DNA of 40,032 nucleotides, taken from Colwellia sp. D2M02. GTDB lineage: Bacteria; Pseudomonadota; Gammaproteobacteria; Enterobacterales; Alteromonadaceae. Location of the stretch: NCBI RefSeq assembly GCF_018860755.1, contig NZ_JAHKPW010000079.1, forward strand, positions 1 through 40,032, read 5' to 3'. Positions 1 through 40,032 of this stretch are shown one piece after another; the stretch's first letter is position 1; every line of letters begins with the position of its first letter. The notes under the pieces are model-generated. The model ran no database searches, was not told the origin of the DNA, and was given only the letters and a program-made list of their open reading frames with translations. The position numbers and the translations under genes are program-made.

Positions 1-45
1 TGTAGCGTTACATAAAAAGGTGATAACGCAGTAAAAATGACCAAC

Positions 46-151
46 AAACGCTGTCCGAAGGATTCGGCTAAAAGCGTTTTATTCTTTGTTGAACAGTATT
101 TGCTTAGAATGACTAGGCAACACACTGTCCGCCGCGATTAAAACGCTTTTA
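46..151. repeat. Structured intergenic repeat element with nested inverted repeats
   Basis: A compact hairpin is visible at 46-79: AAACGCT (46-52) pairs with AGCGTTT (73-79), and inside it CCGAA (55-59) pairs with TTCGG (63-67). The outer part also forms a perfect 13-bp inverted repeat with a downstream segment: TAAAAGCGTTTTA at 69-81 and TAAAACGCTTTTA at 139-151. The two pairings compete for the same bases. The element runs straight into the 39-bp segment at 153-191 that recurs at 2992-3029. No coding potential is apparent. I read it as one member of a dispersed intergenic repeat family. That is an inference, because only a partial second copy lies in the window. Confidence 0.55.
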
Positions 152-152
152 T

Positions 153-191
153 CTCGAACAAAATTTAACCGCGAAAGATCAACAGCCCCTA
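153..191. repeat. 39-bp direct repeat, left copy, flanking the lipid cassette
   Basis: This segment begins CTCGAACAAAATTTAACCG and ends CAGCCCCTA. It matches 2992-3029 with four substitutions and one single-base gap. The two copies bracket the four-gene cassette at 290-2990. The left copy is attached to a longer structured element (46-151). The right copy lacks that part. Confidence 0.7.
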
Positions 192-289
192 ACAATTAAA
201 TCCCCAAGATTAAGTTGTGTATTTTAGCGCCAACAAGCAACAGACGACTTACGTTTGCTGGCGAAATTAATGATTACCAAGGAATAATA

Positions 290-976
290 ATGAATGACTT
301 AGCAGGACGCCGTCCCCTAAAGGTTAGAGAGCTAACCTTAATGACTAATATTGCCAAATGGTTAAGTAAAAAAGATATTACCCCTAACCAAATTTCTATC
401 GCGAGCGTGTTTTTTGCATTATTTGCTGGCACAGTATTACTCGTTGTAAACAGCGGAGGCAGTATTTGGTTAATGTGGCTCGCGGCGCTATTTATTCAAT
501 GTCGATTATTATGTAACTTATTTGATGGCATGGTGGCGATGGAGGGAGGCAAGTCTACAGCCTCTGGAGAATTATTTAACGATATTCCAGACCGTATTGC
601 TGACCCACTTATTTTAGTGCCTGCAGGCTATTTATTAACAGGGTTTTCTTGGGGAGCAGAGCTAGGCTGGTTAGCAGGAATACTGGCTGTCATGACGGCT
701 TATGTACGAACTTTAGCAAGCTCAATGGGAGCGCCCACTTTATTTACTGGGCCAATGGCAAAACAACATCGCATGGCTTTGATCACCATAGCATTATTGC
801 TATCCCCTTTAGAGCATTTATTATTTTCAACCCCAGGTTATTTATTATTAATGGTGCTTGTCATTATTTGCTTAGGCTCATTAACCACCATTTATAACCG
901 CACACGCGATGCTTACCTTTATTTAGAGTCGCCGAAAAAAGAACTAGACCACCCAAAGGCATCTGAGCATGTTTAA
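290..976 (+). CDS. CDP-alcohol phosphatidyltransferase family protein (YnbA-like)
   Basis: This 228-residue integral membrane enzyme is predicted to transfer a CDP-activated phosphatidyl or alcohol group in phospholipid synthesis. The family signature is at residues 79-101: DG (79-80), A83, G93, D98 and D101. The position that is usually the third Asp reads N97 and is followed by D98. The arginine that normally follows the Ala is Met. Several hydrophobic segments follow, as expected. The start at 290 is preferred over 215 because AAGGA lies six bases upstream and the extra N-terminus looks non-coding. The gene overlaps the next by 8 bp. The order CDP-alcohol transferase, CdsA-like, PlsC-like recalls E. 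coli ynbA-ynbB and suggests a self-contained lipid-head-group pathway. The true alcohol substrate cannot be told from sequence. Confidence 0.85.
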   Translation: MNDLAGRRPLKVRELTLMTNIAKWLSKKDITPNQISIASVFFALFAGTVLLVVNSGGSIWLMWLAALFIQCRLLCNLFDGMVAMEGGKSTASGELFNDIPDRIADPLILVPAGYLLTGFSWGAELGWLAGILAVMTAYVRTLASSMGAPTLFTGPMAKQHRMALITIALLLSPLEHLLFSTPGYLLLMVLVIICLGSLTTIYNRTRDAYLYLESPKKELDHPKASEHV

Positions 977-1901
977 CCTCCCTGAACATTCATTTTATAT
1001 GATGCTATTTGTTACCTTGCTATTGGTCACTGCTAGCGTCGCCCGTTTATTACTAAAAGTAAAAAATCCACAAACAGATCACACCGAATTAAAACAGCGC
1101 ATTCAGTCTTGGTGGTGGATGATTATTATTCTTTTTGGGATTTTAATTGCTTCACCAACAGTCGCAACTGTATTTTTTGCGCTATTAAGCTTTTTAGCGT
1201 TAAAAGAGTTTTTTTCAATAGTGCCCACCCGTCAAGCCGATAGACGTGTTTTACTTTGGGCTTATTTGGCAATTCCAGCACAGTATTATTGGGCATCATT
1301 AAACTGGTATGGCATGTTTATTATTTTCATTCCTGTTTATGTATTTCTCTTTTTGCCCATGCGCGCTGTATTTATTGGAGAAACAAAAGGCTTTATTCGC
1401 TCTTTAGGTACCATTCATTGGGCGCTAATGCTCTCAGTATTTTGTATTAGTCATATTGCCTATTTATTACAGCTCCCTGTACTTAACGAACAAGCCGGTG
1501 CGTTAGGTTTAGTACTTTTTCTTATTTTCATTACTCAGTTCAATGATGTCTGCCAATATATTTGGGGAAAAGCTTTAGGCAAAAATAAAATCATTCCTAA
1601 AGTCAGCCCTAATAAAACATGGGAGGGTTTTATTGGGGGGGTGGCAACCGTAACTATTGTTGCTGGTTTTCTAGCGCCGTATTTAACGCCATTAACGTTA
1701 TTACAAGGTTTGGTTGCCGGAGCATTAATGGCTGTCGCTGGCTTTGTTGGTGATGTGGTTATTTCATCGGTAAAACGAGATTTAGCAATTAAAGACAGCG
1801 GTACACTTATTCCTGGTCATGGCGGATTATTAGATAGAATTGACAGCTTAATTTATACCGCACCATTATTTTTCCATTATCTTTATTATTTGCATTACTA
1901 A
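969..1901 (+). CDS. CdsA-like phosphatidate cytidylyltransferase (YnbB-like)
   Basis: This 310-residue polytopic membrane protein is predicted to make CDP-diacylglycerol from phosphatidic acid and CTP. The C-terminal CDS signature is at about residues 266-292: SSVKRD, then KDSG, then PGHGGLLDRID with the metal-binding acidic residues intact. It starts inside the last codons of the upstream gene (8-bp overlap), with AAGG nine bases before the ATG. The next gene follows after 8 bp. A housekeeping cdsA normally sits near dxr/bamA. This copy is linked instead to a CDP-alcohol transferase and an acyltransferase, so it is probably an accessory paralogue feeding the enzyme encoded upstream. That role is inferred from gene order. 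Confidence 0.88.
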   Translation: MFNLPEHSFYMMLFVTLLLVTASVARLLLKVKNPQTDHTELKQRIQSWWWMIIILFGILIASPTVATVFFALLSFLALKEFFSIVPTRQADRRVLLWAYLAIPAQYYWASLNWYGMFIIFIPVYVFLFLPMRAVFIGETKGFIRSLGTIHWALMLSVFCISHIAYLLQLPVLNEQAGALGLVLFLIFITQFNDVCQYIWGKALGKNKIIPKVSPNKTWEGFIGGVATVTIVAGFLAPYLTPLTLLQGLVAGALMAVAGFVGDVVISSVKRDLAIKDSGTLIPGHGGLLDRIDSLIYTAPLFFHYLYYLHY

Positions 1902-1909
1902 GGACGGTT

Positions 1910-2578
1910 ATGAACAGGTTATTAAAAATATTGTTTTTCGCGTTAGTGGTAAAGCCTGTGGTGTTTTTTTGCTTGGGGCTCAACGTATTTTTTAAAGCGC
2001 GATTACCCCGTACAGGGGCTGCTATCATAGTAGCAAATCATAATAGTCATTTAGACACTATGGTATTGATGAGCTTATATCCACTGTTAAGTATCCATCG
2101 CATTAGGCCTGTTGCCGCGGCAGATTACTTTTTATCGAACCGATTTTTAGCATGGTTTTCCTTAAACATTATTGGCATTATCCCCATTAAGCGTCGCGCT
2201 GGCAGTGCTCATTCAACACTTTTTGATGAATGCCATAATGCGTTAAATAACGGGGATATTTTAGTGTTATTTCCTGAGGGGTCTCGTGGTGCGCCTGAGC
2301 AAATGAGTGAACTTAAACGCGGTGTTCATCACCTAATAAAGTCACGCCCTACCCTAAATGTTGCGCCGGTTTTTTTACATGGTTTAGGTCGGGCATTACC
2401 AAAAGGCGAAGCCCTGTTAGTGCCCTTTAATTGTGATGTGGTTATAGGTGAGCCAATTGCTTTTGTTGATGATGCAAAGCAATATATACACAACGTCGGC
2501 AAAGCTTTATCCTTATTAGAAGCTCAATGCCTAACACGCCAATGTGCTGTAACAGATGATCAACAACGAGAAAGTTAA
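1910..2578 (+). CDS. PlsC-like 1-acyl-glycerol-3-phosphate acyltransferase
   Basis: This 222-residue acyltransferase carries both hallmark motifs of the PlsC/LPLAT family: NHxxxxD (H44, D49) as catalytic dyad and FPEGSRG (121-127) for glycerol-phosphate binding. A hydrophobic N-terminus (about residues 6-26) anchors it to the inner membrane. It would make phosphatidic acid, the substrate for the cytidylyltransferase encoded just upstream. The Shine-Dalgarno AAGGA (1900-1904) overlaps the cdsA-like stop codon, so translation is probably coupled. Alternative acceptors within the LPLAT family, such as ornithine-lipid or other lyso-lipids, cannot be excluded. Confidence 0.87.
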   Translation: MNRLLKILFFALVVKPVVFFCLGLNVFFKARLPRTGAAIIVANHNSHLDTMVLMSLYPLLSIHRIRPVAAADYFLSNRFLAWFSLNIIGIIPIKRRAGSAHSTLFDECHNALNNGDILVLFPEGSRGAPEQMSELKRGVHHLIKSRPTLNVAPVFLHGLGRALPKGEALLVPFNCDVVIGEPIAFVDDAKQYIHNVGKALSLLEAQCLTRQCAVTDDQQRES

Positions 2579-2582
2579 CCTT

Positions 2583-2990
2583 ATGTACTTAGGAAAATGC
2601 TTATGTGGCGAAGTTGCCATAAAAATACAGGGTGACATTAGCGACATTATTCATTGTCATTGTTCACTGTGTCGAAAAAACAGTGGAACTGCGTTTGCAA
2701 CCAATGGCTTTATAAACGCCGAAGACTTTACGATTTTAAGCGGTGAAAAAAGCTTAACAACTTTTTCATTCAAACCAGGCAAAAACAGACATTTTTGCAA
2801 GCACTGTGGCTCACCGGTTTATAGTTCAAACGATCAAGACCCGAGTCGTTACAGAATACGATTAGGTCTTTTAGACTCTGATATTAGTGAAAAGCCGCTA
2901 TCACATAACTTTGTTTCATCAAAAGCTAATTGGGAAGACCTTGATGCTGCCTTACCAAGATATGATGCTTTTGAGCCAAACAGAAAATAA
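2583..2990 (+). CDS. GFA / CENP-V fold zinc protein
   Basis: This 135-residue protein has the GFA (glutathione-dependent formaldehyde-activating enzyme-like) cysteine pattern: CLC at 6-8, HCHCSLC at 24-30 and FCKHC at 71-75, followed by GSPVY. These Cys residues bind zinc in the family. Most members have no proven activity, so I do not call it a formaldehyde enzyme. Start 2583 gives the usual short N-terminus (MYLGKCLCGEV) and has GAG at 2568-2570 upstream. An ATG at 2556 would overlap the acyltransferase gene by 23 bp and adds nothing family-like. It is the last gene of the plus-strand cassette, and its link to lipid synthesis is unclear. The 38-bp repeat begins right after its stop codon. 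Confidence 0.85.
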   Translation: MYLGKCLCGEVAIKIQGDISDIIHCHCSLCRKNSGTAFATNGFINAEDFTILSGEKSLTTFSFKPGKNRHFCKHCGSPVYSSNDQDPSRYRIRLGLLDSDISEKPLSHNFVSSKANWEDLDAALPRYDAFEPNRK

Positions 2991-2991
2991 G

Positions 2992-3029
2992 CTCGAACAA
3001 AAGTTAACCGTGAAAGTTCAGCAGCCCTA
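2992..3029. repeat. 38-bp direct repeat, right copy, flanking the lipid cassette
   Basis: It begins CTCGAACAAAAGTTAACCG one base after the GFA gene stop and ends CAGCCCTA. It is the partner of 153-191. The upstream inverted-repeat portion seen on the left is absent here. Confidence 0.7.
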
Positions 3030-3055
3030 GCGCTTCAAGTTGCAAACGAGTTAAT

Positions 3056-3087
3056 AAAAAAGGCTATAGCATTACTGCATATAGCCT
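3056..3087 (-). terminator. Intrinsic terminator of the TonB operon
   Basis: The inverted repeat AGGCTATA / TATAGCCT (3061-3068 and 3080-3087, with GCA/TGC pairing inside) is followed on the minus strand by a run of U (plus-strand A at 3056-3060). It lies about 120 bp downstream of the TPR gene stop. Confidence 0.75.
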
Positions 3088-3208
3088 GACTTTCATTTTA
3101 GCTAGTGAATTTTACCTAGCAAATTGTTGCTTAACGCTTTGTGCTTTCCCTACTTTACTACGCACTAATTAATCGTAAAGTCAGCGTTAAAAAGTATTAG
3201 CGCAAGTG

Positions 3209-4552
3209 TTAGTTAAGCATTGCTAATCGCGTTGCATAATTGTCTTGCTCGCGTTCAACATATTTAGCCCATTGCTGCGCTGTTGCTTTGCTGCTTGGTA
3301 CTTTTAATGCCTTAGCAAAAGCGGTAAGAGAGTCTTCAAACTTTTGTAAGTTAAAGTTCGCCATCCCTTGTGCAAGGTACATATTACCTAAGTAATTTGG
3401 CGCATTCTCTTCGCTTGATTGGTTTTTTTCTGCTTTAGTAATAGCTTGGTTAGCGGCACTAATCGCCTGCTGCCACTGCTCATTATTAAGGTAAGTTTGC
3501 GCCAATAATGCATCATATTTGCCATCCTCGGCCATGGCACTAAGCTGAGTTAACACCTTAATAGCCTTGTTGTCTTCTTTGGCGGCTAAATAAGAGCGTG
3601 ACAATAAATCTAAGTTGCTTTCATCAGCAGGTACACTGCCTTTAGCAACCGCTTCGGCCATTAATTGTGCGCTTTTATAAGGTGCACCGTGAAATAAATA
3701 AAGCTGAGCCAGAGTAGTAATTTCAGCAGCTTTAGTAATGTAGCCAGCTTGATAAGCGGCTTCCATTACCGCAACTTGTTTAGCCTCTTCACCTATTTCA
3801 CCGTACATACCCGAAAGCTGTAACCAGTATTGTGGTTTATCAAACAAACGCACTAATTGCTCTAGCACTTTGGTTACTTGCTCTGGCTGTTTCAGCTCGT
3901 AGTAATTAGCACGTTGTAGTATTAACCAATTTTCTTTTGGGAGCTTGTTGTCTTTGGCAACTAACGCCATAGCATTATCTAAATGCGTTAAGCTGTCTTG
4001 GAAGCGTTTATCTTGATAGTAAATTTGGGCAAAAAATACTTCTTGATTCGCCGTTAATGGTTTTGCATTAAGCTTTTGCCATTTTTTTAAATGAGTTAAC
4101 GCTTGCGCAAAATTTTGCTGTTGCATTGAAAGCTGTGCTAGTGAATAAAGCGTTGAAATAATTAAACTATCTGGAATGATTTCTTCTGCGACAACTTTTT
4201 CAAAGCTATCAATCGCCATGGCAACATCTTCATTGGCGTAATACATAAAACCGTAAAAGTTAAAAAGCATGGCTCGTTCATAACTATTTAAGCTATCAAG
4301 ACGATCTTTAACTTCGTCAAGCACTTCAAAACCTTGAATTTTATCGCCATCATCAGCGAGCTTTTGTGCGCGCGCTAATTGCGCATAAACTCTATCGCGC
4401 ATTGCGGGCACTTTTTTAGTAGCGCGGTAGCTGCTTTTTTCTTGCGCTTCATTGGCATAAGCAACATTCATTAGTGCACTGCCCGACATTGCGCTAGTTA
4501 CGGCACTGGTCAATACTAGTGTTTTTAATAGTAAACAAACTGACTTTTTCAT
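3209..4552 (-). CDS. Exported tetratricopeptide-repeat protein of the TonB2-type operon
   Basis: This 447-residue protein has an N-terminal signal peptide (about residues 1-33, ending near AYA). The rest is almost entirely helical TPR-like repeats, for example the segments around 85-150, 160-215 and 370-430 with alternating Ala/Leu/Tyr spacing. It is the last gene of the DUF3450-TtpC-ExbB-ExbD-TonB operon. Related TPR proteins are found at the same place in other marine gammaproteobacterial TonB2 loci. It is probably periplasmic and may scaffold the energising complex or couple it to receptors, but its function is inferred only from position. The ATG has AGGAG six bases upstream. The 88-bp gap after tonB shows no terminator. 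Confidence 0.8.
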   Translation of the reverse strand: MKKSVCLLLKTLVLTSAVTSAMSGSALMNVAYANEAQEKSSYRATKKVPAMRDRVYAQLARAQKLADDGDKIQGFEVLDEVKDRLDSLNSYERAMLFNFYGFMYYANEDVAMAIDSFEKVVAEEIIPDSLIISTLYSLAQLSMQQQNFAQALTHLKKWQKLNAKPLTANQEVFFAQIYYQDKRFQDSLTHLDNAMALVAKDNKLPKENWLILQRANYYELKQPEQVTKVLEQLVRLFDKPQYWLQLSGMYGEIGEEAKQVAVMEAAYQAGYITKAAEITTLAQLYLFHGAPYKSAQLMAEAVAKGSVPADESNLDLLSRSYLAAKEDNKAIKVLTQLSAMAEDGKYDALLAQTYLNNEQWQQAISAANQAITKAEKNQSSEENAPNYLGNMYLAQGMANFNLQKFEDSLTAFAKALKVPSSKATAQQWAKYVEREQDNYATRLAMLN

Positions 4553-4640
4553 TTGTTACTCCTGTTTTTTATTAACTTGGTTAGCGTTAGCTAACACTGA
4601 AAAATATACTTATTGTCTATTTCATTAACCGTTTACTTGA

Positions 4641-5273
4641 TTAACCGTCTATTTCAAAAGTGATGCGGTTTTGCACGCCAGCAACTTCCATTGCTTCACC
4701 GTCAACAACCCGTGGTTTGTATTTAAACTTCATTACCGCATCAAGTGCTGCACGTTCAAACACGCCTTCTGGCTCAGCTTTTACTACTACAGGGCTATTA
4801 ACCGACCCGGTTTTACTTACGGTAAACTCAACAATAACAAAACCTTCTAAACCACGGGCTTGAGCTCTGCGAGGGTAAACCGCAGCCACTTTAACAATGG
4901 GTAAGTAGTCACCATCGTTAGTATCTAAACTCAAACCACCCGACAAACCGTTATCCGCTTGAATATCAGCCGCAAAGCTACTTTTAGCGACATTCGCATT
5001 AGGATTAGCTTGTGGCATGGGAGGCGTATTCATTGGTGGAGGTGGCTCTTTAGGTTTTGCCGGCTTTTGTGGTTTACGCTCTTTTTTGACAATAGCGTCA
5101 TCTTTTTTCAAACGAATAAAGTCAAGTACGTTGCCCTTTACAGGGTCTGTCATTGCGTTTTCACCACCAGCAATAAGCTTTTGCATGCCCCATAGCAATA
5201 TAAATGTCATTACTAAGGCAAGTGCCCCTGCTATAACAAATCGCATAGACTTCCTAATAATTACCTTTGCCAT
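4641..5273 (-). CDS. tonB: TonB energy transducer (TonB2-type)
   Basis: This 210-residue protein has the TonB layout. A single N-terminal membrane anchor (about 11-32) is followed by a Lys/Pro-rich periplasmic linker (about 64-90, with a PPPP run) and a C-terminal TonB domain (about 125-210). The C-terminal domain contains YPRRAQARGLEGFVIVEF and the YKP near the end. The linker is short compared with E. coli TonB, as is usual for TonB2-type proteins that work with TtpC. It transmits proton-motive energy from ExbB/ExbD to outer-membrane receptors, two of which are encoded in this window. The start is supported by AAGGA seven bases upstream of the ATG. It lies 34 bp after exbD. Confidence 0.92.
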   Translation of the reverse strand: MAKVIIRKSMRFVIAGALALVMTFILLWGMQKLIAGGENAMTDPVKGNVLDFIRLKKDDAIVKKERKPQKPAKPKEPPPPMNTPPMPQANPNANVAKSSFAADIQADNGLSGGLSLDTNDGDYLPIVKVAAVYPRRAQARGLEGFVIVEFTVSKTGSVNSPVVVKAEPEGVFERAALDAVMKFKYKPRVVDGEAMEVAGVQNRITFEIDG

Positions 5274-5307
5274 TTTCTTTTCCTTACTCTTTTACAAAAG
5301 AGCGCTG

Positions 5308-5718
5308 TTAAGCTTCTTGCGCGGCGATAGAAACATCAAAAACACCTGCGGCACGTGCTGAGTCCATCACTTTAATTAACGTATCGGTTGTTGATTTTTG
5401 GTCGGCCTGAATAACCACGCTACCTTGTGGATTTTCAGCTTTCAAACGCTCAATGTTTGCTTGAACACTGCGAATATCAACTTTGCGTTTATTGATCCAA
5501 ATATCACCTTTATCACTAATCGCCACTAAAATATTAGCGCGCTCTTTTTTAACGGCAGTAGCGGCCTCAGGACGATTCACATCAATACCAGCCTCTTTCA
5601 CAAATGAAGCGGTAACAATAAAGAAAATGAGTAAGATAAAAACAACATCAAGCATAGGTGTCATATCAATTTCTTCTTTTTCGTCTTGCTCTTGCAACAT
5701 TTTGCTTATGTGACGCAT
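5308..5718 (-). CDS. exbD: ExbD proton-channel subunit
   Basis: This 136-residue biopolymer transport protein has the ExbD pattern. A short cytoplasmic N-terminus carrying EEIDMTPMLDVVFILLIFF (about 16-34) includes the conserved membrane Asp (D24) that carries protons. A periplasmic domain follows and ends in the typical VMDSARAAGVFDVSIA segment. It is encoded between exbB and tonB on the minus strand. The 147-bp gap separating it from exbB contains strong hairpins and is unusually long for this otherwise tight operon. Confidence 0.94.
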   Translation of the reverse strand: MRHISKMLQEQDEKEEIDMTPMLDVVFILLIFFIVTASFVKEAGIDVNRPEAATAVKKERANILVAISDKGDIWINKRKVDIRSVQANIERLKAENPQGSVVIQADQKSTTDTLIKVMDSARAAGVFDVSIAAQEA

Positions 5719-5784
5719 AATTTTTCCTATTTCACTTATGTTACGAACGTCAGTCAGTACGCCAACGCCGTGATAATATTTAAC

Positions 5785-5849
5785 GGCTAAACTGTTTTAG
5801 CCTTGTATTGCTCGATGAGCTATTGGCATTAGCTCATAAACTCATCGAG
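5785..5849 (-). other. Hairpins in the exbB-exbD intercistronic gap
   Basis: Three pairings are visible in this gap. CTCGATGAG (5811-5819) pairs with CTCATCGAG (5841-5849). The alternative ATGAGCTA (5815-5822) pairs with TAGCTCAT (5830-5837). A separate stem GGCTAAA/TTTAGCC lies at 5785-5802. The first two are mutually exclusive. None is followed by a U-run on the minus strand, so processing, mRNA stability or partial attenuation is more likely than full termination. Confidence 0.45.
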
Positions 5850-5865
5850 TAATTTTGTATTGTTG

Positions 5866-6402
5866 TTAATGCTGAACGGTTAACTTGTCAGCCAATAATT
5901 CAGCTTCTTTTTTGGCATTGCGACGTAACCAGGTAATAGTAAAAACACCTGATAACGAACCCACCATACCCGCCATGGTTGGAATAGTTGCTCGTGAAAC
6001 GCCCGATGCCATTGAACGAGCATTGCCACTACCCGATATTGCCATCACATCAAACACTTCAATCATGCCAGTTACTGTGCCAAGTAATCCTAATAATGGA
6101 CATAGCACCACAAGCGATTGAATTAACACCAAATTACGATTTAACTTAGTGGTACCGCGCGAAATCAGCGCGGTACGTATTTGCTCGCTATACCAAGAGG
6201 TATGTTCGGTACGTTCTTTCCAGCAATTTACTAAGTGTTTTTTTACGCTACGATAGCTATAAAAAACAAACACAAAGCGCTCAAAAATCAACAACCACAT
6301 AATAAAGATAACGCCAGCAATCACCGTTAATACTTGACCACCCGTTTCCATAAACTCGCCAATGGCGCTGGTAGCATTTGAGATTTCAAGTAAGGCCATC
6401 AC
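5866..6402 (-). CDS. exbB: ExbB proton-channel subunit (MotA/TolQ/ExbB family)
   Basis: This 178-residue inner-membrane protein has three hydrophobic segments (about 20-42, 95-120 and 135-160). It carries the conserved MotA/TolQ/ExbB core PLLGLLGTVTGMIEVFD (about 101-117) and the SGVSRATIPTMAGM stretch of the third segment. With ExbD it forms the proton channel that powers TonB. It is shorter than classical ExbB, as expected for the TonB2-type partner of TtpC. GTG at 6402 has AAGGAG eight bases upstream. ATG at 6399 is the alternative. Only 3 bp separate it from the upstream ttpC stop. Confidence 0.92.
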   Translation of the reverse strand: MMALLEISNATSAIGEFMETGGQVLTVIAGVIFIMWLLIFERFVFVFYSYRSVKKHLVNCWKERTEHTSWYSEQIRTALISRGTTKLNRNLVLIQSLVVLCPLLGLLGTVTGMIEVFDVMAISGSGNARSMASGVSRATIPTMAGMVGSLSGVFTITWLRRNAKKEAELLADKLTVQH

Positions 6403-6405
6403 TAT

Positions 6406-7812
6406 TTAAGCTCCTTGGCTCGCTTGCGAGGCTTTTTCGGCGCGTTCAGCTCGCTCGGCAATAATGCCCGTGCTTTCTTGTTGTAAAATATTAACAATGC
6501 CGCGGCTACGACCGTTTAAATAAGCAAAGATAAATACCATTGGAATGGCAACCACTAAACCAAGCACCGTTGTGACTAAGGCTTGAGAAATACCGCCAGC
6601 CATTAATTTAGGGTCACCTGTACCAAATAAGGTAATCGCTTGGAAAGTGTTTATCATGCCCGTTACCGTACCGAGTAAACCAATAAGCGGCGCAACTACT
6701 GAAATAATTTTAATTAAGGTCAAACGCTTAGATAGGTTTGGTACTTCACGTAAAATAGACTCCGACAGTTTTAATTCTAGTGTTTCAGTATCTAAATCAG
6801 GGTTATTATCTTTTACCTGCATAACACGCCCTAGTGGGTTGTCATTTGAGGCTTTGTCAGATTTCAATTGACGATTAACTTTAGCGCCAACATTGACTAA
6901 GTTGATGAGTCGCTCTAGCGCAATTAATAAACCAATTAAGCCAATCGCTAAAATGATGTAGCCTACTGGACCACCTTGGTCGACTCTTTCACGAGTGTCA
7001 GGTGCTTGCACTAATAAACTTAGAATTGAACCACCGGTTGGGTCTAATGCAAATGCAGCGGTTTTGTCATTACTATTAAGTAAGTCGTCAACAGAGTTTA
7101 AATAACGTGTTGATGGTTGTCTTATTAGTTCTGCAACCGTGCCCGTTTCATCAATGTATTCTAAATATTTTCCGTTTGACACTAAGTTAAAACCACCAAC
7201 ACGTGTTACTGGTGCAGTAGTTCGTTCACCATCAGCTAAAACCACTTCGCGATTAAAGGTAGTAATTTTTCCGCTTTGGGTCATTTCACGTTGCAGCTCA
7301 AACCATAAACGTTCAATTTCTGCAATTGATGCTAACTTAGCGCTTGAGCCCATGCTTTGTGCAAATTCATCTAAAAATACACCACGCCCTGTAATTTGAG
7401 CTGAAACTACTGAGGTTTGAAACTTACTGCGAGTATCACCAGAAACTTGCTGCAAAACACCAAATAATTCTTTTAGCTCGCCTAAACGCTTGTCTAAGGC
7501 ATCTGCTTTATTGCCTAGTTCAACTTCGTTATCGCTAAACTTAGTTTCAAGCTCAACACTTAACTTTAAGGCTGAGTCGCGTTGTGCCGCCATATCATCA
7601 AGCATACGCTGCTGTTGATTAACTTTGGCTTTAAACTGCGCTTCACGTGCTTGGTTTTGTTTACTTTGTGCAATTTTACCTTGTTCAAGCTGCGATAATA
7701 AATCATCTAAATTAGCCGCTTGTTCAGCAAAACTTGCCGTGCTGGCTAAGGTTAATGTTAACGCGGTTGCGCTCAGTACTTTTTTAAAAGTATTAGTAGA
7801 GAATATCATCAC
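6406..7812 (-). CDS. ttpC: TtpC-type MotA/TolQ/ExbB protein with periplasmic coiled-coil extension
   Basis: This 468-residue protein has a signal peptide (1-29) and a long periplasmic helical region (about 30-125, rich in Gln/Lys/Glu/Leu). A further periplasmic domain is followed by a MotA/TolQ/ExbB module with membrane segments near 283-305, 370-393 and 415-437, including PLIGLLGTVTGMINTFQ. This matches TtpC, the fourth component of Vibrio TonB2 systems, which is needed together with ExbB2/ExbD2/TonB2. The order DUF3450, TtpC, ExbB, ExbD, TonB is the standard one. GTG (7812) or ATG (7809) may be the start; GGAG lies six or nine bases upstream. The preceding stop codon is 3 bp away. Confidence 0.9.
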   Translation of the reverse strand: MMIFSTNTFKKVLSATALTLTLASTASFAEQAANLDDLLSQLEQGKIAQSKQNQAREAQFKAKVNQQQRMLDDMAAQRDSALKLSVELETKFSDNEVELGNKADALDKRLGELKELFGVLQQVSGDTRSKFQTSVVSAQITGRGVFLDEFAQSMGSSAKLASIAEIERLWFELQREMTQSGKITTFNREVVLADGERTTAPVTRVGGFNLVSNGKYLEYIDETGTVAELIRQPSTRYLNSVDDLLNSNDKTAAFALDPTGGSILSLLVQAPDTRERVDQGGPVGYIILAIGLIGLLIALERLINLVNVGAKVNRQLKSDKASNDNPLGRVMQVKDNNPDLDTETLELKLSESILREVPNLSKRLTLIKIISVVAPLIGLLGTVTGMINTFQAITLFGTGDPKLMAGGISQALVTTVLGLVVAIPMVFIFAYLNGRSRGIVNILQQESTGIIAERAERAEKASQASQGA

Positions 7813-7815
7813 AAA

Positions 7816-8649
7816 TTACTCCGCAGCCGCTGTTAACGTGCCGTTTGAAATATTGGTCGTCAGGGGAATCATCATTAAATCTGGGGCAAGCTGTTTACGC
7901 GCTATACGTAAGGCTTTATTAACACCTAAACGATAATCTTGTGAAAGCGCTTGCCAGTCACCTTTACCGTTTGTTTGTTGCCATTGTCCTAACTGGCTAC
8001 CGTCACGAGTTTGGTAAACTAAGCTAACGCGACCAACACGTAAAAAATCAACATCGGTATTTTGACCATTAAGCGCTAGCGTGCCGCTATAAGCTTCAAT
8101 AGTACGTCCGTAATCTACTTCTATTTGATAAGCTTCTAACACGCGGCGAAATTTTTCAGAAACCGCAATATCTGCGCGGTTCATCATGGCTTTTAAATCG
8201 TTAACGCGTTTAGCACGCTCAACGGGTAAAAACGGCACATCAAGGGCAATAAAGTCTTCTAGAGTGGTGATCATACGCGCCATTAACGGTGAGATTTGAC
8301 GCTCAATAACACTGACTTCTTCCATTGACTGTGCCAGTTGAGCTAACTCAGCCATTTGATTATCAAGCTGGTTTTGCATTTGTTGGTTATACACGGTTAA
8401 ACCGTCAACTTCTTTAGTTACCGTTTTAAATTGCTGTAACTTAGTTTGTACTTTTTCGGTGAGCTTATTAACTTTTTGTTGAGACTTAGCCGCTGATTGG
8501 GTGATGTTTTCACCAGCTTCAACCACTTTATTTAATTGGCTATCTGCTTGGGCATTGGTTGTTTGTGCTAAGAGCGCACCAGTAAAAAGCAAGCTACTTG
8601 CTTGCAAACTTACCACTAAGCTAGCTGTAGCTAAGGGTGACAATTTCAT
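7816..8649 (-). CDS. DUF3450 periplasmic protein, first gene of the TonB2-type operon
   Basis: This 277-residue protein has a signal peptide (MKLSPLATASLVV through about residue 30). A long coiled-coil stretch (about 40-125, many Gln/Leu heptads) is followed by a globular C-terminal half. The composition and the location directly before ttpC identify it as the DUF3450 protein that accompanies TtpC/ExbB/ExbD/TonB. Its role is unproven, but its coiled coil probably pairs with that of TtpC in the periplasm. I chose the start at 8649 because AAAAGG sits seven bases upstream. The in-frame ATG at 8667 has no ribosome-binding site and would add six residues before the signal peptide. Confidence 0.85.
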   Translation of the reverse strand: MKLSPLATASLVVSLQASSLLFTGALLAQTTNAQADSQLNKVVEAGENITQSAAKSQQKVNKLTEKVQTKLQQFKTVTKEVDGLTVYNQQMQNQLDNQMAELAQLAQSMEEVSVIERQISPLMARMITTLEDFIALDVPFLPVERAKRVNDLKAMMNRADIAVSEKFRRVLEAYQIEVDYGRTIEAYSGTLALNGQNTDVDFLRVGRVSLVYQTRDGSQLGQWQQTNGKGDWQALSQDYRLGVNKALRIARKQLAPDLMMIPLTTNISNGTLTAAAE

Positions 8650-8812
8650 ATTGATACCTTTTGTCATTTTGATTACAGACTTAATTACAGATAAAAAGCA
8701 ATAATTAAGCGCATTAAATTAATGTGACAAAGTGTACCGAGGTAATGTGACACTTAAGTTGAAGAAATATGACGCTTTGGTTTCATTGATATTTCAGTTT
8801 AATGACAGTGAT

Positions 8813-9202
8813 TTATTTCTTACTTGATTTGATGTGAGCCTTATCTTTAGAAAGTACATACGGTGCGTAAAGCAAGCTTATGATAAAACAATAAATAATA
8901 GGGATTAAAGCAACACTTAAGCCAGTAAGTACGGCTTGGCTATCTCCGCTTGCGCCTTGAAGGGTTAATATAACGCCGTAGATAAACATTAGGCCACCAC
9001 TAAACCAGCACACTTTAAAACTTGTATTTAATCGTTGGCTTATTGCTTTTTTGGGCTGTATAAATATCGCAGCTAGCGTAGGAAAAAATACGATTGCAAT
9101 GGATTGTGGGTCGAAAAACATTACCCAGTCATTCAACAATACTAAGTCGACAATAAGGTAACTACAAATAACCCAATAAATAATTAAACCTATATTTCTC
9201 AT
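8813..9202 (-). CDS. Small four-helix membrane protein resembling a MotA/PomA with its cytoplasmic domain missing
   Basis: This 129-residue protein has four hydrophobic segments (about 5-24, 30-49, 64-84 and 92-113). By eye, the first half (FFDPQSIAIVFFPTLAAIF) resembles the MotA/PomA N-terminus around the second helix. The second half (GVILTLQGAS, GLSVALIPIIYCFIIS, AP) resembles MotA helices 3-4, where a conserved AVALLTTLYG is followed by a Pro. The large cytoplasmic loop that normally separates these pairs is reduced to about 15 residues. The ATG has AAGGA eight bases upstream. It is encoded just upstream of the TonB operon on the same strand, 163 bp before it. It could equally be an unrelated small membrane protein; a profile search would decide. 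Confidence 0.5.
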   Translation of the reverse strand: MRNIGLIIYWVICSYLIVDLVLLNDWVMFFDPQSIAIVFFPTLAAIFIQPKKAISQRLNTSFKVCWFSGGLMFIYGVILTLQGASGDSQAVLTGLSVALIPIIYCFIISLLYAPYVLSKDKAHIKSSKK

Positions 9203-9281
9203 TGTTAAAATCCTTTTAATATATTTGTATTTTTTATGACTGTTTTTAAGTAAAGCGCTATTAAAATCGAGTGCAGGCTAG

Positions 9282-10511
9282 TTATATTTTTGTAGTCACG
9301 CACCGAAGCATATAATCGTCTTGCAACGGGCCGTTAAAACATACTCTCTTTGCTGCTTTTATTGGTGGCTCATTTTTATCATAAGGGCTTTTTGCTTTAT
9401 CTACACCGCCATATAAGTGGTTAAACAATGTTACTTTTGCGTCAAAGTCCATAAACCTGGCAATGTACTCATCGAAGTTTGGTAGGGCAATATCAGTTAA
9501 AACACTGCCAATATAATTTCGAATGAAAGATTTAGAGCCGCTTATATCAGCACCTGTGGTTTTAGCAAATTGCGCTGGAGTGAGTAACGACCTTTGCCCT
9601 AACTGCGTATAAACGCTCGCGTTAGCGTTCACAGTCATATTAGGCTTATAAAGAATACGGGTGATCCAACCAGGAAAATCGTCGCCAAGATGAAAAATTT
9701 CAGGGTCTCTATCTAACGCCTTTAGCATATAAAACGACATAGCAAACTCCCTTGCAAAGCTTTTACTCAGGTCTTTTTCCTCGTGGCTTAGTGTATTAAT
9801 AGTATCAAGGTTAAGCTGTGACTGAGCACCAATAACACTTAGCACATCAACAACTTCAGCCGCTTCCATCAAAAAGAATACCTTACCAATGAGGTTATCT
9901 TGTAATGCTAAAAATTTTCTTAAGGTGGCGAGTTGTTGCTGTAGTGCGGTAATAGCGCCCTGAGAATTCCCTGCTTGATGCGCTTTTATCGCATGTAGTA
10001 CTTTAATACGCTCGGCTGCTCTTAGATATTGTAATGGTGGAAATACTTCGGTAATTAAAGGTTTAGTGAGTGTTTGGTAGTGGTTAAACTGATGAAAGTG
10101 GTTCACCCTTGCAAGTAACTCTTGGTAGTCTGTTTGTTGCAACTCGTCACTCAAGTCAGAAGAAAACAATAAAGCTAAACAGCCCTCTTCCCAAGCTCGA
10201 CAAAAAAGCTCACCGCTGGGTAAAGGAAGTTTTTTTGCTTGCTCATACTCTACAACCTGATAAGAATCGTTTAACTCAAGCTGCTGGTACTGCTTAAATA
10301 ACGCCTTGCCGACATCTGCTGGTTCATCGTTTTTATTGGCATAAAAACCTAATAAGTAAAAATAGGCTTCGTTGTATACTGGGGTTTCTATGTAAGCCAT
10401 TAACTCATTGCTTTGAGAAGATAATTCATCATCTATTTGGGCTATAAGCACTAATGTGCTGACAAATAATAGAATAACAATAAGTGTTTTCATGAAAGCT
10501 AAATACCTCAT
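9282..10511 (-). CDS. Unrecognised exported or membrane-anchored protein
   Basis: This 409-residue protein has one N-terminal hydrophobic segment (about residues 6-25) followed by Asp/Glu-rich, mostly helical sequence without motifs I recognise. Cysteines occur in a pair near 122-129 (CRAWEEGC) and again near the C-terminus (CFN..., LRC), so disulfides are possible. This fits an extracytoplasmic location. The start could be the ATG at 10511 or the ATG at 10493 (MKTLIVILLF). The second gives a cleaner signal anchor, and neither has an ideally spaced Shine-Dalgarno sequence. The upstream region is a set of degenerate tandem repeats that even overlaps the first start. No operon partner is evident. 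Confidence 0.6.
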   Translation of the reverse strand: MRYLAFMKTLIVILLFVSTLVLIAQIDDELSSQSNELMAYIETPVYNEAYFYLLGFYANKNDEPADVGKALFKQYQQLELNDSYQVVEYEQAKKLPLPSGELFCRAWEEGCLALLFSSDLSDELQQTDYQELLARVNHFHQFNHYQTLTKPLITEVFPPLQYLRAAERIKVLHAIKAHQAGNSQGAITALQQQLATLRKFLALQDNLIGKVFFLMEAAEVVDVLSVIGAQSQLNLDTINTLSHEEKDLSKSFAREFAMSFYMLKALDRDPEIFHLGDDFPGWITRILYKPNMTVNANASVYTQLGQRSLLTPAQFAKTTGADISGSKSFIRNYIGSVLTDIALPNFDEYIARFMDFDAKVTLFNHLYGGVDKAKSPYDKNEPPIKAAKRVCFNGPLQDDYMLRCVTTKI

Positions 10512-10580
10512 ATTAATTAGTAATACCTAAAGTAATTATTCATATCTGAAATAATTACTAATACCTAGAATAATTAATAT
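10501..10580. repeat. Degenerate tandem repeats (about 18-20 bp) upstream of the 9282-10511 gene
   Basis: Four units resembling TAATACCTAAATAATTA can be aligned: 10501-10520, 10521-10540, 10541-10558 and 10559-10578. The first overlaps the possible start codon at 10511. The units share the core TACCT (TATCT in the third) followed by an AATTA tract. Confidence 0.5.
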
Positions 10581-10706
10581 GTGGACGACAAAGCTCCAAC
10601 AGGTTAATTAAACATCCTTGTAATGCAACCTATTAGGTCACCTTAAATTTACAATGAAAAGCTATTTATTCAAAGTCTTATATTAAATTAGTTATCTAAA
10701 CCGAAG

Positions 10707-10741
10707 TATAAAAAAATAAAGCCACTTTACGTGGCTTTATT
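10707..10741 (-). terminator. Intrinsic terminator downstream of the 10802-13531 receptor gene
   Basis: The perfect stem AATAAAGCCAC (10715-10725) / GTGGCTTTATT (10731-10741) has a 5-nt loop. On the minus strand it is followed by a U-rich tract (plus-strand A-run around 10710-10716). It lies about 60 bp after the receptor stop codon. Confidence 0.85.
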
Positions 10742-10801
10742 AAAATGCTTTGACTCGTCCTGAGTAAGGTTGACACTTACGCTATGAAGATTTAGCGCTA
10801 A

Positions 10802-13531
10802 TTAAAACTCCCACTTTAAAGAAACCTCAAAAGCAGTACCGCGTGTTTCGCTACGCATTAGCGTATCTTCAAATTCAATTTCTTTATCTTGGTTTAAAAT
10901 GTTTTGCACTTTAAACTTTAGCGTTGACGAATACGTTGGGAAGTAGCTATAAACAAAATCTAGCGAGTGAAACGGCTGCTCAAAAGCATCATCTTTCTCA
11001 TCCATACCTGGAATAATAATACGCTCAGCAAATACGTTATACGCGAGTGTGGCACTGTGATTACCGTTTGGTGCATCCCAGCCTAAGTTCATATTAACTA
11101 CCCACGGCGAATGACCTGTCATAGCGCGTGTTGGGTTAGTGATGGTAGTTGATACCCCAGTTTGCTCTACAACATTCTGAGTATTAATGTTAATTTCTGA
11201 ATCACTTAAAGTGACATTACCTGATAAGAAGAAGTCTGCGCCATTAACACCCGCAAACTCACCTAGTGAGGTAAAGTCTTTTAAGAACTCCATTTCAACA
11301 CCGTAAACAAAACCGTCTTCTGCGTTAGCAATACGAATTAACGGCGGGCCATCTTGTGCTGGTGATTGCACCGCTTCAATTGGCTTATCCATGTCCTTGT
11401 AAAATAAGCCTACTGATAAGTTTTCACCTGTATCTAAATACCATTCCCAACGTAAATCGTAGTTGTTAATCGCGGTACTAGTAACACTTGGCGTACCGCC
11501 AATAGGGAAACCTGTTAACGGGTCAATATATGTTGCAGGTGCTACTTCGCGAATATCTGGGCGAATAGTGGTTTGCGAGAAAGAAGCGCGCACTTGCATT
11601 TCTTTATCTATTTCATAAGTTACCGTTAGTGCTCCAAACACATCATCTTCTTTGAAGCTTAGTTTTTCTAGGTCTTCTTCTGTTGGTATCGCCGGTAGGT
11701 CAAACAAACCTGTTGCGGGGTCAAGCGGGGCAACCACTTGACGAAAGTCTTCATAACGAAGTCCTGCGCTAATACGCCAGTTTTGCGCCAAAAACATATC
11801 GATTTGACCAAAATAGGCATCAATCATTTGACCTGAGTAGTAATCATCACCGTCAACTGAAGTATCGCGAATAATATTATCACTACCTTTTAGTGGGTAA
11901 TTAAGCATAACATCATCATTAAGGATGACATTCATTTGATTACCACTTAAATCAAGGTTATCAAAAGCTAAGGTATTTACATCGATACGTCTTGCCATCG
12001 CATCGCGCGATTTAGTGACGAAGTTACCGCCAGCTTTCAGCTCAATTTCAGCACCAGAAACCATCAGTGGTAATGAAAATGTATAACCGTAGTTTTCAAC
12101 TTCATCATCTAAGTCTTGAAAACTATAGCGACTTGCCGTAGTAGCTTTTCTTAATGAGCTTTCGTTAACTGGATCAAATATTCCGTCTTCTGGCTGACCA
12201 TTTGAACCATCAGCAATAATATAACGTGTAGTAATATTACCCGGTGCATAACGATTTGAGCGAGAGTCAGAGTAGAACCAATCAAGGCCTAAGTTCATAA
12301 AATCAGTAAAGTTGTGTGTACCACGAATTTGATTAGCGATCATTTGACGCTCTTCGTAAATCACTTCGCTGTCACGTACACGTAAACCATCACTCATTTT
12401 AACGTTATTAGTATTACCTAGCTTGTCACGAATTTCATCAAGTGTGTCGTGCAAAATTAAACTAGAAAGCTCAATACGGTGATCACGCTTGTATTCTAAG
12501 CCCATGTTTAACATGCCAGAAAATCGTACTGTGTGCTCAGTTGATTGAATATCATCAAAGCCGCGCACTAGTGACCAGCTTGCTGGGTTATCGTTTGTTG
12601 CTTCGCTATAAGTAAAGTCTTGTCCTTCGTATTCTTCTGATACTCGCCATTTATTATCGTAAGAAATAGCGGTGAGAAAACCAAAACGAAAATCGTCAAA
12701 GTCGTAGCGGTTACCTAAGGTGATATCTAAACCGGTATTCGGGTTAATACTCGCACTTTTAGGGTCATAATCACGGTTCATTTGCGCCGCAATTTCACGA
12801 TTATCTTGTTGTGACAAGTCATTTAACGAGCTATAACTTGACCAAAGATTTTTTAAATCTTGTGGCGCTGCACGTGTGCTATCATCAATGCCGTACCAAT
12901 CATCGTCACCACCGTTATAAATGAGGCCGTCATCAAAGTTATTGCTATTACCGCCAATTTTTCCTTGAACATTAAAAACAAAGTCACTGGGTATTGACTT
13001 TAAGCGTACGTCAACATTACCACCAGCAAAGTGCGCAGGCATACTCGCTGAATATGACTTTTGTACCGACAAAGATTCAATGATTGATGAAGGGAATAAA
13101 TCTAACGGGATAACGGTACGTGTTGGATCAGGGCTTGGTACTGCGGCACCATTAAGCTGCGTACTTGAAAAACGTTCACCTAAGCCGCGTACATAAATAT
13201 ATTTTCCGTCAACCAAGGTAATCCCCGTAATACGACGAAGCGCTGCAGCAGCGTCTGAGTCACCAGTACGAGAAATTTGTTCACTACCTAAAATATCAGC
13301 GATAAACGCTTGGTTTTTTCGCTCTTGCATTACGGCGCTAGCTGTTCCTTTTAAGCGACTTGCTTTAACAACCACTTCTTCCATGGCCTGTTCTTGTGCA
13401 TTGACCTCTGCTGTTTCTTCAACTTGCTCGGCATAAACCGCTGAAACATTAAGGCAAGTAGCTAGTGCGATGGCAACACGAGAAAAATTAAATCGGCTAA
13501 ATAAGTCTGAGCGTTTAGCGTTTGTGTTCAT
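10802..13531 (-). CDS. TonB-dependent outer-membrane receptor, probably phosphate-regulated
   Basis: This 909-residue receptor has a signal peptide (about 1-34, ending VYA). A plug domain (about 60-180) contains RRITGITLVDGKYIYVRGLG and ends with a GGNVDVRLK segment. A long beta-barrel follows, ending in aromatic Phe (SLKWEF), the outer-membrane insertion signal. The substrate is not evident. It is the second gene after the two-half lipoprotein, separated by 89 bp that hold a 16-bp-arm hairpin. The two form one operon with a Pho box upstream, so the substrate may be a phosphorus compound, but this is an inference. AGAGG lies six bases before the ATG. Energy would come from a TonB complex such as that at 3.2-8.7 kb. 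Confidence 0.9.
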   Translation of the reverse strand: MNTNAKRSDLFSRFNFSRVAIALATCLNVSAVYAEQVEETAEVNAQEQAMEEVVVKASRLKGTASAVMQERKNQAFIADILGSEQISRTGDSDAAAALRRITGITLVDGKYIYVRGLGERFSSTQLNGAAVPSPDPTRTVIPLDLFPSSIIESLSVQKSYSASMPAHFAGGNVDVRLKSIPSDFVFNVQGKIGGNSNNFDDGLIYNGGDDDWYGIDDSTRAAPQDLKNLWSSYSSLNDLSQQDNREIAAQMNRDYDPKSASINPNTGLDITLGNRYDFDDFRFGFLTAISYDNKWRVSEEYEGQDFTYSEATNDNPASWSLVRGFDDIQSTEHTVRFSGMLNMGLEYKRDHRIELSSLILHDTLDEIRDKLGNTNNVKMSDGLRVRDSEVIYEERQMIANQIRGTHNFTDFMNLGLDWFYSDSRSNRYAPGNITTRYIIADGSNGQPEDGIFDPVNESSLRKATTASRYSFQDLDDEVENYGYTFSLPLMVSGAEIELKAGGNFVTKSRDAMARRIDVNTLAFDNLDLSGNQMNVILNDDVMLNYPLKGSDNIIRDTSVDGDDYYSGQMIDAYFGQIDMFLAQNWRISAGLRYEDFRQVVAPLDPATGLFDLPAIPTEEDLEKLSFKEDDVFGALTVTYEIDKEMQVRASFSQTTIRPDIREVAPATYIDPLTGFPIGGTPSVTSTAINNYDLRWEWYLDTGENLSVGLFYKDMDKPIEAVQSPAQDGPPLIRIANAEDGFVYGVEMEFLKDFTSLGEFAGVNGADFFLSGNVTLSDSEININTQNVVEQTGVSTTITNPTRAMTGHSPWVVNMNLGWDAPNGNHSATLAYNVFAERIIIPGMDEKDDAFEQPFHSLDFVYSYFPTYSSTLKFKVQNILNQDKEIEFEDTLMRSETRGTAFEVSLKWEF

Positions 13532-13554
13532 TTGAAACCTCTTCTCTTAGAAAG

Positions 13555-13597
13555 AATGATGCGGTAACTCAAGTTATAAAGGAGTTACCGCATCATT
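13555..13597 (-). other. Strong intercistronic hairpin between lipoprotein and receptor genes
   Basis: The perfect 16-bp inverted repeat AATGATGCGGTAACTC (13555-13570) / GAGTTACCGCATCATT (13582-13597) has an 11-nt loop. No U-run follows on the minus strand, so it is not a classical terminator. It is more likely an RNA-processing or stabilising element that sets different levels of the two products. Confidence 0.7.
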
Positions 13598-13620
13598 AAA
13601 GACGGGCTAGTTAGGCGTTA

Positions 13621-16476
13621 TTACTTTAAACCAACCGTCCAGTTAGCAGTCCAGTCGTTGCTTTTTGATACGGCGCCGATATGGCTGGCATTATCAAAGA
13701 AAGCATTACCTGAGAAGTCTTTTGCTGTTGTGGTATCTAAGGTGAAGATACCCTCAAGTACATCACTCATACCCGTTGCAGTAGAGTTAGCTGTATTTTG
13801 ATTTAACACCCAATCTTGAGCATTAAGTAATACCGTACCGTCCGTTGCTTTAGCATCTTTAAAGTTTTCACTACACGCAAATACTGAGTTACTGATAACT
13901 GTTTCGCCTGCTAATGCTTGGCTAGCGGTTACTGAACTAGTATCACCACCTTCAATCTCAAAACACTCACCCGCAGCATTCGTTACAACAAAGTTATGTA
14001 ACTGTGCTTTAGTACCTTCACGTAAATAAATACCTTCAGAGTCTTTATCAGCTGTATCAAAACCATTACCAATAATGGTCATGTTCGCGATAGTAGGATT
14101 AGACTGCGGCTCTTTTGCTGGTGATGAGCCATCGTTATCTGCTTCAATAGCGCGGTTAGCTTCACCATCGTTATCAGCATGTTTAACAAGTACATATTGC
14201 ATATTGCCTCGATAACCATTATCCCAATCTACGCTGTCATCTTTGTTACCTGTTAAAACAACATACTTTAAGTTAACCGTACCACCGAAGAATTCGACAC
14301 CATCATCTGCATTTTCATGTACTTGAATATATTCAACTTTAGTGCCTGAGCCAACACCACCAAAAGTAATGCCGTTTAGTTCGTTATCTGGGGCAATTTC
14401 ATAGCCTGCGTGTTTAACAACTACATAGCGCAATGTACCTGAGCTATCAGTGTCATCAGTGCCACCAAATACTGCACCTTCTTCAACACCTTCTACTTGT
14501 AAAGCACAATCAGAGCCATCGCTCGGGCATTTGTTTGACTTAGCATTACCTAAAATCACAATACCGCCCCATTGGCCTGCACTGGTTTCTAAGCCACTAA
14601 TATCTTCACTTGAAGTAAAGGTAATTGGAGCACTAGCACTGCCGTTTGCTTCAATTTTAGAGTCGCGACTTACCACTAAATAATCACCGCCTGAGCGACC
14701 AAAAATAGTCGTACCTGCTTCTATCGTTAACGTAGCTGAGCTGGCTTTATCGTCACCAACAAATACTGGACCATTTAACGCATATAAGTTATTTGCCGTT
14801 AACGTAATGTTTTCAACGATACGACCACTAATTTGACAGGTGGTAGTTACGCCATCAGCCGGTGTGATTGATGTAGTACCTGTAGGACAACCTTCACTTT
14901 CTGCCGCAGCAGTTACAACACCGCCACCAAAACCAAATGCCCAGCCGTCACGCCAGTCGTTACTACCGTCAAGAGCACCAACATAGTCAACACTGTCAAA
15001 CCATGCATCTTGTGTATTAGCAACATTTTGACCCGCATCTGCCGCAATTAATGGTGAATTACTATCTGGTACGCCAGCTTCATCAATAAGTACTGAGTTA
15101 GAAACGCTATTAGAGGTTTCATCACTAAACCAAGTTGCTAAATCTAGTAATACAGAGCCGTCGGCTGCTTTAGCATTTTTAAAGTTCTCGCCGTTATTAC
15201 AAGCCATTACAACATTTTGCATAACAATTTTGCCGCTTGTCGCGTTATCAACTGTTACTGAAGAAGTATCGCCACCTTCAAACTCTAAACACTCACCCAT
15301 TTCGCTTGGGCCGGTTACCACAGTATTGAAGATTTTAGCTGCTGTACCTTCGCGTAAATAAATACCTTCAGAGGCTTTATCTGGTGTATCAAAGTTATTA
15401 CCAATAATGGTCATATTTGAAATAGTTGGATTAGATTGTGGCTCTTTAGCTGGTGATGAACCGTCGTTATCTGCTTCAATAGCGCGGTTAGCTTCACCGG
15501 CATTTTTAGCGTGTTCAATATAAACGTGCTGCAACATACCGCGGTAACCGTTATCCCAATCAACACTGTCATCTTGGTTAGCCGTTAACACTAAATGTTT
15601 AATGCTTGCCGCACCACCAAAAAACTCAACACCATCATCGGCATTTGAGTGCACTTGAATGTAATCAAGCATTGTTTGCGAACCAACACCGCCAAAAGTA
15701 ATACCGTTTAACTCATTATCAGGTGCAATTTCATAACCTGCATATTTAACAACGACATACTTTAATGCGCCTGAGTTATCGTCCCAGTCAGTACCGCCAA
15801 ACACAGCACCTTCAGCGACACCTTCAACTTGTAATGCACAAGCGCTGCCATCTGTAGGACACTTGTTTGATGGTGCATTACCTAAAATAACCATGCCGCC
15901 CCATTGACCTGCGCTAGTTGCTTCGCCTTTAACATCTTGTACTGAGGTGAAAATAATTGGCTTAGTTTTTGAACCTTCAGCCATGATTTTAGCATCGCGA
16001 TGTACGACTAAATAATCATTACCTGACTGGCCAAATAAAACACTGTTTGGCTCAATAGTTAAGGTTGCGCCAGCCATCACTTCTAAAGCACCACTAATCG
16101 CGTACATCACTTTTTTACCATCGGCACTTGCCGTTAATGTGATATTTTCAGTGATTTGACCATCCATTATTTGCACTTGAACATCAAACCCTAACGCAGC
16201 TGATACTTCGTTACTTAAGGCTGTGCTTGACTTACCTGGCAATTCAACATCACTACCACCGCCGTTACCTGTACCAGTGTCAGGGTTATTGATAACGGTA
16301 TCACCTACTGAATTGTCTACATCTGATGATAAATTAATGTCACCACCACAAGCGGTTAAACCTAATGCTAACGCGCCAACAAGTGTGGTGTGTTTTGCAG
16401 TTTTTTTAGCTGAGGCAATTGCCGTATTAATCGCAGTATTCGTAGCGCTGACTTTAAATAGTTTGTTTAATTGCAT
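13621..16476 (-). CDS. Large two-half repeat lipoprotein, probably beta-helical, partner of the receptor
   Basis: This 951-residue protein has a lipoprotein signal with lipobox LTACGG (Cys43). It consists of two similar halves (about 100-500 and 530-945). Both halves carry the same landmarks in the same order: ENITLTA, GGDYLVV or GNDYLVV, GQWGG, ILGNA, CALQVEG, the ELNGITFGGVGS stretch, NADDGVEFFGG, DSVDWDNGYRG and EADNDGSSPAKEPQSNPT. Such regular Gly/Asp/Asn-rich repeats suggest a right-handed parallel beta-helix. It is presumably outer-membrane anchored and may capture or process the ligand of the receptor encoded next in the operon. GGAG lies nine bases before the ATG. A Pho box lies about 175 bp upstream. 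I cannot name an enzymatic activity. Confidence 0.8.
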   Translation of the reverse strand: MQLNKLFKVSATNTAINTAIASAKKTAKHTTLVGALALGLTACGGDINLSSDVDNSVGDTVINNPDTGTGNGGGSDVELPGKSSTALSNEVSAALGFDVQVQIMDGQITENITLTASADGKKVMYAISGALEVMAGATLTIEPNSVLFGQSGNDYLVVHRDAKIMAEGSKTKPIIFTSVQDVKGEATSAGQWGGMVILGNAPSNKCPTDGSACALQVEGVAEGAVFGGTDWDDNSGALKYVVVKYAGYEIAPDNELNGITFGGVGSQTMLDYIQVHSNADDGVEFFGGAASIKHLVLTANQDDSVDWDNGYRGMLQHVYIEHAKNAGEANRAIEADNDGSSPAKEPQSNPTISNMTIIGNNFDTPDKASEGIYLREGTAAKIFNTVVTGPSEMGECLEFEGGDTSSVTVDNATSGKIVMQNVVMACNNGENFKNAKAADGSVLLDLATWFSDETSNSVSNSVLIDEAGVPDSNSPLIAADAGQNVANTQDAWFDSVDYVGALDGSNDWRDGWAFGFGGGVVTAAAESEGCPTGTTSITPADGVTTTCQISGRIVENITLTANNLYALNGPVFVGDDKASSATLTIEAGTTIFGRSGGDYLVVSRDSKIEANGSASAPITFTSSEDISGLETSAGQWGGIVILGNAKSNKCPSDGSDCALQVEGVEEGAVFGGTDDTDSSGTLRYVVVKHAGYEIAPDNELNGITFGGVGSGTKVEYIQVHENADDGVEFFGGTVNLKYVVLTGNKDDSVDWDNGYRGNMQYVLVKHADNDGEANRAIEADNDGSSPAKEPQSNPTIANMTIIGNGFDTADKDSEGIYLREGTKAQLHNFVVTNAAGECFEIEGGDTSSVTASQALAGETVISNSVFACSENFKDAKATDGTVLLNAQDWVLNQNTANSTATGMSDVLEGIFTLDTTTAKDFSGNAFFDNASHIGAVSKSNDWTANWTVGLK

Positions 16477-16509
16477 GTTTTTCTGCTCCGCAGAGTTAGT
16501 TGTTAGACC

Positions 16510-16576
16510 AAAGAATTAAATAGTTAAATTAAATAACTAAGTTAAATAATTAAGTTAAATACATAAGTTGAATGAT
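16510..16576. repeat. Degenerate 13-14 bp AT-rich tandem repeats in the lipoprotein leader
   Basis: Units resembling AGTTAAATAATTAA recur about five times (for example AAATTAAATAACTA, AGTTAAATAATTAA, GTTAAATACATAA, GTTGAATGATTAA). They lie between the Pho box and the lipoprotein start codon. Confidence 0.5.
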
Positions 16577-16625
16577 TAATTTTTCGAACATGCTACAAGG
16601 GATAAATGACAAAAATGTTTTAGAA

Positions 16626-16651
16626 ATATTACCGTTTAGGGTCGGTAATAT
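16626..16651. promoter_or_regulatory. Perfect 9-bp inverted repeat beside the Pho box (operator candidate)
   Basis: ATATTACCG (16626-16634) and CGGTAATAT (16643-16651) are separated by 8 bp. The second arm touches the Pho box. It may be an operator for a dimeric regulator of the lipoprotein-receptor operon or of hemF. Confidence 0.4.
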
Positions 16652-16667
16652 GACAAACAAATGACAG
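16650..16667 (-). promoter_or_regulatory. Pho box (PhoB binding site) for the lipoprotein-receptor operon
   Basis: Read on the minus strand, this is CTGTCATTTGTTTGTCAT. It contains two TGTCAT half-sites in direct orientation with an 11-bp period, and it matches the PhoB consensus CTGTCAT-N4-CTGTCAT at 13 of 14 half-site bases. A further TGTCAT half-site lies at 16606-16611. It faces the lipoprotein gene. The hemF promoter lies 26 bp away on the other side. Confidence 0.65.
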
Positions 16668-16692
16668 TAAGCTTTTTCAGCTTGTTTTGATT

Positions 16693-16721
16693 TTGACACG
16701 CCTATACGCATTCTCTACAAT
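16693..16721 (+). promoter_or_regulatory. Sigma-70 promoter of hemF
   Basis: A -35 box TTGACA (16693-16698) and a -10 box TACAAT (16716-16721) are separated by exactly 17 bp. The predicted transcript starts near 16728, about 25 nt before the hemF ATG. Confidence 0.8.
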
Positions 16722-16746
16722 GCACGTCTTGCCAACTTACTCATAA

Positions 16747-17685
<939 letters not shown>

Positions 17686-17728
17686 AAGTGAGTTTGCAAG
17701 GCAGTGGTATTAAGGATATTTAAATACA

Positions 17729-18139
17729 GTGACCGTTATCATCGCAACAAAGCAACCGTCTATTAAAGAATTCATTGAGCTAAGAGAAAGCATTGGTTGG
17801 GGTGAAACTTCGCCTCAAATAGCTAAAACGGCAATCAAGAACTCTTTATTTCACGTCACTGCGCGACGTAACAATTTACTTGTAGGCATGGCACGTATTG
17901 TTGGTGATGGCGCTATGTTTTTTTATATACAAGATTTAATTGTCAGCCCCGCTTTTCAAGGTAAAGGCATTGGGCAACTACTCATGAGTAATATCGAAGA
18001 ATACTTAGCAGATGCAGCACCTAGTGGCGCTACCGTAGGCTTACTATCAGCCAAAAGTAAAGAAGACTTTTATACGCATTATGGCTATACAAAACGCACC
18101 GGCTCTTCGTTAGGTTTGGGCATGTGTAAATTTATTTAA
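17729..18139 (+). CDS. GNAT-family N-acetyltransferase
   Basis: This 136-residue protein has the GNAT fold. The acetyl-CoA pyrophosphate loop is QGKGIG (residues 77-82) within VSPAFQGKGIGQLLM, preceded by strands carrying VGMARIVGDG and FFYIQDLIV. The acceptor is unknown. Small stand-alone GNATs of this type act on amino acids, peptides or small molecules. The start codon is GTG (17729) with AAGGA about 12 bases upstream, a slightly long spacing. It lies 43 bp after hemF on the same strand and may be read through from it. No substrate hint comes from the neighbours. Confidence 0.82.
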   Translation: MTVIIATKQPSIKEFIELRESIGWGETSPQIAKTAIKNSLFHVTARRNNLLVGMARIVGDGAMFFYIQDLIVSPAFQGKGIGQLLMSNIEEYLADAAPSGATVGLLSAKSKEDFYTHYGYTKRTGSSLGLGMCKFI

Positions 18140-18236
18140 ATACGAACAAGCCCACGAGTAAACATAACTATGGTGTTATTTTACATATGGCTCAAAAAGG
18201 GTGAGCACTTTATATAACAAAGGAGTGAATAATAAA

Positions 18237-18545
18237 ATGGAGTCTAGATGTGGAAAAATCTTATGTGCCTGCTCAGCCTTGGTTCACTTCTTTGCCTTTT
18301 TAGGTGTTTTTTATCACGGTCAACTTTACCAAAAGATTTCTGTAGCTCCCGGTGAACCGTATGGGTTAGGCGATATAATCAGCTTATTTTTTGCTTTTAT
18401 TATCATGGCGATTTGGAGTTTATCTTTCGTTTTGACCATTGTGTTATCAGCAATAAACTTCAAAAAAAATTCACTGTTCTCGCTAAAGGTTTTACTGTTC
18501 TCAACCGTTGCACCATTAGGTTACTTTTTTTATACAAGTATGTAA
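18237..18545 (+). CDS. Small membrane protein of unknown function
   Basis: This 102-residue protein has three hydrophobic segments (about 8-25, 48-74 and 83-98) separated by short polar loops. I do not recognise a family. ATG at 18237 is chosen because AAGGAG (18220-18225) lies upstream. An earlier in-frame start at 18201 would run through the ribosome-binding site. It stands alone between the GNAT gene and the DUF3012 lipoprotein gene on the same strand. Confidence 0.55.
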   Translation: MESRCGKILCACSALVHFFAFLGVFYHGQLYQKISVAPGEPYGLGDIISLFFAFIIMAIWSLSFVLTIVLSAINFKKNSLFSLKVLLFSTVAPLGYFFYTSM

Positions 18546-18668
18546 TTCTCTTCAAAGTACTTAACTTACTGACAAATTATTTATCGCTCTTTGGCATAAT
18601 TTTACTCGCTCCTCCCTTAAGTTACGGTTATTATTTAGTTTATTTTATCAATCAACTTTGGAGTAACA

Positions 18669-18827
18669 ATGAAAAAGCTTATTAGTGTTTTATTTATCGG
18701 CGCAATGATTACTGGCTGTGCACCTAAAATAGGTAGTGAAGAATGGTGTACTAGCATGAAAGAAAAAGATAAAGGTGACTGGACTGCCACTGAAGCAAAA
18801 GACTTCACTAAACACTGTGTTTTTTAA
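18669..18827 (+). CDS. DUF3012 small lipoprotein
   Basis: This 52-residue lipoprotein begins MKKLISVLFIGAMITGCAPK, with the lipobox cysteine at position 17. The mature part matches the DUF3012 pattern: (I/V)GSEEWC, then MKEKDKGDW, T.EAKDF and a final HC. Three cysteines (17, 27, 50) are present; the last two could form a disulfide once the protein is exported. Function is unknown in the family. GGAG lies five bases before the ATG, and a strong terminator follows 18 bp after the stop, so it is a genuine, well-delimited small gene. Confidence 0.88.
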   Translation: MKKLISVLFIGAMITGCAPKIGSEEWCTSMKEKDKGDWTATEAKDFTKHCVF

Positions 18828-18844
18828 GTTTACTTAAAAATAAA

Positions 18845-18875
18845 CGGGGAAAATAAAGTTTCCCCGCTGTTTTTT
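18845..18875 (+). terminator. Intrinsic terminator after the DUF3012 lipoprotein
   Basis: CGGGGAAA (18845-18852) pairs with TTTCCCCG (18859-18866), with a 6-nt loop, and is followed by CTG and six T. Confidence 0.9.
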
Positions 18876-18945
18876 AAATCATACCAATAGCTCTATCTAA
18901 AACAATCACGACATAAAGTGATCTCGATAAAAATTAAGGACGATT

Positions 18946-19482
18946 GTGAGTTTAATTAAGAACTTTCAGATGCTAGCGCGCTATAATCAACGCATTAATA
19001 ATCAATTATTAACTTGTTGCTTAACACTCTCAAACGCGCAACTAACAGCTAATACCAACAGTTTTTTCCCGACGATAATTAGCTACTGGAACCACCTCTT
19101 ATTTGGTGATTTAATTTTGTTAGGCCGATTAGCCAAGAATAATATTGCTAATATTTCAATAGACGATTTTTCTAAGTTCCCTACACCTAAATCACCACAA
19201 GATATTTATTTTAATAATCTAGCTGACATTGCCCAATTAAGAGAGCAATTAGATAGGCTTATCATACAATATTGCCAACAGTTAACCGATGAAGAGTGCC
19301 GACAATCAATTAATTACCAAACAACAGAAGGTCAACCTATGACTAAGGTCGTCGCTGATGTTACCCAACACATTTTTAACCATCAAACTCATCATAGAGG
19401 TCAATTAACCTGTATTTTAAGCCAATTTAATGTAGATTATGGCTCGATGGATTTACCCGTTATTGTGCCAGAAGGCAGTTAA
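18946..19482 (+). CDS. DinB/YfiT-superfamily putative metal-binding protein
   Basis: This 178-residue, mostly helical protein resembles the DinB four-helix bundle family. It carries the histidines expected to bind a divalent metal: H50 in YWNHLLFGD, and H142/H146/H150 in HIFNHQTHHRGQ. The N-terminal MLARYNQRINNQLL motif is also typical. DinB proteins include thiol-dependent transferases, but most lack a known reaction. The start codon is GTG at 18946, with AAGGA five bases upstream. It is followed 52 bp later by the BI-1-like gene and may be in the same transcript. Confidence 0.8.
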   Translation: MSLIKNFQMLARYNQRINNQLLTCCLTLSNAQLTANTNSFFPTIISYWNHLLFGDLILLGRLAKNNIANISIDDFSKFPTPKSPQDIYFNNLADIAQLREQLDRLIIQYCQQLTDEECRQSINYQTTEGQPMTKVVADVTQHIFNHQTHHRGQLTCILSQFNVDYGSMDLPVIVPEGS

Positions 19483-19534
19483 TAACCGTATGTTTAAACT
19501 AACGAATTATTATTTCAACTTATAAGGATATACC

Positions 19535-20191
19535 GTGGAAGTTAGCGTATTTAATAGAACCGAAACTAACGACAAAATAATTAGTGCTTCATTATATAAT
19601 TTAGTCATTGGCTTAACATTATTATGGGGTTTTGCCGTTAATTATTTAATGGTGGTTAATATTTCTGCTGAGTCTATTGGCAGCATTAACCCTATCATCT
19701 TTTTCATTGGTTATATCGCTTCATGCTTTTTTGGCATTTACCTTTTTAGTAAATCAGACAAGCCTATTGTCAGCTTTATAGGTTATAACTTCGTTGTGGT
19801 TCCTTTTGGGTTAATTATTAATTTAGTCGTTAGCCAATACGATCCAACCATTGTACAAGAGGCGATCAGAGTAACTGGTTCAGTTACTTTTGTGATGATG
19901 CTATTAGGCTCTATGTACCCTGCTTTTTTCCAAAAAATAATTGGCGGCCTAACCATAGCGCTCATTTGTGTCATTATTGTTGAGTTAATTGAAGTATTTA
20001 TTTTTAAGACGCATCACGGTATTTTAGACTGGATAGTGGCACTTATTTTTTGTGGTTATATTGGTTATGATTGGGCTCGTGCTAATGCGATCCCAAAAAC
20101 CTATGATAATGCTATAGATAGCGCAGCAGCATTGTATATGGATATCATTAACTTATTCTTACGTATTCTGCGCATTCTAGGTAGAAAGTAA
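19535..20191 (+). CDS. Bax inhibitor-1 / YccA-family membrane protein
   Basis: This 218-residue protein has about seven transmembrane segments. The C-terminal signature reads GYIGYDWARANAIPKTYDN, then AAALYMDIINLFLRILRI. This matches the BI-1/YccA/YbhL family, where the Asp-rich end is involved in ion leak in some members. Bacterial function is not well defined; YccA itself interacts with the FtsH protease. The start codon is GTG (19535), with AAGGA six bases upstream. The HPP-family gene begins 46 bp downstream, so the two are probably co-transcribed. Confidence 0.85.
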   Translation: MEVSVFNRTETNDKIISASLYNLVIGLTLLWGFAVNYLMVVNISAESIGSINPIIFFIGYIASCFFGIYLFSKSDKPIVSFIGYNFVVVPFGLIINLVVSQYDPTIVQEAIRVTGSVTFVMMLLGSMYPAFFQKIIGGLTIALICVIIVELIEVFIFKTHHGILDWIVALIFCGYIGYDWARANAIPKTYDNAIDSAAALYMDIINLFLRILRILGRK

Positions 20192-20237
20192 GTAGGTAAT
20201 ATCAACATTCTATAAAGTAATCGGTCATATCGAAAAC

Positions 20238-20789
20238 ATGCTAAAAACAATCATTTCTAGAACAAGAGGTGGTGAGCAAAGTCCACCACGCAAACCTTTT
20301 TCAAAAATAGCTTGGTCTTGGTTAGGTGCTTTTATTGGCATTTACTTAGTATCTATTATCAGTCAAATCACTGAAGTTGATCTTTTAAAAAGTATGTTTT
20401 TGGTGGGCTCATTTGGCGCATCTGCTGTATTGATTTATGGTGCGCCTCAGGCAGAGTTTTCTCAACCTAGAAACCTGCTTGGAGGACATATTATATCGGC
20501 GATCATTGGTGTGACGATACAAAAGTACCTCGCCTTAGATATTACTTTATTGGGTGCACTCGCGGTGTCATTATCTATTGTAGCAATGCACTTTACCCGC
20601 ACACTACATCCACCTGGCGGCGCAACAGCGTTAATTGCCGTGATAGGAAGTGCTGAGGTACATAGTACTGGCTACTACTTTGTTTTAACTCCTATTGCCA
20701 TTGGCGCAGTAATATTGCTACTAATTGCCTTGGTTGTTAACAACTTATCAAGTAACCCACTGCGACACTATCCAAAGTATTGGTTATAG
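20238..20789 (+). CDS. HPP-family integral membrane protein
   Basis: This 183-residue protein has four or five transmembrane segments and contains the family signature HPPGGATALIAV starting at residue 124. Some cyanobacterial and plant HPP proteins transport nitrite, but bacterial members are largely uncharacterised, so I do not assign a substrate. The start is ATG (20238); the ribosome-binding site is weak (GAAAA only). It follows the BI-1-like gene by 46 bp. The convergent arfA gene and its hairpin follow downstream. Confidence 0.87.
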   Translation: MLKTIISRTRGGEQSPPRKPFSKIAWSWLGAFIGIYLVSIISQITEVDLLKSMFLVGSFGASAVLIYGAPQAEFSQPRNLLGGHIISAIIGVTIQKYLALDITLLGALAVSLSIVAMHFTRTLHPPGGATALIAVIGSAEVHSTGYYFVLTPIAIGAVILLLIALVVNNLSSNPLRHYPKYWL

Positions 20790-20848
20790 CATTAAAGCGA
20801 TAACTTTACATTTGGCGTTATAAGATTGAATCACAGCAAGTTAAGTAA

Positions 20849-20893
20849 AGTCTTATTTAATGGTAACTTCTTAAGCAACCATTAAATAAGACT
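20849..20893 (-). terminator. Hairpin spanning the arfA stop codon (nonstop-type control element)
   Basis: The perfect 16-bp inverted repeat AGTCTTATTTAATGGT (20849-20864 on the plus strand) / ACCATTAAATAAGACT (20878-20893) encloses a 13-nt loop that contains the arfA stop codon (20871-20873). The arm inside the gene covers codons 68-73. A moderately U-rich tract follows on the minus strand. Cleavage of the stem by RNase III, or termination at it, would leave arfA mRNA without its stop codon. This is the mode of control known for E. coli arfA. Confidence 0.75.
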
Positions 20894-21095
20894 CTCGTCT
20901 TAAATTTTTAGCTTTACGTTGATATACGCCTTTACCTTTTTTCGCCTTCACAACTTGCATTTTATACACTTTAGAAGTGACTAATGCTTTTAAAAAGCTA
21001 TCTTTGATCACGCCTCGACCTAAGTCATTGCTGCTTTTGCTTTCAGCCTTTACTGTTAATTCAGTTTTAGCTTGTTGTTTTTTTCGTTTACTCAT
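20871..21095 (-). CDS. arfA: Alternative ribosome-rescue factor A
   Basis: This 74-residue protein has the ArfA core at about residues 26-65: GRGVIKD, then FLKALVTS, then VVKAKKGKGVYQRK. This matches the E. coli pattern GQIKD...ALL...V.KNKKGKGSY.RK. ArfA recruits RF2 to ribosomes stalled on mRNAs without a stop codon, as backup for tmRNA. A Lys-rich N-terminal extension (1-24) precedes the core. The gene has AAGGAA upstream of its ATG. Its 3' end is folded into a strong hairpin with the stop codon in the loop, the expected tmRNA-sensing design. Its leader contains six 12-bp tandem repeats. Confidence 0.88.
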   Translation of the reverse strand: MSKRKKQQAKTELTVKAESKSSNDLGRGVIKDSFLKALVTSKVYKMQVVKAKKGKGVYQRKAKNLRRESYLMVA

Positions 21096-21503
21096 TGAAC
21101 TTCCTTACTTTATTACTTAGTTTATTGCTTAGTTTATTGCTTAGTTTATTGCTTAGTTTATTGCTTAGTTTATTGCTTAGTTTATAACTAAATTAATACG
21201 AATACGCGCTAACTAGTCAGCTTATATTCAAGCTAATCAAGCATGATAAAAAGCTAAGCTGGGATAATAGTATAAAAATAAACCACCCATACTAGTTGCG
21301 CGGCAGATTATATGATTATGTGAGCGCTGTCATTAATTATTATTCGTTCTTATAAAAATAATTATTCCATGACAATATTGTTAAATACTCATCAAAGATC
21401 AACATTGATGCGCCACCTTGTGCAAATATCATCAAAGGCTATTTTTATACTTTTTCAGCAGGTAAACTAGCTTAATTAAACATAGAAGGAAGAGCATTAC
21501 ACA
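21096..21503. other. 408-bp divergent intergenic region between arfA and the hydrolase gene
   Basis: It holds the arfA Shine-Dalgarno sequence and the 12-bp tandem repeat (21109-21180). The rest is AT-rich sequence with no open frame of note and no RNA gene that I can identify. Promoters for both flanking genes must lie here, but I cannot place them with confidence. Confidence 0.5.
21109..21180. repeat. Six-copy 12-bp tandem repeat in the arfA leader
   Basis: One variant unit (TTTATTACTTAG, 21109-21120) is followed by five exact copies of TTTATTGCTTAG (21121-21180). Read toward arfA, the unit is CTAAGCAATAAA. The array ends 13 bp before the arfA ATG and directly abuts its ribosome-binding site. 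Confidence 0.95.
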
Positions 21504-22241
21504 ATGATTATCCAACAAGAAAGTGTAGATATTGAAACACCCACAGGCACTATGCGTACTTATGTATATCGTCCACAAGCCAGTGGTGTTTATCCTAGCA
21601 TTATTTTTTATTCAGAAATATTTCAACAAACAGCCCCAATAGCCAGAACCGCAGCAACAATGGCTGGTCATGGTTTTGTCGTACTTGTACCTGAGGTTTT
21701 TCATGAGCTTAACCCTATTGGCACTGTATTGGGTTATGATGATGAAGGTAAAGACAAAGGCAACCAAGATAAGTGGACTAAACCTTTAGAAGATCACGAC
21801 AGCGATACGCAAGCTCTGATTAACTTTACTGCCTCACAAGACTATTGCAGTGATAAAGTTGGCGCTATGGGAGTGTGTATTGGCGGTCACTTAGCTTATC
21901 GCGCAGCACTTAATAGTGGCATTATTGCAGCTTCTTGTTTATACGCCACCGATATTCATTCTAATACGCTACCATGCGCACAAGGTAATGATTCATTCAC
22001 GCGTACTCAAGATATTAAAGCTGAGCTACAGATGATTTGGGGTAAGCAAGACCCACATATTCCTGATGAGGGGCGTATGGCTATTCATCAAAATTTACTC
22101 GCCTCAGGTAATGTATTTTCTTGGCATGAATTTAATGCCTCACATGCTTTTATGCGCGATGAAGGTGAGCGTTACGATCCTCAATTAGCTTTAAGAGTGT
22201 ATGGCATGGCCGTTGAACTATTTACTCGCACATTAAAATAG
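21504..22241 (+). CDS. Dienelactone hydrolase family protein
   Basis: This 245-residue alpha/beta hydrolase is of the dienelactone hydrolase type. The nucleophile elbow is GVCIGG with Cys125. The other triad residues are probably Asp183 (WGKQDPH) and His214 (NASHAFMRD). The cysteine nucleophile is characteristic of this family. The true substrate is unknown, since chlorocatechol-pathway neighbours are absent. It is a single-gene unit, closed by a bidirectional terminator shared with rplS. A purine-rich AAGGAAGAG precedes the ATG by about ten bases. Confidence 0.88.
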   Translation: MIIQQESVDIETPTGTMRTYVYRPQASGVYPSIIFYSEIFQQTAPIARTAATMAGHGFVVLVPEVFHELNPIGTVLGYDDEGKDKGNQDKWTKPLEDHDSDTQALINFTASQDYCSDKVGAMGVCIGGHLAYRAALNSGIIAASCLYATDIHSNTLPCAQGNDSFTRTQDIKAELQMIWGKQDPHIPDEGRMAIHQNLLASGNVFSWHEFNASHAFMRDEGERYDPQLALRVYGMAVELFTRTLK

Positions 22242-22275
22242 TTAAGCACATACATATTATCAAGTACTTTAAAAC

Positions 22276-22312
22276 AAAAAGGCTTGAGCAATAAATTGCT
22301 CAAGCCTTTTTT
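22276..22312. terminator. Bidirectional terminator between the hydrolase gene and rplS
   Basis: GGCTTGAGCAAT (22281-22292) pairs with ATTGCTCAAGCC (22295-22306). It is flanked by five A on the left and six T on the right, so it can end transcription in both directions. Confidence 0.92.
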
Positions 22313-22349
22313 CAAACTTTCTTTACAGAAAATCGCCTTAAAGATATTA

Positions 22350-22703
22350 CTATCTTTTAGCCAATTTCTCTTTGATACGTGCAGATTTACCTGAACGCTC
22401 ACGAAGGTAGTAAAGTTTAGCTTGACGAACATCACCACGACGTTTAACTTCAATTGAGTCAACAATTGGGCTATGTGTCTGGAATACACGTTCTACACCA
22501 ACGCCGTTCGAGATTTTACGAACAGTGAAAGCAGAATGTAAGCCGCGGTTTTTAACAGCAATAACAACACCTTCAAACGCTTGAAGACGTGATTTATCAC
22601 CTTCAGTAACTTTTACTTGAACTACAACAGTGTCGCCCGGAGCGTATGCTGGTAGGTCTTTTTTCATTTGCTCTTGCTCGAGCATTTCAATAATTTTACT
22701 CAT
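22350..22703 (-). CDS. rplS: 50S ribosomal protein L19
   Basis: This 117-residue protein matches L19 along its length: [15 protein letters not shown], the FEGVVIA segment, [13 protein letters not shown] and [27 protein letters not shown]. It sits at the 30S-50S interface. It is the last gene of the rpsP-rimM-trmD-rplS operon, 34 bp after trmD, with AAGG close to the ATG. The operon ends at the bidirectional terminator downstream. Confidence 0.99.
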
Positions 22704-22737
22704 AATACCTTCTTCCTAGTGTGCACAGTCAAAGTGG

Positions 22738-23535
22738 TTACTTGGCTTGCTTTTTAATTAAAGCGAGCGTTTTTTCCTGCTCAGCTGTCAGAGCTAGGTT
22801 AGTTAATAATTCTGGTCTTCTGGTCCATGTTCTACGCAAAGATTGCTCTTGGCGCCATAGGCGTATATGTTCGTGATTTCCGCTTAATAGCACACTCGGT
22901 ACTGACATTTCTTCCCCGTTAGAGGCTGTTAGTACTTCTGGCCTAGTGTAATGAGGACAATCAAGTAAACCATTAGAGAAAGAGTCTTGCTCTGCTGATT
23001 CGCTATGCCCCAATACGCCCGGCACTAATCGTGCTACGGCATCTATTACATTCATCGCAGGGAGTTCACCACCACTTAAAATGTAATCGCCAACCGACCA
23101 TTCTTCATCAATATCTGATGCGATAAGTCGCTCGTCTATGCCTTCATATCGTCCAGCAATAAATACCAGTCGATCATGTTGCGCTAATTCACTCACACCC
23201 GCTTGGTCCAACTTTCGTCCCTGCGGCGACAAATAAATTACTTTAGCCTTGCCACCATCACTCTCTAACGCGGTTCGCGCAGCAGTAATAGCGTCTCGAA
23301 GTGGCTGTACCATCATCAACATACCTGGACCACCGCCGTAAGGGCGATCATCAACAGTGCGATGTCGATCATGGGTAAAATCTCGTGGGTTCCATTTCTG
23401 AAACTCAATAAGACCACGACGAATTGCTCGGCCTGTCACCCCATACTCGGTAATAGCATCAAACATTTCAGGAAAAAGGCTTATCACCCCAATCCGTATT
23501 TTGCACTCTGTGGTGCAAGGTTTAGTGCTAGTCAC
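22738..23535 (-). CDS. trmD: tRNA (guanine-37-N1)-methyltransferase
   Basis: This 265-residue protein has the trefoil-knot SAM-binding motifs of Trm[14 protein letters not shown], the [14 protein letters not shown] segment, and [16 protein letters not shown], followed by [12 protein letters not shown]. It methylates G37 of tRNAs reading CNN codons and prevents +1 frameshifting. The start is GTG at 23535, 3 bp after the rimM stop. This adds about ten residues before the usual [11 protein letters not shown] start, but no closer initiation codon exists. It is the third gene of the ribosomal operon. Confidence 0.98.
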
Positions 23536-23538
23536 AAG

Positions 23539-24066
23539 TTAGAAACCTGGGTCCCAGTCAACACAAATTTGTTTATTTTCAGCGCTAACCGACTGAACAA
23601 CTTGTTCTAAAAGATACGGGATTAATCGCTCTTTTTGACCAAAGCCGTCATTTAAGTTAGCTTTTACAACCAGTACATCGTTAGCGCCAGTTTCCATCAT
23701 CTCGGTTACTACACCAAGGTCGTAACCTTGACTCGTCACCACAGACATACCTATTAGATCACGCCAATAAAAATCACCCTCAGGTAATTCAGGTAACGCG
23801 AGTTCATTAATGAAGATCTCTGAACCGACTAAAGCTTGCGCTATGTCGCGATCATCGATGCCCTGAACTTTAACTATTAGGCCTTTGTTATGCTTGCGCC
23901 AATCAGTAATTTTTACTGTTTGTATGTTATTCCCTAATTTTAATGACCAAGGGAAATAGTCAAGTATGGCATCGGGATCATCAGTGAACGAATGAATTTT
24001 CAACCAACCTTTGATGCCATAAACAGCGCCTACTTTACCTAAGGTTATTTCTTTTTCTTTACTCAC
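23539..24066 (-). CDS. rimM: Ribosome maturation factor RimM
   Basis: This 175-residue protein has an N-terminal RimM beta-barrel (about 8-90, with GKVGAVYGIKGWLKIHSF) and a C-terminal PRC-barrel (about 98-172, with DFYWRDLIGMSVV and LIPYLL). It binds S19 and helps mature the 30S head. The start is GTG at 24066, with GGAG six bases upstream. It is 27 bp after rpsP and 3 bp before trmD. Confidence 0.98.
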   Translation of the reverse strand: MSKEKEITLGKVGAVYGIKGWLKIHSFTDDPDAILDYFPWSLKLGNNIQTVKITDWRKHNKGLIVKVQGIDDRDIAQALVGSEIFINELALPELPEGDFYWRDLIGMSVVTSQGYDLGVVTEMMETGANDVLVVKANLNDGFGQKERLIPYLLEQVVQSVSAENKQICVDWDPGF

Positions 24067-24093
24067 TACTAACTCCTACTACCTACTAAGCAA

Positions 24094-24342
24094 TTAAGCC
24101 GCAGCGTTTGCGTCTTTGATTAACTTAGCCACACGATCAGATACAGCAGCACCTTGACCAACCCAATGGTTGACACGGTCTAAGTCTAAGCGTAATTTTT
24201 CAGCTTGACCTTGTGCTGTAGGGTTGAAGAAACCAACTTTCTCGATGAAACGACCATCGCGAGAGTTACGGCTATCTGCAACAACAACCTGATAGAATGG
24301 ACGCTTTTTAGCGCCACCACGAGCTAAACGAATGGTAACCAT
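24094..24342 (-). CDS. rpsP: 30S ribosomal protein S16
   Basis: This 82-residue protein has the S16 pattern [17 protein letters not shown], then [15 protein letters not shown] and VGFFNPTA. The start at 24342 has GAGG five bases upstream and gives the normal S16 N-terminus. The open frame could extend to 24387 but nothing supports it. It is the first gene of the operon. The usual upstream neighbour ffh is about 9.9 kb away here. Confidence 0.99.
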
Positions 24343-24488
24343 ATCGTCCTCTATTATGTTAAGTGTTAAAACGGATTTTCCAGACACTTCCTGCCAACAA
24401 GCGACAGAAAAGCTCGCGTATTTTACGCTTTTAGAATGTTTTTACAAGGGGTATTTGCTTTATTGGTAAAGTATCTGCTTAAAAAGTA

Positions 24489-26096
24489 TTAGTGACTAGG
24501 CGGTAAAACACCTTTTTGAAGTAGTAATGCAAACTCTTCTGCACTCACTGCACGACTAAAGTAAAACCCTTGAGCCGAGTCCGTTAGTGTTGTGCGAATA
24601 AATTCATACTGCTCTTTAGTTTCAATTCCTTCTGCGGTAATTTTTAGTCCTAAATTATTCGCTAACGTAACAATAGCGTTAGTAACGATAGTATCTTCAC
24701 GGTTATGTGGAATACGTTGAATAAAGCTTCTATCAATTTTAATACGGCTTAATTGTAATTTACGTAAATAACTCATTGAAGAGTAACCTTTACCAAAGTC
24801 ATCCAACGCAATTACAACACCTAATCCCGACAAGTACTCAAGCTGCTGAATAGATAATTCTGGGTCTTTCTTAATAGCAGTCTCTGTTAACTCTAACCCT
24901 AAATACTTGGCCTCTAAGTTAGTTACGGCTAACGTACGTTCAACTAACTTAGCAAAGCCGCGTAAACTTAACTCCTTAGCGGAAATATTCACCGAAACTG
25001 TAATAGTGGTATACCCCAAGTCTTGCCAGCGCTTATTTTGTTTACATACTTCAAATAATACCCATTCACCAATGCTGGTAATAATGCCTATTTCTTCCGC
25101 AATAGGGATAAAAACACTGGGCTCAATATTACCTAACTTAAAGCTATTCCAACGTAACAAGGCTTCTGCCCCTTTAATAGCTCCTGTTGTCACATTAACC
25201 ACAGGTTGAAAATATAAAGTAAATTCATTACGCGCTATTGCTTTACGCAACTGCCTCGCTATTTTTTGCTTTTGCTCAGATTCTTTATTTAAGGCAACAG
25301 AAAAAAACTTAAAGGTATTTTTACCCGAGTGCTTTGCATAGTACATCGCCGTATCAGCATTTTTCATTAACTGCTGGGAGCTTTCGCCATCATTAGGGAA
25401 AATAGCAATACCAACACTAATACCGACATAAGCTTCTTGTTTTTGAATAATAAAAGGTTGCGATATTTTATCAATAAGCCGCTCTGCAAGAGCACTTATA
25501 TCGCTAATAGAAAAGACTGACTCAAGAATAATAACAAACTCATCCCCGGCGATACGCGCTAAAGTATCACCTGTTCTCAACTCATTAGATAAGCGCTCTG
25601 AGGCCTGCTTTAATAACTCATCGCCACCATCATGCCCTAAACTATCATTGACCTTTTTAAAGTCATCAAGATCAATAAACATCACTACGGCCATAGTATT
25701 ACCACGCGTAGCATGGGCTAACGTATGTTCTAAACGATTTAAGCATAAACCTCGATTAGGCAAGCCTGTTAAGCCATCATAAAAAGCCAATCGCTTGATT
25801 TCTTCTTCTACTAGCATTCTTCGTTGCATCTCAGCACGTAAATAACTAGCGTTTCGAGTGATAATAGCAATGAGTGCAACTGCCGATATCATTAGCAATG
25901 TAAAGAACTCGTCTAGCTCCCATTCTTCATATTTTCGTGACAATTCAACTAACTGCTCAAAAGCATCGTAAGCTTGAGCAAACCAAAAAAGAATACCAGC
26001 AATAAAGACAATAGAGACAACTTCAATGATAAAGCGATGCTTCTCGATTACCGTGGTACACTTTTTCGTTAGGTGCTTTATAGTCTTAATCAACAA
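24489..26096 (-). CDS. Membrane GGDEF-EAL protein (c-di-GMP turnover)
   Basis: This 535-residue protein has two N-terminal membrane segments (about 22-42 and 64-82) with a short loop between them. A GGDEF domain follows, with active-site sequence AGDEF (183-187) and an intact inhibitory RxxD site (RTGD, 174-177). The EAL domain has EALLRW (311-316), the LELTET segment, DDFGKGYSS (432-440) and a late EGIET, so phosphodiesterase activity looks intact. The first Gly of GGDEF is Ala, so cyclase activity is uncertain. The start is TTG (26096), with AAGG seven bases upstream. It follows the outer-membrane protein gene by 8 bp and is probably translated with it, an unusual pairing. Confidence 0.93.
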   Translation of the reverse strand: MLIKTIKHLTKKCTTVIEKHRFIIEVVSIVFIAGILFWFAQAYDAFEQLVELSRKYEEWELDEFFTLLMISAVALIAIITRNASYLRAEMQRRMLVEEEIKRLAFYDGLTGLPNRGLCLNRLEHTLAHATRGNTMAVVMFIDLDDFKKVNDSLGHDGGDELLKQASERLSNELRTGDTLARIAGDEFVIILESVFSISDISALAERLIDKISQPFIIQKQEAYVGISVGIAIFPNDGESSQQLMKNADTAMYYAKHSGKNTFKFFSVALNKESEQKQKIARQLRKAIARNEFTLYFQPVVNVTTGAIKGAEALLRWNSFKLGNIEPSVFIPIAEEIGIITSIGEWVLFEVCKQNKRWQDLGYTTITVSVNISAKELSLRGFAKLVERTLAVTNLEAKYLGLELTETAIKKDPELSIQQLEYLSGLGVVIALDDFGKGYSSMSYLRKLQLSRIKIDRSFIQRIPHNREDTIVTNAIVTLANNLGLKITAEGIETKEQYEFIRTTLTDSAQGFYFSRAVSAEEFALLLQKGVLPPSH

Positions 26097-26104
26097 AATT
26101 AGCC

Positions 26105-26956
26105 TTAAAACTCATATTGAAACTTAACCGTAAATGCGCGTTCTAAACGTTCATCATTATCACTTTGCCCGTAAGCTAAACCCGCGATAAAACCATGATT
26201 ACTTTGATAACTAAAGCCCACAGTGAACTGCGCTAATACTTTGGAGTTACTCCCTTGTAGTACATCTTCCTGCTCGCGCTCAACTAAATACTCAATCATT
26301 GCTGAAAAGCTGTCGTTAATCGGCCTAACAAACCCCAAGCCATAGCTTAATTCTGTTTCATCACCTTTATCGGCAACCCCATAAGCAAGGTTTGCATGTA
26401 AAAAGCCCCAAGCCTCAAGGTACTTACTAGCATTCACAAAACCTTCATAACCCCACTCTTCTGAGCGAATTGGCGCTTTATCGCTACTTGCTGCTATTTC
26501 AACACCGACCCCGATACTAACAACAGGTACAACGCTGGTTTCTTGAATAACTTGGTAAATAAGTTCAATTTCAGGGTTACCAGCAGTTGAGGCATTTATT
26601 TTAGCATTGCCTTGGTACCAACTACTTTTTTGATAAGGTAAAAAAAACTCAACCTGGAATCGGTCGGTAAAACCATATTCAACACCAAACTTCCAAACAT
26701 TATCAGTCCCCTTTTTTTGGTTTTGCTCACCGCTATAACTCACGTCTTGATAGCTTACGTCTTGATAGCTAAGTCCAAATTGCCACTCCCCTTTTTCTTG
26801 GGTATAACCTTCTTCAAGTAAAAATAAAAAGTCTTGTTGATGCTCACTCTCATGACCATCAAAATCAATAGCTAATGCGTATGAAGATAAAGGGAATAAG
26901 AAAAGGAGCGCATAAAAGTTACATATTCTTTTAATAGCACAGCAATAAAGCGTCAT
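26105..26956 (-). CDS. Putative outer-membrane beta-barrel protein
   Basis: This 283-residue protein has a signal peptide (about 1-29, ending YALA). Alternating hydrophobic strands typical of a small barrel follow, and the last strand ends in Phe (FTVKFQYEF). It resembles the family of predicted transporters and phenol-degradation-like barrels, but I cannot name it. A 15-bp direct duplication (26742-26756 and 26757-26771) encodes a five-residue repeat, SYQDVSYQDVSY. It is encoded directly upstream of the GGDEF-EAL gene (8-bp gap), so the two may be functionally linked. Confidence 0.7.
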   Translation of the reverse strand: MTLYCCAIKRICNFYALLFLFPLSSYALAIDFDGHESEHQQDFLFLLEEGYTQEKGEWQFGLSYQDVSYQDVSYSGEQNQKKGTDNVWKFGVEYGFTDRFQVEFFLPYQKSSWYQGNAKINASTAGNPEIELIYQVIQETSVVPVVSIGVGVEIAASSDKAPIRSEEWGYEGFVNASKYLEAWGFLHANLAYGVADKGDETELSYGLGFVRPINDSFSAMIEYLVEREQEDVLQGSNSKVLAQFTVGFSYQSNHGFIAGLAYGQSDNDERLERAFTVKFQYEF

Positions 26957-27071
26957 AACCTAAACCCTTACCGAATAAGTGCATTGAGTTAAGCAGATTA
27001 GTTTTATTATAGCCGAGCTGAAAATATTGAAAGGTTAAATGGAGAATTTAACCAAAAGCATAGAGCCTGTA

Positions 27072-28025
27072 TTATAGTCGACGAGAAAATAAAGCCTGAA
27101 TAGACTTCTTAAAAGGTTCAAGGTAAATTTGAACTAAGCTATGATGCCCTTTATGGTGCACACTAATGCCGTAAGTTATTTTACCAACGGCTGACGCTTT
27201 AATAAGGCAAGAAAAAAGACGATCCCAAACAGCAAGCGCTGAGCCGAAATTACGATCAAAATGTTTTGGGTTATCACTATGGTGTATTTGATGCTGCGCA
27301 GGGCTAATTAACCACCCTTCTATTTTATCTCCCCAGCTCAACCAAATATGGCTATGACGTAAATTAGAGCCAAAAATATTAAAAAGAAAAACAAAAGCAT
27401 TCGCCCCTAAAATATCATACATTTTTAAGGTTGGCCCAAAGAGATAATAACAAAGCCCAACAACAAAGCCTTGAGTGACTGCCATTCTAAAAGCATACAG
27501 TAGGCTTTCTATTGGGTGACTTCTGTAAATAGTAAAAGGCGTTAACACTAAAGCCGAGTGATGTACTTTATGAAACTCCCATAACATAGGTACTTTATGT
27601 AAAAGGTAGTGAAGTAAAAATCGGGTAAAATCATCAATAACAAATAGCAACAAAGTAAATATGGTAATGATGCTGGCACTTGACCATTCAATTGGCGGGT
27701 TTACCCCAAAGACACTTTCAAAGCCTGAAGAAACCGCAATAGCAATAGGCGCCATGCTAAAAACAACAAAAGGAAATAATGCTGATTTAATTAGTTTATT
27801 AATAAAAAATAACGCGTAGTCATGCTTAGCCGACTGATGAGTATAAACCGACTTAGGAAACAAGAAGCACCAAAAATCAACTACCGAAAATTGGCTTGAT
27901 GTTTTGATAAAAACAGGAACAGCTAGCAGTATCGCCGAGAGTAAATAAACAAAGTAAATACGTTTATTAGCGTCAAACAAATAGTCGCTTAGCTCTACAA
28001 TATTCCCTGAAAGAAAATCGAACAC
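27072..28025 (-). CDS. Sterol desaturase / fatty acid hydroxylase superfamily protein
   Basis: This 317-residue polytopic membrane protein has the histidine clusters that bind a di-iron centre: HYLLH, then HKVHH, and later HQIHH with a nearby NFG and WDRLF. Members hydroxylate or desaturate membrane lipids, alkyl glycerols or sterols. The substrate here is unknown. I chose GTG at 28025 because GGAG lies five bases upstream; the TTG at 28046 would start upstream of that site. It is separated from the receptor gene by a terminator, so it is a single-gene unit. Confidence 0.85.
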   Translation of the reverse strand: MFDFLSGNIVELSDYLFDANKRIYFVYLLSAILLAVPVFIKTSSQFSVVDFWCFLFPKSVYTHQSAKHDYALFFINKLIKSALFPFVVFSMAPIAIAVSSGFESVFGVNPPIEWSSASIITIFTLLLFVIDDFTRFLLHYLLHKVPMLWEFHKVHHSALVLTPFTIYRSHPIESLLYAFRMAVTQGFVVGLCYYLFGPTLKMYDILGANAFVFLFNIFGSNLRHSHIWLSWGDKIEGWLISPAQHQIHHSDNPKHFDRNFGSALAVWDRLFSCLIKASAVGKITYGISVHHKGHHSLVQIYLEPFKKSIQALFSRRL

Positions 28026-28051
28026 TAGTACTCCGCAAAGACTCAAATTAA

Positions 28052-28091
28052 AAAGCTAAATCAAATTGTTAACACAGTTTGATTTAGCTTT
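28052..28091 (-). terminator. Intrinsic terminator of the imelysin-receptor operon
   Basis: AAAGCTAAATCAAA (28052-28065) pairs perfectly with TTTGATTTAGCTTT (28078-28091). The loop is 12 nt and a U-rich tract follows on the minus strand. It lies about 110 bp after the receptor stop. Confidence 0.8.
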
Positions 28092-28201
28092 AGCGAGTTA
28101 ACCAATGAATTACCATCGATTAACGATTTTTCATTTTAAACCATTAGACGTTAATAGTAACGTCAGCAGCTTAAAGGCTATAACATTTGGAGCTATGCCC
28201 C

Positions 28202-30490
28202 TTAAAAATTATACTGGTAACCTACAAAAAACTGTTGTGGTTTACTAGGTCTTGCACCATAAGGGCGACGACTAATAATTTCTTCACTTTCAAAAAGGTT
28301 GTCAGCTTTTACATAAATTTTACCGTAATTACCCAAGTAATAACTGGCTGATAAATCTACTACCGAATAAGCTTTTGTGCTAACACCTGATAAAGTGACG
28401 CCATCACCCGAGGCTTCAAGCATATCATCAACATATCGAGCTATTAAGTTGATGTCCCATTGCTCGGCGGTAATACCAATATTTATCGTTAATTGATTTT
28501 CAGGTAAATAAGGTACTGCGTCACCTGCTTCAATATCACCCCACATAGGGAAGTCTGAGCTAAAGGTGTTTTTAAACTCAGAGTCGGTGTAGGTATAAAC
28601 CACAGACAATGGTAAGTCGAGTTGCTTAGTTAACTCAGCAGTATACCCTGCGGTAAACTCTAAGCCGTATACGTCAACTTCACTACCATTAAACTCTTTA
28701 TCTAAACTATCACCACAAGATGATGCGGCAGAAAAAGAACAGCTTTCTTTAAGATTACTCACATCGTTGAAGAAAAATATTGCTTCAACATTGGCATTAC
28801 CATTGTTATAGCGACCGCCAAATTCATAATTGACACTTTTTTCAATATCAACTTCTGGACCTTCTTTCGGGCTGGTTGGCACAAATCCTTGATGCACACC
28901 AAAAAGTAAACCAGCACTATCACTTAAAGTATAAAAAGCACTTAAGCTAGGTAACCAAATACTTGAGCTTTTCTTCTGCCAATCATCTTCTTCACCTACT
29001 TTTCGGTTTTGGTAAGTAGAGTCAATAAACTCACCACGTACACCTAAGGTGACAGCAAGTGCTTCATAATTAATAGTATCTTTGAAGAACACAGAAATAG
29101 CATCAGTTTTTTCACGATTAGTGGTAGTTGCTACTTGCGCACTTCCGTCACTGACTAGCTGCGCTGAGCGCATATTAAAGCTATCGGTAGTATGATTACG
29201 CTCAATTTGATCTTGATGAAAACGTACACCCGCATTAAATTTATGCTTTAAACCCAATAAGTTAATGTCAAAATAAAGATCACTTTGAATACCTTGTGAG
29301 TAATACTCACGAGCGTTGTCACCTACAATAATTTTTTCGTGCTCAGCTAAGCTATTAGCTTGACCGGTTAATATTTGATAAAAACGTGCATTAACATCAC
29401 TGTCAGGGTTCGCTAAAATATCCTGTAGGTCGCTGTTAATTAAGCCGCCCTTAAAGCCGTTAATTTTAAACCATGAACGCTCAAATTCATTACGATATAC
29501 ATGAGTGGTTACATCAAAGTTTTGCGTTTGCATGAAATGCGTGAACTGAATTTGCTGGTGTTGCCAATCCATTTTGTCTAACTGGCTGGCACTATAACGG
29601 CGATTAGGTGATTGATAAAAGTCATCATCGGTTAAGCCTAAATAGCTCTCATTAGATAACTCATCAGCATAAGACAACTTTAAGCCAAAGGTATGTTCAA
29701 TATCACCTGTGGTTAAATCATAGCGAAATTTAGCCATGATGTCGTTTTTATCAAAGCCAGTATCGCTATTGCCATTATCGTTAACACTATCAAGGGTTTT
29801 AAAACCCTCTGACTGCATGTTAATACCTTCAATCAAAACACCTAAATTACCAAAGGTATTACCGTAAAAGCCATGAACTTTCGAATAAGCATCTGTGCCA
29901 AGTGATACATCAATCATACCTTCTTGGGCATCAGGTACCGCTCTGGTATTCATATTTAATGCACCAGCAACAGTATTAGGACCATATTTAATAGCTGCAG
30001 GGCCTTTAAATACTTCTAGTGAAGTCATTTTGCTCATCATAGGGAAGTAATAAGCCGCAGGCGCAGAATACGGCGCAGGACCAATGAGAATGCCGTCTTC
30101 CATTACTGTGATTTTTTTACTACGTTCCGGTGTCGCCCCACGAAAGCCAATGTTCGGGCGTAAGCCAAAACCGTCTTCTTCACGAATGTTAATACCCGGT
30201 ACGTTATAAAGTACGCGGTTAATATCATCAAACTTAAATTTTTCTAATTCAACTTCGCCAATTAAAGTAGCTGAGCCAGCCTCGGTTCTAAGCTTGTCGT
30301 TGTGACCGATAATTTGTAAGCGCTCAACAAAGTCAATTTTTTCTTCGGTATTAGCTGTTTGGCTAGTTACCGTACTCGTTTGAGTATTGCTGCTTTGAGC
30401 ATCGTTAGCGTTTGCCATCACGGGTGATAAAGCAATAGCTAATGCTACGGTAACTTGAGATAAGCTAAAAGGTTTTGAAATGTAAGCCAT
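28202..30490 (-). CDS. FecA-like TonB-dependent receptor (iron type)
   Basis: This 762-residue receptor has a signal peptide (1-28, ending ANA). A plug contains GLRPNIGFRGATPERSKKI, then EDGILIGPAPYSAP, then VFKGPAAIKYGPNTVAGALN, which closely follows the FecA ferric-dicitrate pattern. The barrel ends in FVGYQYNF. No FecR-binding N-terminal signalling domain is visible, since only about 30 residues separate the signal peptide from the plug. It starts 2 bp after the imelysin gene stop; GGAG lies inside that gene, so translation is probably coupled. The partners (imelysin and DUF4856 lipoproteins) and the upstream Fur-like sites all point to iron uptake. Confidence 0.9.
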   Translation of the reverse strand: MAYISKPFSLSQVTVALAIALSPVMANANDAQSSNTQTSTVTSQTANTEEKIDFVERLQIIGHNDKLRTEAGSATLIGEVELEKFKFDDINRVLYNVPGINIREEDGFGLRPNIGFRGATPERSKKITVMEDGILIGPAPYSAPAAYYFPMMSKMTSLEVFKGPAAIKYGPNTVAGALNMNTRAVPDAQEGMIDVSLGTDAYSKVHGFYGNTFGNLGVLIEGINMQSEGFKTLDSVNDNGNSDTGFDKNDIMAKFRYDLTTGDIEHTFGLKLSYADELSNESYLGLTDDDFYQSPNRRYSASQLDKMDWQHQQIQFTHFMQTQNFDVTTHVYRNEFERSWFKINGFKGGLINSDLQDILANPDSDVNARFYQILTGQANSLAEHEKIIVGDNAREYYSQGIQSDLYFDINLLGLKHKFNAGVRFHQDQIERNHTTDSFNMRSAQLVSDGSAQVATTTNREKTDAISVFFKDTINYEALAVTLGVRGEFIDSTYQNRKVGEEDDWQKKSSSIWLPSLSAFYTLSDSAGLLFGVHQGFVPTSPKEGPEVDIEKSVNYEFGGRYNNGNANVEAIFFFNDVSNLKESCSFSAASSCGDSLDKEFNGSEVDVYGLEFTAGYTAELTKQLDLPLSVVYTYTDSEFKNTFSSDFPMWGDIEAGDAVPYLPENQLTINIGITAEQWDINLIARYVDDMLEASGDGVTLSGVSTKAYSVVDLSASYYLGNYGKIYVKADNLFESEEIISRRPYGARPSKPQQFFVGYQYNF

Positions 30491-30492
30491 GA

Positions 30493-31755
30493 TTAATCGT
30501 TATCTCCTGCAGCAGTTTTTGGTAGCTCTAAAGCAAGACTTTGAATAAAGTCACTTTTCAATTTATCGCTGATATTTTTAACTTCATCATGGGTTTCCAT
30601 GACCTTATCAGGATCATCACTTAACGTTTTAGCAAGTGAGGCTTGATAGTTTTGCGCCGAGCTTAGTGCATTGTCGATATATTCATTAATGCTATCAGCC
30701 GTTATGGTGTCACCAACGTCTTTTAAATAATCCGTAAAACCTAAAGCGGTTAGCTCATCAATGTTTTGGCTACCGTGCATAAACATTTTTAACGCTTGTA
30801 AGTTATTAATTATATTCTCTAGTGAGTGTTCACTATATGTTGACTCTACCGCCGAAGGACATGCCTGCGCGCCACACTCATTGGCGAATAAACCTAATGG
30901 GGTTGCCAGCTTGCCATCTTTTGTAAACTTAGTGAAATAGAAAATAGCATCACTTAATCGATTAACCGCATCATGTTCGGTTGTAAACTCACTATCGCTA
31001 TTACCTGCTGCTTTTAACTTAGCGGCGTAACCACTTTCGCCATTATTTCCTAACCAAGTGGTTAGTAACGTTTGACTACTATTATAAATGTCACCCGCAA
31101 CCACTTCTGCAAATTCACAACGAGCAATTTTCCGATATTGTTCGGTTTGATTATTCCAGCCTTGCGGTACTGTTGAGCCAGTACAACTGTGAGCTAAGTC
31201 ATCGTTAAACAGCAAGTATTCTAACGCCACTAGGCTTTTTCTAGATGCTGTACGTTTAGCAATATCATAAGGCTGACCATTAACAACGCCCTCTTTAAAA
31301 AAGCTAATATCTAAATCAACACCACAACTATTTTTAGTTGGCCATGAATAAATGTTGTTACGTAATGCACCATCATCTTCTAATAAAGGAGGTAATTGCA
31401 TCATTTCAGCTTGCTGCCAGACATTCATCGTTGAGCGCCAGCTATTTTGAGCCGCTAACTTACTCTCATCAATAAGTGCTGAACCAGACTTTTCTTGCTG
31501 ACAATAAGCGCTAATCGCTTGCTGCTGCTCTAAAGCGACCACTGAAAATTGCTCAAAAGTAGGCGTAATTACTTTATCAACAATACTTGCAACTAACTGG
31601 CCTTGATTAAAGTCGGTATTCGTATCGCTACCTTGATTGAAGCCGTCACCACTCGTTGAACTTGAGCTTTCACCACAAGCACTTAAGTAAAAAACAGAAC
31701 TAAGCGCTAAAGCAACTAAGGTTTTCGTTGAGTTTATTTTTTTGGTTTGAATCAT
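30493..31755 (-). CDS. Imelysin-family (peptidase M75-like, IrpA-type) lipoprotein
   Basis: This 420-residue lipoprotein has a lipobox LSACGE (Cys27). The imelysin domain shows WRSTMNVWQQAEMMQ, then NNIYSWPTKNSCGVD, and SRKSLVALEYLLF near 180. Imelysin proteins such as IrpA, AlgP7 and EfeO are iron-regulated periplasmic or surface iron-binding proteins; proteolysis is not established. It lies between the DUF4856 lipoprotein and the receptor genes on the minus strand. Two cysteine-containing loops (around 145 and 195, and CGAQAC near 287) may form disulfides. AAAGG lies about 11 bases before the ATG. Confidence 0.87.
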   Translation of the reverse strand: MIQTKKINSTKTLVALALSSVFYLSACGESSSSTSGDGFNQGSDTNTDFNQGQLVASIVDKVITPTFEQFSVVALEQQQAISAYCQQEKSGSALIDESKLAAQNSWRSTMNVWQQAEMMQLPPLLEDDGALRNNIYSWPTKNSCGVDLDISFFKEGVVNGQPYDIAKRTASRKSLVALEYLLFNDDLAHSCTGSTVPQGWNNQTEQYRKIARCEFAEVVAGDIYNSSQTLLTTWLGNNGESGYAAKLKAAGNSDSEFTTEHDAVNRLSDAIFYFTKFTKDGKLATPLGLFANECGAQACPSAVESTYSEHSLENIINNLQALKMFMHGSQNIDELTALGFTDYLKDVGDTITADSINEYIDNALSSAQNYQASLAKTLSDDPDKVMETHDEVKNISDKLKSDFIQSLALELPKTAAGDND

Positions 31756-31815
31756 TAAAAATATTACCTTTTTTGAGCCTTATTCTTTCACGTAAATTTT
31801 AACAGGCTTAAACGC

Positions 31816-31851
31816 AATAAAGCTCGAACACTTCCCTGTTCAAGCTTTATT
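31816..31851 (-). other. Intercistronic hairpin between DUF4856 and imelysin genes
   Basis: AATAAAGCTCGAACA (31816-31830) pairs with TGTTCAAGCTTTATT (31837-31851), with one mismatch and a 6-nt loop. No strong U-run follows on the minus strand. It could be a partial terminator or a stabilising element within the iron operon. Confidence 0.6.
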
Positions 31852-31905
31852 GATTATTGTTAACGTCCTACGACCTAAAGTTAACCTTTAGGCTAACAAT
31901 TATCG

Positions 31906-33756
31906 TTACCAGTTTGCTACTGTTTTTTCATCAAGATCATACACATCTTTCAATAAGTCGCGCGCAATGAGTAACCTAACTCTGTATTCTGCAACACTGC
32001 GATTCCCAAATTCTGGTGTATTGGTTAATGCTGGTGCATCTTCAATATAAGCATGAAGTCTTACAAAATCTGCATCAGATAAAGGTGAGTAAGGATTAAA
32101 TTGTAAACCTAAAGCAAAACCTTTTAATTCAGAGAAGTGTTTAGCTGCCGTTACAAAGTCAACTTCTTCTCCCTCTTCTAACGGTAAAAGGTCTGCACGT
32201 AAATCGTTAATATAATGAATAACCGTGCCGACTACACTACGTTCCCATGCATCAAGCGCGATATCACGGTGCTCTTTTAATTCGACTAATTGAGCTTCTG
32301 TAAAGCCTATACCAGCATTGTCATTAATCAACTTACGACCAGCTAAGAAAGCATCCATCGCTTGTTTAGTGTAATCTGTTGCGTTCGGGTTTTCTGAGCC
32401 ATCCGCCAATAACTTTGAGCCTCGGTCACGCTTTGCTGCGTTACCTGAGTTACCAAAGTTTTTCTCACTAAGTAAGTCAATTACTCCATCACCATTAGTG
32501 TCGTGTTGACCATTCCAAGCTAGGCGACCATTTGACTCATCGTCCTTAACTTTGCCAGCAATTTCATCATCGCTATACGATAAATAGTCTCTTGCGGCTC
32601 CAAAATAACCAAAGCCTTCGTCAAATTGATGCTCTAAGTTTGTGTAACCACTTTTAACAAGAGCTACGTTATCAGTAAGAAAACCTTTACCTTCAGTCTC
32701 ATGACCAAAATAATCATCAGCTGATTGCGAGTATGCTATCGACATTAATAAGAATTTTTGAATTAATTGATTTAAATCAGTACCGTCATAGTTTACATAA
32801 ACAGGAATTTCATTTTCTGTGGTTTGCTCTGCACCTGGTACGTAACGTTTCCCCCCTGGGTTTTCCATAGCATTGTTAGCTATTTGTTCAAAATAATATT
32901 GAACTAAGCCATGAGGTGTTTGCTCTTCCGATGGAACATTTTTCCAGTTAGACCAACCTGAGAATTCAATAGAACCAGCAATAAGCTGGCCCGCTTCATC
33001 TTTCTGACCGTTCCAAAACTTGTGTTGGCCTTTAACATCATTACCTGCAACTTTATCTTTAAGTGATTTGTAGCTACCAAGATCTGCAAATGATTCCTGC
33101 TTCGCATCGGTAAAGGTAATTGGAAAATTATCCCATGCATTTTGATCGCGATGATAAAAACCGTTCAACTTAGCAATAACTTCATCTTTAGTAGAAATGC
33201 CTTGTTCAAGGTCAAACGCTAAACCAGCACCTGATGAGCTCTTTGCTCCAATGTAATGTTTCAATTCAGCGATGAGTGCATGACGTGTAGTTTGACCGCC
33301 GTAAGCAACACTTGACATAGTAGCGTCATCAACTTTGCTTTTAAATTCATAAAAGTCTAATAAATCATTTACAGTAATGGTTAATGCTTGAGTATGACTT
33401 AAACCACCGTTATCGGTAACTGTTACATTTAAAGCCACAGTTTCAGTTGCTTCAAAATCAAAGCTAGTGCTATCTTTTAAGCTAAGCTTATCGCCAGCAA
33501 TAGCGAATAACTCGTTATCTGTAGTGAAGGTAAATGTATCGCCTGCGTTAGCATCGGTCGCGCTTAAAGTACCTACTTCAACACCGGTTACGTTTTCATC
33601 AACAGTGTTTGCTGACAGTGTTACTGCTGTAGGCGCGCTATTAGTTGGAGTTGTGCTAGTGTCGTCTTTTGAACCACTGCTTGAACCGCCACAAGCTGTT
33701 AATGTTGAGCTGGCTACCATTACGGCAATAGCTAATGCTTTTCTTTTGAATTCCAT
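31906..33756 (-). CDS. DUF4856 lipoprotein with N-terminal cadherin-like domain
   Basis: This 616-residue lipoprotein has lipobox LTACGG (Cys22) and a Ser/Thr/Asp-rich linker. One cadherin-like domain (about 40-135) contains VTLSANTVDENVTG and TITVNDL. A long helical DUF4856 domain follows, beginning YEFKSKVDDATMSSVAYGGQTTRHAL. DUF4856 genes are regularly found beside imelysin and TonB-dependent receptor genes, as here. It is probably a surface lipoprotein for iron capture, but no biochemical role is known to me. GGAG lies six bases upstream of the ATG. Two Fur-box-like repeats lie 107-174 bp upstream. Confidence 0.85.
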   Translation of the reverse strand: MEFKRKALAIAVMVASSTLTACGGSSSGSKDDTSTTPTNSAPTAVTLSANTVDENVTGVEVGTLSATDANAGDTFTFTTDNELFAIAGDKLSLKDSTSFDFEATETVALNVTVTDNGGLSHTQALTITVNDLLDFYEFKSKVDDATMSSVAYGGQTTRHALIAELKHYIGAKSSSGAGLAFDLEQGISTKDEVIAKLNGFYHRDQNAWDNFPITFTDAKQESFADLGSYKSLKDKVAGNDVKGQHKFWNGQKDEAGQLIAGSIEFSGWSNWKNVPSEEQTPHGLVQYYFEQIANNAMENPGGKRYVPGAEQTTENEIPVYVNYDGTDLNQLIQKFLLMSIAYSQSADDYFGHETEGKGFLTDNVALVKSGYTNLEHQFDEGFGYFGAARDYLSYSDDEIAGKVKDDESNGRLAWNGQHDTNGDGVIDLLSEKNFGNSGNAAKRDRGSKLLADGSENPNATDYTKQAMDAFLAGRKLINDNAGIGFTEAQLVELKEHRDIALDAWERSVVGTVIHYINDLRADLLPLEEGEEVDFVTAAKHFSELKGFALGLQFNPYSPLSDADFVRLHAYIEDAPALTNTPEFGNRSVAEYRVRLLIARDLLKDVYDLDEKTVANW

Positions 33757-33862
33757 GTATTACTCCGTTCTGCTTATACAAATAAAGTAGTTATTTAATT
33801 AAGACTTTATTGCTTAGCCTTTCTTGTTAATTTTAATTATGCACATACTACACAAACTTAAA

Positions 33863-33930
33863 CACAAATACGAATAGATATCATAAAGATGTAACAATTA
33901 ATTACAAACGCAAATAGTTCTCATAAAGAT
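33863..33930 (-). promoter_or_regulatory. Two Fur-box-like direct repeats upstream of the DUF4856-imelysin-receptor cluster
   Basis: The segments 33863-33890 and 33903-33930 are similar 28-bp sequences exactly 40 bp apart. On the minus strand, the farther one reads TTATGAGAACTATTTGCG. It resembles Fur sites of the type AATGAGAATTATTTGCA. The nearer one reads TTATGATATCTATTCGTA. The spacing and the iron-type genes downstream support control by Fur, but no footprint is available. Confidence 0.5.
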
Positions 33931-34134
33931 AACGTTTAATAATATACGTTATACGGAACGAAGCACAAAAGTTGCACCAACCAAAAAAACCGCATAAAAC
34001 ACTGATTATATTAATTTTTAGTGTTCACATGTAAATACTGTTAGTGCTTCAGCTTTATAATGCTGACATAACAAACTAGAAAGCACTAACTATAGAGTCT
34101 TATTCAATTGCATCGTCACCCATATTTTACCGAC

Positions 34135-34156
34135 AAAAAAAGTGGCCTAAGCCACT
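34135..34156 (-). terminator. Intrinsic terminator of ffh
   Basis: AGTGGC (34141-34146) pairs with GCCACT (34151-34156) around a CTAA loop. A run of U follows on the minus strand (A at 34135-34140). Confidence 0.8.
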
Positions 34157-34242
34157 TTCTATCATAATTCTAAGTACTGAATTCTAAGTACTGATTTATT
34201 GATGAACAACCGACAACACTAACAGCTACTTCATCGATTGTC

Positions 34243-35628
34243 TTAACGGCCAAACATGCCACCACCACCGCCCATACCGCCTGGTGGCATCATACCTTGC
34301 ATAGAGCGCATCATTTTTTTCATACCGCCTTTGCCAGACATTTTCTTCATCATTTTTTGCATTTGACTAAATTGTTTTAGCAACTTATTCACATCTTGAA
34401 TTTGTGTGCCTGAACCAGCAGCAATACGGCGCTTACGCGAACCTTTAATAACATCAGGGTTTTCTCGCTCCCCTGGTGTCATTGAATTAATAATAGCTTC
34501 CATTTGTACGGTAATTTTATCATCCATTTGATCTTTTACTTGCGCAGACATATTCCCCATACCTGGTAACTTGTCCATAAGTCCCATCATGCCGCCCATG
34601 CTTTTCATTTGCACGAGTTGATCACGAAAGTCCTCTAAGCTAAAGCCTTTACCACTTTTAACTTTTTTCGCTAACTTTTCAGCTTGCTTGCGATCAACTT
34701 TTTGTTCAATTTCTTCAACTAGCGATAAAACATCGCCCATACCTAAAATACGAGAGGCAATACGGTCAGGGTGAAATGGCTCTAACGCTTCAATTTTTTC
34801 ACCAACACCCATAAACTTAATAGGCTTGCCGGTAATATGACGAATTGACAATGCAGCACCGCCGCGAGCGTCACCATCAGTTTTTGTTAAAATAACCCCA
34901 GTTAATGGCAAGGCATCATTAAATGCTTTAGCTGTATTAGCAGCATCTTGACCTGTCATTGCATCAACGGTAAACAAAGTCTCAATTGGGTTAATGGCGC
35001 TGTGCAGCTCTTGAATTTCCCCCATCATATCTTCGTCAATATGTAAGCGACCGGCGGTATCAACAATTAATACATCAAAGAAGTTTTTCTTAGCGTGATC
35101 TATAGCGGCATTAGCAATATCAATCGGCTTTTGTTTAATATCACTTGGGAAAAAAGCAACGTCAATTTCATTCGCTAGAGTTTCTAGTTGCTTAATAGCT
35201 GCGGGACGATATACATCGGCACTCACAACTAAGACTTTTTTCTTTTCACGCTCAGTTAAAAATTTAGCTAACTTAGCAACAGAGGTAGTTTTACCAGCAC
35301 CTTGTAAACCCGCCATTAATACAACGGCTGGTGGCGCTGCACGTAAATCAAGTGCTTCGTTAACTTCACCCATTGCAGATTCAAGCTCTTTTTGTACTAT
35401 TTTGACAAACACTTGACCTGGAGTAAGGCTTTTAGAAACATCGGTACCAACAGCTTTTTCTTTAACTTGTTTAACAAATTCACGAATAACCGGCAGAGCA
35501 ACGTCAGCTTCAAGTAACGCCATACGTACTTCACGCAGGGTATCTTTAATATTATCTTCGGTTAAACGGCCACGGCCACTAATATTTTTAAGCGATTTAC
35601 TTAAACGATCGGAAAGATTCTCAAACAT
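34243..35628 (-). CDS. ffh: Signal recognition particle protein Ffh
   Basis: This 461-residue SRP54 GTPase has an N-domain (1-90) and a G-domain with P-loop GLQGAGKTT (107-115), DTAGR (190-194) and TKTDGDARGGA. The C-terminal M-domain is rich in methionine and glycine (MGGMMGLMDKLPGMGNM and a GGMGGGGGMFGR end). It binds signal sequences and 4.5S RNA to deliver nascent membrane proteins. It is divergent from ypjD-corB as in E. coli, but here it is followed by a terminator and the inserted iron cluster instead of rpsP. Confidence 0.99.
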   Translation of the reverse strand: MFENLSDRLSKSLKNISGRGRLTEDNIKDTLREVRMALLEADVALPVIREFVKQVKEKAVGTDVSKSLTPGQVFVKIVQKELESAMGEVNEALDLRAAPPAVVLMAGLQGAGKTTSVAKLAKFLTEREKKKVLVVSADVYRPAAIKQLETLANEIDVAFFPSDIKQKPIDIANAAIDHAKKNFFDVLIVDTAGRLHIDEDMMGEIQELHSAINPIETLFTVDAMTGQDAANTAKAFNDALPLTGVILTKTDGDARGGAALSIRHITGKPIKFMGVGEKIEALEPFHPDRIASRILGMGDVLSLVEEIEQKVDRKQAEKLAKKVKSGKGFSLEDFRDQLVQMKSMGGMMGLMDKLPGMGNMSAQVKDQMDDKITVQMEAIINSMTPGERENPDVIKGSRKRRIAAGSGTQIQDVNKLLKQFSQMQKMMKKMSGKGGMKKMMRSMQGMMPPGGMGGGGGMFGR

Positions 35629-35989
35629 GAATTACTCTAACAACGAAATATTGACGAAATTTATAGCGCTATTATACCCAACTAAACTTGAAATGCGAGC
35701 ATCTGCCATGGTTACACTACGAGTAATAGGGGTCGATACATTTACTTACCCACTAATTTGATTTTAGCGCAATACGCTATTGATATTACGAGGCAAATGC
35801 AGCATGCTCATCAAATATCAAACGATATTGATAATTAATACTGTTTTAGCTTATTAATACACATTATTTATACGTAATCTCTAAGGTACCTTTATTATTC
35901 TAGGTCAATGATATTGCTTAATAGCATGGCGCTAATATCATTATCTGATAGAATATTTTTACTTAAATTTCATATTGTAGGAACTGTTT
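35629..35989. other. 361-bp divergent promoter region between ffh and ypjD
   Basis: On the minus strand, a perfect -10 box TATAAT (35671-35676) is likely part of the ffh promoter, but I see no good -35. On the plus side, a perfect 9-bp inverted repeat AATGATATT (35907-35915) / AATATCATT (35934-35942) may be an operator for ypjD. No gene is apparent. Confidence 0.4.
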
Positions 35990-36790
35990 GTGAATTTTTT
36001 GGTTATTGGCTCTAGCATCGCTTTTATTGCTTATATGCTTGCTACGCTTGCGATTGTATCGCGTTTATTTCACCCTAAAGGACCAAATATCCCCTTAGTG
36101 CTAGGCTTAGCAACCGTTGCTATTATTGTTCACGCAATAAATGATATGCAGTTGCTTTTTGCTCAAGACACAATTAATTTCAGCCTACCTAATGTTATTT
36201 CTTTGGTGAGTTTGGTTATAACCACTACGGTAACCTTAGTGGCCTTGCGCTTTAAAGTGAACTTATTATTACCCGTTATATATGGCTTTACTGGTTTATG
36301 GCAATTAGCGGTTATTTTTATTCCCCCGATTGAGTCAATACCGCTAGTTGTTGGTAAAATTGTATTGCTAAGCCACATAGGTTTAGCCCTCATTGCCTAT
36401 TGTATTTTAATTATTGCAACCTTATATACCTTTCAAGTGACTTACATTAACCTAAAATTAAAAAGTAAAAACTTAACGGCTGTTGCTCATTTACCGCCTT
36501 TAATGCAGGTAGAACGTCAGCTGTTTAATATTTTATCTTTAGGTACTGCCATATTATTTGTTAGCGAGTTAATTGGCTTTTTCTTTTTAGATGGTTTCTT
36601 AGCTAAAGAAAACGCCCATAAAACCGTGTTATCGTTAATGGCTTTTGCTTTATACTGCGTTATTGTTTGGGGTCACTTTAGAAAAGGTTGGCGCGGACAT
36701 CGCGTATTAGTATTGATGATTTCAGCAAGTAGTTTACTTACTTTAGCTTACTTCGGTAGCCGATTTGTTAAAGAGTTCATCTTAAGATAA
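35990..36790 (+). CDS. ypjD: YpjD, CcsA-like cytochrome c assembly family membrane protein
   Basis: This 266-residue polytopic protein has about eight hydrophobic segments and belongs to the CcsA/CcmC-like cytochrome c assembly family. WGHFRKGWRGHRVLVL near the C-terminus and the synteny with ffh and corB match E. coli ypjD. Its exact role is unresolved; a heme-handling role is suggested only by family. The start is GTG at 35990, with AGGA seven bases upstream. corB follows after 122 bp on the same strand. Confidence 0.88.
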   Translation: MNFLVIGSSIAFIAYMLATLAIVSRLFHPKGPNIPLVLGLATVAIIVHAINDMQLLFAQDTINFSLPNVISLVSLVITTTVTLVALRFKVNLLLPVIYGFTGLWQLAVIFIPPIESIPLVVGKIVLLSHIGLALIAYCILIIATLYTFQVTYINLKLKSKNLTAVAHLPPLMQVERQLFNILSLGTAILFVSELIGFFFLDGFLAKENAHKTVLSLMAFALYCVIVWGHFRKGWRGHRVLVLMISASSLLTLAYFGSRFVKEFILR

Positions 36791-36912
36791 GTCTATTAAG
36801 ATACGCCTTTACATAACATCAGTAGCGACATCATTAAATAAAAGCTAAAATAGCGGGCTAACGTTGAATATTCCGTTAGCTTAACTTTATATAAACAGAG
36901 GAATTCCCCTTC

Positions 36913-38193
36913 TTGGACAGTATATCCACCGAAGTACTATTTATCATTCTAGGCATGTTGGTATTAATGTCAGCTTATTTTTCAAGTTCTGAAACCGGTA
37001 TGATGTCGCTCAACCGCTATCGACTTCGCCATCTTGAAAAGCAAAAACACAAAGGGGCCAAGCGCGTTAGTAGGCTACTTAACCGCCCTGATCGACTTAT
37101 AGGTTTAATCTTAATTGGTAACAACTTAGTTAATATTGCTGCCTCTGCTATTGCCACTATTATAGGTTTGCGTTTATTTGGTGATATGGGTGTACTGGTT
37201 GCCACAATAGCCCTAACACTAATCATTTTAATTTTTGCTGAAGTGACTCCTAAAACACTCGCAGCCCTTTACCCAGAAAAAGTTGCCTTCCCAAGTTCAG
37301 TTATTTTATCTATTTTATTAAAGGTACTTTTCCCATTTGTTATTATGTTGAACTGGATCACTAACGGCTTACTTATGCTTATTGGTGTTAGCTCAGAGCA
37401 ACGTGAGCAGCATAGTTTAAGTAGTGAAGAGTTACGGACGGTAGTAAATGAGTCTGGTGCTTTATTACATAAACGCGACCAAGATATGTTGGTGAGTATT
37501 TTAGACTTAGAAAAAGTTTCCGTTGAAGATATTATGATACCGCGTAGTGAATTAGTTGGTATTGATGTTAATGGCAACTGGAAAAAAATTCAAAAACAAT
37601 TAACGCAAGCAACCCATACCCGTGTTTTATTATATCGAGATAAAATTGATAACGTAGTCGGTTATATCCATGCTCGCGATGCCTTAAAACTTTTATCAAA
37701 AAACCAATTTAACAAAACTACACTACTTAGAGCGGTACGTGAGCTTTACTTTATTCCTGAAGGAACAACGCTCAACATCCAACTATTAAAATTTCAACAT
37801 GCGAAAGAGCGCTTAGGCTTAGTTGTAGATGAATATGGCGATATACAAGGCTTAGTAACGCTTGAAGATATACTTGAAGAAATAGTGGGTGATTTTACAA
37901 CAACAATGACCCCCACACCAAGCGATGCTGTTACCTTACAGCCAGATAGCAGCTACTTAGTTGATGGTGGTGCGAGTATTCGCGATATTAATAAAGAAAT
38001 GTCTTGGAAGTTACCTACCGACGGACCTAAAACATTAAATGGTTTAATTGTTGAGTACTTAGAAGACATCCCTGAAAGTAATATTAGCCTACGTATAGCT
38101 GGCTACCCTGTTGAGATAATTGATGTTGCCGACAATAAAATTAAAACGGTGCGAGTTATGCCTGAACACTTTATTAGTCAGACAAATGATTAA
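36913..38193 (+). CDS. corB: CorB/YfjD, CNNM-type HlyC/CorC family transporter
   Basis: This 426-residue protein has an N-terminal DUF21/CNNM membrane domain (about 1-185) containing FFSSSETGMMSLNRYRLRHL-type sequence and LILIGNNLVNI. A CBS-domain pair follows (about 205-325, with VEDIMIPRSELVGID and DEYGDIQGLVTLEDILEEIVGDF). A C-terminal CorC_HlyC domain covers about 340-420. CNNM/CorB proteins export or sense Mg2+. Gene order after ypjD equals E. coli yfjD (corB). The start is TTG at 36913, with GAGGAA nine bases upstream. A 60-bp dispersed repeat begins 29 bp after the stop. Confidence 0.93.
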   Translation: MDSISTEVLFIILGMLVLMSAYFSSSETGMMSLNRYRLRHLEKQKHKGAKRVSRLLNRPDRLIGLILIGNNLVNIAASAIATIIGLRLFGDMGVLVATIALTLIILIFAEVTPKTLAALYPEKVAFPSSVILSILLKVLFPFVIMLNWITNGLLMLIGVSSEQREQHSLSSEELRTVVNESGALLHKRDQDMLVSILDLEKVSVEDIMIPRSELVGIDVNGNWKKIQKQLTQATHTRVLLYRDKIDNVVGYIHARDALKLLSKNQFNKTTLLRAVRELYFIPEGTTLNIQLLKFQHAKERLGLVVDEYGDIQGLVTLEDILEEIVGDFTTTMTPTPSDAVTLQPDSSYLVDGGASIRDINKEMSWKLPTDGPKTLNGLIVEYLEDIPESNISLRIAGYPVEIIDVADNKIKTVRVMPEHFISQTND

Positions 38194-38221
38194 TAACTTT
38201 ACTAACTCAACACTAATGTAC

Positions 38222-38281
38222 TTAACCTGAACTCGGTTTAAAAGATATTTAACAAATTTAAATATTAGCAAAAATTATTTT
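38222..38281. repeat. 60-bp dispersed repeat, copy 1
   Basis: It begins TTAACCTGAACTCGG, contains ATATTT...AAATAT complementary arms and matches 39945-40004 with only a handful of substitutions. Confidence 0.8.
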
Positions 38282-38319
38282 CTGCTCAAAAAATAACAGA
38301 TATAAATACCGACATAAAG

Positions 38320-38391
38320 TTATCCAAAAAGTTATCCACAGGCCTAGTTAATATTTTTAACTTATTAGCTTTCCACAATTTCTGTGGATAA
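38320..38391. other. DnaA-box cluster
   Basis: Perfect DnaA boxes TTATCCACA lie at 38332-38340 (plus) and 38383-38391 (minus, TGTGGATAA). A one-mismatch box TTATCCAAA is at 38320-38328, and a poorer match lies near 38370-38378. The two perfect boxes are part of an 11-bp inverted repeat GTTATCCACAG / CTGTGGATAAC (38331-38341 and 38382-38392). An AT-rich tract lies next to them. Confidence 0.6.
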
Positions 38392-38626
38392 CATATCCTA
38401 CCCCTATAAATTACAGCCTTTAGCATTTTCAACATTTATTTAACAAAAATAATAACTTTATTTTGTTATTTTTCTCTTAAATAAGTAGCTATTTCTACAG
38501 CCTCTATTCCTGCTCGCTTAAGAGGATTTTCGTGCTAAAAAAACTAAATTGGCAAGGTTTATGCGTTGTACAGTTACTAATCTATAAGGCTTTCAGGCAA
38601 TTTTTACATTTTGGCTATATTTACAG

Positions 38627-39247
38627 CTAACCAAAAAATAACCGCCATAACCAGCCATGCTGAAACTCTTTCTCACAACTTTTTAACTGACTACTATAAC
38701 GACGCGCACGATCATCTACTTTGCGTGAAACTTTCATCAACCAAGGCTTCTTTTTGTAACTTTTACGTTTAAAGCCACCCCAGCCTTCGTGGTAATTTAA
38801 ATATTGATTGTAAGCATCCCACTTAGAAACACCATTTACTTTTTGGGTTTTATAAATAAACCAACCCATAAAATCAATTGCATCATCAAAATCTTCCCTG
38901 CTTGCCCAGTTATTGCCTGTTTCACGCGTATAGTCATCCCAGGTCATGGTTTTCGCTTGAGAGTAACCATAAGCAGTACTCACTCTTCCCCATGGAATAA
39001 ACCCTAAAAGATAATCTCTAGGAGGTAAGGCGTTATGGCGAAACGAGCTTTCTTGGTACATCATACTGATAGGCACATGAATCGGAACACCCCAGCGCTC
39101 TTGAGTTGCTTTAGCAGCATCATACCAATCTCTGTGCTCTCTAAATATTTCACAGATATTTTCAGGATTTTTAGGAGGAGGCGTTGCGCAACTTGAGAGT
39201 AATATTACGCTTAACGTACTTGCCGTAATGGTTTTAAATTTAAACAT
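38627..39247 (-). CDS. Transglycosylase SLT-domain lipoprotein
   Basis: This 206-residue protein has lipobox LLSSC (Cys20). An SLT-like lytic transglycosylase domain carries the probable catalytic Glu66 in MMYQESSFR, followed by AYGYSQAKTMTWDDYTRETG and a YLNYHEGWGGF segment. It would cleave peptidoglycan glycan strands from the outer membrane. The Lys/Arg-rich C-terminus is typical of small members. The Shine-Dalgarno sequence is weak. It is transcribed away from the small-RNA array and bracketed by two copies of the 60-bp repeat. Confidence 0.87.
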   Translation of the reverse strand: MFKFKTITASTLSVILLSSCATPPPKNPENICEIFREHRDWYDAAKATQERWGVPIHVPISMMYQESSFRHNALPPRDYLLGFIPWGRVSTAYGYSQAKTMTWDDYTRETGNNWASREDFDDAIDFMGWFIYKTQKVNGVSKWDAYNQYLNYHEGWGGFKRKSYKKKPWLMKVSRKVDDRARRYSSQLKSCEKEFQHGWLWRLFFG

Positions 39248-39358
39248 AAAAAATCAACTAACTTACAGGTAGTTAAGATAATGCCAGAACTCATGACACA
39301 TTGCATAAAAATAATTTAAGGAAAAAACAAATAAAATGGAACTAAATGAAAATACCAT

Positions 39359-39431
39359 ACTCTTACTTAACAGTAATGTTATTCCCTTAATGTTTCATGT
39401 TTTATACGCTCCATTGTGAGCGTATTTTTTT
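39359..39431 (+). ncRNA. Putative small RNA, array copy 1
   Basis: A unit of about 73 nt starts at ACTCTTACTTAACAG. It contains a small hairpin (TAACA/TGTTA, 39368-39381) and the C-rich stretch TTCCCTTAATGTTTCATG. It ends in a terminator: ATACGCTC (39404-39411) pairs with GAGCGTAT (39418-39425) and seven T follow. The transcription start is not established. Confidence 0.55.
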
Positions 39432-39532
39432 GCCTAAAATTCAGTATGTCGTATTTAAACTGAATAAAATTAAAAATTTAGCTATTTTACTCAATAAAAG
39501 TAAAATTAAATTGAACTAACTAGCAAGACTAC

Positions 39533-39600
39533 ACTCTACTTAACAGTAATGTTATTCCCTTATCATGTTTTTATACGCTCCGTTGTGAGCGTATTTTTTT
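39533..39600 (+). ncRNA. Putative small RNA, array copy 2
   Basis: Nearly identical to copy 3. The terminator stem ATACGCTC (39573-39580) / GAGCGTAT (39587-39594) is followed by a T run. It has a one-base deletion (ACTCTACTT) near its 5' end, and TCATG directly follows the CCCTTA. Confidence 0.55.
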
Positions 39601-39701
39601 GCCTAAAATTCAGTATCTCGTGTTTAAACTGAATAAAAATAAAAATTTAGCTAACTTACTCAATAAAAGTAAAATTAAATTGAACTAACTAGCAAGACTA
39701 C

Positions 39702-39770
39702 ACTCTTACTTAACAGTAATGTTATTCCCTTATCATGTTTTTATACGCTCCGTTGTGAGCGTATTTTTTT
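39702..39770 (+). ncRNA. Putative small RNA, array copy 3
   Basis: Same architecture as copy 2, with terminator stem 39743-39750 / 39757-39764 and a T run. The upstream TTGAAC box and spacer are identical to those of copy 2. Confidence 0.55.
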
Positions 39771-39849
39771 GTCTAAAATTGGCCAAAACCTACTATTTAC
39801 ACTTAAAATAAAAAAATTGAATGTTTTTTGAACTAATTAGAATGTAAGC

Positions 39850-39921
39850 ACTCTTATATTAGGAGTAATGTACTCCCTAGTGTTTCATGTTTTATACGCT
39901 CCTTAGTGGGCGTATTTTTTT
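39850..39921 (+). ncRNA. Putative small RNA, diverged array copy 4
   Basis: The most diverged unit still keeps the architecture. Its 5' hairpin is GGAGTA/TACTCC (39862-39867 and 39871-39876), followed by CCCTAGTGTTTCATG. Its terminator is ATACGCTC (39894-39901) / GGGCGTAT (39908-39915), where one A-to-G change turns a pair into G-U and so keeps the stem. Seven T follow. Confidence 0.55.
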
Positions 39922-39944
39922 GCCCTCATCTCATGCCATAGTAG

Positions 39945-40004
39945 TTAACCTGAACTCGGCTTAAGAGATATTTAACAAATTGAAATATCAGTAAAAATTA
40001 CTTT
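39945..40004. repeat. 60-bp dispersed repeat, copy 2
   Basis: Same orientation as 38222-38281. The arms GATATTT and AAATATC can pair. Together the two copies bracket the DnaA boxes, the SLT gene and the small-RNA array. Confidence 0.8.
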
Positions 40005-40032
40005 TATGAACCTCTAGCTTGATAGTTTTTCT

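Follow-up and report, generated by a model that had tools for sequence, protein, structure and literature searches.

A tandem array of predicted sigma-E-controlled small RNAs at the micA address in Colwellia

The window analyzed here, a 40,032-nucleotide stretch of DNA from Colwellia sp. D2M02, contains four tandem units (39339-39431, 39513-39600, 39682-39770 and 39830-39921), in each of which a promoter is followed by a short RNA body that ends in an intrinsic terminator. The array probably encodes sigma-E-induced, trans-acting sRNAs that are predicted to block the translation of receptors and to have expanded at the micA locus. In kind, it is best read as a sigma-E sRNA at the micA address that was amplified and retargeted. 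The anatomy of the units, their conservation, the match of their promoters to that of rpoE, the synteny of homologous loci and a conserved complementary site in an mRNA were computed here. An earlier note, made from the sequence alone, had proposed a multicopy regulatory RNA; it does not cover the link to sigma-E, the TonB-dependent receptor target or the gshA/micA position.

A repeat search gives start-to-start spacings of 169, 170 and 151 nt, and the matches of one unit in a BLAST search of its own genome are exactly the four places of the array, which confirms the four tandem periods claimed earlier. Stretches common to the aligned units are a C-rich stretch, ATGTTTT/GTTTTTAT and a terminator followed by T7; the alignment thus bears out the C-rich stretch and T7-ended terminator reported for every unit. 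Units 2 and 3 are indeed near-duplicates (98% identity over a 91-base query), and the A-to-G change described in the terminator stem of unit 4 appears in the alignment as U-A to U-G, which is compatible with pairing. Two core blocks are separated by a six-base segment that reads AUGUUU in unit 1 and GUGUUU in unit 4 and most relatives, and that is missing from units 2 and 3. An SLT_4 transglycosylase-domain gene (38627-39247, minus strand; PF19489, 2.8e-82) is divergent from the array and serves as a synteny anchor. Because the window is an entire contig, which stops at 40032, the array may extend past it. A 64-nt direct repeat (38218-38281 and 39941-40004, 89% identical, TTAACCTGAACTCGG...) flanks the SLT_4 gene and the array region.

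The predicted sRNAs lie on the plus strand and end with their terminators. They comprise 60 nt in unit 1 (39372-39431, within a model match at 39337-39431), 56 nt in unit 2 (39545-39600; match 39511-39600), 56 nt in unit 3 (39715-39770; match 39680-39770) and 59 nt in the diverged unit 4 (39863-39921; match 39828-39921), and so are shorter than the transcripts of about 70 nt that had been expected. Starts were placed 7 nt past the -10 element, by using the distance from -10 to +1 of micA in the E. coli sequence, where we take the 5' end of MicA to be GAAAG. The four RNAs are more stable than their dinucleotide shuffles, with folding z values of -4.30 (unit 1), -4.20, -4.20 and -2.30. With these starts, the 5' halves of units 2 and 3 are mostly unpaired, and a hairpin around or adjoining the C-rich stretch remains in units 1 and 4; in unit 4, part of the stretch is inside a GAGUA/UACUC hairpin. 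A 5' hairpin in each unit, as proposed in the earlier note, is not upheld: its 5' arm lies in or before the predicted start, and RNAalifold predicts no consensus pair for 40 type A units (the window's kind, defined below), partly because the stems are hard to align. For 20 type B units the same program keeps the terminator stem, in which two-sided changes occur in at least one sequence for 5 of the 15 predicted pairs.

Terminator hairpins of at least 5 bp and -4 kcal/mol or better are found in 125 of the 133 type A units that have a run of six or more T (137 units in all) and in 24 of 26 type B units (34 in all). The 7-mers preceding the T-run number 48 distinct sequences in type A and 5 in type B. 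Across genera, the core is conserved, and the sequences of the promoter spacer and the terminator vary. A micro-ORF, AUG-UUA-UUC-CCU-UAG, is present in many units, but was rejected by eye because it is absent from units 2 to 4 and from relatives with indels.

Units 1, 3 and 4 carry GAACTA and TCTTA separated by 16 nt (39339-39365, 39682-39708 and 39830-39856, plus strand). By pattern match these are sigma-E-type promoters, in agreement with the general form of a GGAACTT-like -35 element, a spacing of about 16 nt and a TC..A -10 element, and unit 1 shows the layout found upstream of rpoE. In unit 2 (39513-39539, plus strand), GAACTA-N16 is followed by TCTAC, in which one base of the -10 element is lost; it does not match TCWKA and may be weak. 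A repeated TTGAAC box had been noticed before and taken as a sign that each unit has its own promoter. The promoter per unit stands, and the plain -35 reading gives way to a sigma-E-type -35 element (GAACTA) at 16 nt from TCTTA. An ordinary sigma-70 promoter was rejected in view of the recurring pair of GAACTW and TCTTA at this distance.

The sigma-E-type pattern has 8 matches in the 4.01-Mb genome, 3 of them inside the array, and a reversed-pattern control has 20, so the pattern by itself is not special and only its clustering is. Twenty-five genomes, 16 in the genus and nine outside, were searched for RpoE. All 16 have GAACTT-N16-TC[TC]TA upstream of rpoE, ending 75 to 96 nt before the RpoE match; among the nine, four have a close equivalent, one has a variant further off and four have none. 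The sRNA units and the rpoE upstream region share the same promoter elements at equal spacing.

Conservation of the promoter was evaluated with a core-only search (TTCCCTTAGTGTTTCATG, up to 3 substitutions) of the collected loci, since alignments A2 and A3 were selected by regular expression and cannot show it. Of 103 distinct core copies, 99 have a sigma-E-type promoter within 75 nt upstream, compared with 247 of 20,000 random 75-mers from the same loci (a control that includes some array positions), and all 103 have a run of at least six T within 75 nt downstream. These counts, with a core conserved across genera, support in silico the multicopy regulatory RNA of the earlier note; for 29 loci (L005-L033), which were fetched by similarity to a unit that included the -10 element, the promoter test is only partly independent. 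For the SLT_4 loci, retrieval relied on the protein alone. Upstream of SLT_4, a sigma-E-type promoter occurs on the array strand in 62 of 80 loci and on the opposite strand in 1 of 80, and a complete unit under a strict rule (promoter, TCCC, T-run) in 55 of 80. According to their record names, the 62 loci include 8 of 11 from Idiomarina and Pseudidiomarina, 0 of 10 from Shewanella and 54 of the other 59, chiefly from Colwellia, Cognaticolwellia, Thalassotalea and Litorilituus. Near-miss units are visible by eye in some of the 18 promoter-negative loci (L048, L075 and L097).

The gene that converges on homologous arrays is gshA (TIGR01434, 3e-178 and 5e-185 in two loci). It is present in 69 of the 80 SLT_4 loci, always with its 3' end towards the array, and in 8 of the 11 others the available DNA ends early. 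In the D2M02 genome, gshA is out of view because the contig ends. E. coli micA is likewise convergent with gshA, ending 8 nt from the gshA 3' end, and has luxS on its other side; its position beside gshA is also described in the literature (PMC4618604; PMC2956633, both in part). By position and orientation relative to gshA in homologous loci, the array occupies the micA address. A gshA C-terminus also lies beside unit L431 of genus g19 (E 3e-4) and beside L434 of g13 (2e-6), and none was seen in the remaining short stretches (401 bases for L436).

The sRNA family is multicopy in Colwellia and related genera, with a maximum of 16 model matches per genome (E 0.05), although some matches in the richest genome are partial, promoterless units. 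Homologous arrays combine type A with type B (UGAAAGC..CUCCCUGGACUGCUUUC), which is usually farthest from SLT_4 in the arrays read. In the D2M02 genome no model match to type B was found, and the contig end may have removed one. A DNA search with a unit finds matches in 33 of 39 genomes of the genus, D2M02 included, and in 0 of 108 other genomes; the best matches of the SLT_4 protein are named Colwellia records. Family-wide, model R1, which has no structure term, matches at most 139 of 295 genomes (39 of 52 genera) and model R2 at most 120 of 295 (27 of 52), both upper bounds, as many matches have E values of around 1e-3 to 1e-2 and were counted without inspection. No published description of this family was found in the titles and abstract openings among the matches listed, a search that lies mostly outside the subscription literature.

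Some copies are dispersed, with a promoter and terminator of their own; in those inspected, promoter and core are both preserved. In L058 (C. psychrerythraea), L060 (C. demingiae) and L074, promoterless units occur about 110 nt apart between or after full units, with an altered core (ATTCCGCCC, ATTCCACTC and ATTCCAGCG) and a terminator that is mostly kept. At L217 and L224 of genome G011, the terminator of a dispersed type A copy appears to be followed directly by an IS630-like element (DDE_3 transposase). The element was rejected as a carrier, as it appears outside the units, beginning after the terminator.

Because the core contains UUCCCU, ribosome-binding sites were suspected as targets, and the pairing of UCCCU with such sites that had been suggested is supported in silico by a conserved complementary mRNA site. 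One TonB-dependent receptor mRNA, for a protein that begins MSSKTFKKG, carries at its ribosome-binding site AAACGUG..UAAGGGAA, the complement of the core UUCCCUUA...CAUGUUUU. Pairing involves two blocks, UUCCCUUA with UAAGGGAA and CAUGUUUU with AAAACGUG. In a table of the best 30 orthologs, from 54 genomes with a match, the site UAAGGGAAA is present in 12 of 14 from genera with strong type A matches and in 2 of 16 others, where the class is assigned by genus and some of the 16 may be paralogs. The two outside cases are G181 and a genome with type B and a less strong type A match, G050. Ahead of the start codon, the 12 orthologs share the block AACGUGUGUAAGGGAAAGUCG almost unchanged; in one it is two bases shorter, and others have a one-base change or an extra A. 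The proteins of the eleven besides that of D2M02 are nevertheless only 41-52% identical to the D2M02 receptor. The exceptions among the 14 are G014 and G021, in which the core of the type A units that were read is altered to UUCCCUGA. The second block in G014 is UAUGUUU against AAACAUA, replacing CAUGUUU against AAACGUG, a single event that looks compensatory.

The duplex of unit 3 (UUCCCUUAUCAUGUUUU) with the receptor start site has an energy of -19.4 kcal/mol, which 0 of 500 shuffled targets equal, and it ranks third among 192 start regions of the genome. Units 1 and 4 are less convincing than unit 3, with 6 and 32 of 200 shuffles as good. When each genome's own RNA is paired with its target, 0 of 200 shuffles are as good for D2M02 (unit 3), G041, G213, G199 and one G036 copy; the numbers are 5 for the other G036 copy, 6 for G010, 13 for G014, 19 for G151 and 60 for G021. 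Type B units give this target no support (129 of 200 shuffles as good in G050, 117 in G147 and 77 in G151). A 13-mer complement search that allowed one mismatch returned self matches and scattered others.

TonB-dependent receptor family matches number 42 in D2M02, 54 in G011 and 39 in G065. Start regions were used for 41, 34 and 35 of these, respectively, some probably with a wrong start because starts were chosen mechanically; from the D2M02 set, a non-receptor neighbor and a 965-aa protein of the window that lacks a Pfam match were removed. AGGG lies just upstream of the start in 13 of 41 receptors and 14 of 151 unselected genes in D2M02 (p 7e-4), and in 10 of 35 and 10 of 101 in G065 (p 0.012); in G011 the difference is not significant (7 of 34 and 8 of 83, p 0.13). 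Pooled over the three genomes, the counts are 30 of 110 and 32 of 335 for AGGG (p 1.2e-5) and 8 of 110 and 1 of 335 for AGGGAA (p 8e-5), with all of these p values nominal, as several patterns were tried. This enrichment is confounded because receptors have somewhat stronger ribosome-binding sites generally: a control with what we take to be the anti-Shine-Dalgarno letters gives p 4e-4 in D2M02, 0.14 in G011 and 0.04 in G065.

In the proposed mechanism, envelope stress or misfolding of outer-membrane proteins would free sigma-E, and the units would then be transcribed. The resulting RNAs of about 56-60 nt would probably be bound by Hfq through their U-rich tail; an hfq gene is present, and the tail and a U-rich stretch ahead of the terminator are visible in the sequence. 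Through UUCCCUUA and, where possible, CAUGUUUU, the RNAs might pair with the ribosome-binding sites of TonB-dependent receptor mRNAs. Translation of the receptors would thus be blocked, and fewer proteins that burden outer-membrane assembly would be synthesized, as has been described for MicA and RybB of Salmonella, in which omp mRNAs decay faster (PMC1804206, in part). We infer transcription, sigma-E dependence, Hfq binding, the translational block and descent from micA. The array was probably amplified in the Colwellia lineage from one micA-like gene.

Descent from micA is likely, though not proven, and comparison with MicA itself gives a mixed picture. No Rfam family reaches its gathering score in the window, where the MicA model also lacks a match, and permissive matches in the window and relatives are scattered, with MicA not among them. 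The best of these, to suhB/mmgR (E 1e-4 on two relatives), is below gathering, was rejected as an assignment to a known family and probably reflects the shared UCCCU and terminator. Aligned to E. coli MicA, only 1 of 6 type A or B units reaches p <0.05 against dinucleotide shuffles (L046, 0.039). The array might therefore have the same anatomy and regulon and yet be unrelated to micA, its gshA neighborhood being a coincidence or a convergent use of a permissive site. We regard this as unlikely, if well short of negligible, because its position and orientation relative to gshA are those of E. coli micA, and because single-copy units do align to MicA (5 of 6 at p <0.05). These are L065 (0.002) and L078 (0.014) of Idiomarina, both beside gshA, L431 (0.006) and L436 (0.003) of genus g19 and L438 (0.010) of g23; L435 of g29 gives 0.098. 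Each of the last four loci holds one sRNA-like unit, with a sigma-E-type promoter and a stretch of the CAUCCCUG or CUCCCUGG type, and may be a single-copy relative of micA.

Other explanations dispense with mRNA pairing or with a functional RNA. High copy number, with up to 16 model matches, and U-rich stretches would suit a sponge or decoy, whose many short transcripts would sequester Hfq or another sRNA instead of pairing with mRNAs; this is improbable, given that the 18 nt of the core hardly vary and that an mRNA block complementary to it is kept in the same genera. The units could also be duplication remnants that only insulate neighboring genes, a redundant terminator array. Each is closed by a strong terminator, and promoterless units do lie between full ones in three loci, but the parts that are kept, also in the dispersed copies looked at, are the promoter and core, and it is the terminator sequence that varies, so we consider this very improbable. 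It is extremely unlikely that the unit is a mobile, MITE-like repeat that happens to carry a promoter and a terminator: the array keeps one address in most of the Colwellia-group loci examined, and although dispersed copies exist, two of them with an IS630-like element close behind, this element appears to begin beyond the terminator, outside the unit.

The preferred reading, a sigma-E sRNA amplified at the micA address, can be extended, tentatively and with somewhat less than even confidence. In the Colwellia lineage, amplification of a single micA-like gene, in tandem and dispersed, may have given up to about 16 model matches and two or more seed classes, among them A (UUCCCUUA..CAUGUUUU) and B (CUCCCUGGA). 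These might divide the TonB-receptor mRNAs between them and co-evolve with receptor ribosome-binding sites, with copy number tracking receptor richness. To our knowledge, the known sigma-E sRNAs (MicA, RybB, VrrA and MicV) are represented by one or a few genes per genome. If the reading is true, gene amplification has enlarged the sigma-E sRNA scheme in this lineage and turned it on TonB-dependent receptors, dozens of which are encoded in these bacteria. The gradation in copy number, from one in Idiomarina to many in Colwellia, might then serve to study the duplication and divergence of sRNA genes and the way in which they track their targets.

The array resembles MicA in its convergence with the gshA 3' end, sigma-E promoter geometry, size class and UCCCU stretch, and in outer-membrane-protein mRNA targets (PMC1804206 and PMC4618604, in part), which for the array are only predicted. 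It differs in being tandem and multicopy, in having SLT_4 rather than luxS as divergent partner, in its 5' end and seed extension, in its predicted TonB-dependent receptor target and in the lack of an Rfam match. MicA is placed in Enterobacteriaceae, with a core part in Lactobacillus, in part of a 2015 MicA review, and a homolog in Bordetella is given in part of a 2025 paper (PMC12235514). RybB, VrrA and MicV are also envelope-stress-regulated repressors of outer-membrane proteins, as the array is predicted to be, but excerpts of PMC1804206 and PMC7602753 report no tandem arrays for them. LhrC1-5 of Listeria are multicopy, respond to cell-envelope stress and block Shine-Dalgarno sequences with a UCCC motif; the analogy is functional only, as they have a Gram-positive host, LisRK control, a length of 111-114 nt and three C-rich motifs (PMC4132741, in part).

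In a further receptor, which begins MYNNSK... or MYQSNK..., the start codon is preceded by GATCCAGGGAGT or by a slight variant of it (L265 and L271 in D2M02, L325 in G011 and L393 in G065). This stretch is complementary over about 9 nt to UCCCUGGA(U/C) of type B, which makes the receptor a candidate type B target.
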